Positions 1 through 64,000 of a stretch of 64,000 bases of DNA are shown in pieces. Source of the DNA: Actinobaculum massiliense (GTDB lineage Bacteria; Actinomycetota; Actinomycetes; Actinomycetales; Actinomycetaceae); NCBI RefSeq assembly GCF_001457435.1, contig NZ_LN881717.1, positions 1,435,339 through 1,499,338 of the forward strand. The letters are read 5' to 3'. Position numbers and translations under genes: made by a program. The first letter of the stretch is position 1. Each line of letters opens with the position of its first letter. The notes below the pieces were generated by a model that was not told where the DNA came from, did not search any database, and worked only from the letters and a program-made list of their open reading frames with translations.

Positions 1-402
1 CGGGCGTCGATTCGTCACAGCGCGCTACCCGCGCTGGTGGAGGCGCTGGGCCCAGGAACCGTGGAGGCTCTGGCCAGAACAGCCTCGCTACTTCGCCAGG
101 ACGCCGATTGCTTGGACTCCCTCGCGGCGCAAGAGCTAGGTAAATACGAGGAAAACTGCGCATTTGATTCTGCCGACTCCCGCCCCGTTAGCATCCCGTG
201 GCTCTTGAGCTTGGAGGGGGCATTGCGCAGCCGAGTGCTACGTGCCTTGGCTCAAAAGGCCGGGGCACGCGAGCTCAGCGCACGCCATAGCGCGGCATTA
301 GAGAAACTCATCACGGGCCCGGGCGGCTATCACGTGGCAGACTTACCGGGTGTGAGGGCGGTGAGGAACGGCCCTCGCTTGAGTTTTGAGAGAATAGGCT
401 AG
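1..402 (+). CDS. tilS: tRNA(Ile)-lysidine synthase TilS, C-terminal part (5' end outside window)
   Basis: The reading frame is open from base 1 and ends at 402, so only the last 133 residues are present. The first residues read RASIRHSALPALVEAL, which matches the R-x-R/IRH-x-x-LP-x-L segment following the catalytic domain of TilS. The rest is a helical region ending in PRLSFERIG. TilS attaches lysine to C34 of tRNA-Ile(CAU). The ATP-binding PP-loop is upstream and cannot be checked. Its position directly before hpt and ftsH is the classic bacterial order tilS-hpt-ftsH and is the main support for the name. Confidence 0.8.
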   Translation, partial: RASIRHSALPALVEALGPGTVEALARTASLLRQDADCLDSLAAQELGKYEENCAFDSADSRPVSIPWLLSLEGALRSRVLRALAQKAGARELSARHSAALEKLITGPGGYHVADLPGVRAVRNGPRLSFERIG

Positions 403-466
403 CAACGTAACCTGAAGGCCCGAGACTTCCCGCGATCGCGGAAGCGGGTAATTGAAAGGAGCGTCC

Positions 467-1018
467 GTGGACGCAAAGGATATGGGCGACAAGCTCGAAC
501 ACATTCTTGTTACCGAAGAGCAGATTGACGCGAAGCTGGATGAAATGGCGGCCGCAATTGACCGCGATTACGACGGCGATCTTCTTCTGGTTGGCGTCTT
601 GAAGGGCGCTGCCATGGTGATGTCGGACCTCGCCCGTAAGATTCACTCACCCCTGCAAATGGATTGGATGGCCGTCTCCAGCTACGGCCTGGGAACCAAG
701 AGCTCGGGCGTGGTCAAGATCCTCAAGGACTTGGACGCGGACGTAACCGGCCGTCACGTATTGATTGTGGAGGACGTTATCGATTCTGGTCTGACCCTCG
801 ATTGGTTGCGCCGTAACCTCATGGCTCGCGGCGCGGGTAGTGTGCGGATTGCCGCTATTTTGCGCAAGCCGGATGCCGCCAAGATCGAGGTGCCGGTGGA
901 TTATTTGGGATTCGATATTCCTAACGAATTTGTGGTTGGTTACGGGCTCGATTGGGCAGAACAATTCCGTCATCTGCCATTTGTGGGCACTCTGGCCCCG
1001 CACGTATACGGAGGATAA
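467..1018 (+). CDS. hpt: Hypoxanthine phosphoribosyltransferase
   Basis: This enzyme salvages hypoxanthine and guanine with PRPP to give IMP and GMP. The 183-residue product has LKGA at 45-48 and the PRPP loop VLIVEDVIDSGLT at 98-110, both diagnostic of type I purine phosphoribosyltransferases, and the usual length of about 180. I chose the GTG at 467 because AAAGGAG (455-461) lies five bases before it. An in-frame TTG at 452 would place that site inside the gene. It follows tilS by about 65 bases and its stop codon directly abuts the GTG of ftsH, so the two are probably cotranscribed and translationally coupled. Confidence 0.93.
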   Translation: MDAKDMGDKLEHILVTEEQIDAKLDEMAAAIDRDYDGDLLLVGVLKGAAMVMSDLARKIHSPLQMDWMAVSSYGLGTKSSGVVKILKDLDADVTGRHVLIVEDVIDSGLTLDWLRRNLMARGAGSVRIAAILRKPDAAKIEVPVDYLGFDIPNEFVVGYGLDWAEQFRHLPFVGTLAPHVYGG

Positions 1019-3466
1019 GTGGACCAAAGGAACGATGGCACGCCGCGCGAACACCCCGAAGCGTTCGAGGATTCACCTCAAGAAACGCGGAACGGTGCCC
1101 AGGAAACTCGGATAGGCGGGCGTGCCAGCGGTCCGCAAGAAGCCTCGGGTGGGCGTCACGCCTCGGGGGATGGCACGGCGGCCGGCCAGGCGCAAGACCC
1201 TGCCGCCGGCCCGGCGCAAAGCCCCGAGGCTGGCCCCGCGAACGGCTCGGCCGCGCAGGAGCCCCGCCCGAGCAAAAAGACCTCGAGTGATTACGAGGAA
1301 GCCCGGCGTCGGCGTCGTGCCCAAAAACCCAAGAACCTTGAGGTGCATCAAAAGCGCCAGGAACGGCAGCGTGAACGCGACAAGGGCGAGAAGGCCCGCA
1401 AGTCGCGCAACCGTACGCTGGGCGGACTCCTCATGATGGTGCTGGTGGGCGTGCTGGCATTTAACCTGTTCAGCTCCATGCAGTGGAAGACGGTCAACAC
1501 TTCCGAGGGTATGGAGTTACTCAAGAGTGCGCAAATTGAGCGTGCGGAGGTCACCGACGGCGCTAATCGCGTGAAGCTGTGGCTGAAGGAAAACACGGAA
1601 ACCGTGCTTCCGGACGGCAATACGCGCGACGTGGGCAAGCAGGTGCAGTTCCAGTACCTCGACCCGCAGGGCGAGCAAGTGGCGCGGCTGTTGAATAGCG
1701 CCGAAATTGAGCGCGGCTATAGCTCGGTGGTGCCGCAGCAGTCGTTGCTCAGCTCCATGCTTATTATGTTCCTGCCGATGGTGCTGATCCTGGGCGTGTT
1801 CTGGTGGTTTATCCGCCAGCAACAGACCGGGCGCGGGCTCGGCCTGCGCGATCGGAACCCCGAAGCCGAGGTGCCGGACGTGACCTTCGCGGATGTAGCC
1901 GGCGAGGACGAGGCGGTGCAGGAAGTCTCCGAGGTGGTCGATTTCCTCAAGAATCCGGGGCGCTACGAAAAGGTGGGGGCGAAGATCCCCCGCGGCGTTT
2001 TGCTCTACGGCCCGCCCGGAACCGGCAAAACGCTGGTCGCCAAGGCGGTGGCCGGCGAAGCAGACGTGCCATTCTTCTCCATCTCGGCCTCCGAGTTTGT
2101 GGAGCTGTACGTGGGCATGGGCGCCTCGCGCGTGCGTGAGCTGTTTAAGGCCGCCAAGAAAAAGGCGCCGTCGATCATCTTCATTGATGAGATCGACGCC
2201 GTTGGCCGCGGGCGCGGAATTGGCATGGGCGGCGGAAATGACGAACGCGAGCAGACCCTCAACCAGCTCTTGGTGGAGATGGACGGCTTCGATAATCGCG
2301 ATCAGGTGGTGCTGATTGCCGCGACGAACCGGCCGGATGTGCTTGATCAGGCGCTGCTCCGGCCGGGGCGTTTTGACCGCCAAATTGCGGTGGACGCGCC
2401 GGACCAGAAGGGCCGCGAAGCGATTTTGCGGGTGCACGCGAAAGATAAGCCGCTTGCCCCGGATGTGGAGCTGGCCGCGGTGGCCAAGCGCACGCCCGGA
2501 TTTACCGGCGCGGACCTGGCGAATATCCTCAACGAGGCGGCCCTGCTGACCGCTCGTGATAATCGCGAAATGATTACCAATGCGGATGTGGACGAAGCCT
2601 CCGACCGAGTGATGGCCGGTCCGCAGCGTCGCTCGCGGGTGATGAGCCCGGAGGACCGGCGCATGACGGCCTATCACGAGGGCGGGCACGCGCTTGCGGC
2701 CGCGGCACTCAACCACACCGATCCGGTGACCAAGGTGACGATTCTTCCGCGTGGGCGCGCGCTGGGCTACACCATGGTGATGCCGACCGAGGATCGTTAT
2801 TCGGTGACGCGCAACCAGTTGCTTGACCAGCTCACCTACGCGCTAGGTGGCCTGACGGCGGAGGAAGTGATTTTCCACGATCCGTCCACCGGAGCCTCGA
2901 ACGATATCCAGAAGGCCACGGATACCGCGCGCAAGATGGTCACCGAGTACGGCATGAGTAGCCAGGTTGGTGCGGTGCGGCTGGTCCCCACCGAGCAGGA
3001 GCAAGCTGAACCTTTCGCTCCCGCGCGCAACCATTCCGAGCAGCTTTCCGCCACGGTCGACGCCGAAGTGCGGGCGCTGATGGAATCGGCCCACACCGAG
3101 GCCTGGCAGATCATCACCGAGAATCGGGATATTTTGGACCGCTTGGCGGCGGTGTTGCTGGAAAAGGAAACCGTGCTGGAGGCCGAGCTGGCGGAAATCT
3201 TTGCTGGTGTGCGCAAGGCCCCGGCCCGGGAGGTGTGGCTGTCCAATCCGAACCGGCCGGTTTCCGAGAAAGCGCCAATTCCGCTTCCGGAAGGGAAAAC
3301 CGAAGCCCAAGCCGCCGAGGATCAGAAGCTACGCCCGCCCGAACTTGGCGCCACTACGGCTGGCGGGACGCTAGGTGGAGCGAGCGAGGCAGGGGGTGGC
3401 GCCTCAGGCGGTAGCGCCGGGCCCGCGGGCGGCCCGCAAGGACCGGGGGTGACCGGGCGTGAATAA
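1019..3466 (+). CDS. ftsH: ATP-dependent zinc metalloprotease FtsH
   Basis: This is a membrane-anchored AAA+ protease that degrades misassembled membrane and regulatory proteins. In the 815 residues I see two membrane segments (about 134-156 and 244-266) flanking a short external loop, Walker A GPPGTGKT at 331-338, Walker B IIFIDEID, and the zinc-protease motif HEGGH at 553-557. The GTG start follows GGAGG at the very end of hpt. It is longer than typical FtsH (about 610-650): there is a roughly 130-residue charged, Ala/Gly/Arg-rich cytoplasmic extension before the first membrane helix, and a Gly/Ala-rich tail of about 50 residues. Its last eight bases overlap folE. Confidence 0.96.
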
Positions 3467-4085
3467 AGCGGACGTGGCGAGCGACGCGGCGGGCGTTGCC
3501 GCGCCGGGCGCGGTGCCGACCGCGGCACGCGAAGCGAAGATCGCGGCGGCAGTGCGCGAGATTCTGGTAGCGATTGGCGAGGACCCCGAGCGGGATGGAC
3601 TCCGGGAAACCCCGGCGCGCATTGCCCGGGCAATGTCCGAGGTCTTTGCCGGTATCGGCCACGATCCGGATGCGGTGCTTGATGCCCAGTTCGACGTGGG
3701 GTTCCACGAAATGGTGATCGTGCGCGATATCGGGTTTTACTCGGTGTGCGAGCACCACCTCCTGCCGTTTTTCGGTACCGCCTCGGTCGCCTATATCCCC
3801 GGCAAGGAAGGCAAGGTGACCGGGCTGTCTAAATTGGCCCGACTGGTCAAGGGATACGCCGCCCGCCCGCAGGTACAAGAACGCCTCACCACCCAAATTG
3901 CCGAAGCATTGATGAGCCGCCTGAGCGCGGCCGGCGCGCTGGTAGTGATAAAGGCCGAGCACATGTGCATGACGATGCGGGGCGTGAAGAGCCCCGGCGC
4001 GCAAACCGTGACCTCAGCGGTGCGCGGGCAGTTGCGCAATTCAAGCACCCGAGCCGAAGCCATGAGCCTTATCGAAGGAAGCTAG
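3459..4085 (+). CDS. folE: GTP cyclohydrolase I
   Basis: This enzyme converts GTP to 7,8-dihydroneopterin triphosphate, the first step of folate synthesis. The 208-residue product carries the zinc ligands C97 and H100 in [12 protein letters not shown] and C170 in EHMCMTMRG, with the conserved GAQT that follows. The N-terminal 25 residues are Ala-rich and poorly conserved. The GTG start at 3459 lies inside the end of ftsH, implying coupling. A later GTG at 3474 is possible. It is followed within three bases by folP, so folE-folP-folBK form one folate operon. Confidence 0.95.
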
Positions 4086-4087
4086 GA

Positions 4088-5101
4088 ATGGAAATTTTTG
4101 GTGGAAACACCACCCGCGTGATGGGAATCGTGAACGTTACGCCCGATTCATTTTCCGACGGCGGTAAATGGGCAGACCCGAGCTCCGCGATCGCCCACGG
4201 CCGCGAGCTTATCGCCCAAGGCGCGGACATCCTCGACATTGGTGGGGAGTCAACCCGGCCCGGCGCCACCCTGCTTTCCTGGCAAGAGGAATGGGAGCGG
4301 ATAGGCGACGTCGTCGAAACATTGGCGGCGGAAATTCCGGTGTCGGTGGATACCTACCACGCGCAGACCGCGCGGCTGGCGGCTGAGCGCGGGGCAGCGA
4401 TTATCAATGACGTCACCGGCGGGCACGGCGATCCGCAGATGCTGGAGGTCGCGGCCGAGGCAGGAGAGAAGTTCGGCACCGCGTACATCTTGCAGCACGG
4501 GCGCGGAAATGCGCAGGATATGAACTCGCGCGCGAGCTACCAGGATGTTGCGGAGGATGTTTGCGTCGAGGTGCTCGAGAGTCTTCAGAGGGCGTTACGT
4601 GCTGGGCTTGATCCAATGCGGATTATTTTGGATCCGGGATTCGGGTTTGCGAAAACGAGTAAGCAGGGCTGGGAGCTGGCGGCGAAAATTGATGGCTTTT
4701 TGGAGCTCGGTTACCCCGTGCTTATTGGCGTCTCCCGCAAGCGGTTCCTGGCAGAATTCGAGGCGCGCGCGGGTAGCGTTGCGCTCGGTGGCGCTTCGGC
4801 AAGCGCGGTTACACCGAGCGCGCTCCATCCGCGCGATGCGGCGACCGCCGCTCTCACCCAATACTTTGCCGAGAAAGGCGCTTGGGCTGTGCGCGTGCAC
4901 GAGGTTCCCGGTTCTCGGGCTGCCGCGGATGTGGCGGCGCGCCTGCAGGCTGCGGGCGCATTCGTGAGAGTTCCTGGTACGCGAGATGCGGGTGCGGCCA
5001 CGAAAGCCTCTGGCGCGCGGGATGTGGATGCATCCACGAAAGTTCCTGGCATGGGCGCGGCGGCGGATGCCAGCGCAGAGAGTCGATCCAATGGAAACTA
5101 G
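4088..5101 (+). CDS. folP: Dihydropteroate synthase with repetitive C-terminal extension
   Basis: DHPS condenses dihydropterin pyrophosphate with p-aminobenzoate and is the sulfonamide target. VNVTPDSFSDGG (residues 16-27) and DIGGESTRPGA are the two signature motifs of the TIM barrel. The start is the ATG at 4088 with GAAGGA upstream; the frame is open further upstream but lies within folE. At 337 residues it is about 50-60 longer than usual, and the excess is a low-complexity Ala/Thr/Asp tail encoded partly by two 36-base tandem copies. The last bases overlap folBK. Confidence 0.94.
   Translation: MEIFGGNTTRVMGIVNVTPDSFSDGGKWADPSSAIAHGRELIAQGADILDIGGESTRPGATLLSWQEEWERIGDVVETLAAEIPVSVDTYHAQTARLAAERGAAIINDVTGGHGDPQMLEVAAEAGEKFGTAYILQHGRGNAQDMNSRASYQDVAEDVCVEVLESLQRALRAGLDPMRIILDPGFGFAKTSKQGWELAAKIDGFLELGYPVLIGVSRKRFLAEFEARAGSVALGGASASAVTPSALHPRDAATAALTQYFAEKGAWAVRVHEVPGSRAAADVAARLQAAGAFVRVPGTRDAGAATKASGARDVDASTKVPGMGAAADASAESRSNGN
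4982..5053 (+). repeat. Two tandem 36-base copies inside the 3' end of folP
   Basis: Copies at 4982-5017 and 5018-5053 share the GATG core, the CCACGAAAG block and the TGG end at exactly 36-base spacing. They encode two 12-residue units (RDAGAATKASGA and RDVDASTKVPGM), so the duplication keeps the frame. It lies outside the conserved DHPS barrel. Confidence 0.75.
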
Positions 5102-5996
5102 CCGCTTCGGGTTCAGCTTCGACTCGGTAAAAATCACCGGGGTACGAGTGCTGGCTAGCCACGGTGTTTTCGCCGAGGAACGAGAGCGGTGCGTTCCCTT
5201 TATCGCGGACGTCGAGGCGCTGATCGATGCCCGGTGCGCGGCCAGCGGGGACGAGGTGGCAAAGACGGTTTCCTACGCGGATTTGGCCGACGATGCGGAA
5301 AGCGTGCTTAGCTCGGGCGCGGTGAACCTCATCGAAACCCTAGCTGAGCGCATCGCGCAGAAAGTTCTTGCGCGCGGTGCGCTGGCGGTGGAGGTGACCG
5401 TCCATAAGCCTGAGGCTCCGGTGCGCCAAGAATTTGCCGATGCCGCGGTGACGATTCGCCGCGACGGTCCCCTTTTGGCGAGCGGCACAATCCGACATGT
5501 GGTGATTGGTCTCGGGGCCAACCTCGGCGATCCGGTGCAGACGCTGAACTGGGCGATGGAAGAAATCCGCCGGTTGCCGGTGCACGTGACTGGAGTTTCG
5601 CAGTTTGTGCAAACCACTCCGGTGTTGGCGCCCGGCCAGGCCGCGCAACCGAACTATGTAAACGCGGTGCTGACCCTGGATACGGCGCTGGCGCCGCTGG
5701 AACTGCTCGCGAAATTGCAGGAAATCGAGGTGCGGGGCGGGCGAGTCCGCCATGAGCACTGGGGTGCGCGCTACCTGGATCTGGACATCGAAACCATCGA
5801 GGGTGTGCGAAGCGATTACGAGCGGCTCACGCTCCCGCATCCGCGCGCGGACGAGCGTCTTTTTGTGCTCGAGCCCTGGGCAGAAATCGAGCCTGAGGCG
5901 TACCTGGCGGGGGAGCCGATTTCGGAACTTATCGACGGGTTGGCGCCGGCGGTGGCGCCTGTGACGGCGCCGGCCACTGGGGAGGCGGGCGCATGA
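5091..5996 (+). CDS. folBK: Fused dihydroneopterin aldolase / HPPK (FolB-FolK)
   Basis: This bifunctional folate enzyme has two parts. Residues 1 to about 125 are FolB-like (ITGVRVLASHGVFAEERE, then the conserved ETLAERIA region), which cleaves dihydroneopterin. Residues 135-290 are FolK, with GLGANLGDP, NYVNAVL, and the RYLDLDIE and LPHPRADER motifs that bind pterin and ATP. The ATG at 5091 overlaps folP by 11 bases; a frame-consistent ATG at 4986 would lie deep in folP and is unlikely. FolB-FolK fusions are common in actinobacteria. Its TGA overlaps the ATG of the next gene. Confidence 0.93.
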   Translation: METSRFGFSFDSVKITGVRVLASHGVFAEERERCVPFIADVEALIDARCAASGDEVAKTVSYADLADDAESVLSSGAVNLIETLAERIAQKVLARGALAVEVTVHKPEAPVRQEFADAAVTIRRDGPLLASGTIRHVVIGLGANLGDPVQTLNWAMEEIRRLPVHVTGVSQFVQTTPVLAPGQAAQPNYVNAVLTLDTALAPLELLAKLQEIEVRGGRVRHEHWGARYLDLDIETIEGVRSDYERLTLPHPRADERLFVLEPWAEIEPEAYLAGEPISELIDGLAPAVAPVTAPATGEAGA

Positions 5997-6502
5997 AGCA
6001 GGCAAGCTGGCAGGCCGGAGTTATCTCGCTCCTTCTTGGATTGCTGTGCGGAGAAATTGCTCGGCGTGTATTAGAGCGCGCCCCGGTCTCGATCCCTCTC
6101 GCCAGCTTTATCCCAATTTTGGGTGTCGCCGCGGCTCTCGCCTGGTTCGGCTGGCAGGTGCGGAAACTGCGCAAACATGAGGAAGCCTCCATCAATCGCA
6201 TTGGTGCGGCACGAGTGTGGGCCTTCGCCCAAGCCGCGATCCGGGTGGGATCTTTCCTCACCGGGATGTCCGGTGTGGTCGCGATTGGCTACTTCACTGG
6301 ACTGGCAACCGCCTGGACGGGGGAGCAAACCCTGGCCGTGGTGCTCACGGCGCTCGCGAACTTGGTTTTGGTAATCGTCGGTTACCTGGTCGAGCATTGG
6401 TGCCGCATTCTGCCCGACGATGGAGACGAGGACTCTGATCCCGGAAAGCATCGCGGCCCTGAGCCCACCCCAGCCGCCGCGCGCATCGCCGGCGACCATT
6501 AG
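5993..6502 (+). CDS. DUF3180 family membrane protein
   Basis: A 169-residue protein with four predicted membrane segments (about 7-25, 35-53, 85-107 and 115-137) and an acidic, Pro-rich C-terminal tail. It starts in an ATGA overlap with folBK. A four-helix protein of this size directly after folK is the usual place of the actinobacterial DUF3180 family, whose function is unknown. The name rests on position, length and topology, not on a catalytic motif. It is the last gene of the folate operon. Confidence 0.75.
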   Translation: MKQASWQAGVISLLLGLLCGEIARRVLERAPVSIPLASFIPILGVAAALAWFGWQVRKLRKHEEASINRIGAARVWAFAQAAIRVGSFLTGMSGVVAIGYFTGLATAWTGEQTLAVVLTALANLVLVIVGYLVEHWCRILPDDGDEDSDPGKHRGPEPTPAAARIAGDH

Positions 6503-6973
6503 CTCCGCGGATTCTATCTTTCGCGGGATTGAGATTTCCTCTAGTTTCCAAAGAAATCTCCACTCATCGCGGTACGGATCGCTGGCAATCTCCATCCTTC
6601 TTGAGTGACGGGGGAGGGGCGAGGAGAAAGAACCTCGCTTCATCTCAGCGGGCCTTCGCCGCTGATCTCCGCTTTGTTGCGGCGGGTGGCTTCATTTTGG
6701 TGTGGTTATGCGTGCATATGTCTGCAGGGAGGTGCACGTATATCCACGGTGAAGTGAAGCGGTGCCGCGATACCCATTGCGTATACGCCGGCCCGGGGCA
6801 CGGGAAAACGCTTATATGCCGGCCTGGGGCACGGGAAAGCCATATCGCCGGCGCATGCTCGCCGCCTCGGGCCGCGCGACGCCCCGCGCCGGCGTGAGTC
6901 ACGTACGCGGAATGCTCTTGGATACCACTCGGGACGGATGCCGGCATAAATAACTGTAGGTAAACTGCGGCTT
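6503..6973. other. Intergenic region of 471 bases with a 31-base tandem repeat
   Basis: No convincing gene is present on either strand; the short open frames here have no recognisable protein. Two near-identical 22-base blocks (6786-6807 and 6817-6838, GCCGGCC-GGGGCACGGGAAA) are spaced 31 bases apart. At the right end a TAAACT box (6961-6966) stands seven bases before the next start codon and probably serves as its promoter -10. Confidence 0.55.
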
Positions 6974-7462
6974 ATGACTTACACGCCACTTGCACCAGAA
7001 GTTCAATTTACTGCAATTTCCGTCAAATACGCGCGGGTGCGCATTTTTTCCCGCATCCTGTGGTGGGGACTGCTGGCGATAGGCCTGGCCCTATGCGCCG
7101 GCCTGTGGTGGAAAGTGGCGTGGACGTGGATCTTCCCCGCACTCGCACTGGCGGCTGGGGTGTGGCACTGCGCCCTGGCCGGGCGCCAAGCTCGGGCGAT
7201 TGGCTACTTTGAAACACCCGAGGAACTCCTGATCTGCCGCGGGATTATGTTCCGCAAGCTGGCGGTGATTCCCTACGGACGTATGCAAACCGTGACGGTA
7301 GCCAGCGGTCCTGTGGAAGAGCGACTCGGCTTAGCATCGGTGACGCTGGAGACGGCTTCCGCCGGGAGCATGGGTGAAATCCCCGGTCTGCCGCGTGAAG
7401 AGGCAGAGCGCTTGCGCGCGAAGCTCACTAGCATGGCGCAAGCTGGCCTGGAGGGAATCTAA
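6974..7462 (+). CDS. PH-domain (YdbS-like) membrane protein
   Basis: A 162-residue protein with two membrane helices (about 27-43 and 48-66) followed by a bacterial PH domain (bPH_2, formerly DUF304; around 78-155, with the ICRGIMFRKLAVIPYGRMQTV strand region). Proteins of this kind pair with a larger multi-PH partner, encoded here by the next gene, which starts in a TAATG overlap. The start has no Shine-Dalgarno sequence; TAAACT ends seven bases before the ATG, so a leaderless message is likely. In Bacillus the YdbS/YdbT pair is linked to bacteriocin resistance; the role here is unknown. Confidence 0.82.
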   Translation: MTYTPLAPEVQFTAISVKYARVRIFSRILWWGLLAIGLALCAGLWWKVAWTWIFPALALAAGVWHCALAGRQARAIGYFETPEELLICRGIMFRKLAVIPYGRMQTVTVASGPVEERLGLASVTLETASAGSMGEIPGLPREEAERLRAKLTSMAQAGLEGI

Positions 7463-9102
7463 TGGCAGAAAGCCGATTCGACGCTGCTCCCGGCGAAGCG
7501 AAGCGTCCTTCAGACGAAGCACTGCCACTGGAAAATGAACTGATGTCGTCGGCGGGAAATGCCGGAAGTGCAGGGGCTCCGGAAATGTTGCCAGATAATC
7601 TGCTGGCTGGGGGCGCGGAATCAGCATCCTCGCTGAGCTCTTCGCCTGCTGATGAAGCTTATGTGGGCTCGCCGGACGCTGGCGGGGAGGATGCGGTGCC
7701 GGAAAGCGCCTGGCAGCGCGTGTCCAAGTGGACGCCTTTGCAGAATGTGCTGGGCCTGCTCGCGCTTCTGATCAGTTTCGGGGCCTACTATTTGAGTCGC
7801 GAACTCGAAGACACAGACAGCCTGAGTAGCACGTTCGACTTCGCCCGCGAAACTGCCAGCCGTGTTGGTATTTACATCGTCGGCGGACTCGCGATTGCCA
7901 TCGTTCTCACCCTAATCTGGGGCTGGGCGAACTGGCGCGCCCGCAGTTTCGCGCTTACTGATCGAGGCATTCACATCCGTTCTGGCATCCTATTCAAGCG
8001 GCATAACCAGCTCCGTTGGGATCGCGTGCAGGCGGTCGACATCAAACGCTCGATAATCGCCCGCCTCGTGGGCCAGGGGACCGTTGAAGTATCGCCGGGT
8101 GGAATGCAACTTTCGGCGGTTAGCATCGGTCTTCTCCCGGTGGAAACGTGCGAAAAGTTGCGCGCATATATTCTCGACGTCGCCGCGCGCGTGCGCGCGG
8201 GGGAAAAGCCGGCGATCGAGAATTGGCAGGAACGGGAGACCACCGCGGAGGATCAGCAGGAAATCTACCGGCTCGGCACTGGCCGGTTGGCGGGGTCCAG
8301 CGTGCTCAGCGGCAGATTCTTTATCGGATTACTTGGCCTGGTCTTCATGTTAGCCCTCACTTTTTGGGACGAGACGCCTCGCTTCTGGGCGCTGGCGCTA
8401 CTCTGGCTCGGCGCGCTCTACGGCGCTTTCAGCGCGCTCGATAAAAGTTGGGGAGCGAGGGTGCGGGTAGCACCGGATGGATTGGAGTCGAGTCGCGGCC
8501 TCACCTCGACCACGACCCAAACGATTCTGCCCGACCGAGTGCATGCGGTGCGTATTTTCCAGCCGGCCCTGTGGAAGCCATTCGGTTGGTGGAAGCTGGA
8601 GGTCACGACGGCGGATGCATCTCTAGATTCGCTGGCAGACGCAAAGGTGGCGGTGGTTCCGGCCGGGAGCCTGGATGAGGTCCTTCTTTGCCTGTGGGTG
8701 ATCATGCCGGATCTGGGAGTGGCGGATCGAGACGCCTTCTTGCGCGAGGCGCTGACTGGCGAGTTTGCCATGGCCGGATTCGTGGCGGCTCCGCGCGGGG
8801 CGCGCTGGGTGGATCCAATTGGTTGGAAACGCGCCGGTGTGGCAATTACTCCAATTGTGGCCGTGCTCAGGCATGGCAGGTGGTGGCGTAAGCAGGTGAC
8901 CCTCGTATTCCATCACCACTATCAGTCGTTGGTATCCGCGCAAGGTCCAATCCAGCGCCAGCTTGGTTTGGCCACAATTAAATTTGCGATGGTATCGAAC
9001 GGCTCGTTTGCCGTCGAGCAGCAGAATCTGGCCCTGGAAGATGTGCGAGATCTCGTCGCCGCGGAGAACGCGGCCGGCAAAGAGGCACGCGCCCGTCAGT
9101 AG
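7462..9102 (+). CDS. Large PH-domain (YdbT-like) membrane protein
   Basis: A 546-residue membrane protein with a Ser/Ala/Glu-rich N-terminal 85 residues, then repeated units of paired membrane helices and bPH_2 domains. One PH unit begins near FALTDRGIHIRSGILFKRHNQLRWDRVQ (written as a region), another follows the helices near 278-315, and a third lies near the C-terminus (VTLVFHHHYQSLVSAQGPIQ region). This is the YdbT architecture. It overlaps its YdbS-like partner by one base, so the two products probably form a membrane complex. Function not established. Confidence 0.8.
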   Translation: MAESRFDAAPGEAKRPSDEALPLENELMSSAGNAGSAGAPEMLPDNLLAGGAESASSLSSSPADEAYVGSPDAGGEDAVPESAWQRVSKWTPLQNVLGLLALLISFGAYYLSRELEDTDSLSSTFDFARETASRVGIYIVGGLAIAIVLTLIWGWANWRARSFALTDRGIHIRSGILFKRHNQLRWDRVQAVDIKRSIIARLVGQGTVEVSPGGMQLSAVSIGLLPVETCEKLRAYILDVAARVRAGEKPAIENWQERETTAEDQQEIYRLGTGRLAGSSVLSGRFFIGLLGLVFMLALTFWDETPRFWALALLWLGALYGAFSALDKSWGARVRVAPDGLESSRGLTSTTTQTILPDRVHAVRIFQPALWKPFGWWKLEVTTADASLDSLADAKVAVVPAGSLDEVLLCLWVIMPDLGVADRDAFLREALTGEFAMAGFVAAPRGARWVDPIGWKRAGVAITPIVAVLRHGRWWRKQVTLVFHHHYQSLVSAQGPIQRQLGLATIKFAMVSNGSFAVEQQNLALEDVRDLVAAENAAGKEARARQ

Positions 9103-9242
9103 CCGCGGATGGAGTGGCGCCTATGTCTAGAAGGCTAAACGGCCATCATCAGCGAGTCGGCGGCCCTGGTGATAGGCGAGACTTGGGCAATATTCCGCGC
9201 TGTATTCTTCAATTCGCGGCGCGCCGCGGCTAACCTGAAGCC

Positions 9243-10115
9243 ATGTTGCATATCTACGGGCCCGGCGGAGTTGGCGGACTCTTGGCCGGAGTGCTCGCCA
9301 AAAACGGACAGGATGTGGCGATCGTTGCCACACCCCGCACCGCGGACGTTATTAATACTGACGGCCTCGTCATCCGCTCCCAAAAGTACGGAAACTTTAC
9401 CGTCAAGGTACGCGCGGTTACTAAGCCCGCGCGAGGGGCGCAGGTCCTGCTCACCACGAAGAGCTACACACTGCCCGAGATTGCACGCATTGTTAAATCC
9501 GCAAATCCGTCCGAAGTGGGAGCCCTTTTCAACGGTTTCACCCACGCGAAAGCGGTGCACGATCTGACCGATAACGACACCTGGAGCGGATCGATTCGCA
9601 CCATTTCGTCCCGCGTAGCGCCGGGTGTCATCGAGCAAACTTCAAAGTTTGTTCGCCTGGAGCTCCCCGACAGCGCAATGGACGGGGAGATTTCCCGCAC
9701 CCTTCTTGAGGGTGGCCTCGACGTTAGCTTCGGCGGCACTGAAGAGCAGGTGCTTTGGCGCAAGCTACGCTCGCAGAGCCTGATGGCACTCCTGACGGCA
9801 GCCACCAATCTGCCGATCGGCTCGGCGATGGAACGCAATCAGAAGGTCACCTGCCATGCGGTGGACGAGATGGCGCGCATTGCCACTTTCATGGGCTTGC
9901 CGACCTCGCACAATGACATTATGCAGGGCTTGCTAATGTCGGACCCAGAGGCGACGTCCTCAATGGCACGCGATGTTGCGGACGGCAAGCATTGTGAGCT
10001 GAAGGAGCTCGGCTCGGATGTGGTGGCGGCGGCCAGCCGCGCCGGAATTCCGGTGCCCGCGCTCGCCACGCTGGTCTCAGCCGTGGAAGACCGAATCAAC
10101 CGCACGTCCAAGTGA
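9243..10115 (+). CDS. panE: 2-dehydropantoate 2-reductase (ApbA/PanE family)
   Basis: Reduces ketopantoate to pantoate with NADPH. The 290-residue product opens with the Rossmann motif GPGGVGG (6-12) and has the family's C-terminal helical domain with KLRSQSLMALLTAATNLP, the lysine-containing region that binds ketopantoate. Its place before panC and panD supports pantothenate synthesis over another ApbA-family role. There is no Shine-Dalgarno; TAACCT (9231-9236) ends six bases before the ATG, suggesting a leaderless transcript. Confidence 0.85.
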   Translation: MLHIYGPGGVGGLLAGVLAKNGQDVAIVATPRTADVINTDGLVIRSQKYGNFTVKVRAVTKPARGAQVLLTTKSYTLPEIARIVKSANPSEVGALFNGFTHAKAVHDLTDNDTWSGSIRTISSRVAPGVIEQTSKFVRLELPDSAMDGEISRTLLEGGLDVSFGGTEEQVLWRKLRSQSLMALLTAATNLPIGSAMERNQKVTCHAVDEMARIATFMGLPTSHNDIMQGLLMSDPEATSSMARDVADGKHCELKELGSDVVAAASRAGIPVPALATLVSAVEDRINRTSK

Positions 10116-11149
10116 GTGGTTTTTCGGCCGACGCCGCTGATTGTCCCGAGCCCGCGCGCCGCAAGGGCCGCATGAAAATTGGAATTATTTCCGCCGGTAA
10201 AGTCGGGGCAGTTCTCGGTGCGGCGCTTCGGCTTGCCGGGCACACAATCGTCGGCGCCTACGCCTCTTCCGAGGCTTCCAAGGACCGCCTCGACGCTATG
10301 CTTCCGGGCGTCGCGGCGCTTTCGGTCGAGGAAAATATCGCGCGCTCGCAAATGGTGTTGCTCGCCGTGCCCGACGACGCCCTTGGTCCGCTGGTGGCCG
10401 GAGCGGCGAAGCTCGGCCTGTGGCGCCCGGGGCAACTCGTGGTGCACGTGGCCGGCAGGTACGGGATTAGCATCCTCGATCCGGCCGCGCAGCTCGGAGC
10501 TTTGCCGCTTGCTATTCATCCCGCGATGACCTTCAGCGGAACCTCGCTTGATTTGAAGAACCTTATGGGGTGTCCCTTTGCGGTAACCGGCGAGCCCATG
10601 CTCGTGCCGATTGGGCAGGCTTTGGTCTCCGAGATGGGAGGCGAGCCGGAGCTGGTCGAAGAGGAGGACCGCGTTCTCTATCACGCCGCACTCGCCCACG
10701 GCGCGAATCATCTGGTCACCCTGGTAACGCAGGCACAGCGGATTTTGCGAGCGGCGGGGATTGCGCAACCCGCCTCCTACCTGCGCCCGCTGCTTTCCGC
10801 GGCTCTCGACGGCGCCCTAAATAACGGCGAGGCCGGCTTGACCGGTCCGGTGGTGCGCGGGGACGCGGGCACCGTGCGCGAGCATTTGCAGTCCCTCGAC
10901 GCTCTCGCCGCGCTCGGCTCCGGTCAAAGCGCAAGCGCTGATATGCCCTGCGGTGGCGCCCTCGACGCCGAAGGAGTCCCCGGCGCGTCCAGCGCCGATG
11001 CGCCCAGCGCGACAGACTTTTCCGATATTCCGCCCACTTACCGGAGCCTCGCCCGGGCCACCGCTACGCGGGCGCGGGCGCGCCGTGCTCTGCGCCCCGA
11101 GCAAGCTGAAGCAGTCTTGCGGGCGCTTGAGGGCTCACCCGAAAGTTAG
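10112..11149 (+). CDS. Rossmann-like / DUF2520 domain protein
   Basis: A 345-residue protein with an N-terminal NAD(P)-binding fold (MKIGIISAGKVGAVLG) and the helical DUF2520 domain around 160-290. It resembles the dehydrogenase-like proteins that sit directly before panC in actinobacteria; the substrate is unknown. The GTG at 10112 makes a GTGA overlap with panE. An ATG at 10172, just before the Rossmann strand and four bases after AAGGG, is a good alternative start. Residues about 270-310 are a low-complexity Ala/Ser/Asp stretch. Confidence 0.78.
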   Translation: MSGFSADAADCPEPARRKGRMKIGIISAGKVGAVLGAALRLAGHTIVGAYASSEASKDRLDAMLPGVAALSVEENIARSQMVLLAVPDDALGPLVAGAAKLGLWRPGQLVVHVAGRYGISILDPAAQLGALPLAIHPAMTFSGTSLDLKNLMGCPFAVTGEPMLVPIGQALVSEMGGEPELVEEEDRVLYHAALAHGANHLVTLVTQAQRILRAAGIAQPASYLRPLLSAALDGALNNGEAGLTGPVVRGDAGTVREHLQSLDALAALGSGQSASADMPCGGALDAEGVPGASSADAPSATDFSDIPPTYRSLARATATRARARRALRPEQAEAVLRALEGSPES

Positions 11150-11243
11150 CTTGAGCGGTCGGGCAGCGCTCGCCCTCAAGCTAAATCCAGCGCGCGCGAG
11201 TGTTTCGCCGGCTACGTTTTGGGCGCGAACGGCGCCCGGGCGC

Positions 11244-11249
11244 TACTAT
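11244..11249 (+). promoter_or_regulatory. Probable -10 box of a leaderless panC message
   Basis: TACTAT stands seven bases before the GTG at 11257, placing transcription start at or next to the start codon. No Shine-Dalgarno sequence is present. Confidence 0.5.
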
Positions 11250-11256
11250 TGCCGGC

Positions 11257-12123
11257 GTGGCACAACTGATTCGCACCAAAAAAGAATTGCGTGAACAACG
11301 AGCCGATATGCACGGTAGCGTGGGGCTGGTTATGACTATGGGTGCCCTGCACCAGGGGCACCTCCAGCTTGTCCGCGCCGCGCGGGAGTCGAGCGAGAAC
11401 GTGATTGTCTCGATTTACGTCAATCCGCTCCAGTTCGCCCCCAATGAGGACTTCGACGCATACCCGCGCGATCTCGAGGCAGATATGGCGCTTCTGGAGA
11501 CGGTGCTCGCGGAAGGCGACGTCGTCTTTGCTCCCAGCGACGAAGAAATGTATCCGCGCGAGCCGCTGGTACGCATCAACCCGGGCCTCATCGCGACGCT
11601 ATTCGAAGGAACCACCCGGCCCACGCATTTTGCGGGAGTGCTCCAGGTGGTCAATAAAGTCTTCAATTTGGCGCGCCCCGACGTCGCTTTCTTCGGTCAG
11701 AAAGACGCCCAGCAGCTCTCCCTCATTCGCACCATGGTGACGGACCTTGATATGCCCCTGGAAATCCGGGCGGTTCCGATTGTGCGCGAAGAGTCCGGGC
11801 TGGCCCGTTCCTCGCGCAATTCCTATCTTTCAGAGAACGAGCGCATCCAGGCGCAGGCGCTTTCGCAGGCGCTCAGCGTGGGGCGCGACGCCGCCGCGCG
11901 GGGCGCGGGCCCGGAGCAGACGCTTCGGGTCGCGCGAGAATACTTGGACGCTGCCGACGGCGTGAGGGTCGATTACCTTGAGCTGGTAGATCCTGAGACC
12001 TTCCAGTCCCTCGCTGGCGCAGACGGGGTCGCGGCGCCCGCCGCCGGCTTGCTCATTGTCGCCGCGTACGTGGGCCCGACCCGCCTCATCGATAATATGG
12101 AGGTCGTCTTTCGTGAACGATAA
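11257..12123 (+). CDS. panC: Pantothenate synthetase
   Basis: Joins pantoate and beta-alanine using ATP. The 288-residue product shows [15 protein letters not shown] (the HxGH nucleotidyl-transfer motif with MG-A-L before it), FGQKDAQQL, and RSSRNSYLS near the KMSKS-like position. I chose the GTG at 11257 because homologues begin a few residues before the RTKKELRE segment and because TACTAT sits seven bases before it. The frame is open to 11200 but that part has no support. It overlaps panD by 11 bases. Confidence 0.93.
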
Positions 12124-12589
12124 GCCAGAGCTTGTTCGCGGCCCGGTTCGCCTGCGGCGCATGATGACCGGAAAGATCCATCGCGCCACCGTCACCGGTG
12201 CGGATCTGAACTACGTCGGTTCGATAACAATCGATGCCGATCTGCTCGATGCCGCCGATATTCTCGAGGGCGAGGCAGTCGACGTCGTCGACGTTGATAA
12301 CGGAAACCGCATCACTACCTACGCGATACCCGGCGAGCGGGGGAGCGGGATTATCAACATGAACGGTGCCGCTGCGCATCAGGTGCGCGCGGGCGACCTG
12401 GTGATCATAATGTGCTACTCGCAGCTCGACGATCGCACCGCGCGCGTCTACCGGCCGCGGGTGGTGTTTGTGGACGCTCAGAATCAGGCGATAGAACTGG
12501 GCGAAGAGCCGGGAGAGGTGCCCGAGAATTCACTCGGTTTGAAGTCCTCCGGAATTCCATTCGCGCAGGTGCGCGCAGAATCGCGCTGA
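12113..12589 (+). CDS. panD: Aspartate 1-decarboxylase
   Basis: Makes beta-alanine for pantothenate. It is a self-processing pyruvoyl enzyme: the cleavage Gly-Ser is in [10 protein letters not shown], and [12 protein letters not shown] and [16 protein letters not shown] are family motifs. From the GTG at 12113 (GGAGG nine bases upstream) the product is 158 residues; the typical N-terminus [14 protein letters not shown] follows after about 16 residues. The C-terminal tail is about 20 residues longer than usual. It overlaps panC, so the order panE-x-panC-panD is a pantothenate operon. Confidence 0.92.
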
Positions 12590-12609
12590 AACCTGCCAGC
12601 GCAACAAGG

Positions 12610-12615
12610 TAACCT
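12610..12615 (+). promoter_or_regulatory. Probable -10 box of a leaderless lysS message
   Basis: TAACCT ends seven bases before the GTG of lysS, with no Shine-Dalgarno sequence between. The same box and spacing precede panE. Confidence 0.45.
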
Positions 12616-12622
12616 AAGAGCT

Positions 12623-14209
12623 GTGACTAGGAACGAGCCCGAAGACATGAATGAAGTGAATGGCGCCGCGGCGCAGACCGAAACGGCGAACCTCGGAGTA
12701 CTTGGCGAGGACGCGCCCGAGCAGATTCAGAACCGCCTCGCGAAGCGGCAACGCCTTCTGGATGAGGGGACGGATCCGTACCCCGTTGAGCTTGCCATCA
12801 CCACCACCATCCCGGAAATTCGCGAGCAGTACGGCGATCTGGAAGCCGGCGAAGAGCTGACCGAGACGAAGGTCGGTCTGGCTGGGCGCGTGATGCTACA
12901 GCGCAGCGGCGGGAAAATCGCTTTCGCCACCATCCAGGACGGGCCGGGCAACCGCATCCAGGTGCTTCTCTCGCTGGCAAACGTGGGCGAAGAGCGCCTT
13001 GCGGATTTCAAGCAGGACGTTGATCTGGGCGATTTCATCTTCGTTGAGGGTTACGTTGGTACCTCCAAGCGCGGCGAGCTGTCCGTTTTCGCGCGCGAGT
13101 GGAAGATGGCGTCCAAGGCGATCCGGCCGCTTCCCAAGGTGTACAAGAACGACGCCGGTGAAGACGTCTCGCTTTCTGAAGAGTCGCGAGTGCGGCTACG
13201 GCATCTAGACCTCATTACCCGGCCCGCGGCGCGCAATATGGTCACTTTGCGCGCGGGCGTTATGAAGTCGCTGCGCAATAACTTTGATCGGCGCGGCTAC
13301 ACGGAAATCGAGACGCCGATCCTTCAGCCCTTGCACGGAGGCGCTGCCGCGCGGCCGTTCGTTACCCACATTAACGCCTATGACCAGGATCTTTACTTGC
13401 GCATTGCCACTGAGCTTTACCTCAAGCGCGCCGTGGTTGGCGGAGTGGACCGCGTATTTGAGATTGGCCGCAATTTCCGTAATGAGGGCGCGGACTCCAC
13501 ACATTCTCCCGAATTTACGGCGCTTGAGTGCTACCAGGCCTACGCCACCTATGACGTGATGGCCGAGCTGACGCGCGACCTTATTCAGCAGGCCGCGCTC
13601 GATACCCTCGGAACTCTGCAGGTGACCCTGGCCGACGGCACCGAGTACGACCTTTCTGGCGAGTGGCGCAAGATTGATTTGTACGGGACGGTTTCCGAGT
13701 GCGTGGGCGAAGAAATCACGGTGGAGACGCCGCGGGAAAAGCTCGAGGCTATCGCTGAAAAGCATGATATTGGCGTGGCGCCCTACTGGGTGCCGGGCAA
13801 GATTGTGGAGGAGCTGTTCGAGGAGCTCTACGGCGATCAGCTTTACGAGCCGACGTTCGTTTACGACTTCCCGGAGGATACCTCCCCGCTCACCCGCCCG
13901 CACCGCTCCCGTCCGGGCCTCACGGAGAAGTGGGATTTGTATGTGCGCGGAATGGAGCTGGGCACGGCCTACTCCGAGCTGGCCGATCCGGTTATCCAGC
14001 GCCAGCGCCTTACCCAGCAGTCCTTGGACGCCGCGAACGGCGATCCGGAAGCGATGCAGCTCGATGAGGACTTCATTGAGTCCCTCGAGCAGGGTTTCCC
14101 GCCCACCGGCGGAATGGGAATGGGCATCGATCGCTTGCTGACGGTGCTCACTGGCTTGGGCATTCGGGAAACCATTACCTTCCCATTCATTCGCCCCGCG
14201 CAGGACTAA
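12623..14209 (+). CDS. lysS: Lysyl-tRNA synthetase, class II
   Basis: Charges tRNA-Lys. The 528-residue protein has an N-terminal OB-fold anticodon-binding domain (about 75-180) and a class II catalytic core with motif 2 FEIGRNFRNEGADSTHSPEF and motif 3 GMGMGIDRLLTVLTG near the C-terminus. The first 50 residues are a variable extension typical of actinobacterial LysRS. The GTG start at 12623 is preceded by TAACCT at the leaderless spacing. The pan cluster followed by lysS is also the order seen in mycobacteria. Confidence 0.95.
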   Translation: MTRNEPEDMNEVNGAAAQTETANLGVLGEDAPEQIQNRLAKRQRLLDEGTDPYPVELAITTTIPEIREQYGDLEAGEELTETKVGLAGRVMLQRSGGKIAFATIQDGPGNRIQVLLSLANVGEERLADFKQDVDLGDFIFVEGYVGTSKRGELSVFAREWKMASKAIRPLPKVYKNDAGEDVSLSEESRVRLRHLDLITRPAARNMVTLRAGVMKSLRNNFDRRGYTEIETPILQPLHGGAAARPFVTHINAYDQDLYLRIATELYLKRAVVGGVDRVFEIGRNFRNEGADSTHSPEFTALECYQAYATYDVMAELTRDLIQQAALDTLGTLQVTLADGTEYDLSGEWRKIDLYGTVSECVGEEITVETPREKLEAIAEKHDIGVAPYWVPGKIVEELFEELYGDQLYEPTFVYDFPEDTSPLTRPHRSRPGLTEKWDLYVRGMELGTAYSELADPVIQRQRLTQQSLDAANGDPEAMQLDEDFIESLEQGFPPTGGMGMGIDRLLTVLTGLGIRETITFPFIRPAQD

Positions 14210-14724
14210 ACAGCGCGGGGCGAGCCCGCCCGAATTTCCGAGAATAAGTTAAAAAATACGCTCCAGTCCGCGGGTCTTAAAGCCCAAAAGCCGCGGGTAG
14301 ATAATGCTTTTAACGTGACGCAGGGCACCGAATGCCTGGCCGTGTCTTGAGTTGCGTGGAGGGGGTGTGCGGCGTGGAAACCGTCCGGGCCGCGGACGCC
14401 TGTAAAGGAACTGTAACAATTTTCTAAGAATTGTTTTTACCCTCTCGTCAGTTGAAAAGTGGGTCTGTTTTCCGCTTATTTATTCGTGCTAATCTTCCTC
14501 TGTAACGCAAAAGCGTTGCTTGAAAGATCGGTTTTTAAGGGTGGGCGCTACCTTGGTGCGCGGTCGATGTTGACAGGTTGGACAAGGACGAATTTATGCT
14601 CGGTACCTCCGCGAGAAGTTAACGCAAACTCTTGAGCTGGTAAACGCGGGTGGGCGGCGTTTCGCCATTCGACTACGAACGGCGGCACTCTGCCAATATC
14701 GCGCGTTCTATAGAAGGAGAAATA
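14210..14724. promoter_or_regulatory. 515-base leader/promoter region before cstA
   Basis: No gene is recognisable here. Visible elements are an AT-rich hairpin AACAATT/AATTGTT (14415-14435) followed by a T-run, a palindrome AACGC-AAAA-GCGTT around 14504-14517, and a possible promoter TTGACA (14570-14575) with TATGCT (14595-14600) at a 19-base spacing. An interrupted GC stem CGTCCG/CGGACG lies near 14384-14400. The AT-rich hairpin could be the lysS terminator. The length and the dense symmetry suggest cstA is strongly regulated, but I do not recognise a known riboswitch. Confidence 0.45.
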
Positions 14725-17211
14725 ATGGCTGACGACATGGTGAAAACCGCCGATGAAAAAGCGGTTCCGCAATTCTCGCCAGAGGAAGAAAAATACATTA
14801 TTCGCAATAGGGACGGCGTGCCGGTGGGTACTCGCCCTCACACCAAGTGGACGCCGTGGCGCATTGCGATTTGGGTTGTTGTTACCGCGCTAGGAGTTCT
14901 TGGCTGGTATATGCTCGCGCTTTCGCGGGGCGAGCAGGTGAATACCATGTGGTTCGTGGTGACTTCGGTATGTACCTACGCGATTGGCTACCGCTTCTAC
15001 GCACTGTACATCCAAAAGAAAATCATGCGTCCGTTCGACCTCAATGCAACGCCGGCCGAGCGCGTGAACAATGGCAAGGATTTTGACCCGACTAACCGCG
15101 TGGTTCTTTACGGCCACCACTTTGCGGCCATCGCTGGTGCTGGCCCGCTGGTGGGCCCGGTGCTCGCGGCCCAGATGGGTTACCTGCCCGGAACTTTGTG
15201 GATTATCTTCGGTGTGCTTCTGGCCGGTGCCGTCCAGGACATGCTGGTTCTCGCCTTCTCCATGCGTCGCGGTGGCCGCTCCCTGGGCCAGATGGCGCTT
15301 GATGAGATCGGCAAGGTCGGCGGCGCGGTGGCCGCCATCATGATCCTCATCATGCTCATGATCGTGCTCGCCGTTCTCGCCATGATCTGCGTGAACGCGC
15401 TGGCGGATTCGCCCTGGGGCGTTTTCGCGGTGGGTATGACGATTCCGATCGCTATCTGCATGGGCCTGTACCTGCGCTTCGTTGGTCCGGGTCACATTAC
15501 CGCGGTGTCGATTATCGGCTTCGCGGTGCTGATTTCCTGCATTATCGGTGGCCGCTGGGTTGCTGAGTCGAGCTGGGGTCAGGAGTTCTTGCACCTTTCG
15601 CCGACGACGCTGGTGTGGTGCATGGTTGTCTACGGCTTCTTCGCCGCGGTTTTGCCGGTGTGGCTCCTGCTCACGCCGCGCGATTACCTCTCCACCTTCA
15701 TGAAGGTTGGCACCATCGTGGTGCTGGCCATCGGAATTATGGTTGTTCGCCCGCTGGTGCAGATGCCCGCCGTCACCGAGTTCGCCTCTAACACAGACGG
15801 CCCGGTATTCGCCGGCGAGCTCTTCCCGTTCCTGTTCATCACCATTGCCTGCGGCGCCCTTTCGGGTATGCACGCCACGGTTTCTTCCGGTACCACGCCG
15901 AAGATGATCCAGAAGGAATCCATGGTCCGCATGATTGGCTACGGCGGCATGCTAATGGAATCCTTCGTGGCGATTATGGCCCTCGCGGCCGCCGCCTCGC
16001 TGAACATGGGCGTTTACTTCGGTATGAACACCTCGGTTGCCACCATCGATAAGCTGGCCGGCGAAGAAGTTGTTTCGCAGTACACGGAGAACACTCCTGA
16101 GCATCGTGCCGAGATTACCGGCGCCGCCGTCGAGAACCTCAAGGTAACCGATATGCAGGGCAACGCCCCGAAGGCGATTTGGGAATCGTGGGATGAGAAC
16201 GGAAACGAGAAGGTGTACGAGGGCGGCGAAGCCTTCCTGCAGCTTGCTCATGACGTAGGCGAAACCTCGGTTACCTCGCGAACCGGCGGTGCGCCAACGC
16301 TCGCCGTCGCCATCTCGCATATTCTCCACCAGCTCGGTGGCGGACAGGCGATGATGGGCTTCTGGTACCACTTCGCGATTATGTTCGAAGCGCTCTTCAT
16401 TCTTTCCGCGGTTGACGCGGTGACCCGTGTGGCCCGCTTCCAGCTGGGCGACGCGATTGGCAACGTGATCCCGAAGTTCCGCGATCCGAGCTGGCGCGTG
16501 GGGGCGTGGATCACCACCGCCGTCGTCGTGGCCGCCTGGGGTTCGCTACTGCTGATGGGCGTCACCGACCCGCGTGGTGGAATTCAGACCCTCTACCCGC
16601 TATTCGGTGTGGCAAACCAGTTGATAGCCGCAATAGCGCTGTTGCTATGCACGGTTATTACGGTGAACAAGGGTTACCTGAAGTACGCGTGGATTCCGTT
16701 CATTCCGTTCCTGTGGGATACGATCGTGACCTTCGCGGCGTCGTGGCAGAAGATCTTCTCCACCGACAAGGCGGTTGGCTACTTCACCCAGCACGCGGCT
16801 GCTAAGGACGCGCTCGAGGCGGCCCGCGCTGCCGGCGACACCGAGGCGATTGGCATTCAGTCCGCGATTGTTCGCAACACCATGATCCAGGGCACCCTCT
16901 CGGCGGTGTTCCTGGTGACGGTTGCCTTCATTATCGTGTGTGGTTTCATTCGTATCTTCAAGACGATCCGGTCGGGTAAGACCCACTCGTCTGAGGATCC
17001 GTTCGTTGAGTCGAACTACTACGCTCCCAAGCACCTCTTCCCGACCAAGCTCGAGAAGAAGGTTCAGGCTGAGTACGACGTGGTGGGTGACGCTGACGCG
17101 GTGTCGCGTAAGTTGCGCGCCGCCGACGACGGACACGGCTACGAGAAGAAGCGTGAGCTCATCGAAGTGCCGCTTTCCTCGATCACCGAGGAAGATACCA
17201 ACCTCAGCTAA
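14725..17211 (+). CDS. cstA: CstA family carbon starvation / pyruvate-peptide transporter
   Basis: An 828-residue inner-membrane protein with about sixteen hydrophobic segments. CstA-family features include the GHHFAAIAGAGPLVGPVLAAQ region near 130-150, GRSLGQMA, SGMHATVSSGTTPK and the C-terminal charged tail. Members take up peptides or pyruvate when preferred carbon runs low. I chose the ATG at 14725 because GAAGGAGA lies just upstream; the frame is open to 14650. A ybdD-type gene follows, the usual CstA partner. Confidence 0.9.
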   Translation: MADDMVKTADEKAVPQFSPEEEKYIIRNRDGVPVGTRPHTKWTPWRIAIWVVVTALGVLGWYMLALSRGEQVNTMWFVVTSVCTYAIGYRFYALYIQKKIMRPFDLNATPAERVNNGKDFDPTNRVVLYGHHFAAIAGAGPLVGPVLAAQMGYLPGTLWIIFGVLLAGAVQDMLVLAFSMRRGGRSLGQMALDEIGKVGGAVAAIMILIMLMIVLAVLAMICVNALADSPWGVFAVGMTIPIAICMGLYLRFVGPGHITAVSIIGFAVLISCIIGGRWVAESSWGQEFLHLSPTTLVWCMVVYGFFAAVLPVWLLLTPRDYLSTFMKVGTIVVLAIGIMVVRPLVQMPAVTEFASNTDGPVFAGELFPFLFITIACGALSGMHATVSSGTTPKMIQKESMVRMIGYGGMLMESFVAIMALAAAASLNMGVYFGMNTSVATIDKLAGEEVVSQYTENTPEHRAEITGAAVENLKVTDMQGNAPKAIWESWDENGNEKVYEGGEAFLQLAHDVGETSVTSRTGGAPTLAVAISHILHQLGGGQAMMGFWYHFAIMFEALFILSAVDAVTRVARFQLGDAIGNVIPKFRDPSWRVGAWITTAVVVAAWGSLLLMGVTDPRGGIQTLYPLFGVANQLIAAIALLLCTVITVNKGYLKYAWIPFIPFLWDTIVTFAASWQKIFSTDKAVGYFTQHAAAKDALEAARAAGDTEAIGIQSAIVRNTMIQGTLSAVFLVTVAFIIVCGFIRIFKTIRSGKTHSSEDPFVESNYYAPKHLFPTKLEKKVQAEYDVVGDADAVSRKLRAADDGHGYEKKRELIEVPLSSITEEDTNLS

Positions 17212-17216
17212 CGCGC

Positions 17217-17302
17217 GATAGCGTTTAGCGCTAGATAGCGTTCGCGCTAGATGGCGTTGGCGTAGCGGGGAGGCTCGGGTGATACTTGCCCCGAGCCTCC
17301 CC
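17217..17302 (+). repeat. Three short tandem repeats and a 13-bp hairpin between cstA and ybdD
   Basis: GATAGCGTTTAGCGCTA (17217-17233), GATAGCGTTCGCGCTA (17234-17249) and a shorter decayed copy (17250-17264) lie directly after cstA. They run into a perfect 13-bp stem, GGGGAGGCTCGGG at 17267-17279 paired with 17290-17302, with a ten-base loop. There is no T-run, so it may slow, process or stabilise the message rather than end it, giving less of the small partner. Confidence 0.65.
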
Positions 17303-17414
17303 AAATGCAATTCTGGAGTGAGTGCGGCGCGCGGGCGGCGCGCCCGGAAAGGCGCGAAAAACTAGCGCTCGCAGTGGGAAATACCCGCCGAGAGCGGGAG
17401 AACGACGGTGACGG

Positions 17415-17642
17415 ATGGCGGTAACAGTGGGCGAGTGGTCGCGCAAGATTCTCAAGAGCTGCGTAGCGGCGTTGCGACGAGCGCAAAAAATGTGGCGCGA
17501 TTTTATGGGCGATTCCGCCTACGAGCGCTACTTGGATCACCACCGGCGCAATCACCCCAACTGCCAGCCCATGACCGAGAAGGAATTCTGGCGCTCACGC
17601 GACGATTTCAAAGAGGATAACGTCTCGACTGGCTGTTGCTAG
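17415..17642 (+). CDS. YbdD/YjiX family small protein (CstA partner)
   Basis: A 75-residue basic protein with the family signature MGDSAYERYLDHHRRNHP followed by MTEKEFWRSRDD and a C-terminal Cys-Cys. These are the marks of the YbdD/YjiX (formerly DUF466) proteins, almost always encoded next to CstA-type carriers and, in Escherichia coli, needed for transport by BtsT/CstA. No strong ribosome site precedes the ATG, and the hairpin upstream separates it from cstA by 203 bases. Confidence 0.88.
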   Translation: MAVTVGEWSRKILKSCVAALRRAQKMWRDFMGDSAYERYLDHHRRNHPNCQPMTEKEFWRSRDDFKEDNVSTGCC

Positions 17643-17722
17643 AGAGGGAACTATTTGTCTACGCTTGTGTATGTCGGGGTAAATATAAAGACAATTTACG
17701 GACATCTGTCGAAGGAGCCAGT

Positions 17723-18850
17723 ATGTCAGTCGACAAAATCAAGCACGTCAAGTTATCCCATGTAGTTCTTCCGCTGGGCACCGGAATCTCCGATGCGAAA
17801 GTGTTCACCGGCCGGCAGAAGCCGATGACGGAAGTGAACTTCCTTTTCTGCGAAATCGAAACCGAAGCCGGATACTCCGGCGTCGGTTTTTCCTACTCGA
17901 AGAGAGCCGGCGGCCCCGCGCAGTTCGCGCACGCCTCCGAAATCGCCGACAACCTGATCGGCGAGGATCCCAACGATATCGATAAGCTTCGCGTCAAGCT
18001 CCTCTGGGCTGGCGCGTCGGTGGGGCGCTCGGGCGTGGCGGTCCAAGCCATCGCGGCAATCGACGTCTGCCTCTGGGATCTCAAGGCTAAGCGCGCCGAC
18101 CTTCCGCTCTCCAAGCTCATTGGCGCCCACCGCGATTCCATTCGGACCTACAACACCTCTGGTGGCTTCCTCTCCTCGCCTCTTGAAGAAGTGCTCGACA
18201 ACGCCACGAAATCCATTGAGTCGGGGATCGGTGGCATCAAGATCAAAGTTGGTCACCCCGATCACCGCGTGGATTTGGAACGCACCGCGGCTATGCGAGA
18301 GCACGTGGGAGACGACTTCCCGCTTATGGTCGACGCGAACCAGCAGTGGGATCGCCCGACCGGTATGCGGATGTGCAAGCTCCTTGAGCGTTTCAACCTG
18401 GTGTGGATTGAGGAGCCGCTCGATGCCTATGACTACGAAGGGCACGCCGAGCTAGCTCGCGTGATCGATACTCCCATCGCCACCGGAGAGATGCTCGCCT
18501 CGGTGGCGGAGCACGAGAAGCTCATTGAGCATCATTCCTGCGATTACATCCAGCCCGACGCCCCGCGAATTGGTGGAATTAGCGAGTTCCTGAAGCTCAC
18601 GAAATTTGCGGAACAGGCTGGCCTAATGCTTGCGCCGCACTTCGCCATGGAGATTCACTCCCACCTGGCCGCGACCTATTCACTCGAGCCGTGGGTGGAA
18701 CATTTCACCTGGCTGGATCCGCTTTTCAACGAGCATATGGAAATCAAGGATGGGCGCATGATCGTCTCCGAGCGTCCCGGCCTCGGCGTAACCCTCTCGG
18801 GGCAGTTGCGTGACTGGACGGTCAACACCTTCGAGGTCGGCGCCAAATAA
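17723..18850 (+). CDS. Galactarate/L-talarate dehydratase-type enolase superfamily enzyme
   Basis: A 375-residue mandelate racemase/enolase-superfamily protein. It has the K-x-K base motif GGIKIKVGH, metal ligands in LMVDANQQWD, WIEEPLDAYD and ATGEML, and the catalytic His in LAPHFAMEIHSH. K-x-K plus a C-terminal His is the pattern of talarate/galactarate dehydratases, which turn the diacids into 5-dehydro-4-deoxyglucarate. The ATG at 17723 follows GAAGGAG; the open frame back to 17636 is ignored. It converges on the glucarate operon, separated by a bidirectional terminator. The exact substrate is inferred. Confidence 0.8.
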   Translation: MSVDKIKHVKLSHVVLPLGTGISDAKVFTGRQKPMTEVNFLFCEIETEAGYSGVGFSYSKRAGGPAQFAHASEIADNLIGEDPNDIDKLRVKLLWAGASVGRSGVAVQAIAAIDVCLWDLKAKRADLPLSKLIGAHRDSIRTYNTSGGFLSSPLEEVLDNATKSIESGIGGIKIKVGHPDHRVDLERTAAMREHVGDDFPLMVDANQQWDRPTGMRMCKLLERFNLVWIEEPLDAYDYEGHAELARVIDTPIATGEMLASVAEHEKLIEHHSCDYIQPDAPRIGGISEFLKLTKFAEQAGLMLAPHFAMEIHSHLAATYSLEPWVEHFTWLDPLFNEHMEIKDGRMIVSERPGLGVTLSGQLRDWTVNTFEVGAK

Positions 18851-18882
18851 AGCGTGAGGGGCGTTTGAGCGTGAGCCTAAGC

Positions 18883-18923
18883 AAAAAATCGGAGCGGCTG
18901 AGACTTAGCCGCTCCGATTTTTT
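18883..18923. terminator. Bidirectional rho-independent terminator
   Basis: A perfect 17-bp stem with a seven-base loop (GAGACTT). It has an A-run on one side and a T-run on the other, so it ends transcription from both the dehydratase gene (plus strand) and the convergent glycerate kinase gene (minus strand). Confidence 0.93.
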
Positions 18924-18989
18924 GTGTGAGCCCGGCGCTTTTTAGTATTGCGCCGCGTTCCTGTAGGCGAGCCCCGCGTTAGCTACGCG

Positions 18990-20114
18990 CTACATATTTG
19001 CGCCGATTTTCAGGATCCGGCAGGTTCTCTCAGCGGCGTCCGCGAGGTTCTTCTTGCCGTCCCTGAGGCATTCCTCCAGGGTTGAAACTCTTTGCACAAT
19101 CGGCTCAATCGCGTCAAAGCCGTGCTCGAGCAGCACATCGGCACCTTTCCCGAGCTTCCCGGCGAAAGCAATGACGGGGATTCCAAACTCTTTCGCTACG
19201 TTGGCGACTCCGGCCGGAGTCTTACCCATCAGGGTCTGCTCGTCGATCCCGCCTTCTCCCGTAAATACGAAGTCGCAGCCCTCGGCGTGTTTGCGCAGTT
19301 CCACGGTGTCGACGACGACGTCGATACCGCGCTCGAGTTTTCCGCCCAGGAAGGCGACGAGCGCAAACCCGAGGCCTCCCGCTGCCCCGGCGCCTTCCAT
19401 TTCTATGTAGTCCTCTTTGCCGGAGACGGTGGCAAGGCGCTCAAGCACGCTGTCGAGGAACTCAACGTCCTCTTCGCTTGCCCCCTTTTGCGGCCCGAAA
19501 ATCGCCGAGGCGCCCTTGGGGCCAATAAGCGGGTTGTCGACGTCGCAGGCAATCCGAATATTCACATCGAATACCCGGCGATCGAGCTTTGAAACATCGA
19601 CGCTCTCGAGGTTCTCCATTTCCTCGGGGGAACCGTTGAGTTCGTTGCCGGCGGCGTCGAGGAATGTGACTCCGAGTGCTCGAAGCATACCTGCTCCGCC
19701 GTCATTCGTGCCGGAACCGCCCAGGCCGATCAGAATTTCAGAAACGCCGCGATCCAGGGCGGCCCGCAAAAGCATCCCCACCCCGGCAGACGACATTTGG
19801 CGGATGCGGCGATCCTTTTCCTCCACCATTCCGATGCCAACCGCGGAGGCGATTTCGAAAACGGCCAAATCCTTAGTTGCGGCGATTTCTCCGCGCGCAT
19901 CTGCGCCGAACGCATCGACCACCGGCACTTTCACCAGCTCAGCGTTGAGGGCTTCTGCCAGGGATACGGTGAAACCCTCACCGCCGTCCGCCATCGGAAC
20001 CTCAACGCACTGAGCTTCCGGGAATACGCGACGAACGCCTTCGGCGAGCGCGCTCGCGGCTTCGCCTGCTGTCATAGACTCTTTGAAGCTATCGGGAGCA
20101 CACAAAATCTTCAC
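18990..20114 (-). CDS. garK: Glycerate kinase (GarK/GlxK family)
   Basis: Phosphorylates glycerate, usually at C2, to feed lower glycolysis. The 374-residue product begins KILCAPDSFKESMTAGEAA and has PMADGGEGF, GLGGSGTNDGGAGML and FTGEGGIDEQTLMGKTP, the signature motifs of type I glycerate kinases. The GTG start has AAGGA six bases upstream. It is the last gene of the minus-strand diacid operon and directly follows glucD. With garR it forms the tartronate semialdehyde to 2-phosphoglycerate branch. Confidence 0.93.
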   Translation of the reverse strand: MKILCAPDSFKESMTAGEAASALAEGVRRVFPEAQCVEVPMADGGEGFTVSLAEALNAELVKVPVVDAFGADARGEIAATKDLAVFEIASAVGIGMVEEKDRRIRQMSSAGVGMLLRAALDRGVSEILIGLGGSGTNDGGAGMLRALGVTFLDAAGNELNGSPEEMENLESVDVSKLDRRVFDVNIRIACDVDNPLIGPKGASAIFGPQKGASEEDVEFLDSVLERLATVSGKEDYIEMEGAGAAGGLGFALVAFLGGKLERGIDVVVDTVELRKHAEGCDFVFTGEGGIDEQTLMGKTPAGVANVAKEFGIPVIAFAGKLGKGADVLLEHGFDAIEPIVQRVSTLEECLRDGKKNLADAAERTCRILKIGANM

Positions 20115-20160
20115 GGTGATTCCTTCGTTTGTTTCGTGAGTGGGGCGTCAGGGTGCGAAA

Positions 20161-20192
20161 TGGCGGTGAGAGCCCTTAGCCTCTCACCGCCA
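20161..20192 (-). promoter_or_regulatory. 12-bp intergenic hairpin between glucD and garK
   Basis: TGGCGGTGAGAG and its exact complement enclose an eight-base loop in the 115-base gap between glucD and garK. No T-run follows on the minus strand, so mRNA processing or stabilisation is more likely than termination. Confidence 0.7.
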
Positions 20193-20229
20193 CACGCTAC
20201 CTAATACCTATGGGGAGCATCAAAGATGC

Positions 20230-21567
20230 TTAGCGCACGAGGGCAGGCTTCTTATTGTCGAACTTCCAACCGGGGATGAGGTACTGCATCCCGATCGAAT
20301 CGTCGCGGCCGCCGCCGCCCTCGATCTTCTCCTTGTACAGCTCGTTAGCCGCGAGGATCTGATCCATATCCGGCTCGATACCCAGACCCGGCTTGTTCGG
20401 GATGGTGAGCTTGCCGCCTTCGATCTTGAGCGGTTCCTTGGTGAGACGTTCCACGCCTTCCTGCCAAATCCAGTGGGTATCGAGAGCGTTGTATTCCCCG
20501 GGAGCGGAAGCGCCGCAATGGGCAATCTGCGCGAGGGAAATATCGAAGTGGTTGTTGGAGTGGCAACCCCACGTCATGCCGAACTCGTGGCACAGCTTGG
20601 CTACCTCAACCGAACCGCTCATGGTCCAGAAGTGAGGATCGGCCAGCGGAATGTCTACCGACTGCAACATGATGGAATGCATCATCTGGCGCCAATCCGT
20701 GTTGACCATGTTGGTCGCGGTGGGAAGTCCCGTTGCTCGGCGGAACTCCATGAGAATCTCGCGACCCGAGAATCCGCCTTCCGCACCGCACGGATCTTCG
20801 GCGTAGGTGAGGATTCCAACCTTGTCCTTGCACAGCTCAATCGCTTCTTTGAGTGACCAGGCGCCGTTGGGATCGAGGGTAATGCGCGCGTTGGGGAAGC
20901 GCTCCTTCAGCGCTACGATCGCCTTCATTTCCTCTTCGCCAGAGAGCACGCCACCCTTGAGCTTGAAATCTTCGAAGCCATAAAGATCGTGAGTGGCCTC
21001 CGCCATGCGGACGATGGCTTCCGGGGTGAGCGCCTCTTCGTGGCGCAGACGGTACCAATCAACGTCCGAGTCCTTCTCGCGGTAGTACTCGAGATCGGTT
21101 TTGTCCGGATCGCCTACGTAGAAGAGGTAGGAGAGCGCACGGACTTGATCGCGCTGCTGGCCGTCGCCCAAGAGGGCGGTGACGGGGACTCCGAGGAACT
21201 GGCCGAATAAATCGAGAGTTGCCGCTTCCAGAGCGGTAACGGCATGTACCGTGGTGCGCAGGTCGAAGGTCTGTAGCCCGCGACCGCCCGAGTCGCGATC
21301 CGCGAACCGAGCGTGCACCTCGTTGAGGAAGTTCTTATGTTCAGCCAGAGACCGGCCGAGGACGATGTCCTTCGCGTCTTCAATTGTCTTGGTGATCTTT
21401 TCGCCACCGGGAACCTCGCCTACACCGACGTTACCGGAGGAATCCTCCATGACGACGACGTTGCGGGTGAAATACGGGCCGTGAGCCCCGGATAGGTTGA
21501 GCTCCATGCAATCGCGGCCGGCAACAGGGTAAACATCAATTTTCTTGATTGTGGGAACTGACGTCAT
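20230..21567 (-). CDS. gudD: Glucarate dehydratase
   Basis: Dehydrates D-glucarate (and idarate) to 5-dehydro-4-deoxyglucarate. The 445-residue product has the enolase-superfamily ligands in [17 protein letters not shown] and TNMVNTDW, the base in FKLKGG, and the His-Asp dyad region [11 protein letters not shown]. These residues and the length match GudD rather than the shorter paralogue at 17.7 kb. I chose the ATG at 21567 with a GAGAAG site; the open frame upstream to 21702 runs through the intergenic hairpin and is not coding. Confidence 0.93.
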
Positions 21568-21658
21568 TGTCTTCTCTTTCGTTATAAGCGTTTGCTGTGG
21601 GACTGAATGCGGCTGTGCCGGTCCCAAATGAATCTTGATAGTGAAAACAGAAACTATG

Positions 21659-21702
21659 TTGTGTGGTGGCGGAGACGTGGATGCGTCTCCGCCACCACAC
21701 AA
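21659..21702 (-). promoter_or_regulatory. 19-bp perfect hairpin between garR and glucD
   Basis: TTGTGTGGTGGCGGAGACG (21659-21677) is exactly complementary to 21684-21702 across a six-base loop. There is no T-run on the minus strand. It lies about 90 bases before the glucD start in the 195-base gap after garR. Confidence 0.85.
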
Positions 21703-21718
21703 TTCCAGATTTGGTTAC

Positions 21719-21756
21719 CTCGCCAATGAAGTCGGGGTCGATTATTCATTGGCGAG
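21719..21756 (-). promoter_or_regulatory. 12-bp hairpin directly after garR
   Basis: CTCGCCAATGAA (21719-21730) pairs with 21745-21756 around a 14-base loop, a few bases after the garR stop codon. Together with the longer hairpin next to it, it fills the gap before glucD. Confidence 0.75.
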
Positions 21757-21762
21757 GGGATT

Positions 21763-22665
21763 TTACTTTTCCTCGGGCAGTCCGGGGTGAAGCTCGATAT
21801 TGGCGAGCTTCTCGTAGACGCGCACCAGCGAGGAGTGATCCTCGGTAGCGTGGCCATCACCGTTGAGCACGGACATCATGTCGCGCACCAAGGAGGTGAG
21901 CGGAAGCGGGGAATCCACGCCGTGACCCGTCTCAAGGACGTTGTTGAGATCCTTGATGTGGAGGTTGATGCGGAAGCCCGGCTTGAAGTTGCGGGCCAGC
22001 ATCATCGGAACCTTGGCGTCCATAACGGTGGAACCGGCCAGGCCGCCGCGGATCGCGTTGTACACGGACTCGGGATCGACACCGGCCTTCTGCGCGAGCG
22101 TGAAGGCCTCACCGCATACGGCGATATTGACGGCGACGATAGCCTGGTTAGCAAGCTTGGCAATGTTGCCAGCGCCGATCGGTCCAACGTAGGTTACCGA
22201 TCCAGCCATGGCGTTGAGGACGTCCTTTACCGATTCGAATACCTTCTCATCGCCGCCGACCATCACGGACAGCGATCCGTCAATGGCCTTCGGTTCGCCG
22301 CCGGAGACCGGCGCATCGAGCATCGGAACATTGTGTTCGGCGAGGGCCTCGGCAACTTCGCGGGCAGCGAGCGGGGCGATGGAGGACATGTCAACGTAGA
22401 TCAACCCTTCATGGGCGCCAGCGACGATGCCGTCTTCCTGGAGAGCCACTTCCTTCACCTGCGGCGAATTCGGAAGCATCGTTATAACGAGGTCAGCGTT
22501 CTCAGCCGCTTCCTTGCCGTTCGCTACCTTGACTGCACCCGCATCCACGAGCGCCTGGATGTTTTCCGCGTTGTTGTCGTTAACGAAGAGTTCGTGACCG
22601 GCCTTGACGAGGTTGAGCGCCATGGGCTTTCCCATGATTCCTAGGCCTACGAATCCAATTTTCAT
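21763..22665 (-). CDS. garR: Tartronate semialdehyde reductase (2-hydroxy-3-oxopropionate reductase)
   Basis: Reduces tartronate semialdehyde to D-glycerate with NAD(P)H. The 300-residue beta-hydroxyacid dehydrogenase has the dinucleotide motif GFVGLGIMGKPMA at the N-terminus, DAPVSGGEPKA near 117-127, and the catalytic lysine K170 in GNIAKLANQ. Family members share these motifs; the choice of GarR over 3-hydroxyisobutyrate dehydrogenase rests on the neighbouring glycerate kinase and glucarate dehydratase. The purine-rich AGAGAGAAAA serves as ribosome site. Confidence 0.88.
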   Translation of the reverse strand: MKIGFVGLGIMGKPMALNLVKAGHELFVNDNNAENIQALVDAGAVKVANGKEAAENADLVITMLPNSPQVKEVALQEDGIVAGAHEGLIYVDMSSIAPLAAREVAEALAEHNVPMLDAPVSGGEPKAIDGSLSVMVGGDEKVFESVKDVLNAMAGSVTYVGPIGAGNIAKLANQAIVAVNIAVCGEAFTLAQKAGVDPESVYNAIRGGLAGSTVMDAKVPMMLARNFKPGFRINLHIKDLNNVLETGHGVDSPLPLTSLVRDMMSVLNGDGHATEDHSSLVRVYEKLANIELHPGLPEEK

Positions 22666-22748
22666 TTTTCTCTCTTTCTATTGTTACCGCGTTCAAATGC
22701 GGAAGATAGGTTTCGAATTATCGGACGATAGTGATGAGTGTTGATCTA

Positions 22749-24102
22749 CTACGCCGGAACAATCGCGCCCATAATCAGGCAGCCAATGAGGCCCAGGCAC
22801 GAGAGAACGGTGGTGTAGCTAGTGCGCACCTTGAGCGTATCGCTAAGCGAAAGGCCGAGGAATTCCTTGAACATCCAGAACCCAGGATCGTTCACGTGCG
22901 ACGCCATAACGGAACCGCAGGCGGTTGCGAGCACCATGATCTCGGGGCTGACGGTGCCAGCGGCGATAAGCGGAGCGGCGATGCCGGCCGCGGTCACCAC
23001 GGCGACTGAAGCCGAACCAAGCGCAACGCGCATAATCGCGGCGATGGCCCAGGCGAGGATGATCGGGGAGAGGTTGACGGACTGGGTGATCTCAACGATG
23101 TAGTCGGAGATGCCGCCCTGGCGAAGCACCGCGGCGAAGGCGCCGCCGCCACCGATAATGAACACGATCATGGCGATCGACTTCACGGACTTCGAGCAGG
23201 ACGCCATGATGGTGTCCATCGGAACCTTGCGAACCAAGGTGAAGTAAAGGACCGCGAACATGAGCGAGAGGAGCAGGGCGAACCAGTCGTGGCCGATGAA
23301 GGAGAAGACCTTCGTTACCGCGTTGTTCTTACCGAGCGTTACCTCGAGGATCGCGTGACCGCCGATGAGGAGTACGGGCATTGCGGTGATGAACAGAGAC
23401 ATCCAGAATCCGGGCATCTCTTCGTCAGTCCACTCCTTGTCCGAAGCGAGGCCGGCAGGCGGGTTAGCGGTGATCTTCTTGACGAAGCCGAGGCGCGGCC
23501 AAATAAGCGCAACAGCCGTGCCGATCGGCAGAGAAATAATCAAACCCCACAGCAGTGCCAGGCCGATAGAAGCGTTGTAGATGCCGGCAACGGCCGAGGG
23601 GCCGGGGTGCGGCGGGAGGAAGGAGTGCATGGTCGAAAGGGCAATAGCCAGCGGCATTGCCAACCACATCACCGGTATCTTGTACGACCGGCAAACGGCG
23701 AAGACGATCGGGATGAGGATAACCCAGGCGGTCTCCCAGAAGAGGACGACGCCGACCAGGAACGCGACGATAATGATCGCGAGCTGGGAGTGCTTGACGC
23801 CGAACTTTGTTGATCAGGGTGGTGGCCAGGCGGTTGGCTGCGCCCATATCCGCCATGAATACGCCGAGCATGGCGCCGAATCCGAGGAGGAGGACGAGCT
23901 TTCCGGTCTGGCCTCCAACGCCACCCTTAATAACGTTGAGCAGGCCGGTTATTTCTGCTTCCTTATCGTCGAGAAGCGGCATGCCCTGGGCGATACCGAC
24001 GACGAGGGAAACAATGATCAGAGAAATGAATCCATTGACCTTGAAAGCAATCATCAAGATCAGGAGGAGCGCAATTCCGAGCGCAAGAATGAGTAATGGC
24101 AT
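22749..24102 (-). pseudogene. gntP: GntP family gluconate/diacid permease, broken by a single-base frameshift
   Basis: The first 98 codons (from 24102) encode an intact GntP N-terminus with LLLILMIAFKVNGFISLII and LLLGFGAMLGVFMADMGAA. The frame then fails at AAC-AAA-GTT. Removing one base of the T-run at 23806-23808 (A-run on the coding strand) gives ATTLINKFGVKHSQLAIIIV and joins the second open frame, which runs to 22749. The restored protein would be about 450 residues, the normal GntP length, with some 12-14 membrane segments. This is either a real inactivation or a sequencing error. The second part has an in-frame ATG at 23672 but no ribosome site I trust. Confidence 0.85.
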
Positions 24103-24149
24103 TTTTATCTCCGCACTGAGATCGTGGATTGGTTTCTTTTACTTGGGGG

Positions 24150-25055
24150 TTAGAGGACGTCGAAATCCTCGATAGCGGTCGCCTGCGCGACGGCGTCCTG
24201 CAGGGCAGGGCGGAAGCGCGGATCGAGTTCGCGCGCGGGGGCAAAGCAGTAGCCCGCTTCGACGCCGGCCATGCGCAGACCCTCCTTGAGCACAACCGGG
24301 AATGTTGCGATATCCACCAGGTTGCGCAACGGCGTCAGGGCATTCTGAAGCCGCAAGGAGCGTTCGAAATCTCCCGCTTGGAAGGAGTTGTAGATTTCAG
24401 AGACCAGGCGCGGTGCAATGTTCGCCGTGGAGGCAATAGCTCCGGCGGCGCCCATGCACAGGCCCGGGAAAATAAGGGTGTCGCGCCCGATAATGACCGA
24501 GAAGTCATCGGGTACCTCACGCAGATAATCTGACGTGAGAGTCATATCGCCGGCGGAGTCCTTAATTCCAACGATGTTCGGCACTTCCGCGAGGTTGAGA
24601 ACCGTGGACAGGGCGACCGGAACCTTGGTGCGTCCGGGGTTGGAGTAAACCAGGATGGGCAAGTCGGTTTCCGAAGCAATGTTGCGGTAGTGGTCAATGA
24701 GCTCCGGCTGGGTGGGCGTCATGAAGTAGGGCGTCAAAACGGACAGGGCCGTGACTCCGCCAACTTCCTGAATCATGTGCGCGGTGCGAACACAGTCCCG
24801 GGTGGTGATCTCGGAGGCGCCAGCGTAGACGGGTACGCGGCCGTTCACATGCTCCACTGTGATTTCAACAACGCGGCGCTTCTGCTCCTCGGACAGGCCG
24901 TAGATTTCGCCTGACGATCCGAGAACGAAAACGCCGTGGACGCCATTATTGATGACGTAATCGAGAACATCGCGCAAGCCCTGCTCGAGGAGGTTCCCCT
25001 CGTGATCGAGCGGCGTAACTAAGGCGGGAATAACGCCGGTGGGTTTCCAGTCCAT
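24150..25055 (-). CDS. DapA-family lyase, probable 5-dehydro-4-deoxyglucarate aldolase or dehydratase
   Basis: A 301-residue TIM-barrel protein of the dihydrodipicolinate synthase/N-acetylneuraminate lyase family. The pyruvate-binding GSSGE is at 47-50, the Schiff-base lysine is K165 in IVGIKDSAGD, and the catalytic tyrosine is Y137 in LVYSNP. In diacid loci such proteins are often called KdgD, which decarboxylates to 2-oxoglutarate semialdehyde. Here no semialdehyde dehydrogenase is present, while garR and garK are, so an aldolase giving pyruvate and tartronate semialdehyde fits better. It is the first gene of the operon and divergent from the IclR regulator. Family certain, reaction inferred. 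Confidence 0.75.
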   Translation of the reverse strand: MDWKPTGVIPALVTPLDHEGNLLEQGLRDVLDYVINNGVHGVFVLGSSGEIYGLSEEQKRRVVEITVEHVNGRVPVYAGASEITTRDCVRTAHMIQEVGGVTALSVLTPYFMTPTQPELIDHYRNIASETDLPILVYSNPGRTKVPVALSTVLNLAEVPNIVGIKDSAGDMTLTSDYLREVPDDFSVIIGRDTLIFPGLCMGAAGAIASTANIAPRLVSEIYNSFQAGDFERSLRLQNALTPLRNLVDIATFPVVLKEGLRMAGVEAGYCFAPARELDPRFRPALQDAVAQATAIEDFDVL

Positions 25056-25082
25056 TTCAATCCGTTCTTCTTCGAACTATTT

Positions 25083-25114
25083 TGTAGATTGGGGTCTACA
25101 TATGTGTACAATAA
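25083..25114. promoter_or_regulatory. Candidate IclR-type operator between kdgD-like gene and iclR
   Basis: TGTAGA (25083-25088) and TCTACA (25095-25100) form a perfect inverted repeat with a six-base spacer. They overlap GTCTACATATGTGTACA (25094-25110), which has a palindromic ACATATGT core. A related GTCTAC-N4-GTGTA stands at about 17658-17672 before the talarate/galactarate dehydratase gene. A site shared by both diacid transcription units beside an IclR gene suggests it is the regulator's target. Confidence 0.4.
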
Positions 25115-25299
25115 GTATTACAGCAAAGATAGTGGTATAGCGACAGGGACTTAAGGCTTATCTGGCGAGATTTCGTCTCGGGTTTACTTTTCGCCTTTCG
25201 CCCGTGCCGTTCTTTGGGTGAGGGTCGCGAAAAGAGAGTCGTTTTTTCGAGCCCTTTTAGTGATAGGGTTGGTTAAGTTTCAACGGTGTCGGGGGTTCT

Positions 25300-26082
25300 A
25301 TGAGTAATGATGAAAAGGTCGCCGCTAGGTCAGTGAGCGGAGGCGTCAAGCCGGTTAAATCGGCGTCGCGAACCATTGAGCTTTTAGAGCTCTTGGCGGA
25401 GCGGAAAGCGAATCCGCCACGCCTGGCCGAGATATGCGAAGCTCTGGGAACTCCGCGCTCTTCGACGTATGCGTTGCTACGGACGCTGGGGCAAGCGGAG
25501 TGGGTTATCGACAACGGATCGGATGGATACTCTCTGGGGATTCGTGCCCTGACCGTCGGAACTGCTTATATTGATGCCGATCCCTATGTTCGGATCATTC
25601 GCCCAATCTTGGCTGACCTTGCCTCATCGTTGCAGGAGACCTTCCACTTGGGTCGAGTGGACCACGGCGACGTCGTCTATCTCTTGACCCAGCAATCCGA
25701 TCGCGTCATGCGTACCTATTCGCGGGTTGGACGGCGCTTGCCCACCACCGCCACCTCCCTTGGTAAAGCGGTTTTGGCCTACCGGCCCGACCTCATACCC
25801 GATGAATTGGTCGTTCTCACCGAATATTCGATTACTGACCGCGCGCAGTTAGAGGAAGAATTGGCGCGCACCCGCGAGCGGGGTTATTCAATTGATGATC
25901 AGGAGAACACCCTCGGACTTCACTGCGTGGGCTTCGCCCTTCCGTATTCCGATGAGGTTACTGACGCGATCTCGTGCTCGATGGCGCTGAGCACCGTCAC
26001 CGACGAGCACGTCAAAGAAGTCGTTACCGCAATGGAAGAGGCGGTTTCGCGAATCGTCGAATCGGCGCCGCTTCGAGGCTAG
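25300..26082 (+). CDS. IclR family transcriptional regulator
   Basis: A 260-residue regulator. Residues about 18-75 are a winged helix (SASRTIELLELLAER, LAEICEALGTPRSSTYALLRTL), and about 90-255 are the IclR effector domain with FHLGRVDHGDVVYL, LPTTATSLGKAVLAY and the G-Y-S-I-D-D-Q-E-N region ending in CVGFALPYS. It is divergent from the diacid operon and almost certainly senses glucarate, galactarate or a pathway intermediate; repression or activation cannot be told from sequence. The ATG at 25300 follows a G-rich stretch. Confidence 0.9.
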   Translation: MSNDEKVAARSVSGGVKPVKSASRTIELLELLAERKANPPRLAEICEALGTPRSSTYALLRTLGQAEWVIDNGSDGYSLGIRALTVGTAYIDADPYVRIIRPILADLASSLQETFHLGRVDHGDVVYLLTQQSDRVMRTYSRVGRRLPTTATSLGKAVLAYRPDLIPDELVVLTEYSITDRAQLEEELARTRERGYSIDDQENTLGLHCVGFALPYSDEVTDAISCSMALSTVTDEHVKEVVTAMEEAVSRIVESAPLRG

Positions 26083-26124
26083 AACACAACCCGCCCCTGG
26101 ATCTGGCGCGAAAACTTAACCAAA

Positions 26125-26145
26125 GCTCTACCGGTTAGGTAGAGC
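26125..26145 (+). promoter_or_regulatory. Inverted repeat upstream of the hydroxyacid dehydrogenase gene
   Basis: GCTCTACC and GGTAGAGC flank a five-base centre (GGTTA), ending 19 bases before the next start codon. It could be an operator or a leader hairpin; no T-run follows. Confidence 0.45.
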
Positions 26146-26164
26146 AAGGGAAAGGAAAACTGCC

Positions 26165-27115
26165 GTGAAGGTACTAGTTCCGCAGGAATTGCCCGATGTC
26201 GAACCGATCGCCGTTGAGGGCGTGAGCTACGTGCGGTATGACGTAGCCGCGCCTATTCCCGCCAAGCACAGCGATGCGGAAGGCCTGGTGGTGTGGGCTA
26301 ATCGCGACCTCGCCGCGCAGGCGCGCCAGCTTCCCCAGCTTCGCTTTGTGCAGGGCCTGGCCGCGGGCGCCGAGGCAACGCTGAAAGGTGATTACCCGGA
26401 GGGCGTTGTGGTGTCCGGGGGAAGTGGCCTGCATGACGTGACGGTTTCCGAGCACGCCCTGGCCATGATTCTTTACTGCGTACGGGGCCTGGGGAAATGC
26501 CGCGCTGCCCAAGCGCGGCATCAGTGGAAGCGTGGGGCGCCAAAGCCGCAGCTGAACACCGCCGATTCGGTGACCACATTGATTGACGCGCGAGTAACCA
26601 TCTGGGGCTACGGCAATATTGGGCGCGAGCTCGCGCCCAAGCTTGAGGCCTTCGGGGCACGGGTACGCGGGCTGGCTCGCTCCGATCGCGAGGAAGGGAG
26701 CGTGCGGGTTTACGCTGCCGGTACGCGCGAAGAACCAAGCCCGGCGCGCAACGATGTGCTTTCGGATACCGACGTTTTGGTGAATATCCTCCCCGCCAGC
26801 GAGGCAACCAAGAGTATTTTCGACGCCGGTGTATTTGCCGCACTTCCGGCCCGCGCCTATGTGATTAATGTGGGCCGCGGGGCCACCGTGGATCAGGCCG
26901 CACTGGCACAGGCACTGCGAGACGGTGAGATTGCCGGCGCGGCGCTTGACGTCACTGACCCCGAGCCGTTGCCGGAAGATTCCGAGCTGTGGGACCTAGC
27001 TACCCTTATTACTCCACATATCGCGGGTAACCGCCCGGTGGGCTGGGAGAAATTGCTGGCGCGCAATCTCGCCGCGTTCCTGGCCGGCGAAGAGATCGAA
27101 AACCGCCTCGCCTAG
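26165..27115 (+). CDS. D-isomer specific 2-hydroxyacid dehydrogenase family protein
   Basis: A 316-residue NAD-dependent oxidoreductase. The Rossmann motif is WGYGNIGRELAPKLEAFG, followed by the family's VNILPASEATK, INVGRGATVDQAAL and the catalytic ALDVTDPEPLPEDSELW segment; the His is in ITPHIAG. The GTG start has AAAGGA nine bases upstream. It lies 82 bases after iclR in the same direction and may belong to its transcript. Substrate unknown; glyoxylate/hydroxypyruvate or a phosphoglycerate-type acid is possible. It converges on the amidotransferase gene, overlapping it by four bases. Confidence 0.86.
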   Translation: MKVLVPQELPDVEPIAVEGVSYVRYDVAAPIPAKHSDAEGLVVWANRDLAAQARQLPQLRFVQGLAAGAEATLKGDYPEGVVVSGGSGLHDVTVSEHALAMILYCVRGLGKCRAAQARHQWKRGAPKPQLNTADSVTTLIDARVTIWGYGNIGRELAPKLEAFGARVRGLARSDREEGSVRVYAAGTREEPSPARNDVLSDTDVLVNILPASEATKSIFDAGVFAALPARAYVINVGRGATVDQAALAQALRDGEIAGAALDVTDPEPLPEDSELWDLATLITPHIAGNRPVGWEKLLARNLAAFLAGEEIENRLA

Positions 27116-27864
27116 CCGAAGGTGCGCGCGAAGTTACGTAGCACGCGATGCGAATGGGTGAGGTTCGCGGCGCGGATCACCGCGTAAATCTCGGCTTTGC
27201 GGGATAGATCCATATAGCCGCGGTCCGCGTAAAGCTCGAGCCGATAAATAATGGCGTCGGCATCAAGCTCGGGGTGGAACTGCGTGGCGTACATGCATTC
27301 CCCAGCGCGGAAAGCCTGCACCGGTGCCGCCTCGCCGGTGGCCAAAAGCTCCGCTCCCGGCGGGGTTTCGCGTAGCGCCTCGTGGTGGCCCACCAGGGCC
27401 GTGAACTCGCGCGGCAGACCCGCAAAAACAGGGTCGCGGCGCGCGGCGTCGGTAAGGGTAATCGTCACCGGCCCGGCGTCCTCCCCGTATGTTGTGTCGA
27501 CGACGCCGCCCAAATATGTGCCGATGGCGCCCACCCCGTAGCACAAGCCAAGGAACGGGATATCGCGGTGGAAGGCGAAATCCAGTAAACGCGCTAGCTC
27601 GGTCTCAACCGCGATCTGGAAATCATCCTTGACGGCGGCCCCGGCGTCGAAAGGACTCCCTCCTAGCAGTATCCCCTTGTGACCGGCGCTCAGGGCCTCC
27701 CAGTCAATGCCGGTGTTGCCGTGCAGCACTTCTTCATCTAAGCGGCACTCCGCTAATTGAGGGAGGGAGAGGCCGGCGATATGCGCAACGGACTGGCGCT
27801 CGCGGAAGGCCGCTTCGGTGCCGGGGCGTGTTTGCACCAGCAAAAAACTAGGACGGTGAGCCAA
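27112..27864 (-). CDS. Class I glutamine amidotransferase-like protein
   Basis: A 250-residue stand-alone GATase1 domain. The nucleophile Cys is in PFLGLCYGVGAIG, the His in ATQFHPELDADA, and the oxyanion region in KGILLGGSPF. Such proteins resemble the GMP-synthase amidotransferase domain but lack a synthetase half, so the ammonia acceptor is unknown. I chose the TTG at 27864 because GGGAGG stands five bases before it and the product then begins AHRPSFLLVQTRPG, as in homologues. The longer open frame to 28023 runs into the SMP-30 gene. Confidence 0.82.
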   Translation of the reverse strand: MAHRPSFLLVQTRPGTEAAFRERQSVAHIAGLSLPQLAECRLDEEVLHGNTGIDWEALSAGHKGILLGGSPFDAGAAVKDDFQIAVETELARLLDFAFHRDIPFLGLCYGVGAIGTYLGGVVDTTYGEDAGPVTITLTDAARRDPVFAGLPREFTALVGHHEALRETPPGAELLATGEAAPVQAFRAGECMYATQFHPELDADAIIYRLELYADRGYMDLSRKAEIYAVIRAANLTHSHRVLRNFARTFG

Positions 27865-27968
27865 GGTACCTCCCTCGGGCGCGGAAAATGCTAAAGCCCA
27901 CGCTATCGAAAACCGCGCGCTCGCGCAGGCAGGCCCACATCGGGCAACGCAATGCCTGGCGGCACGCT

Positions 27969-28826
27969 TTAGCCCGGGAAAGGCACGACGGGTTGCGCCG
28001 GCGTCGGCGAACGCATCCACCACACCGCCCCGGCCCCCTTGGAATCGTCGTTTTCGCGCGATACGGTCACAAAAACATCTCGCCCGTCCGCTCCGCCCAA
28101 GGTGACGGCGGTTGTTCCCGTCACCCCCGCTAGCTGGTATTCCTGCAGAACTTCCGCCTGCGGCGAGTAGACGCGAATCTTTCCGGCGCGGTTGAGGGCC
28201 ACCCAGATATTGCCCTCGCTATCGACGGTGAGCCCGTCGGGAGAAAAGCCATCGGCACCGTGGAACTGGCGGCGGTTGCAGAGGTTGCCGGCGGCATCGA
28301 CGTCGAAAATATCGGTGACGCGGGTGGTGGTGTCGTTGTAGTAAGCGCGCGAAAGGTCGGGCGAGAACGCGATGCCGTTTGAGGTGGTGACGGCGTCGAG
28401 CATCACCTGAGGTTCAAAGTCGGGAGACACGCGCCAGAGCTTTGCGGTCCCGACGGTCTCCTCATTGCGCTGGTAGGGCATTGATCCGGCGTAAACGTAT
28501 CCCCACGGGTCCACGGTGCCTTCGTTGAGGCGATAGGCAGGGGAGGTGAAGAGCTCAAGGCGTTGCTCGGGGGCCGCGAACGCGGAATCGGCCAGAGCCA
28601 GGCCCCGTTCGGTGGCAAGCAGGTAACCGCCGCCGGCACGCGGGCGCACAAAGGCGGCGATTCTCGCGCCGGTTTCTAGCCGCGAGACGCTACCGGAAGG
28701 ATCCATGGTGAGCAGATCCCCGGCGAGCATATCTACAAACCGTAGCCCGCCCCACTCCTCACTCCAGACCGGGCCCTCGGCATGGAAGGCAACCTGCGGG
28801 GTTATTTGCTCGAACTTTTCTGCCAT
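27969..28826 (-). CDS. SMP-30/gluconolactonase family protein
   Basis: A 285-residue six-bladed beta-propeller. The calcium/metal ligands typical of the family are visible: Glu in FHAEGPVW, Asn in TSNGIAFSPD and Asp in PDGLTVDSEGN. Family members hydrolyse sugar lactones such as gluconolactone, or act as luciferin-regenerating and diisopropyl-phosphatase-like esterases. It starts nine bases after the ABC ATPase gene in the same direction, so it is cotranscribed with the importer. A lactonase or esterase that opens an imported siderophore is an attractive but unproven role. Confidence 0.83.
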   Translation of the reverse strand: MAEKFEQITPQVAFHAEGPVWSEEWGGLRFVDMLAGDLLTMDPSGSVSRLETGARIAAFVRPRAGGGYLLATERGLALADSAFAAPEQRLELFTSPAYRLNEGTVDPWGYVYAGSMPYQRNEETVGTAKLWRVSPDFEPQVMLDAVTTSNGIAFSPDLSRAYYNDTTTRVTDIFDVDAAGNLCNRRQFHGADGFSPDGLTVDSEGNIWVALNRAGKIRVYSPQAEVLQEYQLAGVTGTTAVTLGGADGRDVFVTVSRENDDSKGAGAVWWMRSPTPAQPVVPFPG

Positions 28827-28835
28827 AGGCCCATG

Positions 28836-29630
28836 TTAGGCGCTGGGAACGATGAGCGGACCGCCGGTTACCGGATCCTCAATAACCAGGCAGTTCAATC
28901 CAAAAATCTCCGCGAGATTCGCGGCCGTAAAAACTTGCTCGGGTGTGCCCGTTATCGCCACCTCTCCGTCCTTCATGGCAATCACGTCGGTGGCGTAGCG
29001 GGCGGCCTGGTTGAGCTCGTGAAGTACCGCCACCATGGTGCGTCCCTGCTGGTTGAGGTCGCGAAAAAGGTTCATAAGTTCAATCTGGTTGGCAAGGTCC
29101 AAGAAGGTTGTGGGTTCGTCGAGGAGCATGATGGGGGTGTCTTGCGCGATAGCGGTGGCCACCCACACCCGCTGGCGCTGCCCGCCGGAAAGTTCATCGA
29201 CGAGGCGGTCGGCGAGCGTGGCGGTATCGGTAACTTCCATCGCGCGGTTGACCACCGCCTCATCTTCAGCGCTGGCCCGGGAAAGAAGGCCCTGGTGCGG
29301 ATAGCGCCCGCGCGCCACCAGCTCGCGTACGGTAATCCCCTCTGGAGAGATCGGGGATTGCGGCAGAAGGCCAATTTGCTGAGCTACCGCGCGGGTTTTC
29401 AAATGCGAGATGGAGGCGCCGTCGAGCAAAACAGCTCCGCGTCTCGGGGTAAGGAGCCGCGCCAGGCCGCGCAGAAGGGTGGATTTTCCGCACCCGTTCG
29501 CTCCCACAATCGCGGTGAACGAGCCGCCGCGGATTTCCACCTCCACGCCGCGAACCACGCAACGCTCCGCATAGCCCAACTCGAGCTGGTGGGCGCGAAG
29601 CCGCGCGGTGCTTGAGCTTTTATCGACCAC
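28836..29630 (-). CDS. Iron-siderophore type ABC transporter ATPase (FepC/FhuC family)
   Basis: A 264-residue ATPase with Walker A GANGCGKST at 43-51, the signature LSGGQRQR at 147-154, and Walker B IMLLDEPTTFLD at 167-178. The family powers import of ferric siderophores, haem or cobalamin. It overlaps the second permease gene by 11 bases. The substrate group is inferred from the FecCD-type permeases and the binding protein divergent from them. Confidence 0.9.
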   Translation of the reverse strand: MVDKSSSTARLRAHQLELGYAERCVVRGVEVEIRGGSFTAIVGANGCGKSTLLRGLARLLTPRRGAVLLDGASISHLKTRAVAQQIGLLPQSPISPEGITVRELVARGRYPHQGLLSRASAEDEAVVNRAMEVTDTATLADRLVDELSGGQRQRVWVATAIAQDTPIMLLDEPTTFLDLANQIELMNLFRDLNQQGRTMVAVLHELNQAARYATDVIAMKDGEVAITGTPEQVFTAANLAEIFGLNCLVIEDPVTGGPLIVPSA

Positions 29631-30612
29631 GCCGATGTCCTTCCCCTATGAGGTACCAAAGCAGGTAGAGCCCGCCGAAAATCACCGTGACCGCGCCGGC
29701 GGGAACGGGCTGAGCGGGCACGTGTTGGTCGATCATATCCGCGGCCAAAAGAATGATTGCGCCGGTGAGCGCGGAATGGAAAATGGGGATTCCGGCCCCG
29801 CGGGCGGTGCGCCGGGCAATCTGCGGAGCGGCCAGGGCCACGAAGGAGATAGGGCCGGCCGCCGCGGTGACCGCCGCGGTGAGCGCTACGCCCAGCCCAA
29901 GAATTCCCAGGCGCGTGGGTTCAACCCGCAGTCCGTGAGCGGCGGCGACGTCGTCGCCCAACTCTAGTTGCCGCAAGGGCCGTAGCGCCGCGCACAGCAG
30001 CGGGATGGACGCGGCGAGCAGGACCAGGGGGCTGGCCACATCTGACCAGCTGGCGAGGTTAATGCTTCCCGCGCCCCACATGGCCGCCCCGAGCGCCACT
30101 TCTTGGCGGGCACGCAAGAGTAGCCAGGTGTTGATCGAGGAAAGCATGGCGGTGGCGCCGATTCCCACCACAATAAGGCGGCTGCCGGCAATTCCGCCGC
30201 GATAAGAGAGGAGGTAAACACCGGCGGCGGTGGCGAAACCGCCCAGCAAGGCGCCCAGGGAATCGGAAAGGAAGGAGCCGGCGAGGATGGTGCGAGCGAG
30301 GATTACCCCGGTGTAGGACCCGGCGGAAAACCCGATAATGTCCGGCGAGCCCAGAGGGTTGCGGGTGATGGTTTGGAAAAGCGCGCCGGCGATTCCCAGC
30401 GCCGCGCCAAACACCAGAGATCCCACCACCCGTGGGGCGCGCCATTCGCGCACCACTTCTGCCGCAAAGCCGTCCGCCCCGAAGAATGAGCGCGCCACAT
30501 CCGCAAAACTAAGTTGCAGACTTCCCAAGGTCAGTGCCCACATGGCAAGCAAGCTGGCCGCCGCCGCGAGCGCGAGCGCGGAGGCGATGGTGCGCAAACG
30601 CCGCTGGCTCAT
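29620..30612 (-). CDS. FecCD family ABC transporter permease (second)
   Basis: A 330-residue permease beginning MSQRRLRTIASALALAAAAS, with eight to ten membrane helices and family segments GAALGIAGALFQTITRNPLGSPDIIGFSAG and LGDDVAAAHGL (read as regions). I chose the ATG at 30612, which forms an ATGA overlap with the first permease and has AAAGGAG eight bases upstream; the open frame to 30762 lies inside the upstream gene. Like its partner it probably forms half of the membrane channel. Confidence 0.9.
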   Translation of the reverse strand: MSQRRLRTIASALALAAAASLLAMWALTLGSLQLSFADVARSFFGADGFAAEVVREWRAPRVVGSLVFGAALGIAGALFQTITRNPLGSPDIIGFSAGSYTGVILARTILAGSFLSDSLGALLGGFATAAGVYLLSYRGGIAGSRLIVVGIGATAMLSSINTWLLLRARQEVALGAAMWGAGSINLASWSDVASPLVLLAASIPLLCAALRPLRQLELGDDVAAAHGLRVEPTRLGILGLGVALTAAVTAAAGPISFVALAAPQIARRTARGAGIPIFHSALTGAIILLAADMIDQHVPAQPVPAGAVTVIFGGLYLLWYLIGEGHRRGR

Positions 30613-31712
30613 GAAAGCGCTCCTTTCCGGCGCACGACGGCGATGAGGACCGGCGCGCCGACGAATGCCGCAACCACGCTCACCGGCATCTCCCCGCTGG
30701 GGAGAATAAATCGGCCCAAAATATCGGCGGTGAGGAGGATGATGGGGGCCCACAGCGCGCATAGGCCGAGTATCCAGCGTTGGTCTGGGCCAATCAGGTT
30801 ACGAATCAGATGCGGAGCCATTAGCCCAATAAAAGCAATGGGCCCGCAGATGGCCACCGCTCCTCCGGCCAGAAGCGTTACCGCCAGCGCGGCCCACAGC
30901 CGCACCGCGCCCACCTGAATTCCTAGGCCGCCGGCGGCGTCGTCGCCCAAAGCGATGCCGTTGAGCGGGCCGGAAATGAGCGCGGCGATTGCCACGCCCA
31001 CCGCGAGGAACGGGAGAGCCGCCAGCAGGGGCGCCCAGCCGCGACCTTCCAGAGTGCCGGCTTGCCACACGAGGGTTTCGTTGAAGGTACGCGGGTTAGC
31101 GAGGCGCAATGCGGTGGTGAAACCTTGCAGAACAGCGGAGAGGGCGACTCCGGTGAGGAGGGTGCGGACGGGGTCGGCGCGCCCGGCCCCGCGGGTGCCG
31201 ATAACAAGTACTAATCCGGTGGCGAGGGCCGCGCCCAGCATCGCCAGCCAGGTGTAATGCGAGGGGGTATGCCAGTTGAGGAGGCCAATGCCGAGCGTGA
31301 CGGCGAAGGCGGAGCCGGCGGAAATGCCGAGGATGCCGGGATCAGCGAGGGGATTGCGGGCAACGCCCTGCATCACCGCGCCGGCCATGCCCAGCGCGCA
31401 TCCCACCAGTAACCCGGCGGCGGTGCGCGGCAGGCGTGAATCGAGAACCGCGTGTGCATCTAGTTCACTTACGGGCCTGTCCAGCAGGGCATCCAGCACG
31501 GTATTTAGCGGTACCGAACGTGCTCCAATAGCAATAGACGCGCAAGTGATTATCGCCAAAGTTATTAAACCAATCAGTAACAATTGCCGCCTTTTACGAG
31601 CTACCGCGGGGTGTCGGGCGCGGGAGGCTGTGGCGGTGGTTGCGGCACGGGTTGCGGTGGGGCTTGCCGCGCGGTCCGAAGCGACGGGAGGAGCGATATG
31701 TGAGGAAGCCAT
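30609..31712 (-). CDS. FecCD family ABC transporter permease (first)
   Basis: A 367-residue permease with an unusual cytoplasmic N-terminus of about 45 Ala/Arg/Thr-rich residues. About nine membrane helices follow, with the family motif GCALGMAGAVMQGVARNPLADPGILGIS (as a region). It is the first gene of the permease-permease-ATPase-SMP-30 operon and is divergent from the lipoprotein gene. AAGGAGG lies upstream of the ATG, but at a rather long 12-base spacing. Confidence 0.9.
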   Translation of the reverse strand: MASSHIAPPVASDRAASPTATRAATTATASRARHPAVARKRRQLLLIGLITLAIITCASIAIGARSVPLNTVLDALLDRPVSELDAHAVLDSRLPRTAAGLLVGCALGMAGAVMQGVARNPLADPGILGISAGSAFAVTLGIGLLNWHTPSHYTWLAMLGAALATGLVLVIGTRGAGRADPVRTLLTGVALSAVLQGFTTALRLANPRTFNETLVWQAGTLEGRGWAPLLAALPFLAVGVAIAALISGPLNGIALGDDAAGGLGIQVGAVRLWAALAVTLLAGGAVAICGPIAFIGLMAPHLIRNLIGPDQRWILGLCALWAPIILLTADILGRFILPSGEMPVSVVAAFVGAPVLIAVVRRKGALS

Positions 31713-31742
31713 AATTGCTTCAATCCTCCTTGTTACAGCGAT

Positions 31743-31761
31743 TCCGGTACGGGTAACCTAA
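31743..31761. promoter_or_regulatory. Candidate DtxR/IdeR box before the permease operon
   Basis: Against the 19-base iron-box consensus TTAGGTTAGCCTAACCTAA I count about 13 matches, nearly all in the right half (GGGTAACCTAA). It is 31 bases from the permease start in the divergent region. Confidence 0.35.
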
Positions 31762-31815
31762 CCCTGGTCAGGGCGTGGGTGCAACCGCGCTCCGATCACA
31801 TTGTCACGCAATTAA

Positions 31816-31834
31816 TAAGGCAAGGTTTTATAAA
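31816..31834. promoter_or_regulatory. Candidate DtxR/IdeR box at the binding-protein start
   Basis: TAAGGCAAGGTTTTATAAA matches about 13 of 19 positions of the degenerate iron-box consensus (TWAGGTWAGSCTWACCTWA), best in the left half. It ends at the ATG, so a bound repressor would block the gene. Two half-good boxes on either side of the divergent region support iron control more than either alone. Confidence 0.4.
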
Positions 31835-32868
31835 TGAAGAAGCTACGTGCTCTTTCCGCCCTCCTCGCGGCGGTCGCACTGTCAGTAGCGGGTTGCTCGG
31901 GTAATGGCCAAGACGCGAAGACGTCCGCTCCGGCGCCCAGCGCTCAGGAAACCACCTCGGCCGCTGCCACCGCCGCCTACCCCGCCACCATCTCCACTAA
32001 GTTTGGAGACGTCACCGTCAAGGAGAAGCCCGAGCGCGTGGTGGCGCTCGGTTGGGGCGACGCCGAAGTCGCGCTCTCCCTCGGTGTGCAGCCGGTGGGT
32101 GCGGCTGACTGGATGGCGTTCACCTCCACCAACCCGGAGTCGAACGGCGTTGGCCCGTGGGTGAAGAACTCTTACGAGAAGGCGCCGGAGATTCTCGGCA
32201 CCATGGAACTGGACTACGAGCAGATCGCGGCGCTGCAGCCCGATCTGATCCTCGACGTGAAGAGCTCCGGTGATCAGGAGCGCTACGATCGCCTCTCCAA
32301 GATCGCTCCGACCATCGGCGTTCCCAGCGCTGATGCGGATAACTGGCTGACCACCACCGACGATCAGGTGACGATGATTGGCAAGGCGCTCGGTGAGCCC
32401 GAGGCCGCCCAGAAGCAGCTTGACGAAACCAAGGCGGCTTTCGCCGAGGTCACCAAGGCTCACCCGGAGTGGGACGGCAAGACCGTGACGGTCGCGACCC
32501 GTACCTCCGAAGGATGGGGCGCCTACATTGACGGCGACGCTCGCGTGGAGTTCATGAAGAACCTCGGCCTCACCCTCAACCCGAAGGTGAAGGAGCTGGC
32601 GGATACCTCCGCCAACGCGTTCTCGATTACCGTCTCGCCCGAGCAGCTCGATACTTTCGACGCGGACGTGATCGCGGCCTTCCCAATCTTCATCGATTCT
32701 GCGCAGATTACCGATGACGCCGGCTGGAAGGCCATTCCCGCGGTCTCCGCAGGCCATGCCTTCGTGGTCGACGGTGATCTGGCTTCGGCCTTCTCCTTGG
32801 GCACGCCGGAAGCCACCCAGTACGCGATTGACAAGATCGCGCCGATGGTGGAAAGCGCGCTGAAGTAA
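31834..32868 (+). CDS. Iron-siderophore ABC transporter substrate-binding lipoprotein
   Basis: A 344-residue secreted lipoprotein of the periplasmic-binding-protein type III (FepB/FhuD) family. It has a lipobox LSVAGC with the acylated Cys at 21, a Ser/Ala/Thr-rich spacer, then the two-lobed domain starting near PATISTKFGDVTVKEKPERVV. Typical segments are ERVVALGWGDAEVALSLG and IAALQPDLILDVK. It delivers the ligand to the permeases encoded divergently. The ligand is inferred; the pocket residues do not tell siderophore from haem. Confidence 0.91.
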   Translation: MKKLRALSALLAAVALSVAGCSGNGQDAKTSAPAPSAQETTSAAATAAYPATISTKFGDVTVKEKPERVVALGWGDAEVALSLGVQPVGAADWMAFTSTNPESNGVGPWVKNSYEKAPEILGTMELDYEQIAALQPDLILDVKSSGDQERYDRLSKIAPTIGVPSADADNWLTTTDDQVTMIGKALGEPEAAQKQLDETKAAFAEVTKAHPEWDGKTVTVATRTSEGWGAYIDGDARVEFMKNLGLTLNPKVKELADTSANAFSITVSPEQLDTFDADVIAAFPIFIDSAQITDDAGWKAIPAVSAGHAFVVDGDLASAFSLGTPEATQYAIDKIAPMVESALK

Positions 32869-32892
32869 GCATGAGGGCTTAGCCCGCGCCTG

Positions 32893-32940
32893 AAAAACAG
32901 CATCCCGGCCGTAGCGATTACGGCCGGGATGCTGTTTTTT
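32893..32940. terminator. Rho-independent terminator after the binding-protein gene
   Basis: A perfect stem of about 21 bp with loop GCGAT. It is flanked by an A-run and a T-run, so it works for both the lipoprotein gene and the convergent lactate permease gene. Confidence 0.93.
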
Positions 32941-33015
32941 GCTCGCTTAGTTGCGCGCGCCTAGAGCGGCAAGCGCCGGGCGCTTGTGGCAAGCTAAGCG
33001 CGCCAAGCTGCGCGC

Positions 33016-34686
33016 TTAGCTAACGACCAGGAAGCTCAAGCATCCGCTGGAGGCTAGGACGGTAATCACGGCCAGGCTGACCACGAGGATTCCTGACCAC
33101 ACGGCGCCCTTGCGCAAAAGCTCAGGCTCGGACCCCGGCGTCTTAATGGCGCCGGCGGCAATCGCCAGATTCTGCGGGGAAACAATCTTGCCAATGCCCC
33201 CGCCCACTTCGTTCACGCTCAAGAGCAGATGCGGATCAATGCCGGCATTCGTTGCCGCGGTTGCCTGCAAATTGCCGAAGAGCGCGGCGGTGGAGGTGGC
33301 CGATCCGGTAACCGCGGTACCGATCCAGCCGAGGAAGGGCGAGAGGAAGGCGAAGGCGGCGCCGGTGGCGGCTAGCGCCTGGCCAATGGCCAGGGTTTGC
33401 CCGGAGAAATTCATTACGTAGGCCAGGCCCATAATCATGGCGATCGTCAGAATCGTGACCTTGAGGCTCGAGATGGTGCTCCCCAACGTGGCTATGCCCC
33501 GCCCGAAGCTGTACTCGAAGCGCCCGCCGGAGCTATTCAGGCCGTACACCGCGCTCACAATAAGGCCGGTGAGGAGCAACATGGTGCCGGGCGAGGAAGC
33601 CCAATTGAGGTTGAAAATCGTGGAGGTGGCAACATTGCCCTGTGCGTCCAGCAGATTTCCGTGCAGACCGGGCCAACCAAAGGAGGTATCGAAACGCGCC
33701 AGAATCTCGGCGCTTCCGTTTTCGGTGGGCACCTTAATGAGTTTGGCTGCGGAAAGAATTACGACTACCAGCAAATAAGGGAGCAGACCGAGCACGGCCC
33801 GCCCGCCCGGCACCTTTTCCTTGGCGGGAGCCGAGGCTTGGTCGTCCGGCGTCGTCGGCTGCCACACGCGCAACACCGCGATGACCGCGGCGAGGGAAAG
33901 AAGTGAGGCGAGGACGGCGGTGAGTTCGTAGGAAATGAAGTTCGAGGTCACCACGTGGCCCACGGACATTCCCGCCCCGGCGGCCAGGGCGACCGGCCAC
34001 ACCTGCTTGAGGCCGCGCGCACCGTCGATAATGGCGAGCACGAAGAAGGGCACGAAGAAAATGAGCAAGGGGGCGATGCGGCCCATGGTGGCGCCGACGG
34101 CGTCGGCGGGGACGTTGCCGCCCAGGCGGGCGACGGTGGTCACCGGGATTGCCATCGCGCCGAAGCCCACGTTCAGGGCGTTGCCGACCATCACCGCCAG
34201 CGCGGCGCGGATGGGTGGTACGTCGAGGGCAATCAGCATGGCGCAGGCGATTGCGACCGGTGCGCCGAATCCGGCCAGGCCCTCGAGCAGGCCGCAGAAG
34301 GCGTAGCCCAGGAGCAGGGCCTGGACGCGCTTATCGCCGCGCCCGACGGCGGAGAAAATTGCCTGGACGTCCGCCGCGCGGCCCGACGATTCGGTCAGGT
34401 TGTAGAGCCAGACCGCCATAATCACGATATATAGAATCGGGAAAAGGCCAAATGCCATGCCCTGCAATGCCGAGAGGCCGGCGAGCGTGGCCGGCATACG
34501 GAAACCGAAAACGGCCACCAGTAGCGCGGCGATGAGAGAAATTATTGAGCACCAATGCGTGGGAACTTTGAAGGCTCCGAGGAGCACAAAAAAGAGCAAC
34601 AGCGGAATGAACGCAATGAGCGCGGAAAATACGATGCTCCCGCCGACCGCGGTCGGATCCGGGGCGAAGGTCTGCGTAAGTATCAC
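33016..34686 (-). CDS. lldP: L-lactate permease family transporter
   Basis: A 556-residue membrane protein with about fourteen helices. LctP/LldP family segments include GFGAPVAIACAMLIALDV, VGNALNVGFGAMAIPV and the C-terminal SVNEVGGGIGKIVSPQNLAIA. It imports lactate (or glycolate) with protons. No lactate dehydrogenase genes are adjacent. The GTG at 34686 has no Shine-Dalgarno; TAGATT on the minus strand (34693-34698) ends six bases before it, consistent with a leaderless message. Confidence 0.92.
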   Translation of the reverse strand: MILTQTFAPDPTAVGGSIVFSALIAFIPLLLFFVLLGAFKVPTHWCSIISLIAALLVAVFGFRMPATLAGLSALQGMAFGLFPILYIVIMAVWLYNLTESSGRAADVQAIFSAVGRGDKRVQALLLGYAFCGLLEGLAGFGAPVAIACAMLIALDVPPIRAALAVMVGNALNVGFGAMAIPVTTVARLGGNVPADAVGATMGRIAPLLIFFVPFFVLAIIDGARGLKQVWPVALAAGAGMSVGHVVTSNFISYELTAVLASLLSLAAVIAVLRVWQPTTPDDQASAPAKEKVPGGRAVLGLLPYLLVVVILSAAKLIKVPTENGSAEILARFDTSFGWPGLHGNLLDAQGNVATSTIFNLNWASSPGTMLLLTGLIVSAVYGLNSSGGRFEYSFGRGIATLGSTISSLKVTILTIAMIMGLAYVMNFSGQTLAIGQALAATGAAFAFLSPFLGWIGTAVTGSATSTAALFGNLQATAATNAGIDPHLLLSVNEVGGGIGKIVSPQNLAIAAGAIKTPGSEPELLRKGAVWSGILVVSLAVITVLASSGCLSFLVVS

Positions 34687-34747
34687 CGCTCGAATCTACC
34701 CTGGTTGAAGAATGCTTAGGGTGGTTTCCGGGGATAAGGGTGGCGCG

Positions 34748-35743
34748 ATGAACGACGGCGGAGCGCCGGGCGGCTTTGCTCCAGTGCCGCGGCTGTGGAG
34801 CAAAGAAACCGCGGCCGCCGTCGCCAAAGACTCCGAGCTGTACATTCCCGGCCCCGGGCGGGAAAGCTTTGCCAGCCAAAGCGAATATTTCGCCGATATG
34901 CGCCGCCGCTACGACCGCCGCCATGAATGGTGGAATGAGGGCGGGCCGGTCATGGCAAGCGTGTCGCAAGCGAAGATTCCGACCCGCCACGGGCAGGTGC
35001 CGGTGCGTATCTATCGCCCGGCTAGGTGCGGCAAGGCGGTGATTTTCTATATGCACGGGGGCGGTTGGTGCGTGGGCTCAAGCGATTCGCATGATCGTCT
35101 CCTTCGCGAGCTCGCCGCGGCGTGCGAATCGACGGTGGTGTCGATTGAGTACACCCTGGCGCCGGAGGCGAAATATCCGCGCCCCTTCGAAGAATGCGCG
35201 GACGTGGTGGGCTATATGCTCAGCGATAATTCCGCGCGTTTTAGCGTGGCGGCTTTGGCTGGTGACTCATGCGGGGCCACTCTAGCTCTGGGTGTTTACT
35301 GTCTTTTACGCGAGGCGGGGCCGGAGTCTTTGGTGCGCCGAGTGCGCTCTTTGCATTTGTACTACGGCGCCTTTGGGCTACGCGATTCTTACTCGGCGCG
35401 AATGTACGGGGGTTGGTGGGACGGTATGAGCCTGGCCGACCAAGAAAAATATCGCGGATTCTTCGTACGCGACGCGGCCGACCTGCGCGCGCCCTACCTG
35501 GATCTGCTCGGCCAGCAAGAGTTCTCCGCGGATTTCCCGCCCTGCTATATCGCGGCGGCCGAATTCGATCCTCTCCTCGACGATTCGCGCCTTCTCGCGG
35601 CCGCGCTCGCGGACGCGCATGCGCCGCATCGCTTGCGTATTTTCCCCGGTACGATCCATGCTTTCATGCAACGTCTGCGCCTGGTGGGCGCCGCCCGAGA
35701 CGCGGTGCGCGAATCGGCCGAATGGTTCCAGCGCTACCTTTAA
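34748..35743 (+). CDS. Alpha/beta hydrolase of the hormone-sensitive lipase (acetyl-esterase) group
   Basis: A 331-residue esterase. It shows the oxyanion motif HGGGW, the nucleophile Ser in AGDSCGATLAL, the acid in AAEFDPLLDDS and the His in PGTIHAFMQ. These mark the HSL-type family IV esterases. The ATG at 34748 follows AAGGG by seven bases; an ATG at 34712, nine bases after TACCCT, is an alternative. The gene is divergent from lldP, and its stop overlaps that of mutY by four bases. Substrate unknown. Confidence 0.87.
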   Translation: MNDGGAPGGFAPVPRLWSKETAAAVAKDSELYIPGPGRESFASQSEYFADMRRRYDRRHEWWNEGGPVMASVSQAKIPTRHGQVPVRIYRPARCGKAVIFYMHGGGWCVGSSDSHDRLLRELAAACESTVVSIEYTLAPEAKYPRPFEECADVVGYMLSDNSARFSVAALAGDSCGATLALGVYCLLREAGPESLVRRVRSLHLYYGAFGLRDSYSARMYGGWWDGMSLADQEKYRGFFVRDAADLRAPYLDLLGQQEFSADFPPCYIAAAEFDPLLDDSRLLAAALADAHAPHRLRIFPGTIHAFMQRLRLVGAARDAVRESAEWFQRYL

Positions 35744-36597
35744 CGCGGCAGCGTCACCCGGCCGCGATGCGTCTGCGCCAGGCCGTCTTCCAGCAAGGAT
35801 TCCAGAGCGGGAGCGAAGCGAACCTCGGAAAGCCCGCTTTCCGCCACTAGCTCGGTGCGGGACAGCCCCGTGGGAGTCTTACGCAACGCCGCCATAATCT
35901 TGCCGCGCGCCTGCCGATGCGTCCCCTCGAACCCCTGAGCTTTGCGCGGAGCCGCATTGGCGGGCCGGCCGTGCTGAAGCCACTGGCATTCCTCCGCAAT
36001 TGGGCAAAGCTCGCACTTCGGATTCTTCGCGGTGCACACCAGCGCCCCGAGCTCCATCACCGCCGCGTTCCACTGGGCCGCGAGTTCGCCGTCGTCGGGA
36101 ACAAGCTCTTCGGCTCGCGCCACCTCGGCTTTCCGCAGGCTCTTGGGTGGCAGTTCCTCGCCGGCCAGCGCTCGCGCGAGCACGCGGCGAATATTCGTAT
36201 CGAGCACCACCGACCGCTCGCGGTAGGCGAAGGCGATAATCGCGTCCGCGGTGTACGGCCCAATTCCGGGGAGCGTGAGGAGCTTTTCGCGCTCGCGCGG
36301 AAGCTGGTTGCCATATTCTTTCGCGACGACGCCGCCGCACTCGCGCAACCTTAGCGCGCGGCGCGGGTAGCCGAGATTGCCCCAGGCGATCAGCACCTCT
36401 GACGGGCTTGCTTCGGCGAGGTCACGCGGGGTTGGCCAGCGTTTCATCCATTCTTCCCAGGCGGGAAGGACGCGCGCCACCGGAGTTTGTTGGCTCATAA
36501 CTTCGCAAACAAGAATGGCCCACGGGCTGGTGTCCGGCTCGCGCCAGGGGAGGGGCCGGCCGTTACGCGCGAACCACTCCACCAACTCGATAAACAC
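35740..36597 (-). CDS. mutY: A/G-specific adenine glycosylase MutY
   Basis: Removes adenine mispaired with 8-oxoguanine. Seen in the sequence: the catalytic Glu in CEVMSQQTPV, the helix-hairpin-helix LPGIGPYTADAI, the catalytic Asp in VVLDTNIRRVLAR, and the iron-sulfur ligands C-x6-C-x2-C-x5-C. At 285 residues it lacks the C-terminal NUDIX-like 8-oxoG recognition domain and ends in a winged-helix-like segment, as in several actinobacterial MutY proteins. The GTG at 36597 gives a typical N-terminus; a TTG at 36615 is possible. Confidence 0.92.
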   Translation of the reverse strand: MFIELVEWFARNGRPLPWREPDTSPWAILVCEVMSQQTPVARVLPAWEEWMKRWPTPRDLAEASPSEVLIAWGNLGYPRRALRLRECGGVVAKEYGNQLPREREKLLTLPGIGPYTADAIIAFAYRERSVVLDTNIRRVLARALAGEELPPKSLRKAEVARAEELVPDDGELAAQWNAAVMELGALVCTAKNPKCELCPIAEECQWLQHGRPANAAPRKAQGFEGTHRQARGKIMAALRKTPTGLSRTELVAESGLSEVRFAPALESLLEDGLAQTHRGRVTLPR

Positions 36598-36704
36598 GTT
36601 CTCAGTGTGCCCCAATTATTGAAAATTCCAAAACCGCGCGAACCGCCGGCGAGATTCCAAGCGCCTCGGCCGGGAAGCGGGCTGGTTTTGGTAGCGTGAG
36701 ATGC

Positions 36705-38114
36705 GTGAAAGAAACGGGCACATCGCGCGGGGATTCGCCGCGCGAGCGAAATCGCAGGCCAGCCTCCGGGCGCGCAGGCCGGGCCGAGCGCTCCGGCCAG
36801 CGAGACTCAGCGGGTGAGCGAGGCGCGGCCAGCCAGCGCGGATCAGCCAGGCGGCGGAGCGGCGAAAACAACAGCGGAGCCAAACGCGGGCGCCGCGGCG
36901 AGAGCGCTTCTCCCGCGCGCCGCGGTGGCAACGCCGAGCGAAACGCCCAGCGTGGTGCTCGGCGCGGTACGGAAAGCGGCCGTGCGAGCCGCGGTCAGCG
37001 AAGCCTACGTGCCAAAGAGCGCGGTGAAAAATCGGCTCGCGGGCCTGTTTTTTCCCGCCGGCGCGCAAGTGAGCGCGAGGCAGAGCGCGAGAATTCTCGT
37101 GATGCGGTTTCGTGCCGCAGGGCCGCGCGAGGCGTGACTCAGCGCGGCGCAGAGTCGCGCGGTGCAGAGTCGCGCGGCGCGAGCGCGCGCAAGGCAACAG
37201 ATCCACGCCGATCAAACCCGCGCCGGTCAGATCCGCGGCGCTCAAACCCTCGCCGCGGGGAGCGGCGCAGAGCGGAGAAGGCACAGCAACGGGCCGAGCT
37301 TACCGCGGCGCAACTCGAAGAGCGCCAGCGCATCCGCAGGATTATCATGATCGGCCTGGGTGCCGTATTGATCCTCATTGTGGCTTTCGTGGTTTTTGCC
37401 TATGCCTATGGCAAGGTGACGGAACGCCAAGAGGCTGTTTTAGAAAAGCCAGACCAGCTGTATCAACCCACCCAGTGCACTAACGCGATGCTTAAAGCCT
37501 CGCTCGCCATGACGGGTGCGGTGGCTGGATCTCCCAGCACTTTCCACGTCAATCTCACGAACACCTCCGAGGACAATCCTTGCTTCATTGATGTGGGCTG
37601 GAAGAACCTTACGGTCGAGATCACCTCCGGCGGTGCCCACGTTTCCGACACCGGCGTCTGCCAGGTTGGCCCGCAGTCAAATATCTTGCTTCTCGATCGG
37701 CAAATGAGCGCCACCTACGACGTTGCCTGGACCGGAACGGTGAGCGGAAAGGCATGCGCCACGAATGGTGATTGGGCGCGGCCCGGAACCTATCAGGCCC
37801 GCGCGATCCTCAACGGCAATATCGAGCTGGGAACTCTTTCCTTTGAGATACGCCCGGCCGGTAGCCGCCCGCAGACAATCAGCGCCACGTCCGAGGCCAT
37901 TTCTCCGGTTGAGAGTGCTTCGCCGTCCGAGGGTGAGACCCCGGCCGAAGGCGAGAACGCGAATGACGGCGCCTCCGCCCCTGCGGATGATGCGCCCACC
38001 CCAGTCAGCGGCGCATCGGCGCCAGCAGAAGGTGAGTCGGCGCTGGCCGACGCAGCTTCGGAGCCAGTGGACGCTACGCCAGGTGCGGATCCCACCGCCG
38101 GGTCGGCGGGCTGA
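36705..38114 (+). CDS. Membrane protein with long Arg-rich disordered N-terminus (unknown function)
   Basis: I do not recognise this 469-residue protein. Residues 1 to about 205 are extremely Arg/Ser/Gly/Ala-rich, with short tandem repeats (RGAES units and the NPRRSDPRRS units near 165-185). One membrane helix follows at about 212-236. After it comes an external domain of about 140 residues (CTNAMLKASLAMT onward) with paired cysteines, and an acidic Ala/Pro/Glu tail of 80 residues. The fold of the external part resembles small Ig-like secreted domains, but that is only an impression. The GTG at 36705 lies seven bases after TAGCGT. Confidence 0.75.
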   Translation: MKETGTSRGDSPRERNRRPASGRAGRAERSGQRDSAGERGAASQRGSARRRSGENNSGAKRGRRGESASPARRGGNAERNAQRGARRGTESGRASRGQRSLRAKERGEKSARGPVFSRRRASEREAERENSRDAVSCRRAARGVTQRGAESRGAESRGASARKATDPRRSNPRRSDPRRSNPRRGERRRAEKAQQRAELTAAQLEERQRIRRIIMIGLGAVLILIVAFVVFAYAYGKVTERQEAVLEKPDQLYQPTQCTNAMLKASLAMTGAVAGSPSTFHVNLTNTSEDNPCFIDVGWKNLTVEITSGGAHVSDTGVCQVGPQSNILLLDRQMSATYDVAWTGTVSGKACATNGDWARPGTYQARAILNGNIELGTLSFEIRPAGSRPQTISATSEAISPVESASPSEGETPAEGENANDGASAPADDAPTPVSGASAPAEGESALADAASEPVDATPGADPTAGSAG

Positions 38115-38199
38115 CCGAACCGCGGACCGACTACACTCCAGCGGGGGCTAGTTGTGGGACCGCCGAACCAGAGACATAAATCAGAGAATAAAGAGAGGG

Positions 38200-38229
38200 G
38201 CGGGGTGCTAGCCGAAGCTAGCACCCCGC
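38200..38229. terminator. Hairpin between convergent genes, probable bidirectional terminator
   Basis: GCGGGGTGCTAGC and its exact complement enclose a CGAA tetraloop (CGNA-type). The stem is 13 bp. T-runs are weak on both sides, so termination efficiency is uncertain, but its place between two convergent stops fits. Confidence 0.7.
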
Positions 38230-38251
38230 CTGGGCTATTCAGGAAACGTCT

Positions 38252-41089
38252 TTAGTGTTGGTGGCCGCGGTTGTTCAGTAAGTCGATGAGGTCATCGAGT
38301 GACAGCCGCTTTGCCTGTTGTGCGGGGGTGGACGGAGCCGTTTGATCCCCGCTTTGGTCGGTTTGCTCGCTACCGTTCTGCTCGCCGCCGGCTTGCTGGT
38401 CTACCTGTCCGGACTGCTCACTAGACTGGCCGCCGTGCTCATGCGTACCGTGATCGTGGCCGTCGCCATGTTCGTGGCTATGCCCCGCCTGAGAGTGATG
38501 GTTGAGAACGTCCACGAGCTCATCGATCGACAAGCGCTTTCCATCGGGTTGGCCGGGGTTACCGTTCTGGCCGCTCTGACCGTTCTCATCCGAACCTGCG
38601 CCGTCGCCGCCGTTGCCGGCATCGCCCGTGCCTGCTTCGCCGCCTTGATTGGTGCCAGCATCGCCAGCGCCCGGGGACTGGTTGGAATTTCCGCCCGACT
38701 GCGCGCAATCAAACGTCGCCGAATTGATTGCTTCATCTCCGACCAGGAAGGTCAGAGCTTGTGGCTGGGAGGTAGCTCCGTTTGCGAGCTCGTAATACAC
38801 ATTGATCCGATACGCGCCTGGCTTATTGAATACCCAGGCAGCGTGCGTGTGCGTGGGGTCCGGGATGTCGATAACGTTCTTTCCCTGTCCGGAATCGGCG
38901 AACAGGCTGAACTTGCTCCTGACCGAATCGTATTGGTAGAGAATGAACCGACCGCCTGCGGGCACGTCAGCGGCTTCCAGATGAAGCTTCGCGGATCCGG
39001 TTCCCAGTTGCTGGGTCGACCATCCCGGCCACGGCATACCACCGCGTTGCTTTTCGTCGAGCTGGAAGAATGAATCGCCTAGCTGGCGCAGAATATCCCA
39101 CTGCGAGTCCTTTTTGAGAATGCTGGTGCTCTTGCGGGCAATATTGGGAACCGCCAAGTTGATCGACGACGGCGTGCGGTAAACACTGCCCTTCGCGTGC
39201 TCGTTGGAATCGTCGCGAACGAGGGTCTGCACGGCCTTGCCATCAGCGCTCTTATGCGCGGAAATATCTAGGTGGCCTTGCCGAATCAAGACCGGATACG
39301 AGAACGGGTTTTCAAGGCTACCGTCGCCGATCGGCTGGCACTGCTTCGCGGTGCCTTCCGATCCGCTTTGCCCGGCGTTCTGGTTACCGTTTTGGGTTCC
39401 GCCCTGGTCCGTGCCTTGGTTGCCACCTTGCTCCGTACCTTGGTCGGTGCCCTCCTGCTTGCCGCCTTGGTCACTACCCTGATCTGCGCTCGAGCCATTT
39501 TCGGTGCCTGGCGCGCCGGCGGGCTTCCCGCCCTGGTAGAGCTTCCCGGACGCCGTCTGCGAATTACCGAGCGTCCACGGCGTCACAATGGTCACCTTCT
39601 CCGCGACCATATATGCCGTGGGAATGAGGTTGATTTTGAGGCTGAAGCCTTGGTCCCAGATCCAGTCCATGGGCAGGACCTGCACGTATTTACCGTCGGT
39701 CCCTACCATTCCCTCAACTTCGATGTCGTAGTAAGGGTTCTTCGGGTCTGAGGTCCATCCGCCGCGAATTGCTCCACGAATCTTCGGATCCGAGAACTGG
39801 ATGGTGGTTGTAACCGTCTGCTTTTCGAAATCCGGGACGCTGGTTATTATGTAGGAAGCGTCTTTCGGGGCGTAGGTTTCCTGCGCGAACGACGGCGCTG
39901 GATCCGACGTCGTCGGGGATGGCCACGAATCGGCCATTCCCGTCACGGTCGCGGCGGGATTGCCGGGGGTGTACTCCACAGCGGGGGAAACCCAGCGCCC
40001 GTGTGCGGCATCGGCAGGGATGAAAACCGCCTGCAGACGCGAGGCGAGTGACCCCAGCATTTCGTTATGTACGCCCACGCCGTTCTTCACCGGCACTTCG
40101 GTGAGTGGATAGCCGTCAATGAATAGGGCGAGCGTGCCCTGGGCGGAGGTATCTTTGGCATCGAAGCGCAAAGTGGAGAATGCCTCTTCGCCGTCGCGCA
40201 CCTTCCCCTCGCCATTCGTGGCCGGATTCTGGTTGGGGCTGACGGTAAAGGAATAGCCGTCCGTATTGCCTTCCGCGGCCGCGTTATAGCGGTCATTCAC
40301 CGGCGAATCTGGCATTGAGGCCGGATCGACTCCGCCCACGTACCAGTTGAACGGAACCGGTGCGGAGGAAATCAGATTGCCGGCCTTATCGCGTGCTACC
40401 GCGCGATACGTCAGGGTGTATTTTCCGGGCTTGGAAAATACCGTCTCATTGTGAGTATGCGTTCCCGCATTGAGAAGCGAGGAGCGGTAGCTGGGGTCGT
40501 GGCTGGAAATGAGGCGGGTGACGTCGGTATCCGCCACCATGAACATTTCCATCCGGCCCGGACCCTCGAAGCCCACCAACTCGAGCCAGAAGGCGCCGTC
40601 CTTGAAATTCTCTACCGGAATCTTGCTATCGGCTCCGAAGCCGGCCCAAATGGGGGTGTTGCCAGGGGCGGGTAGGCGCGGCGCGCGGTACCAGCGGGTG
40701 GCCGTGGCGTTGAGGAAATCGAACCTAGCTTCGCCCTTGGTGTCGAAAATATGGGTATTCGTGCCGTCCCTGTAGAAGCCCTTGCCAACCCAATTCGCGG
40801 TGTTTTCAAGCGGGTAGAGGCTACCCTTGGCTTCGTTCTTGAGCACGAAGCCGCCGTTTTCCCAAAAGACCTTCGGCGCATCGATATGCCCGGCGGTAGT
40901 AATCAGCTTCCCGTCATGCACGCCGAAAACGTGCGCGGCTTCTCCGGAGGTATTCGTTTCATTGCTCGCGCTCACGGCCGGCGCGCTACCCTCGGCGCCG
41001 GAAATTTCATCACTGTAGGCGGGCGCCACGCTCAAAGAGCCCGCTATGAAAAGTGCTCCAGCGGCAAAAACTACGTGGAGTTTCCTCAT
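38252..41089 (-). CDS. Secreted choice-of-anchor M / actinobacterial surface-repeat protein with His-rich tail
   Basis: A 945-residue secreted protein. A signal peptide (1 to about 26, ending PAYS) precedes a first choice-of-anchor M domain (about 45-285, containing THTHNETVFSKPGKYTLTYRA). A long Gly/Gln/Asp low-complexity linker follows, then a second domain (about 590-800, with THTHAAWVFNKPGAYRINVYY). The C-terminus has a motif KRLSIDELVDVLN at 851-863, a His-rich stretch 864-886, and a second copy KRLSLDDLIDLLN at 927-939. No LPXTG motif or C-terminal membrane helix is visible. The start at 41089 gives a clean signal peptide. A palindrome resembling a Zur box lies upstream. The His content and the operator suggest zinc binding; the rest is inference. 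Confidence 0.82.
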   Translation of the reverse strand: MRKLHVVFAAGALFIAGSLSVAPAYSDEISGAEGSAPAVSASNETNTSGEAAHVFGVHDGKLITTAGHIDAPKVFWENGGFVLKNEAKGSLYPLENTANWVGKGFYRDGTNTHIFDTKGEARFDFLNATATRWYRAPRLPAPGNTPIWAGFGADSKIPVENFKDGAFWLELVGFEGPGRMEMFMVADTDVTRLISSHDPSYRSSLLNAGTHTHNETVFSKPGKYTLTYRAVARDKAGNLISSAPVPFNWYVGGVDPASMPDSPVNDRYNAAAEGNTDGYSFTVSPNQNPATNGEGKVRDGEEAFSTLRFDAKDTSAQGTLALFIDGYPLTEVPVKNGVGVHNEMLGSLASRLQAVFIPADAAHGRWVSPAVEYTPGNPAATVTGMADSWPSPTTSDPAPSFAQETYAPKDASYIITSVPDFEKQTVTTTIQFSDPKIRGAIRGGWTSDPKNPYYDIEVEGMVGTDGKYVQVLPMDWIWDQGFSLKINLIPTAYMVAEKVTIVTPWTLGNSQTASGKLYQGGKPAGAPGTENGSSADQGSDQGGKQEGTDQGTEQGGNQGTDQGGTQNGNQNAGQSGSEGTAKQCQPIGDGSLENPFSYPVLIRQGHLDISAHKSADGKAVQTLVRDDSNEHAKGSVYRTPSSINLAVPNIARKSTSILKKDSQWDILRQLGDSFFQLDEKQRGGMPWPGWSTQQLGTGSAKLHLEAADVPAGGRFILYQYDSVRSKFSLFADSGQGKNVIDIPDPTHTHAAWVFNKPGAYRINVYYELANGATSQPQALTFLVGDEAINSATFDCAQSGGNSNQSPGAGDAGTNQGGEAGTGDAGNGGDGAGSDENGQSGQNGNPGQPDGKRLSIDELVDVLNHHSQAGHSHEHGDGHDHGTHEHGGQSSEQSGQVDQQAGGEQNGSEQTDQSGDQTAPSTPAQQAKRLSLDDLIDLLNNRGHQH

Positions 41090-41137
41090 CTGTGTTCTTT
41101 CTAAGTCATTGGAAGTCCACACACAGAGTACAGATAA

Positions 41138-41152
41138 TGCGAATCATTCGCA
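41138..41152. promoter_or_regulatory. Zur-box-like palindrome upstream of the His-rich surface protein
   Basis: TGCGAATCATTCGCA is a perfect 15-base palindrome. It resembles actinobacterial Zur boxes (TGAAAATCATTTTCA type) and differs by two bases per half. On the minus strand it lies between TTTTCA and CATTAT, which are 17 bases apart and could be the -35 and -10 of the surface-protein promoter. It is 49 bases before the start codon. This is where a repressor would sit. Confidence 0.55.
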
Positions 41153-41225
41153 ATAATGAAAATGCTGGGGGCGACGACGCCGGAGCGAGCAGCATCCAAC
41201 CGCGGAAAAGGTGCTGCGGTTAGCG

Positions 41226-41289
41226 GGGTGCAGGCAAAGGTTAGCGCTCAGCCAAGCGGGTGCCGGCAAAGGTGCGCGTTTAACCAAGC
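41226..41289. repeat. Two adjacent 32-base tandem copies reaching into radA
   Basis: Copies at 41226-41257 and 41258-41289 share GGGTGC-GGCAAAGGT and CCAAGC. The second copy includes the radA stop codon, so the duplication probably arose from the end of radA. Confidence 0.7.
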
Positions 41290-42665
41290 GGGAGGACGGA
41301 TTGGATGGCGCTTCGCACATCGGCGCACCGCCGCAGGGTGATTCCGGCCGGGGCCTTCACTTCCGAATTGGCGGGAACGATGGCGAGGGTAAATCCCAGG
41401 CGGCTAGCTTCGGCCAGCCGTTGCTTGAGCCCGCTGACCGGCCGAAGCTCGCCGGTGAGCGCAACTTCTCCGAAAGCGACCGCGCCCGGGGCGATGGGTA
41501 GATCCGAATAAGCCGAGGCCAGGGAGAGTGCAATCGCAATATCGCTGGCCGGCTCATTGGCTTGGGCGCCTCCCACGGTCGATACAAAGACGTCTTTTTG
41601 GTCGAGCGCCATTCCCGCCCGTGCCTGCAAAACCGCAATGGTAATGGAGGCGCGAGAGAAGGAAACTCCGGCCATGGTGCGTTGGGGCCGGCCGCTGGAG
41701 GGAACGACCAGGCCCTGCACTTCCACCGGCATGGGCCGGCGTCCCTCGAGGGTAATCGTGGCGCAGGTGCCCGGTACCGAGGTGGTACGTGAAGAAAGGA
41801 ACAGGCCGGAAGGATCGGGTAAGCCAATGATTCCGGTGTCTGTCAGCTCAAAGCATCCCACCTCATCCGTTGCTCCGTAACGGTTTTTTACCGCGCGGAC
41901 CATGCGCAGGCGGGAGTGCCGGTCGCCGTCGAACTGGCACACCACATCAACGAGATGTTCGAGCACCCGCGGGCCCGCAATCGCGCCGTCTTTGGTGACG
42001 TGCCCGACGAGCAGGACGGGAAGCTCGTGGGTCTTGGCAATATTGACGAGCGCGCTGGTGACCGCTTTGACCTGGGCGCTCCCGCCGGGAGTTCCATCGG
42101 TATCGGGATCGGAAATCGTCTGCACTGAGTCGACCACTACAAGCGAGGGTTGCTCGGCGCTGATGTGCCCCAAAACCCGCGCCAGATTCGACTCCGCGGC
42201 CAGGTGGAGGTGAGGATTCATCGCTCCAATACGCTCGCCTCGAAGTCGTACCTGCGAGGCCGATTCTTCCCCGGAAACATAAAGAACCGGGCCTTTCCCT
42301 TCCTCTTGGGCGGTGCGAGCGGCCCGCGCGGCGACGTCAAGCAGAAGCGTGGATTTTCCAATTCCCGGTTCGCCAGCAAGAAGGAGCACCGCGCCCGGCA
42401 CCAGCCCGCCCCCGAGCACTCGGTCGAATTCGGCCACCCCGGTAGGAGATTTCCGCGCGGCGGTGGTGGGAACGGAGGTAATGGGCGTGGCGGGCAGCGA
42501 AGGCGTGAGCGCGCGCGTGGGTTTTGCCGCGCCCGGCCCGGCTTCGGGCGGTGTTCGTTCCTCCAGGGTTCCCCACTCTCCGCACTGAGAGCAGCGGCCA
42601 ACCCATTTAATGCTCACCCAGCCGCACTGGGAGCAGATATACGAGGTAGCAGGAGTTTTTGCCAT
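41280..42665 (-). CDS. radA: DNA repair protein RadA (Sms)
   Basis: RadA extends heteroduplex during recombination as a DnaB-like helicase. The 461-residue product has a zinc finger C11/C14/C25/C28, Walker A GEPGIGKST at 98-106, the RadA motif KNRYG at 260-264, and a C-terminal Lon-protease-like domain with VGGAQANEPASDIAIAL. No ribosome site is obvious; TAGGGT on the minus strand (42672-42677) ends six bases before the ATG. An imperfect DnaA box (TTACCCACA) lies 38 bases further upstream. Confidence 0.96.
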   Translation of the reverse strand: MAKTPATSYICSQCGWVSIKWVGRCSQCGEWGTLEERTPPEAGPGAAKPTRALTPSLPATPITSVPTTAARKSPTGVAEFDRVLGGGLVPGAVLLLAGEPGIGKSTLLLDVAARAARTAQEEGKGPVLYVSGEESASQVRLRGERIGAMNPHLHLAAESNLARVLGHISAEQPSLVVVDSVQTISDPDTDGTPGGSAQVKAVTSALVNIAKTHELPVLLVGHVTKDGAIAGPRVLEHLVDVVCQFDGDRHSRLRMVRAVKNRYGATDEVGCFELTDTGIIGLPDPSGLFLSSRTTSVPGTCATITLEGRRPMPVEVQGLVVPSSGRPQRTMAGVSFSRASITIAVLQARAGMALDQKDVFVSTVGGAQANEPASDIAIALSLASAYSDLPIAPGAVAFGEVALTGELRPVSGLKQRLAEASRLGFTLAIVPANSEVKAPAGITLRRCADVRSAIQSVLPLG

Positions 42666-42782
42666 GCCAAAACCCTAAATCATTCCTCCGACACGCTTTC
42701 TGTTACCCACAGTTGTTAGGCGCGCGGCACTTGGCGCGCGGCGTTGTCCCCGTGCCGCCCCATCCCGCGGCAACCCCGCGCT

Positions 42783-43100
42783 TTAGCGGAAAATCGAGCG
42801 CCGGAAAGCGTGGATAGCAGTAAAGATCAGCGAACAGATCACCAGTGCAACGCTTATGGAAAGCGTCCACAGGCCGTGGATAGCCGCGTCGACGGTCATA
42901 GCGTCGGGAGCGGGAGAAGATTCGGCGTAAGTCGCCGCGGCACTAATTGCACTAAAAGCGGGGACGAGGAAGCCAATGGCGGCCACCAAGCAAATGGCCG
43001 CGAGGATGAGCCACACCGTCAGACGGGTGCGCCGGGGGAGCTGCTGCGGCGTCGTGCCGACCTGCGACGTCGCGCTAACAAAAACGTTCGGTTCGCTCAC
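42783..43100 (-). CDS. Small membrane protein of unknown function
   Basis: A 105-residue protein with two predicted membrane helices (about 28-50 and 77-97), a polar N-terminus and a basic C-terminal RRSIFR. The GTG start follows AAAGAGG by seven bases, which supports real translation. I do not recognise a family. It lies between radA and the potassium-transport gene trkA on the same strand, about 100 bases from each, so no link in function is clear. Confidence 0.65.
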   Translation of the reverse strand: MSEPNVFVSATSQVGTTPQQLPRRTRLTVWLILAAICLVAAIGFLVPAFSAISAAATYAESSPAPDAMTVDAAIHGLWTLSISVALVICSLIFTAIHAFRRSIFR

Positions 43101-43199
43101 TGTAGTGCCTCTTTCGGGCCTCTCAACGCCTCCCTCGCGGTGGGATATAGAGCGGCCATGAATACGTGGAATCTGAGACCATCGTATCGCTTTAGAGGC

Positions 43200-43856
43200 T
43201 TAGCGGTTGGCGAATTCTTCCAAAAGTTCAGAATCGCCAGACACGATAATGACGTCGCCGGCGCCAATGCGCGTCTCACTGGTGGCGTACTCGAAGGGTT
43301 GCCCTTCCGCCTTCACGCCAATAATTCGTACGCCAAAGCGCTCGCGAATGCGCGACTGCTTGACCGTGAAACCTTGAATATCGCGCGGCGGATGCATCTT
43401 CACAATGGAGAAGCCGTCTTCCATTTCGATGTAGTCGAGCATGCGGCCCGAAACCATGTGGGCCACGCGGGTGCCGGCGTCGAACTCGGGGTAGACCACG
43501 TGGTGAGCGCCAATGCGCCGCAGGATGCGCCCGTGGGAACGGGAAATTGCCTTTGCCCAAATTTGCGGGGTTCCCAAATCCACCAGGTTCGCGGTGATGA
43601 GCACGGAGGCTTCCAGGGAGGTTCCCACGCCGACGACGACGGTGTGAAAATCCGCTGCGCCCACTTCATCCAGCACCTCGGAGGAGGTCGCGTTTCCCTG
43701 CACCACGCGCAGGCGGTTGGACCATTTCTGCGCTAAATCGGGATCCTTCTCGATCACCAAGACGTCGCGTCCCAGGCCATCGAGGGTGGTGGCAATTGCG
43801 GTGCCAAAACGCCCCAAGCCAATGACGAGCACGCCTTTTTCGTCGAGTTCAGCCAC
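43200..43856 (-). CDS. Trk/Ktr potassium uptake regulatory subunit (TrkA family)
   Basis: A 218-residue cytosolic gating subunit. An RCK_N Rossmann domain begins VLVIGLGRFGTAIA (GLGRFG at 13-18), with the acidic ribose-binding residue in VLVIEKD; the RCK_C domain follows from about 135. It binds NAD(H)/ATP-type nucleotides and possibly c-di-AMP, and opens the TrkH-like channel encoded directly upstream. The GTG start follows AAAGGA by seven bases; it is 36 bases after the channel gene, so one operon. Confidence 0.92.
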   Translation of the reverse strand: MAELDEKGVLVIGLGRFGTAIATTLDGLGRDVLVIEKDPDLAQKWSNRLRVVQGNATSSEVLDEVGAADFHTVVVGVGTSLEASVLITANLVDLGTPQIWAKAISRSHGRILRRIGAHHVVYPEFDAGTRVAHMVSGRMLDYIEMEDGFSIVKMHPPRDIQGFTVKQSRIRERFGVRIIGVKAEGQPFEYATSETRIGAGDVIIVSGDSELLEEFANR

Positions 43857-43892
43857 GTGGATCCTTTCTTTCGTGATGCCAGTTTAGATGCT

Positions 43893-45290
43893 TTAGCCAA
43901 TAATCGGCCGCTCTTGCGGGAGGCGAATGGTGCGCCGACGGTTACGCAGGGCAAGTGCGCCGGCCAGGGTCATGGTGCCAGTGCGGCCGAAGAACATGAG
44001 GAGGGCGAGGGTGACCTTGCCGCCGGTGGGTAGGTAGGGCGTGATACCGGTTGATAAACCGCAGGTGGCGAAGGCGGAAATGGATTCAAACATGACCCTG
44101 GAAAAGCCGAAGTCGGTGAGCTGCAGGAGGGCAACCGTTCCCGTCATCACCATGATTGTTCCGGCGAAAGTGGCCGCAATGGCCAGGCGCAGGACCTCGG
44201 CCGGTAGGCGCTTTCCGAAAGTTTCGGTGTCGCGGTCGCCGCGTGCCTCGGCGCGAATGGCGAGGATGAGGACCGCGAAGGTGGTTACTTTTATGCCGCC
44301 GGCCGCGGAGGCCGAGCCGCCGCCAATAAACATGAGGCCATCGAGCAGAAGCCAGGTTGTTTCGCTCATCTCGCTCACATCGACCGTGGCCAGGCCGGTG
44401 GAGCGGGCGTCGGTGGAGAGAGTGAGGGAGGCGTTAATACGTTCGGAGAGGTTGAGCGAGCCGAGCGTGCGGGTGTTATTCCATTCCACCAGTGCGATGG
44501 CGATGGCGCCGAAAACCCACAGGAGAAGATAAGTGGTGAGGGTGATTTTGGTGGTGACTGACCATTTTGCGGGGCGGTTGCGATTGCGCCACATATCGAG
44601 AATGACGGGGAAACCGATTGCGCCGGCGATTGTTCCCATCATGATGGGGATGGTGAGCGTCCAGTTTCCCACGTAGGGGGCGAGGCCCTCGGGCATAATG
44701 ACGAATCCGCCGTTATTAAAAATCGAGACCGCCATAAAGTAGGAATGCCACAGTCCGGTCAGAAGCGCTTCGCCTTTGCTAAGGAAGAACGGCAGAAGAA
44801 TGACGAGCAAAATCGCCTGGGCGGAAAGAGAAACAATGACGACGGCGCGAAGTAGCGATCCGACTTCCCCGAGCGAGGATTGGTTTTCGTTGGCGGTGAG
44901 CATGCGCTGGGTGAGGCCGACGTGGCGGGAAACCGCGCGGCCCAAAATGGAGGCGAGCGTCATCACGCCCAAGCCACCCACGATCAGGCCGAGAGAAATC
45001 AGGAAGTGGCCCAGCGGCGACCAGAACGTGGCGGTGGTGACGGTGGTGAGCCCGGTGACGCAGACTGTCGAGGTGGCGGTGAAAAGCGCGTCGATGACGG
45101 GGGCGGGCGTTCCCGAAGCGGTGGCGGCGGGCAGGCGCAAGAGTCCGGTGAGGACCAGGATGACCGCGGCGAAAATAACGATGGCGAGGCGTGCCGGGCG
45201 CTCGCGGGCAACCCGGTCGACGGCGTCGCGCGCGCCGTCGAGAAGGTGCCGCCGCCGCGTGCGATAATCAGCCGTTATTTTTTCACTCAC
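43893..45290 (-). CDS. TrkH/KtrB family potassium transport membrane subunit
   Basis: A 465-residue membrane protein with repeated helix-P-loop-helix units. Selectivity-filter glycines are visible in STVCVTGLTTV, FNNGGFVI, GGGSASAAGGIKV and SAFATCGLSTG. Size and gene pairing match KtrB/TrkH. It imports K+ (with Na+ or H+) under control of the RCK subunit next door. The start GTG at 45290 has no ribosome site; TAAGCT on the minus strand (45297-45302) ends six bases before it. Confidence 0.93.
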   Translation of the reverse strand: MSEKITADYRTRRRHLLDGARDAVDRVARERPARLAIVIFAAVILVLTGLLRLPAATASGTPAPVIDALFTATSTVCVTGLTTVTTATFWSPLGHFLISLGLIVGGLGVMTLASILGRAVSRHVGLTQRMLTANENQSSLGEVGSLLRAVVIVSLSAQAILLVILLPFFLSKGEALLTGLWHSYFMAVSIFNNGGFVIMPEGLAPYVGNWTLTIPIMMGTIAGAIGFPVILDMWRNRNRPAKWSVTTKITLTTYLLLWVFGAIAIALVEWNNTRTLGSLNLSERINASLTLSTDARSTGLATVDVSEMSETTWLLLDGLMFIGGGSASAAGGIKVTTFAVLILAIRAEARGDRDTETFGKRLPAEVLRLAIAATFAGTIMVMTGTVALLQLTDFGFSRVMFESISAFATCGLSTGITPYLPTGGKVTLALLMFFGRTGTMTLAGALALRNRRRTIRLPQERPIIG

Positions 45291-45493
45291 GCCGTGAGCT
45301 TAGCTCCCCGAACGCTGGTGCGGCTACGAAAGCGGACAAGCGCGCACGTGTCCGCACCGCCACCTCAAGTCACAATTGTTAAAAATGGGGCAAATACGAC
45401 AGCTGAAAAAATCCTGAAAGTTGCAAAAATGGGCTATTGTAATCATGTCGTAGTCGCCACACGCGACTCATCGCTGAGCTACCAGGACGTGTT

Positions 45494-45709
45494 ATGAGCA
45501 AACTTCCGCTGAACAACCCGCAGTTCTATACCGTTGCGGAGGTTGCTGATATGGTGCGCGTTTCGCGGATGACGGTTTATCGCATGGTCCACTCGGGGGA
45601 GCTTCCTGCGGTTCGCGTGGGTGGTTCATATCGCGTCCCGGCGTCTGCGGTGGAGGAAATGCTCGGCGCGTCAGTGGTCGACGACGATCGTCGGGCGGCG
45701 GGCCAGTAG
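45494..45709 (+). CDS. Excisionase-type HTH DNA-binding protein
   Basis: A 71-residue MerR-like/HTH_17 protein with FYTVAEVADMVRVSRMTVYRMVH and the wing ELPAVRVGGSYRV. It closely resembles the Rv0500A-type protein of mycobacteria, which also precedes the tiny basic gene found here. Despite the excisionase name there is no prophage nearby; a housekeeping regulator is more likely. The target is unknown. Confidence 0.87.
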   Translation: MSKLPLNNPQFYTVAEVADMVRVSRMTVYRMVHSGELPAVRVGGSYRVPASAVEEMLGASVVDDDRRAAGQ

Positions 45710-45841
45710 GGCAAGAAAGCTCGCCGGAGCGTGACCACTACCCCATAGGGTGAATTCAACTTTTGCGTGGGTAGCGCGCTAAGATATGACAGGTTACGGG
45801 CTTGATACCCGTGTAAATCATTTGATTCTGAGGAGGTGCCC

Positions 45842-45940
45842 GTGGGATCCGTTATTAAGAAGCGTCGCAAGCGTATGTCTAAGAAGAAGCACCGTAAGCT
45901 GCTTCGTAAGACGCGCCACCAGCGCCGCAACAAGAAGTAA
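45842..45940 (+). CDS. AURKAIP1/COX24 domain protein, 32-residue basic ribosome-associated protein
   Basis: A tiny gene of 33 codons from GTG at 45842 with a perfect AGGAGG five bases upstream. The product begins [19 protein letters not shown] and ends in RRNKK; over half its residues are Lys or Arg. This matches the AURKAIP1/COX24 family and the mycobacterial Rv0500B type; I believe the mycobacterial small-subunit protein bS22 belongs here. The excisionase-type HTH gene directly upstream is the conserved neighbour. A terminator follows at once. Confidence 0.93.
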
Positions 45941-45958
45941 GTTGCGAACAAAAAGTTC

Positions 45959-45986
45959 GGGTCCGCATCGCGGGCCCTTTCTTTTT
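45959..45986 (+). terminator. Rho-independent terminator after the 32-residue protein gene
   Basis: GGGTCCGC and GCGGGCCC pair around a three-base loop with one G-U pair, followed by TTTCTTTTT. Confidence 0.88.
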
Positions 45987-45987
45987 C

Positions 45988-46365
45988 GTTAATGCGGCGA
46001 ACCTTTTGCCGATATATAGAAAAAAGTTAACGTACTATCCGCATTTTTTGACCAATCTTGAATCAGTTTTCGCCCTCGAATTCCCAAAAAATGAAGCATT
46101 TTATGGTGAGTAGTTTTTGTCTCATGACGGAGATTTTTCTTTGAAGTTTCGCGGGAAAATCGGGAATTTTGAGGTTAGAGTGATTCCAAAGAATTTTTTG
46201 GTGTTCAGTAAATTTGCTGGTGCATTTATAATCTGTGGTCAGATGCGTGGTCTGCTCGGTCCGTGACCCTGACTTAACAAAAACAGAACAGGTGGCCGGC
46301 GGTTGCGCTTAAAAGCAAGAAGGCCGGCCAGGTGGCGGCGAACGCGAAGGGTTGAGGAAAAATCT
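45988..46365 (+). promoter_or_regulatory. AT-rich region with marR promoter and structured leader
   Basis: No gene is seen. The first 240 bases are much more AT-rich than the surroundings. TTCAGT (46204-46209) and TATAAT (46227-46232) are 17 bases apart and make a credible promoter. The leader of about 125 bases can fold in two ways: GGTCA (46237-46241) with TGACC, or GTCAG with CTGAC just downstream. A later 8-bp stem TGGCCGGC/GCCGGCCA spans 46293-46330. Confidence 0.55.
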
Positions 46366-46830
46366 ATGAGTAACGAAGTGCGGTGGCTTACTGACGAAGA
46401 GCAGTATGCCTGGCGAGCGTATCTTCGCGCGACGGCGATTATTACCGAAGCATTTAACCGGGACTTGATGGAAGCACACGAGGTGTCACTCAATGAATAC
46501 GACGTCTTGGCTCGGCTGTCCGAGGCGCCGGGGCGGTGCCTGCGAATGTCCGCGTTGGCGGACGTGATGGTGCACTCACGCTCGCGGCTGACCCATACGG
46601 TGCGGCGCCTAGAAGAAAAAGGCCTGGTGTGCCGCAGCGCAAATGCCAATGATAGGCGCGGAGTGGACTGCAAGCTCACGGCCGAGGGCTACGCTTTTGT
46701 GGAGGCCGCGGCGGTCACCCACGTTAATTCGGTGCGCCGCCACCTGGTAGACAAAATGGGCCACGACGATTTCCTGCGCTTCGGCGAGCTGTGCGCCAAG
46801 CTCGTCGATAACCCTGATCAGATTCGGTAG
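46366..46830 (+). CDS. MarR family transcriptional regulator
   Basis: A 154-residue winged-helix dimer protein. It shows LNEYDVLARLSEAPGRCLRMSALADVM and SRSRLTHTVRRLEEKGLVCRSANANDRRGVDCKLTAEG (as regions), the standard MarR recognition helix and D-x-R wing. The ATG at 46366 has GAGGAAAAA upstream; an in-frame start at 46303 lies inside the leader stem and is unlikely. No divergent efflux or enzyme gene is adjacent, so its target may be itself or distant. Confidence 0.9.
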   Translation: MSNEVRWLTDEEQYAWRAYLRATAIITEAFNRDLMEAHEVSLNEYDVLARLSEAPGRCLRMSALADVMVHSRSRLTHTVRRLEEKGLVCRSANANDRRGVDCKLTAEGYAFVEAAAVTHVNSVRRHLVDKMGHDDFLRFGELCAKLVDNPDQIR

Positions 46831-46990
46831 GTCGGCGGCCACCTCATGTTCGACGGGCCGAGTTGCCATCGAGCCCTTGTCGGGCTAGGGCCGCGCCTTG
46901 GCGCCTGGCCGGCTTTCCAGCTTGGTCTTTGCCCGAGCTGTGCCTGGCGCTTAGCCTCGGCGTGCCGGCTACTCCCGTAGACTGAAGGCC

Positions 46991-47656
46991 ATGATTGACG
47001 TAACGCGTATCCATATTGTCCGGCACGGAGAGGTCGATAATCCTAGCGGTGAGCTGTACGGACGCCAGCCTGGCTTCCACCTCACCGAGCGCGGGCGAAC
47101 CATGGGAAACCGCTTAGCTGAGCACTTTGAGGGCCATGATATTCGCGCCGTTATCGCCTCTCCACTGGAGCGAGCAATTGAAACCGCTACCCCGACGGCG
47201 GAGCTTTTCGAACTTCCGGTGGATACCGACCCGAACCTCATTGAGGCGGGGAATAAGTTCGAGGGGATTAACGTCAATCGCAATCGGGCGATTCTGGCCC
47301 ACCCAAAGTTCTGGCCCTGGTACGTCAATCCCTTTACACCGTCCTGGGGTGAGCCTTATACCGAAATCGTCGATCGGATGAGCCAGGCGGTGCGAGATGC
47401 GCTGACGCGGGCGCGCGGCGGCGAAGCCGTGCTTGTCTCCCATCAACAGCCCATTTGGGTTTTGCGACTCTTTGTGGAAGGGCGATCGCTAGCGCATGAT
47501 CCGCGCCGGCGCCAATGCGCCCTCGCCTCTGTCACTACCTTGACGTTCCAAGCCCGGCGCCTGGTGGCGCTCGACTACGCGGAGCCAGCCGCCGATTTAG
47601 TGGCGGCCTCGCGCGATATTACTCCCGGGACTTCCGGAGCTGAGCTGAAGAAATAG
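46991..47656 (+). CDS. Histidine phosphatase family protein
   Basis: A 221-residue phosphoglycerate-mutase-like enzyme. The RHGEVDNP motif (about 8-15) carries the phospho-accepting His, with the second His in VLVSHQQPIW. Substrate unknown. There is no ribosome site; TAGACT (46978-46983) ends seven bases before the ATG, consistent with a leaderless message. It converges on the PLDc_N gene, seven bases away. Confidence 0.87.
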   Translation: MIDVTRIHIVRHGEVDNPSGELYGRQPGFHLTERGRTMGNRLAEHFEGHDIRAVIASPLERAIETATPTAELFELPVDTDPNLIEAGNKFEGINVNRNRAILAHPKFWPWYVNPFTPSWGEPYTEIVDRMSQAVRDALTRARGGEAVLVSHQQPIWVLRLFVEGRSLAHDPRRRQCALASVTTLTFQARRLVALDYAEPAADLVAASRDITPGTSGAELKK

Positions 47657-47663
47657 CTGATAA

Positions 47664-48095
47664 CTAGTGGGCCGGTGCTCCGCCGGTATCGGGTGCGTCG
47701 CCGTCGTCGTCGGTGCCTTTCGGCTCGGCGTCTTTAGGCTCGGAAGAGTCCTCTTCATCAGCCAGGCGCTGCTGGCGTTCCCATTCGCGGAAGCGGTTTT
47801 GTGCATCGAGGCGCGAGAGGAATTCAGGATCGTCGTCGGGCGCTACTGGGTCATTTCGGCGCGCCTGCCCACCACCGCGGCTACCCCCAAACGAAATGGT
47901 GCCGGTGGGGTATTTGAGCGGCCAGGAAAGGGCGATCCACAGAATCGATCCCAGCACCGGAAGCACAACCGTCAGGGCGATCCAAGCCGGTTTGGCCAAG
48001 CGCCCGGGTACCTGCGATTGATCCGTGCGTACGCAATCAACGATTCCGAACACCCAGATTGCTATTGCTACGAGGGCAATGATCAAGCGAGCCAT
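47664..48095 (-). CDS. PLDc_N domain membrane protein
   Basis: A 143-residue protein with two membrane helices (about 3-20 and 36-60). Between and after them are the phospholipase D N-terminal-type motifs FGIVDCVRTD and KPAWIALTVVLPVLGSILWI; this small domain often occurs alone. A Gly/Asp/Glu-rich cytoplasmic tail follows. TAGAAT on the minus strand (48103-48108) ends seven bases before the ATG. It sits downstream of menA with 18 bases between. Function unknown. Confidence 0.82.
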   Translation of the reverse strand: MARLIIALVAIAIWVFGIVDCVRTDQSQVPGRLAKPAWIALTVVLPVLGSILWIALSWPLKYPTGTISFGGSRGGGQARRNDPVAPDDDPEFLSRLDAQNRFREWERQQRLADEEDSSEPKDAEPKGTDDDGDAPDTGGAPAH

Positions 48096-48113
48096 GTTTA
48101 AGATTCTAGCGGC

Positions 48114-49019
48114 TTAGAGGAAGCTAGCCAGGGCGAAGACCCCAAATACGGCCAGCCCGTAGAGAAGCTCTACAAAGCCGGTGTCTCGCAGAATGGGAAT
48201 CAGCGCCCGGCCCTCGAGCTTTTCTTTGCCGCGCGCGAGGATTCGCCGCACGCACCGCACCGCGATAAGTAGTGAGGGGACGAAGAGTAGGCACAGGTAG
48301 ATCAGGCGGCCCAGGGCAACGCACATAACGAGCGCCAGCGCGAAGGCCTCGGCCAGCAAAACCACATAGGCGAGGCGGGCATCGCGGTCACCTAGGCGGA
48401 CGGCCAGGGTGTGCTTGCCGGTTACGGCGTCGGTGGGAATATCGCGGATGTTATTGATCATGAGCAAGGAGCAAGCGATAAGCCCCATCGCGCAACCGGC
48501 CATCCATCCCACAGCGGGCACGCCAAGGAGCTGCACATAAATTGTGCCGCAGGTAGACATGAGCCCAAAGAAAATAAATACGCCCACTTCGCCTAGCCCG
48601 GCGTAGCCGTAGGGATGCTTGCCGCCGGTGTAGAACCACGCACCGGCAAGGGCGGCGACGCCCAGAATGAGCAACCACCACTCGCCCGTCAGCGCGATGA
48701 GCCAGATCCCGATAAGAGCGGCAAATGCGTACGTACCGAGCGCCGCCGCCAGCACCACCTTGGGTGAGGTTTTCCCGCCGCCGGTGAGGCGAGGCGGGCC
48801 GGAGCGGAAATCGTCGGTGCCGCGAACGCCATCGGAATAATCGTTGGAAAGATTGACGCCGATTTGCAAAGCCAGAGCAATCACCAGGCACAGGCCAGCC
48901 CGGGCCCAATTGACGCCGTCGTCCCAGAGAACGATTCCGGTGCCGGCAAAAACAGGTGCAACGCTAGCGGGGAGGGTGCGTGCGCGCACGCCTTCAACCC
49001 AATCATTCAAGGTAGCCAC
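48114..49019 (-). CDS. menA: 1,4-dihydroxy-2-naphthoate polyprenyltransferase
   Basis: Adds the prenyl chain to DHNA in menaquinone synthesis. The 301-residue UbiA-type membrane enzyme has eight or nine helices, the Mg-prenyl-PP motif NLSNDYSDGVRGTDD near 50-65, and the second acidic motif NNIRDIPTDAVTGKHTLAVRLG. The GTG at 49019 is preceded on the minus strand by TAATCT with an eight-base gap. The methyltransferase and chain synthase of the same pathway lie 1.5-3 kb away. Confidence 0.94.
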   Translation of the reverse strand: MATLNDWVEGVRARTLPASVAPVFAGTGIVLWDDGVNWARAGLCLVIALALQIGVNLSNDYSDGVRGTDDFRSGPPRLTGGGKTSPKVVLAAALGTYAFAALIGIWLIALTGEWWLLILGVAALAGAWFYTGGKHPYGYAGLGEVGVFIFFGLMSTCGTIYVQLLGVPAVGWMAGCAMGLIACSLLMINNIRDIPTDAVTGKHTLAVRLGDRDARLAYVVLLAEAFALALVMCVALGRLIYLCLLFVPSLLIAVRCVRRILARGKEKLEGRALIPILRDTGFVELLYGLAVFGVFALASFL

Positions 49020-49080
49020 GAATGTTAAGATTAGGGCGTTGCGGGGAGCAATGGGGATTGCGCCCCACCCCCTCTGCTCG

Positions 49081-50496
49081 CTAACGGTAGGCGGAGTATC
49101 CGGTGGCGCCGGTTTGCGGAGCCCGCGGGCGCGCGAGGCGCGAGATCAGCTCAATCGCAATGCCCACCAGCAGGCCAATCCCGATCATGTACCAGTGCGC
49201 GGTGGCAGTGAAGGCGGCGATTGTCTTGCCTTCGAACATTGGGGAGGTGAGCTTCAAGCCGAAGCGGGTAATACCGTAAATCACCGCGGTCACGCCGGTG
49301 AAGGAGAGCGGCATTATGAACCAGGAAAGCGGTCCGTACTGCAGGCGCGGATCGCGCGAACGGCCCCAACGTACGCCGATGGCGATAATGAAGAGTGCGG
49401 CTAAAACTGCCACGGTTATCCACATCCAGATGGGGAGCGCCCGGCCAATGAGCGTGGTCTGATTCAGATTCAGCCCGTTGAGCGCTTCGTCCAAATCGAT
49501 GACGTTTACGGCGCTACCCGTAGTGAGTTTGAGGATAATCGATGCTCCGAGAGCCCCGGCCAAAACCAGCGCGCCTACGGTCAGGAAGTAAGGCAAAAGC
49601 ATGAGGAGGCCCGCGATCCGCTCGGAGGCCGAGGAAAGATTGAAGGGTTCATCCCCGCCGCTACTAATGAGAAAACCTGCTCCCACCACTACGGCGGTGG
49701 CGGTAGAGGCGAAGATATACCAGGCAAATCCGAGGGAAACAGCATGCGAGAAAGTGGGAACCGGAGAGGCGCTGGTAAGTAGGTAGCGGTTGCGGGGAGT
49801 GGGGCGGACGGAAAGAAGGCGCCCGAAGGCGGAGGCGAGGAAGCCCACCGGTAGAGCGGTCGCCGCGCAAATCAGTGGATTGGGGGCGATGCTCATGCTG
49901 ATATTGGGGTCCATCTCGACGGTGGTGCGGGTGACAGTGGCCAAAAGCGCCGTTGCCCCGGAAAGAATGAAGCCGGAGATAATAGCCGGAATCCATACCA
50001 TGAAAGTGGAGTTGCGCCGCCCGCGCCCAGACCAGGCGTGGCCGAAGAACAGTGCCAACCCCACGATCGCGGTAGTGGTCAGCGCCGCGGCGTAAATCGA
50101 GATCTTGGCTCCGGTAACGCCCTGCTGGCTCACGTCAATCGCCACCGATCCGCCCAAACCGAGCACGGTGGTGAGCGCTCCGTAAAGCGCGTTAGAGAAG
50201 CCTTCCGCTCCGCGGAAGCTTTCTGGGTTTACCGCTCGCGAGATAGCGATTGATCCCAAATTCACCAGGAACGTCAGTGCCAGGGCAACCAAGGGCGCGA
50301 AAATTGCCGTCATCCAAGTAGCGGCTTGGAAGCGCTCGCGGTTACGTGGCGCGGCGGAAGGAGCGAGAGGCCCGCGCTGGGAAGCGCCCGGTTGCGCCGG
50401 CGCCGGGCGCGGTGGCCCGGCGTAGCGCGGTGCGGCTGGCTGAGGCACGCCGGGCTGGGGATTTGGCTGATTGGTCGGGTCATTATTCGCGGACAT
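49081..50496 (-). CDS. Multi-spanning membrane protein of unknown function
   Basis: A 471-residue protein with a Pro/Gln/Ala-rich cytoplasmic N-terminus of about 55 residues, then nine or ten membrane helices with short loops. The helix packing is Gly/Ala-rich. I do not recognise a family or any catalytic motif. The ATG has GGAAGGAG upstream, so it is surely translated. It lies between menA and the divergent menG, which could mean only that it is a neighbour. Confidence 0.75.
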   Translation of the reverse strand: MSANNDPTNQPNPQPGVPQPAAPRYAGPPRPAPAQPGASQRGPLAPSAAPRNRERFQAATWMTAIFAPLVALALTFLVNLGSIAISRAVNPESFRGAEGFSNALYGALTTVLGLGGSVAIDVSQQGVTGAKISIYAAALTTTAIVGLALFFGHAWSGRGRRNSTFMVWIPAIISGFILSGATALLATVTRTTVEMDPNISMSIAPNPLICAATALPVGFLASAFGRLLSVRPTPRNRYLLTSASPVPTFSHAVSLGFAWYIFASTATAVVVGAGFLISSGGDEPFNLSSASERIAGLLMLLPYFLTVGALVLAGALGASIILKLTTGSAVNVIDLDEALNGLNLNQTTLIGRALPIWMWITVAVLAALFIIAIGVRWGRSRDPRLQYGPLSWFIMPLSFTGVTAVIYGITRFGLKLTSPMFEGKTIAAFTATAHWYMIGIGLLVGIAIELISRLARPRAPQTGATGYSAYR

Positions 50497-50658
50497 GACG
50501 CTCCTTCCAGAGAAACTGTTTCCAGTTTAGGTGGTGCAATCAAAATTTTTGAAATATAAGCTTCTGGGCGAGGAGGCGCGGCAATTGGGAAGGGGCGCAG
50601 TCGCGGCTCAGACGCGCGGATGAGCCTCGGTGTAGGTGCGGCGTGGTTGAATACGCAC

Positions 50659-51366
50659 ATGGGTAAACGCGCACAGCTTGATAAGAAGGCGCTCGACGTC
50701 TCCACGATGTTCAATGAGGTGGCGCCGCGCTACGACGTCGTCAACGACATTTTGTCCGCGGGGCAGGTAAGGGTGTGGCGCCGCGCCGTCACGGCGGCGC
50801 TCGATATCACCCCTGGCCTGCGCCTCCTGGATCTGGCCGCCGGCACCGGCACTTCCACCGCCGCCTTCGCCGCCGCGGGCGCGGACGTGGTTGGCGCGGA
50901 CTTTTCGGAGGGCATGCTGAGCGTGGCGCGTCGGGAGCATCCGGGTATCGAGTTCGTGCAGGCCGATGCCACGGCGCTTCCGTTCGACGACGCCGCTTTC
51001 GACGCCGTGACTATTTCCTACGGTTTGCGCAATATTGAAGACCCGCAGCGGGCTTTGGAAGAAATGATGCGGGTGGTCCGCCCGGGAGGCCAGCTGGTTG
51101 TGGCGGAGTTTTCTCACCCGGTGTGGGCGCCCCTGCGCGGCGCCTACCACTTCTACCTGCGTGAGGTTTTGCCGCGTATTGCCTCGGTTGCCGGATCGGA
51201 CGGGCCAGCTTACGGATATCTCATGGAGTCAATTCTGGATTGGCCCGACCAGCGCACTCTGGCGGCAAAACTTCAGGAAGCGGGCTGGCGTGGCGTCAAA
51301 TACCGCAACCTCACCGGGGGGATTGTGGCGGTGCATAGCGCACGAAAGCCCAACCGCGCGGAGTGA
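50659..51366 (+). CDS. menG: Demethylmenaquinone methyltransferase
   Basis: Last step of menaquinone synthesis, using SAM. The 235-residue UbiE/MenG protein has VSTMFNEVAPRYDVVNDILS, the SAM motif LLDLAAGTGTS at 56-66 and ISYGLRNIEDPQRAL. I chose the ATG at 50659 because homologues begin close to the ALDVSTMF helix; ATG 50620 is also open. Clear menaquinone assignment comes from menA nearby and the long-chain prenyl synthase that follows 69 bases later. Confidence 0.93.
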   Translation: MGKRAQLDKKALDVSTMFNEVAPRYDVVNDILSAGQVRVWRRAVTAALDITPGLRLLDLAAGTGTSTAAFAAAGADVVGADFSEGMLSVARREHPGIEFVQADATALPFDDAAFDAVTISYGLRNIEDPQRALEEMMRVVRPGGQLVVAEFSHPVWAPLRGAYHFYLREVLPRIASVAGSDGPAYGYLMESILDWPDQRTLAAKLQEAGWRGVKYRNLTGGIVAVHSARKPNRAE

Positions 51367-51435
51367 AAGTTGACACCTCAACAAAACCGCGGGGTGAGGC
51401 GAGGAAGACGAGAGGAAAAGGTAGGATAAGGCGCT

Positions 51436-52524
51436 GTGAGCCAAACCGATGAGACCACGCTGATCGCGCGCATTGAAGAGCGCCTGGCAAACGTTGAGCT
51501 TCTGCTAGATGAACGCGCTTCCGTGCACGATTCCCGGGTAGATCAATTGACGACCTATCTGAAGAACGCGGGCGGAAAGAGGCTTCGCCCCACCCTGACG
51601 CTACTGTGCTCGTACGTGGGTGAGAATCCGGAAGACCCCGCGGTGGAGCGTGTGGCGGCAGCGATTGAATTGACGCACCTTGCCTCGCTGTACCACGACG
51701 ACGTTATGGACGATGCTCCCTACCGCCGCGGTGCTCCTTCCGCCCAAGTGGTTTTTTCAAATTCGGCCGCAATTCTCTCTGGCGATATTCTCTTTGCCCG
51801 CGCCAACGCACTCATGGCTCGGCTTTCCCCGCGCGCGGTGTGGAACCATTCGGTGACTTTTGCCCGCCTGTGCAAGGGACAACTGCGCGAGTGGCTGGGC
51901 CCGGAGGAAGGCGAGGGGCGCCGCGAATATTATCTGGGCGTGCTCGCCGATAAAACCGGTTCGTTGATCGCGGCCGCTGCTCGCGAAGGCGTGCTGTGCG
52001 CGGGCGGAAGTGACGAAGACGCGAAATTGGTGGAAGCCTACGGTGAGAAAGTTGGCGTGGCTTTCCAGCTTGCCGACGATTACATCGACGTGATGTCTGA
52101 TTCCGACCAGCTCGGGAAAACCTCCGGCACTGACCTGCGCGAAGGGGTGGACACCATGCCCACCATCCTGCTTCGCGAGCGGCGGGAGGCCGGCACACTC
52201 GACGCCGCTGGTGCCCGCATTCTCGAAGTTATCGATTCGGTCGCCGCGATTGATTCGGCCGCGCGGGCCGGCGCCTCGGCCAGTGCCCCGAGCGGGTTGC
52301 AATCCGGGCTTACCCCGGGTGCGCGCCCCGCGCGCGAGCTGGATGACGGTGAACTTGCAGAAGTCCTCGGGCTCCTGCGCCAGCACAGCGTGATGGAAGA
52401 GACGCTGGGCATGGCTCGCGCCTGGGCGGAAGATGCGGTGGCCGGATTGAGCGCACCGATTCGCGCGAAAATTGGCGCTGAACTGGGAGCTTTTGCTACC
52501 GCCGCGGTGGATCGAGTCTCCTAA
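51436..52524 (+). CDS. Polyprenyl diphosphate synthase (all-trans, long-chain)
   Basis: Makes the isoprenoid tail of menaquinone. The 362-residue enzyme has the first aspartate-rich motif DDVMD at 88-92 (LYHDDVMDDAPYRRG), GGKRLRP before it, and the second motif DDYID at 214-218. Residues about 275-300 are an Ala/Ser-rich insertion not usual in the family. The start GTG lies eight bases after TAGGAT. The place next to menG suggests octa- or nona-prenyl product, but chain length cannot be read reliably. Confidence 0.92.
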   Translation: MSQTDETTLIARIEERLANVELLLDERASVHDSRVDQLTTYLKNAGGKRLRPTLTLLCSYVGENPEDPAVERVAAAIELTHLASLYHDDVMDDAPYRRGAPSAQVVFSNSAAILSGDILFARANALMARLSPRAVWNHSVTFARLCKGQLREWLGPEEGEGRREYYLGVLADKTGSLIAAAAREGVLCAGGSDEDAKLVEAYGEKVGVAFQLADDYIDVMSDSDQLGKTSGTDLREGVDTMPTILLRERREAGTLDAAGARILEVIDSVAAIDSAARAGASASAPSGLQSGLTPGARPARELDDGELAEVLGLLRQHSVMEETLGMARAWAEDAVAGLSAPIRAKIGAELGAFATAAVDRVS

Positions 52525-52692
52525 GCCCGCCGCATGCGGGGCCGGGTTGGGGGCAGGCGAGCGTCGGCGTCGTCGGGAAAAACTATGAAAGTAGTGGCGA
52601 ATGCCCCTTCGGTCTTGGGCGAAGCCATACCCCACGGCGCCTTTGCGCACGTACAATAATCCGGGTATGCCCATGGTAAGGAGCACAATCTA

Positions 52693-55581
52693 GTGGCACG
52701 TATTCTTGATCGCATCCTGCGCGCTGGCGAGGGTCGGAAGCTGAAGAAGCTCGAGCGGATTACCGAGCGTGTAACCGCGCTGGAGCCGGAAATTGAGGCG
52801 TTGAGTGACGCGGAGTTGCGTGAACAGACCGATCTGTTCAAGCAGCGCCTGGCTGATGGCGAGACGCTTGACGATATTCTCCCCGAGGCATTTGCGACGG
52901 TGAGGGAAGCCGCGCGGCGCACCATTGGTCAGCGGCCCTATGACGTCCAGGTAATGGGCGGCGTAGCGCTTCACCTCGGCAATATTGCCGAAATGAAGAC
53001 CGGTGAAGGTAAAACCTTGGTGGCCACCATGCCGTCCTACCTCAACGCTTTGGAGGGCAAGGGCGTTCACGTGGTGACGGTCAACGATTACCTGGCCTCT
53101 TACCAGTCGGAGCTGATGGGCCGCATTTACCGCTTCCTCGGACTGACGGTGGGGTGCATCGTCACTGGCCAGAATCCGAACCAGCGCCGCGAGCAGTACA
53201 ACGCGGATATCACCTACGGCACGAACAACGAGTTCGGCTTCGACTATCTGCGCGACAATATGGCGTGGAAGCCCGAAGAAATGGTGCAGCGTGGGCATAA
53301 CTACGCCATCGTCGACGAGGTCGACTCGATTCTTATTGACGAAGCGCGTACGCCGCTTATTATTTCCGGCCCGGCTGAGGGCGACGCAAACCGCTGGTAC
53401 GCGGAGTTCGCCCGCATTGTTCAGCGTCTGCGCAAGGACACCGATTACGAGGTGGACGAAAAGAAGCGCACCGTGGGCGTGCTCGAACCGGGAATCGACA
53501 AGGTGGAAGACTCCCTCGGCATCGATAATCTTTATGAGTCTCTGAACACGCCGCTGATTGGGTATTTGAATAACGCGATCAAGGCGAAGGAACTTTTTGA
53601 GCGCGATCGCGATTACGTGGTGCTCAATGGCGAGGTGCTGATCGTTGACGAACACACCGGCCGCGTGTTGCCGGGCCGGCGCTACAACGAAGGTATGCAC
53701 CAGGCGATTGAAGCCAAGGAAGGCGTGGAGATCAAGGCTGAGAACCAGACCCTGGCCACCATTACCTTGCAGAACTACTTCCGCCTCTACACCAAGCTGG
53801 CCGGTATGACGGGTACCGCCGAAACCGAGGCGGAGGAATTCGCGAATACCTACGAGCTGGGCGTGGTGCCGATCCCGACCAATAAGCCGATGATTCGCGA
53901 AGATCGCACCGATTTGATCTACCCCACCCGCGCCGGCAAACTGCGCGCGGTGGTCAACGATATTGCCGAGCGTTATGAAAAGGGCCAGCCGGTGCTGGTT
54001 GGTACCGCTTCCGTTGAGGCCTCCGAGGAGCTCTCGGATCTGCTGGATAAGGAAAACATTCCGCATTCGGTGTTGAACGCTAAGCAGCACGAGCGCGAGG
54101 CCAAGGTGGTGGCCGAGGCGGGCCGCAAGGGCGCCGTTACGGTGGCAACCAATATGGCCGGCCGTGGTACGGACATTATGCTGGGCGGAAATCCGGAGCA
54201 TCGCGCGCAAGAGGCCCTGGCCGCGCGCGGTCTTTCGCCGGAAGAAACCCCGGAGGAGTACGAGGCCGCGTGGCCCGATGAGCTCCAGCTTCAGAAGGAT
54301 GCCGTGAAGGCCGAACATGACGAAGTGGTGGAACTCGGCGGGCTGTACGTGCTCGGTTCCGAGCGTCACGAGTCGCGGCGCATCGACAACCAGCTGCGCG
54401 GCCGCTCGGGCCGTCAGGGCGATCCGGGCGAATCGCGTTTCTATCTGTCTTTGGAAGATGACTTGATGCGCCTGTTCGCCGGCGGGGTTGCGGGTCGTAT
54501 GCTCGAAGCCGCGTCCGACGACGATCAGCCGATCGAGAATAAGTCGATTGCCAAAACCGTGCGCCGCGCGCAGGGCTCGATCGAATCGCGTAACGCCGAA
54601 ATGCGTAAGAACGTTCTGAAGTACGACGACGTTATGAACGATCAGCGTACCGAGGTTTACTCCACCCGCCGTCGCATTTTGGAGGGCGAAGATATCGAGG
54701 ATATGGTTTCCGGCTTCCTCGACTACGGCGTGCAGGACGTTGTTGACTCGCACATTGTTGGCGTCCCCGAGGACGAGTGGGATCTGGAATCCCTCTGGAA
54801 CGATCTGCGCGGTTACTACACTCCTGGTTTCTCGCCCGATGAGTTGGTTGACGACGCCGCCCATACCGGCGGCCTTGATCGGGAAACGCTTCTGCGCGAG
54901 CTCACCGATGATATTCACGCCCACTACGAAGAGCGTGAGGCGCAAGTGGGTGCCGATAAGATGCGCGAGATCGAGCGGCAGATCGTGCTTTCCGTGCTTG
55001 ACCGCAAGTGGCGTGAGCACCTATACGAAATGAATTACTTGAAGGAAGGTATTGGCCTTCGCGCCATGGCGCAACGCGATCCGCTCGTCGAATACAAGGA
55101 CGAGGGATACCAGATGTTCCAGGCCATGGACGCCAATATCCGCTCCGAATCCGTGCGCTACCTCTTCCACTTCGAGCTTCCGGAAGAACGGGCGGCGCGT
55201 TTGGCTCGCCAGGCATCGGAGATGCAGGCCGCTATGAGCGCCCGCCAGGCTGGGGAAGCGGCGTTCCAGGCGCGGAAGCAGGCGGCCGAGCGGCTGGCGC
55301 AGGAAGGTTCGGGCGAGGGCTCAGCTGAGGGTTCATCCGCCGGAGGCCGAGTTGATCCGGTCAAGCTAGGCATTAAGGTTGGCTCGCGCCAGCAGAACGT
55401 CAGCTACTCTTCGGCGGCCAAGGACGGCTCGGGTGAGGCGGAAACCCGTAGCGCCTCGGGTCGTAAGCGCGAGGGCGAAGCCACCACGGCCGGCCAGTCC
55501 GCGGCGCAGAAGGCGGCTGTTTCCGGCGGTAATCGCGCTCAGCGCCGCGCCGCGAAGAAGGCTGCGAAGAAGCGCCGCTAG
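52693..55581 (+). CDS. secA: Preprotein translocase ATPase SecA
   Basis: The motor that pushes unfolded proteins through SecYEG. The 962-residue protein has Walker A MKTGEGKT at 101-108, the DEVD-containing [37 protein letters not shown], and a C-terminal scaffold. The zinc-binding C-x-C-x8-C(H/C) tail found in many SecA proteins is absent; instead the last 100 residues are Gly/Ser/Ala-rich and end in a basic [10 protein letters not shown]. The GTG start follows AAGGAG by about nine bases. Confidence 0.97.
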
Positions 55582-55611
55582 CGCCTTAGTTGTTTGCCCC
55601 GCGGGGTTGGT

Positions 55612-55644
55612 TAGGCCGGATCTTTCCTAGGAAGGTCCGGCCTA
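55612..55644. terminator. Stem-loop after secA
   Basis: TAGGCCGGA pairs with TCCGGCCTA around a 15-base centre that can pair further (TTTCC/GGAAG). A weak T-rich tract (GTTTATT) follows, so it is a probable secA terminator. Confidence 0.7.
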
Positions 55645-55693
55645 GCTGTTTATTGTGGGCACGGGCCGGCTGACCGGGCGGTTTTTCCAGCCG

Positions 55694-55741
55694 CCTGGTT
55701 GCTTTTTGCAGGTGCGGCCCGGTTGCTTTTTGGAGGTGCGG
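55694..55741. repeat. Two adjacent 24-base tandem copies
   Basis: Copies at 55694-55717 and 55718-55741 share GGTTGCTTTTTG and AGGTGCGG and differ at two positions (T/C and C/G). They lie between secA and the Rv3235-like gene. No other feature is seen in this 238-base gap. Confidence 0.75.
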
Positions 55742-55819
55742 GCGCCGCTTGGTGGTTTTACGGGAGCTGGCGGGCCGGCCGGGCGGGCGCTTGGTTGCCA
55801 GGTTTTTGGAGGCGCCGGC

Positions 55820-56479
55820 TTAGCCAAGCTCGAGCGCAATAACCTTCCAGCGCGTTCCCTGAAACTCAAGCCGCAGGGCAGCGCCGCGCACTTTGGTGCC
55901 GTCGTGCAGTACCGCAATCACCTCCGCAACTCGGGGGAGCGGACTGCTAATTTGAAGTCGCCGGATGCGCGGGGCGCGCGAAGCGGGCGCTTTGCCCTCG
56001 ATACGCATGGCCAAGCTGTACCGGCGTCCAAGCGTGGCAAATACATCCGGATCTAGCCAGTTTCGCAGATGCGCCAAGGGCCGGCGTCCCAGCAGAATTT
56101 CAATGGCGTAGATCAAGACGGTTCCCGCTATGCGTTGCGGGGGCGGCGCGCTGGCGGGAAGTTGTTCGCGCAGACTCATAAGAACCGGCCGCCAGGTTTC
56201 CTTATGCGGCGTCGCCGAAATGGCAATGCGATCCCACGGGCGCTGCCAAGTCGTTAGTGGCGGCGCGCCAAGAGGAAGTTTGCCGGTTTTGACCTTCCCG
56301 GCCGGAGCAGGTGCGGGAATCGGACCGGTTTGTGCCTTAGGCGGTGCAACCGGCAATTCGGCGATCCTCTTTTTTGCGGCGTGGGCTCGCGCCCTCCCGT
56401 CCGGCCCGCTGAGCGCCTGGCGCGGTGTGCCGGAAGCCTGGCGGGGCGTTGTGCTGGGATGAATAGGCAGAATAGACAT
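55820..56479 (-). CDS. Rv3235-family protein
   Basis: A 219-residue protein with a Pro/Ala-rich, basic N-terminal 100 residues and a conserved C-terminal domain (about 120-219) containing GTVLIYAIEILLGRRPLAHLRNWL (as a region) and the strand-rich RLEFQGTRWKVIALELG end. This domain, near secA, is typical of the actinobacterial Rv3235 family of unknown function. I chose the ATG at 56479 because TAGGAG lies six bases upstream; the open frame to 56614 overlaps the LysM gene. Confidence 0.8.
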   Translation of the reverse strand: MSILPIHPSTTPRQASGTPRQALSGPDGRARAHAAKKRIAELPVAPPKAQTGPIPAPAPAGKVKTGKLPLGAPPLTTWQRPWDRIAISATPHKETWRPVLMSLREQLPASAPPPQRIAGTVLIYAIEILLGRRPLAHLRNWLDPDVFATLGRRYSLAMRIEGKAPASRAPRIRRLQISSPLPRVAEVIAVLHDGTKVRGAALRLEFQGTRWKVIALELG

Positions 56480-56531
56480 TTTGACTCCTAATCGTTCGCC
56501 GGGTGAGCAGCGTTCGAAATTCTCGGCAAAC

Positions 56532-57395
56532 TCACTGGGTGGCGCCCAGGGTGAGGAGTTGGCCGGGATAGATGAGATTCGGATTGCCGATCGCGTTCTC
56601 GGCCACGATCGCATTGACCTGCTGCATGATTTGCGCGTCAGTTGCCGGGCCCGAAAGGGTGCGAGCCGCGATATCCCAGAGGGTGTCGCCCACGCGGACG
56701 GTTACTTCCCGGTTCGCGGGTGCCGCTGAAATTGCCGGATCTTTTGCGTTCGCTGCCTTGGGCGTGTCTGCCGTTTCCGGTTCCGTCGCTTCCGCCGTGC
56801 CGGCCGCACCAGCCGCTTCCGGTCCTCCGGCTACTCCCGGTCCTCCGGCCTCCGCGGCACGGGCTACCTCTGCCCCGCTCTGAGCGGAGGATGTGCTCTC
56901 TTGCCAGCCAATGCTGGAGGTAGCGGGCTGAGGTGAGTCCTGGGCCGGGATATGATCTATCCTCCCGCCCCAGCCGAGGTCTATAACGGCGTCGTCGCCG
57001 TTGGAGACGGCGGCGCGAGGTACCTCGACCTGGCAGTAAGGCATGGGTGAGATGGCGTCGGCGTAAGCGATGTTTCCGCCGAGCGGCCCTAGCGGTCCGA
57101 GTGCGCTGATGGCGCCAAGGGCTCCGCCAGCAAGCGCCAGGCGTACCCGTTTTGTGCCGAATCGGCGCGCCAGGCGAACCAGGCTTCCACTATGTCCGTG
57201 TCGCGCTCGCAAGAGCGCCGCGTAGGAAAGCGCCATCCGCGTGCTAAGGAGCGCACCGAGGAGGGCGGCTAGCCAGAGAAGCCAGGCCTGAAGCAACGCG
57301 GAGGGCGCGGCGGCGTCGGGAAACTGCGTTACAACGATCGCTGAAAACGCCACGGCGCCCAGGCCGCTTAAAAGACATGGCGTTCGGATTTTCAT
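56532..57395 (-). CDS. LysM domain membrane protein
   Basis: A 287-residue protein with two N-terminal membrane helices (about 7-25 and 33-58), a third hydrophobic stretch near 88-112, and a long Ala/Gly/Glu linker. The C-terminal LysM domain starts at VTVRVGDTLWDIAARTL and ends NPNLIYPGQLLTLG. LysM binds peptidoglycan N-acetylglucosamine, so the C-terminus should be outside. It is followed by the Rv3235-like gene, 52 bases on, as is common in this clade. Confidence 0.85.
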   Translation of the reverse strand: MKIRTPCLLSGLGAVAFSAIVVTQFPDAAAPSALLQAWLLWLAALLGALLSTRMALSYAALLRARHGHSGSLVRLARRFGTKRVRLALAGGALGAISALGPLGPLGGNIAYADAISPMPYCQVEVPRAAVSNGDDAVIDLGWGGRIDHIPAQDSPQPATSSIGWQESTSSAQSGAEVARAAEAGGPGVAGGPEAAGAAGTAEATEPETADTPKAANAKDPAISAAPANREVTVRVGDTLWDIAARTLSGPATDAQIMQQVNAIVAENAIGNPNLIYPGQLLTLGATQ

Positions 57396-57653
57396 TACGA
57401 CCCCTAATGTTACGTTTGGTGAGTTTTAGGGACATAACGAAGTTTGGGTGACTTTTGCGCGCGTTTTCAGCTGGGTAAACCCAGCAACGCATTTCGGCGC
57501 CGTCTTTTTTTGTTGCGCAACGCTTGAACGACCTGGTCAGGCCGTGAGAGGCGTTCTAAGAGAAAAATAAAAATCGAACATCTGTAACTTTAGGGAACTG
57601 ATAAATGGCGGTAGCTACTATATTTTGGGTGCGCGGCTGGGTAGCGTGGTGGT

Positions 57654-58298
57654 GTGGATCGTCAACAATTTCCGCGTGCCGGTGTCCCGAGCGGCGGCGT
57701 CGATAAGCAAAGCCCGATCTCGGGTGAGCCTGCGCAACTAAGTGGCACGGCCAACTCCGCGCAACTAAGCGGTGCGGGCGATCTAGCGAGCTTTGAGGCG
57801 CTTGCCGAGGACTTGGCCTCGGAGATCGAAGCCGAGCTCCGCCTGCAAAACCGGGCGGAAGCGCGCGAACTGAGGGACGCTGAGGCGGGACGGATAGGGC
57901 TGGCGGATTTACTGCGCGCCGCGATTGGAGCGCGTTTGACGGTCACCGCAAGAGATGGCGATGTTTTCGAGATTGTCCCGGGCGAAGTTGCCCAGAATTG
58001 GCTTTTGGGCAAAGGGAGAGAGCGGGCCTTGCTGGTTCCGCTGGCGGCCATTGCTCGAATCCGCGGCCCCTTGGGGAGAGTCGGTGAAGTTCCGCGTGGT
58101 TTAGCGCCAAAACTCAGTATCGGGACCCCTTTGCGCGCGTTTCAAGCGCGCCGCGCTCGGGTGCGAATACTCCATGAAATCGGGGTATGCTCTGGCCACC
58201 TATGCCGCGTCGGTGCGGACTGGATCGAGGTTAGGGACGAGCAAGGCCTCGCGATCCTTACAATCGCAGGGATTCGCCGCGTCGAGGTGACGACCTAA
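57654..58298 (+). CDS. Conserved hypothetical protein, no recognised domain
   Basis: A 214-residue soluble protein. A Gly/Ser-rich start leads into an acidic-basic helix (about 45-80), then a strand-rich part of two similar halves (TVTARDGDVFEIVPGEVAQNW and VGADWIEVRDEQGLAILTIAGIR as regions), which could be a small beta-barrel pair. The GTG at 57654 lies six bases after TAGCGT. It converges on the HTH gene with a four-base overlap of stop codons. Function unknown. Confidence 0.7.
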   Translation: MDRQQFPRAGVPSGGVDKQSPISGEPAQLSGTANSAQLSGAGDLASFEALAEDLASEIEAELRLQNRAEARELRDAEAGRIGLADLLRAAIGARLTVTARDGDVFEIVPGEVAQNWLLGKGRERALLVPLAAIARIRGPLGRVGEVPRGLAPKLSIGTPLRAFQARRARVRILHEIGVCSGHLCRVGADWIEVRDEQGLAILTIAGIRRVEVTT

Positions 58299-58516
58299 GC
58301 CTCGGTGCTTTCCTCGGCCGATGCGCGAACCCTTTCGCGCGTAGCCGCGTAACCGCGCTGGATGTACTCATCCAGCATTGCTTGGTCGATACGCCACTGG
58401 CCTCGCCCGCCAACCTGAATGGCGGGGATTTCTCCGTTGTTAATGAGTGTTCTGACCTGGCCGGCAGACACATTGAGATAGTCCGCCACGTCCGCGATCG
58501 TAAGGAATTTCGTCAT
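58295..58516 (-). CDS. Excisionase-type HTH DNA-binding protein (second copy of the family)
   Basis: A 73-residue MerR-like/HTH_17 protein: MTKFLTIADVADYLNVSAG and the wing GEIPAIQVGGRGQWRI. It is related to the 71-residue protein at 45.5 kb. The ATG at 58516 has GGAGAAG upstream; longer open frame upstream lacks support. In this clade a gene of this type accompanies the LysM/SAF cluster, so it may regulate it. Confidence 0.87.
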   Translation of the reverse strand: MTKFLTIADVADYLNVSAGQVRTLINNGEIPAIQVGGRGQWRIDQAMLDEYIQRGYAATRERVRASAEESTEA

Positions 58517-58584
58517 GATCTTCTCCGTCCGTTCTGCACAAGGATGACACCTTGTTCTACGTTGTAATTCTACACCAAAATAAG

Positions 58585-58601
58585 TTATCCACAGGCTGTG
58601 G
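58585..58601. promoter_or_regulatory. Pair of opposed DnaA-box sequences
   Basis: TTATCCACA (58585-58593) is a perfect DnaA box. Its inverted partner TTCTCCACA is read on the other strand a few bases on, and together they form the palindrome TCCACAGGCTGTGGA. They lie between the HTH gene and the SAF gene. There is no dnaA, dnaN or oriC nearby. Confidence 0.6.
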
Positions 58602-58724
58602 AGAACAGGATGCACGAAGCGATGTCATTTGCCATCGTTGCCTAGTGGGGGAGACGTCCCGCGCTGTACTTAATCAGGGATTTTCCGGCAAGGGAGCGAG
58701 GCGTCAAACCACAGAAATGGGGTA

Positions 58725-59330
58725 ATGATGGGTGTTCGCATGACGCGTTTAAAAGATCCGCGCTTGGTGGCGGGGGTTATTCTTATCGCCGCTTCGGCGG
58801 TGGTGGGCGGAACGCTTCTCGCCGGTCCCCCGGTCATCCGCGTTTACCGCGCGGTTGAAGCCGTGATCCCCGGCACCCCAATTGCTGATGCGGGGCTAGA
58901 AATCGCTGAGGTCCCGCCCGGTGTCGCAGGGCCTTACGTGACGGTTGGCGAATCGGGAACGGTCGCGGAGGTGCTCCAACCTGGCGAGTTACTTGCTCGC
59001 TCTTCTCTAGGTGAAGCCGACGACGCCGTTGCGCTCGTCTTGCCAGTGGCGCTACCGCCGGCCAGTGCCTTGACGGCTGGAAGCAACGTGGAAATCTGGG
59101 AAGTGCGTGAGGAAGAGGGGAGCGAAGAGCCAGCGGCCCGCATTGTTTCTGACCGAGCGATTCTGGTGCGGCAAAGCGAACCGACGAACGTGGGTGCGGC
59201 CGGCCAGGTGGAAGTCCGAGTTCCTACCCAAGACGTTCCCGGTACCCTGCGCGCCTTGGGGTCGAGCGGGAAATTCGTGGTTATAGAAGCGTCGCGAGGC
59301 TCGGAGGGGGCGAGCTCTAGTGAGCGGTAG
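58725..59330 (+). CDS. SAF domain protein (CpaB/RcpC-like)
   Basis: A 201-residue protein with one N-terminal membrane helix (about 13-32) and a SAF-like domain (about 40-105, VYRAVEAVIPGTPIADAGLEIAEV region). A second compact domain follows with SNVEIWEVREEEG and VRVPTQDV. CpaB-like proteins belong to Flp/Tad pilus systems, but no secretin is expected in this Gram-positive group. ATG 58725, 58728 or 58740 are all possible starts. It overlaps the next gene by 11 bases. Confidence 0.8.
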   Translation: MMGVRMTRLKDPRLVAGVILIAASAVVGGTLLAGPPVIRVYRAVEAVIPGTPIADAGLEIAEVPPGVAGPYVTVGESGTVAEVLQPGELLARSSLGEADDAVALVLPVALPPASALTAGSNVEIWEVREEEGSEEPAARIVSDRAILVRQSEPTNVGAAGQVEVRVPTQDVPGTLRALGSSGKFVVIEASRGSEGASSSER

Positions 59331-60486
59331 CGTCCTCTTGTTGCTCTACGGGCCACTGGAAGTTGGCGTTTTGGAAGCGCTAGGCCGGGAGGAGATCGAC
59401 GTCGTGCGGCGTTGCTCGGATGAGGTGGAACTGGCAGGTGCGGCCGAAGCGGGCCTGGGCAGCGTCGTCGTCACCGAAACACTCGACCTCAACCTTGCGG
59501 CGTTGTTTCATGCGGCTGGGTTGCAAATTGTTGGTGTGGGCCTGGAGCGACAGACGGGTGAGGATTTCCTGGCATCCCCGAACGCTGAAGACGTGGTGAA
59601 TTGCGTGCGGGCGGCGCTTTCGCAAAGTAAGCCAGCGGCTCCCGAGCCTCCCGCAATCCGGCACCCCGACGTGGGGGCGGGAACGGTGTGCGCGGTGTGG
59701 GGAACCGACGGCGCGCCGGGCCGGTCCGTGCTGGCGCGTGATTTAGCAAATGCGCTAGCTAGCAAACTAGAGGTACTCCTCGTCGACGGCGATACGCGCA
59801 ACCCGTGTCTTTCCCAACTCCTCGGTGTGCGGCAAGAGACCTCCGCCATCGTCGCCCTGGCAAGGAAAATAAACACCGGTAGCGCCGGGCAAGAGGAGAT
59901 CGAGAAGTATCTTCTGCACATGCCCCAGGGCTTTCACTTCTTGGCGGGGCCCAATAAAGGGTCGCGCTGGCGCGAGCTACCCGGGCCGGTGCTCGGGCAG
60001 ATGTGGGCCCGCCTTCGATCCTGCGCGGCTCTGATTATCGCGGACTGTGCGGCCGGGATCGAACGAAACGAATTTGGATTCGATGAGGATCGCGATGCGG
60101 CCACTTTGAGCTTGCTGGAAAATGCGGACATGCGGCTCTTGGTGGCCAAAGCCACTCCGGTGGGCTTGCGGCGCCTAATTGCTCAAATTGAATTGGCTAA
60201 TGAGGCGGGTATCGCGGATTTTCACATCGTTCTCACCCGGGCGCAGGAGCGTGAGAAGCTGGCGATTCGCGATATTTTGCGGGGCCGAGGGGTAGAGGGG
60301 GTGAGCTGGGTGCGCTCGGACGCCGGGCACTACGACGCGGCCGAACGCCGCGGCCTGAGCCTCCTCGAGGTCTCTCCCAAGGCAGGTGCAGCCAGCGATA
60401 CGCGCCGGCTGGCCGCTCGGCTGGAGAACGCAGTGCGAAGCCAGCTGGACCCGGCTAACCGGCCCAGCGGGCGGCGCGCGAGGTAA
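59320..60486 (+). CDS. CpaE/ParA-like ATPase with altered Walker A
   Basis: A 388-residue P-loop protein. Residues 1 to about 100 look like a degenerate receiver domain. The nucleotide-binding domain begins at VWGTDGAPGRSVLARDLA (127-144); the Walker A lysine is Arg135. The VDGDT strand (155-159) and the C-terminal helices match the MinD/ParA fold. CpaE-like proteins localise Tad pilus machinery. Here only the SAF protein accompanies it; no CpaF ATPase or TadB/C genes follow. The GTG start overlaps the SAF gene. Confidence 0.75.
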   Translation: MSGSVLLLLYGPLEVGVLEALGREEIDVVRRCSDEVELAGAAEAGLGSVVVTETLDLNLAALFHAAGLQIVGVGLERQTGEDFLASPNAEDVVNCVRAALSQSKPAAPEPPAIRHPDVGAGTVCAVWGTDGAPGRSVLARDLANALASKLEVLLVDGDTRNPCLSQLLGVRQETSAIVALARKINTGSAGQEEIEKYLLHMPQGFHFLAGPNKGSRWRELPGPVLGQMWARLRSCAALIIADCAAGIERNEFGFDEDRDAATLSLLENADMRLLVAKATPVGLRRLIAQIELANEAGIADFHIVLTRAQEREKLAIRDILRGRGVEGVSWVRSDAGHYDAAERRGLSLLEVSPKAGAASDTRRLAARLENAVRSQLDPANRPSGRRAR

Positions 60487-60659
60487 GGCTGGCGGCGCGC
60501 TGGGCTGGCCGCCAGGCAGGCGCTTGCCGCGATACGGGGCCGCGCGCTATGCAGGGCGGCGCTCTAGGCAGGGCGGTCCCGAGGTAGCGCCTGGGCGCCA
60601 GCTGGGGCCTAGGCGCCTAGGGATTGGGTGCGGGGCCGGCCGGCTTCTAAACTGGTGGC

Positions 60660-61202
60660 ATGAGGATTTACATTCCCGCTACCGTTAGCGACTTGGGTTG
60701 CGAAGAAATCTCGCCGCGAATTGTGCACGCGGCGACTCCTGCTCTGGCTCAAGAGGTGGGCGATGAGGAGCGGGAGTACCTCGAGGCAGTGGCGACTAAC
60801 GCCGCCGCAGATGATTCCCTGCTCCGCATTATGCATGCCCATGACGCTGGGCAAAAGCCGGTGCTACGCCGGCTGGTAATCGCCGCCGACGCCGATGAAA
60901 GCGAGCTTGTAGGCGTAGATTCCGCCGCCGCTGAAGGCCTCTTCTTTGACGGCGATACCCCCGCAGACCAGCTACCTTCGGCGCTCGCGATGATCAATCC
61001 CGCGAGCTGGAAGGATGTGGTCTCTTTCCATCTCGATGCCTTCGAAGCAGAGGCGAACGTGCGGGCGGCGATTAGCGGAGAGAACGACAGCTCCTCAGCC
61101 CAGGCTGCTTTTGATCGCCTCGGCGAAGAAGATCTGCTCTGGTATGACGTTTCCGAGCGTCTGACGGTAGCCGTGGAGCTCGGGGCGGCGTTCTTTATCT
61201 AA
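60660..61202 (+). CDS. DUF6912 family protein
   Basis: A 180-residue acidic protein starting MRIYIPATVSDL, the conserved opening of the actinobacterial DUF6912 family. It has a long helical centre and a C-terminal LLWYDVSERLTVAVELGAA. Function unknown. The ATG follows TAAACT by six bases with no ribosome site. Upstream, 60487-60659 holds only GC-rich imperfect repeats and the palindrome CCTAGGCGCCTAGG (60608-60621). Confidence 0.75.
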   Translation: MRIYIPATVSDLGCEEISPRIVHAATPALAQEVGDEEREYLEAVATNAAADDSLLRIMHAHDAGQKPVLRRLVIAADADESELVGVDSAAAEGLFFDGDTPADQLPSALAMINPASWKDVVSFHLDAFEAEANVRAAISGENDSSSAQAAFDRLGEEDLLWYDVSERLTVAVELGAAFFI

Positions 61203-61282
61203 GCGACGCCCAGTCCCGGCGCCGCGGCTTTTCGTGTTGCGGGCCACCTGCCCGGCTCAGCCCGCCGCGCCGCCCCGGCGCA

Positions 61283-64000
61283 TCACGCGGTGACGGTAAG
61301 CGTCGACGAGCCGTCCTCCCGCGGCTGAACGCTAATACGTGTGCTTATCATCTGCCCCATTTGTGCCACGTGGCTGACGACCCCAACCGCGCGTCCGCCG
61401 TTGGTTAGATTCTGCAAAACCCGCATCACCTGATCAAGCGCGTCTTCAGAAAGCGATCCAAAGCCTTCGTCGATGAGCAACGTATCGAGGTGAATTCCTC
61501 CGTTTTCGGCTCGCACTACCTCGGCTAGGGCCAGAGCAAGAGAAATGGAAACAAAGAACGTTTCCCCGCCCGAAAGTGAGCGCGTAGAACGTTGCATATC
61601 ACCGCTCGCGGCGTGATCGATAATCTCCAGTTGTAGCCCCGTCTTCACCTGGTGAGAGCCACGCTCCTTCTCATTCGTGCGAACCAGCTCGTAGCGGCCA
61701 CGAGAAATCTCCGAGAGTTGCTCATTCGCAACTGCAACCACCTGCTCAAAGCGCCGCTGCAATACGAAGGTCTCGAGCGGAATATGGGTGAGCGATTCCT
61801 GCCCACCGCTCGCCAGCGAGGCGAGGCGAACAATTGGGCCGGTCGTCTCCTCTTCGCGTTGCCACGCCGTTCGCCGCTGGGTTGTTCGCTGGAACTGTTG
61901 ACTGGCGTTTGCCGCGAGATCCTGGGCGGAGGTGGCCTCATCCCGGGCCCGTAGCGCGGCGGCGTGGTATTGCTGGGCGGCTTGCGTTTTCTCCTCAAGG
62001 CGGGGATCCTCCTCGCCGGTGAGCTCGGCGATGCCGGGCGTACTTAGCTCCCGCTCCGCATCCCGCACTTCTTGACGGAAGTTTTCCACCTCCGCCTCGT
62101 GGGCTTGAAGCTGGTTGGGGTGCATGACTGCCTGCGTGGCGTGCTCCACGGAGGAGAAAGGCGAAGCTTCCAAAGCGCTTGCTAGATCCTTCTCGCGCTG
62201 CGAGTAATCCTCCTGTGCCACCGAAACCGCGCGCAACCTATCATTCCAAGTCCGTTGCATTTCAGCGGCTGCTGTTACCGCGCTCAGGCGGTCCTTAATC
62301 GTTGCAAAACCCATCCGCTTGGCAACCAAGCGCGAAGTTTGAGCCTCGATTCGCTTTGCCCTGCTCTCGCTACGCGCCACCGCTTGAGCTCTCTGTGCCG
62401 AGAGCTCTTTTTGGGCGGAATCGTTTGCCTTCCGGGTTTTTTCAATTTCGCTAATCTTCTGCTCCGCGGCATGCAGATCTGCCACGGCTTGCTGGGCTTC
62501 GCGCAGGCTACGCTGGCCGTTATCAACATGGGACTGGGCCTGCGCCACCTCCGGCACCCCGCTATAAGCCCCAATTTGTGCCCGCGTCTGTGCAAGCGCA
62601 TCCTGGGCGGCCTTCGCTCGCTCCCGCTTGGCCTCGAGTTCCTCGTTGGCGACTTTCACCTCATCCGCGGAGGCAAGCAAACGCTCGGTGGGAGCGGGCG
62701 CCGGATGTTCGACCGAGCCGCAGACCGGGCAAGCTTCTCCAGTGCGCAAGGAAACCGCTAGCTCAGAGGCAATCGACGCCTGCCACAAATTGAAGGTTTC
62801 TTGTGCCGCCTGGCGGGCGGCTTCCAGCTGGCGCGTACAGTTCTGATCTTCGGCCTCCTCGCGTTTTTCTTGCTCACGGAGTTCTGTCACTTGCACTGCT
62901 CGCGCAAGCTGATCTTGGGCGGATTGCAGTTCGGCCTGCGCCCCATCCACCCGGTTGGCGGTTTCGCGCAACTGAGTGATTGTTTCCGCCGTCGTGAGCC
63001 GCTCAGCCTCGATTTCCTCGGCCTGAGCCTGAAGCTGGTCCAACCGGGAAGCAATGCGTGAGACTTCTGCGAGATCCTCTTCTTGCTCGAGTTTTTCACG
63101 CTCCAGCTCGTCTTCCTCGCCAGCAAGCTCCGCGAGGCTGCCCTCCTCGCGCCGCAACTCACCCTCGCGCTGATCGCCTAGCGCGAGCAGATCTGAAAAG
63201 TCCGCGGCGGTGGTTTTCTCCAGTTCAACCTTGCCGGCAAGCGATGCCGCAAACTCCTCTTCCATGGGCGCGTGTTCCCATGCGTAGCGGGCGGCGCTCA
63301 GCTCTTCGCTCGCTTGCCGTGCGGAATTTGTCTCCCGAGCTACGGGCTCGGCATCTTTCGCACGCTTGATTGCCTCTTCCAGCGCTTGGATATCCGCCCG
63401 CCTCGTTTCGAGTTCGCCCTTCCGCTCGAGTAGTTGCCGGCGTTTCCTCAAATTCATGGCGAGACTCTGCGCTACTTCGAGCTCACGGGCAGCCGCTTCG
63501 TCTTTTTCCTGGGCCTGCTCAGCCGCGGTCTGCGCGGCCGCTACCCGGACCTGGGCGCCTTCGAGCTCTTGCTGGAGCCGGTCAAGTAGCGAATCGGTTT
63601 GACGCACCAGGGCCGCTTCGCGAGCGGAGTTTTCAAGTTCTTGAGCATCGTCTTCACCGAGCTGTAAAGCGGCCGCCGTGTTAGATACCGCGGTGACGAA
63701 CGCGGACTTTGCTGCCGCGCTGTTTTGATTAGCGAGGGAAGCGCGTTCCTTGAGCCACGCGGTGATTGTCGCATATTCGGACATATCGAAGATCTGCGAA
63801 AGCAGATCAGTGCGCTGGCCGGAATCTAGGCGCAGGAAATCGGCGAACTTGCCTTGCGGAAGCACAATCGTTTGCACGAACTGCTCTCGATTGAGCCCAA
63901 TCAGATTCGTGATTGCTATAGAGGTGTCACTCACCCGGTTCTCTAGAATTTCGCCCGCATCGAGGAGGCTTTCTTCCAGCGCCGCCTCGGAAATACGCCA
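61283..64000 (-). CDS. sbcC: Exonuclease subunit SbcC (N-terminus outside window)
   Basis: A Rad50-like SMC ATPase that, with SbcD, cuts hairpins and double-strand ends. The frame is open to the window edge, giving 905 codons including the stop, and the N-terminal Walker A is missing. Seen here: VLPQGKFADFL (the Q-loop region), a long heptad-rich coiled coil with the zinc hook CPVCG in its middle, the return coil, then the signature RSLSGGETFFVSISLALALAEV and Walker B LDTLLIDEGFGSL. The partner sbcD would be expected just upstream. It converges on the DUF6912 gene. Confidence 0.94.
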   Translation of the reverse strand, partial: WRISEAALEESLLDAGEILENRVSDTSIAITNLIGLNREQFVQTIVLPQGKFADFLRLDSGQRTDLLSQIFDMSEYATITAWLKERASLANQNSAAAKSAFVTAVSNTAAALQLGEDDAQELENSAREAALVRQTDSLLDRLQQELEGAQVRVAAAQTAAEQAQEKDEAAARELEVAQSLAMNLRKRRQLLERKGELETRRADIQALEEAIKRAKDAEPVARETNSARQASEELSAARYAWEHAPMEEEFAASLAGKVELEKTTAADFSDLLALGDQREGELRREEGSLAELAGEEDELEREKLEQEEDLAEVSRIASRLDQLQAQAEEIEAERLTTAETITQLRETANRVDGAQAELQSAQDQLARAVQVTELREQEKREEAEDQNCTRQLEAARQAAQETFNLWQASIASELAVSLRTGEACPVCGSVEHPAPAPTERLLASADEVKVANEELEAKRERAKAAQDALAQTRAQIGAYSGVPEVAQAQSHVDNGQRSLREAQQAVADLHAAEQKISEIEKTRKANDSAQKELSAQRAQAVARSESRAKRIEAQTSRLVAKRMGFATIKDRLSAVTAAAEMQRTWNDRLRAVSVAQEDYSQREKDLASALEASPFSSVEHATQAVMHPNQLQAHEAEVENFRQEVRDAERELSTPGIAELTGEEDPRLEEKTQAAQQYHAAALRARDEATSAQDLAANASQQFQRTTQRRTAWQREEETTGPIVRLASLASGGQESLTHIPLETFVLQRRFEQVVAVANEQLSEISRGRYELVRTNEKERGSHQVKTGLQLEIIDHAASGDMQRSTRSLSGGETFFVSISLALALAEVVRAENGGIHLDTLLIDEGFGSLSEDALDQVMRVLQNLTNGGRAVGVVSHVAQMGQMISTRISVQPREDGSSTLTVTA

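Follow-up and report, generated by a model that had tools for sequence, protein, structure and literature searches.

The window, meaning the whole 64,000-nucleotide stretch of Actinobaculum massiliense DNA analysed here, contains on its minus strand a gene for a choice-of-anchor M surface protein with two domains. The choice-of-anchor name reflects the varied anchors found in such proteins. The protein was recognized from its open reading frame and from its match to the NCBIfam model NF038134 (242.3 bits against a cut-off of 55, in two stretches), and the repeat model TIGR03769 also scored over its cut-off. An alternative GTG start codon is located at 41122. The main features of the gene are as follows.

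38252..41089, minus strand: choice-of-anchor M surface protein gene, two domains, 945 amino acids from the ATG (open reading frame and NF038134)
41012..41089, minus strand: probable signal peptide (residues 1-26) without a visible lipobox (sequence and hydropathy only)
40337..40900, minus strand: first choice-of-anchor M domain (NF038134 match), HxD at 40880-40888 and HxH at 40451-40459
38741..39286, minus strand: second choice-of-anchor M domain (NF038134 match), HxD at 39266-39274 and HxH at 38843-38851
38199..38230, minus strand: terminator-like hairpin of 14 pairs, 11 of them G-C, directly past the stop codon

The top-scoring hydrophobic 19-mers of the protein are those of the N-terminal signal peptide. 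Its signature residues are HID (68-70) and HTH (211-213) in domain one and HLD (606-608) and HTH (747-749) in domain two, with a spacing from HxD to HxH of 141-143 residues in both domains, and by analogy these two sites probably bind zinc. The linkers are rich in Gly, Gln, Asn and Asp. The convergent neighbour (36696-38114, plus strand) encodes a membrane protein in which a long, Arg-rich N-terminal part is combined with an extracellular domain; it gave no Pfam or NCBIfam match over cut-off.

The earlier note had described this surface protein as having neither a sortase signal nor a C-terminal membrane helix, and both absences were borne out: a search of the last 65 residues gave no L[PASG]xTG signal, and one of the last 80 no hydrophobic helix. 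By the criterion of an LPxTG-like signal followed by a helix and a charged tail, the protein is not a sortase-anchored one. Two sortase-family genes are present in the genome, and thus a missing sortase does not explain the absent signal. Loss of an anchor by frameshift or misassembly is unlikely, because the stop codon is followed by the 14-pair hairpin, which favours a genuine gene end, and because the syntenic gene of A. suis also ends without a membrane helix. The scan yielded three hairpins against a mean of 3.2 in shuffled sequences, so that the hairpin count alone is no better than chance.

The A. suis orthologue, 48% identical to the window protein in the alignment, is flanked, like the window gene, on one side by radA (TIGR00416 over cut-off in both genomes) and on the other by a gene whose membrane-protein product resembles that of the window neighbour, this likeness being read by eye. 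Its C-terminus, without a membrane helix, is formed by one copy of a short motif, NGRKSINDLVDALNGGILQF, and its last 132 residues contain no His. The motif is absent from the three complete Actinotignum orthologues, each of which has a membrane helix at its C-terminus.

In the window protein, the same motif occurs twice in the tail, with a His-rich stretch after the first copy:

38501..38539, minus strand: helical motif copy 1, KRLSIDELVDVLN, residues 851-863 from the ATG (sequence, relatives and AlphaFold2 helix)
38429..38500, minus strand: His-rich stretch, 9 His in 24 residues (864-887) (sequence; not conserved in A. suis)
38273..38311, minus strand: helical motif copy 2, KRLSLDDLIDLLN, residues 927-939, with NRGHQH between it and the stop codon (sequence and AlphaFold2 helix)

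This arrangement of two 13-residue copies, one before the His-rich stretch and one before the final GHQH with its two His, is as had been described. No other pair of 13-mers within the final 136 residues scores as well as the two copies, whose BLOSUM62 score of 52 was reached by none of 300 tail shuffles (maximum 47), and a whole-genome search with a 52-residue query containing copy 2 found copy 1 at an E value of 2.1e-4. The two copies share five of their 13 codons, while four others differ synonymously and the remaining four non-synonymously, a pattern that would fit an old duplication kept at the protein level, 13 codons being few.

The proposal that the motif is an amphipathic helix was upheld in part, as to the helix. 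Two AlphaFold2 models of the window protein, built from 7- and 5-row alignments, show most of both domains folded at fair to good confidence and the tail as disorder. Helices overlap the copies at 855-863 and 931-941 and, in a model of the tail alone with the same numbering, at 855-864 and 931-944. Confidence over the helices is low in both: in the full model it is 25-30 in the blocks over copy 1 and 48 in the block over copy 2, and in the tail model it peaks locally at the copies, with means of ten residues of 45-60 against about 32 around them. The structural check thus gave a helix over each copy, at low confidence, within disorder and with no partner found. The amphipathic character fared less well, since the hydrophobic moment of both window copies is modest, with about 13% of permutations scoring as high. 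The corresponding figures are 0.25% for the A. suis core and 14-60% for seven other tested cores, so that the moment is unexceptional in nine of the ten cores tested.

A sequence search of the PDB gave no match at E <= 1, and Foldseek with the full model returned generic multi-domain matches with TM-scores by query of at most 0.10 among the matches listed. A calcium-binding dockerin or EF-hand was also considered and rejected; at E <= 10, Pfam matched nothing in the window tail but Zip (E 1.2). Peptides of two relatives matched PF21631 (E 0.016) and PF24408 (E 0.16) weakly, below cut-off.

How widely is the motif distributed? When a model built from the three Actinobaculum copies was run against 200 genomes of the family, the best match outside the genus was a choice-of-anchor M protein (E 0.00215), followed by an unrelated protein nearly as good (E 0.00226). 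A seven-copy model run against 213 Actinomycetaceae genomes gave 25 matches in 21 genomes at E <= 0.1, of which 11 lie in choice-of-anchor M proteins: ten proteins in ten genomes from six of 36 genera. These proteins include the A. suis orthologue and representatives of five further genera, and the presence of the motif in homologues is thereby confirmed. Four of the ten (G212, G077, G160 and G174) were absent from the model that found them. The choice-of-anchor matches take ranks one to ten, with E values of at most 0.0013, and one more stands at 0.053; they give the consensus L[SP]IDELVxxLN. The other 14 matches are weaker (E 0.02 to 0.084), and no HxH signature was found in the 13 that were recovered (L129 was missing). 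The distribution is patchy, since the NF038134-type domain is found in 97 of 200 family genomes against ten of 213 for the motif.

On a wider scale, samples of two larger groups were scanned at E <= 0.05: 396 genomes of the phylum, with 16 matches in 16 genomes other than that of the window, and 394 of the class, with 17 matches in 16 such genomes. At all 33 places, no frame with an HxH signature was found within flanks of 1.5 kb. A common docking signal of many exported proteins is not supported by these 33 places or by the window genome, where at E <= 1 the motif model matches only the two copies in this protein. No paper matched the motif fragments in a search of a limited literature collection.

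The relatives were compared by using 236 choice-of-anchor frames, taken from L022, 80 chosen regions and five named loci and recognized by a sequence pattern rather than by the family model. Each set of identical frames entered once, so that A. suis is represented by the copy in L094 and not by that in L016. Frames shorter than 700 amino acids were left out of the tree and of the anchor table, and last domains shorter than 190 amino acids out of the tree; each comprises 71 rows, the window included. In a motif scan of these frames, nine rows scored at least 22 bits and the next 1.2, a gap that arises by construction because all nine rows built the model, and shuffled or reversed decoys (n = 1416) reached at most 5.3. 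Identity in the 11-residue core averages 64% over 45 pairs, compared with 11-12% for the flanks in register; the best 11-mer anywhere in these low-complexity flanks reaches 47-53%. On a tree of the 71 last domains, the motif label requires at least two changes against 9.5 with shuffled labels. The label thus appears clustered on this sequence tree, and a single origin is not shown, because at least two changes are needed.

Two observations concern individual relatives. In L110, L112 and L096, which belong to one genus (g32), the motif continues into a conserved LNKGExIPVWR, and this extension may belong to the same contact site. A further choice-of-anchor M frame, from L207:11101 onwards (plus strand), has a tail that looks frame-shifted, so that a motif call is not reliable there.

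The position of the motif is constant: in all ten proteins it follows the last HxH, by 56-162 residues, within otherwise unconserved linkers. In eight of the ten, 159-218 residues separate it from the end of the protein, near which there is a membrane helix; the two Actinobaculum proteins are the two without such a helix. The motif is thus no plain substitute anchor, contrary to the suggestion that it stands in for one as such. That the flanking His residues, which had been proposed to bind metal, belong to the element is likewise not supported, since the A. suis tail contains none and six of the ten proteins have no His in the 25 residues after the motif (six residues in A. suis). A metal clasp formed by these His is therefore unsupported as a conserved feature.

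The surroundings of the motif genes were also inspected for transporters. An ABC ATPase signature precedes four motif genes, from two genera, by about 1.2 kb on the same strand, and an ATP-binding-site sequence precedes three further ones by 0.5-1.3 kb; at such distances, neither kind of sequence was found ahead of the motif gene of A. suis or of G077. A partner lipoprotein, as envisaged in the earlier note, was not found, the motif matches of the window genome being confined to this protein. Siderophore-type ABC permease genes and a FecB-like lipoprotein gene are located at 29620-32868 of the window, apart from the choice-of-anchor gene and not adjacent to it; the best match of one of these permeases is an Fe-siderophore permease model, under its cut-off.

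The anchored-repeat transporter of the genome is located at G000:C3 139-146 kb, whereas the choice-of-anchor gene is on C4. The C3 cluster contains matches to TIGR03772 (532.5 bits), TIGR03770 (384.5) and TIGR03771 (271) as well as a protein matching TIGR03773 (295.5), each above the respective cut-off; the motif is absent from the choice-of-anchor frames found in this cluster. The TIGR03772 substrate-binding lipoprotein (L022:7138-8961, 532.5 bits) has a His-rich tail of its own, with a run of alternating His and Ser. A second substrate-binding gene of zinc or manganese type is present at L022:16353-17321, with matches to AztC and ZnuA below cut-off. Just beyond it is a FUR-family regulator gene (G000:C3:151432-151776), one of two FUR-family genes in the genome and the one beside a zinc-type substrate-binding gene; this regulator is possibly Zur.

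A candidate operator was found upstream of the choice-of-anchor gene:

41137..41154, minus strand: palindrome ATTGCGAATGATTCGCAT, 47 bp upstream of the ATG (pattern search of the window)

We take the pattern of this palindrome to be of a putative Fur-family operator type. With up to two mismatches on both strands, the window contains one such site against a mean of 0.41 in shuffled sequences, of which seven in 100 reach two. The core pattern occurs twice in the whole genome, and a reversed control pattern never. The second exact site, TTGNNAATNATTNNCA (G000:C1:32868-32883), is near small reading frames with no evident zinc role. The A. suis orthologue has a similar upstream site that departs from the search pattern at one position. 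Altogether, seven of 20 related genes (A. suis, L173, L178, L111, L107, L108 and L019) have a near-start site with one or two mismatches, three Actinotignum genes have four mismatches and ten others 3-7, all these counts being without a chance control. All eight motif genes from outside Actinobaculum are among the ten others. Most of these probably lie inside operons, but the operator-like site and the motif thus do not go together.

What, then, is the role of the motif? Docking is its most likely role, judging from the sequence comparisons, and the proposal of a docking or assembly element was sustained to the extent that the motif is conserved as such a site should be, with no partner found. 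In the reading that we prefer and to which we would give about an even chance, the window protein is an exported metal-capture protein of the ZnuF/CmrA kind with a helical docking motif in its tail. The exported protein would capture zinc through its two HxD...HxH domains, behind which the disordered tail would extend. L[SP]IDELVxxLN would be a short linear motif of about ten residues, probably becoming helical on contact, and this helix would dock either to an envelope partner or to a further copy. Most relatives with the motif have it placed after the last metal domain and ahead of a stalk that bears the membrane helix. The Actinobaculum proteins have no membrane helix, the motif being left as the C-terminus in A. 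suis or duplicated around a His-rich stretch in the window protein. In these it is the only recognized element that might hold the protein near the cell, the outcome otherwise being release. A further step, that a sortase-independent clip to a zinc-uptake partner let Actinobaculum discard the membrane helix and keep one or two clips, is unlikely though conceivable.

Alternatively, the window protein may be secreted in the manner of a metallophore, its anchor lost, with the domains and the His-rich tail scavenging zinc outside the cell and the motif serving in recapture by the transporter system at the surface. This account, which is possible but on the doubtful side, gains from the lack of an anchor in either Actinobaculum protein, from the His-rich tail of the window protein and from the TIGR03770/TIGR03771/TIGR03772 transporter on another contig of the genome, the lipoprotein of which is itself His-rich at its tail. 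In the parts of PMC12445094 covered, ZnuF, ZnuG and CmrA2 of C. diphtheriae are also reported from the culture supernatant. However, the A. suis tail is without His, and the eight motif proteins with a membrane helix indicate that recapture is not the general role of the motif.

Could the motif alone suffice to keep the protein at the wall or membrane, as a sortase-independent retention signal? Its place at or near the C-terminus of both anchorless proteins would agree with this, as would the absence of a sortase signal from all ten motif proteins against its presence in 23 of the 61 other long choice-of-anchor proteins (Fisher p 0.025, uncorrected for relatedness). However, the membrane helix of the eight others would suffice by itself, and 38 of the 61 proteins without the motif also have no sortase signal, some of them being lipoproteins. 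We therefore consider this role quite unlikely. Least probable of all, indeed improbable, is a conserved spacer or remnant without a binding role, its helix capping or stiffening the stalk and its duplication incidental: the low-confidence helix in disorder, the shortness of the motif and its patchy distribution would suit it, but the conservation is sequence-specific over six genera between linkers otherwise dissimilar in register, and the synonymous differences between the copies fit constraint at the protein level, few as 13 codons are.

On the preferred reading, docking by a metal-capture protein, the motif would bear on surface retention and complex assembly in Gram-positive zinc uptake. 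An 11-residue element shared by ten related proteins and freed of the membrane helix in one genus is a testable candidate for a retention or assembly element.

Among known systems, the closest comparison is with the Znu/Cmr system of Corynebacterium diphtheriae, the gene cluster of which is repressed by zinc and Zur, according to the parts of PMC6711530 covered. The following is drawn from the corresponding parts of PMC12445094. ZnuE, ZnuF and ZnuG share HxD and HxH around regions of about 150 residues, and all three show thermal shifts with zinc. The His mutants still shift with zinc, and thus the HxD/HxH site is not proven even in C. diphtheriae. Growth at low zinc suffers when znuE is lost but not when znuF or znuG is, and loss of either of the latter two even restores growth to a mutant lacking the transporter. 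ZnuF is located in the cell wall, for which none of the six sortases is needed, and how it reaches the wall and stays there without sortase is stated as unsolved.

Like ZnuF and CmrA as described in those parts of PMC12445094, the window protein is exported and has two HxD...HxH regions of about 150 residues. Unlike ZnuF, which has a membrane helix and a charged tail, and CmrA, which has a sortase signal, it has neither, and its gene does not adjoin transporter genes. In the absence of a C-terminal membrane helix, the protein is classed as a variant of the ZnuF/CmrA kind. The parts of PMC12445094 covered make no mention of the tail motif, and the window protein is absent from the passages of PMC6314084 covered. 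Streptococcal Pht polyhistidine-triad proteins, likened here through the description in PMC12445094 alone, are surface zinc-binding proteins that are also located without sortase.

Compared with the transporter-associated surface proteins of model TIGR03773, the window protein is a partial match (181.1 bits, E 3.9e-53, under the cut-off of 190.3), with L110, a motif protein of another genus, over the cut-off at 198.3 bits and the A. suis protein at 99.4; unlike those proteins, it is not encoded beside an anchored-repeat ABC transporter. The models NF038134 and TIGR03769 cover the domain and not the tail, and in the window protein no anchor is seen.
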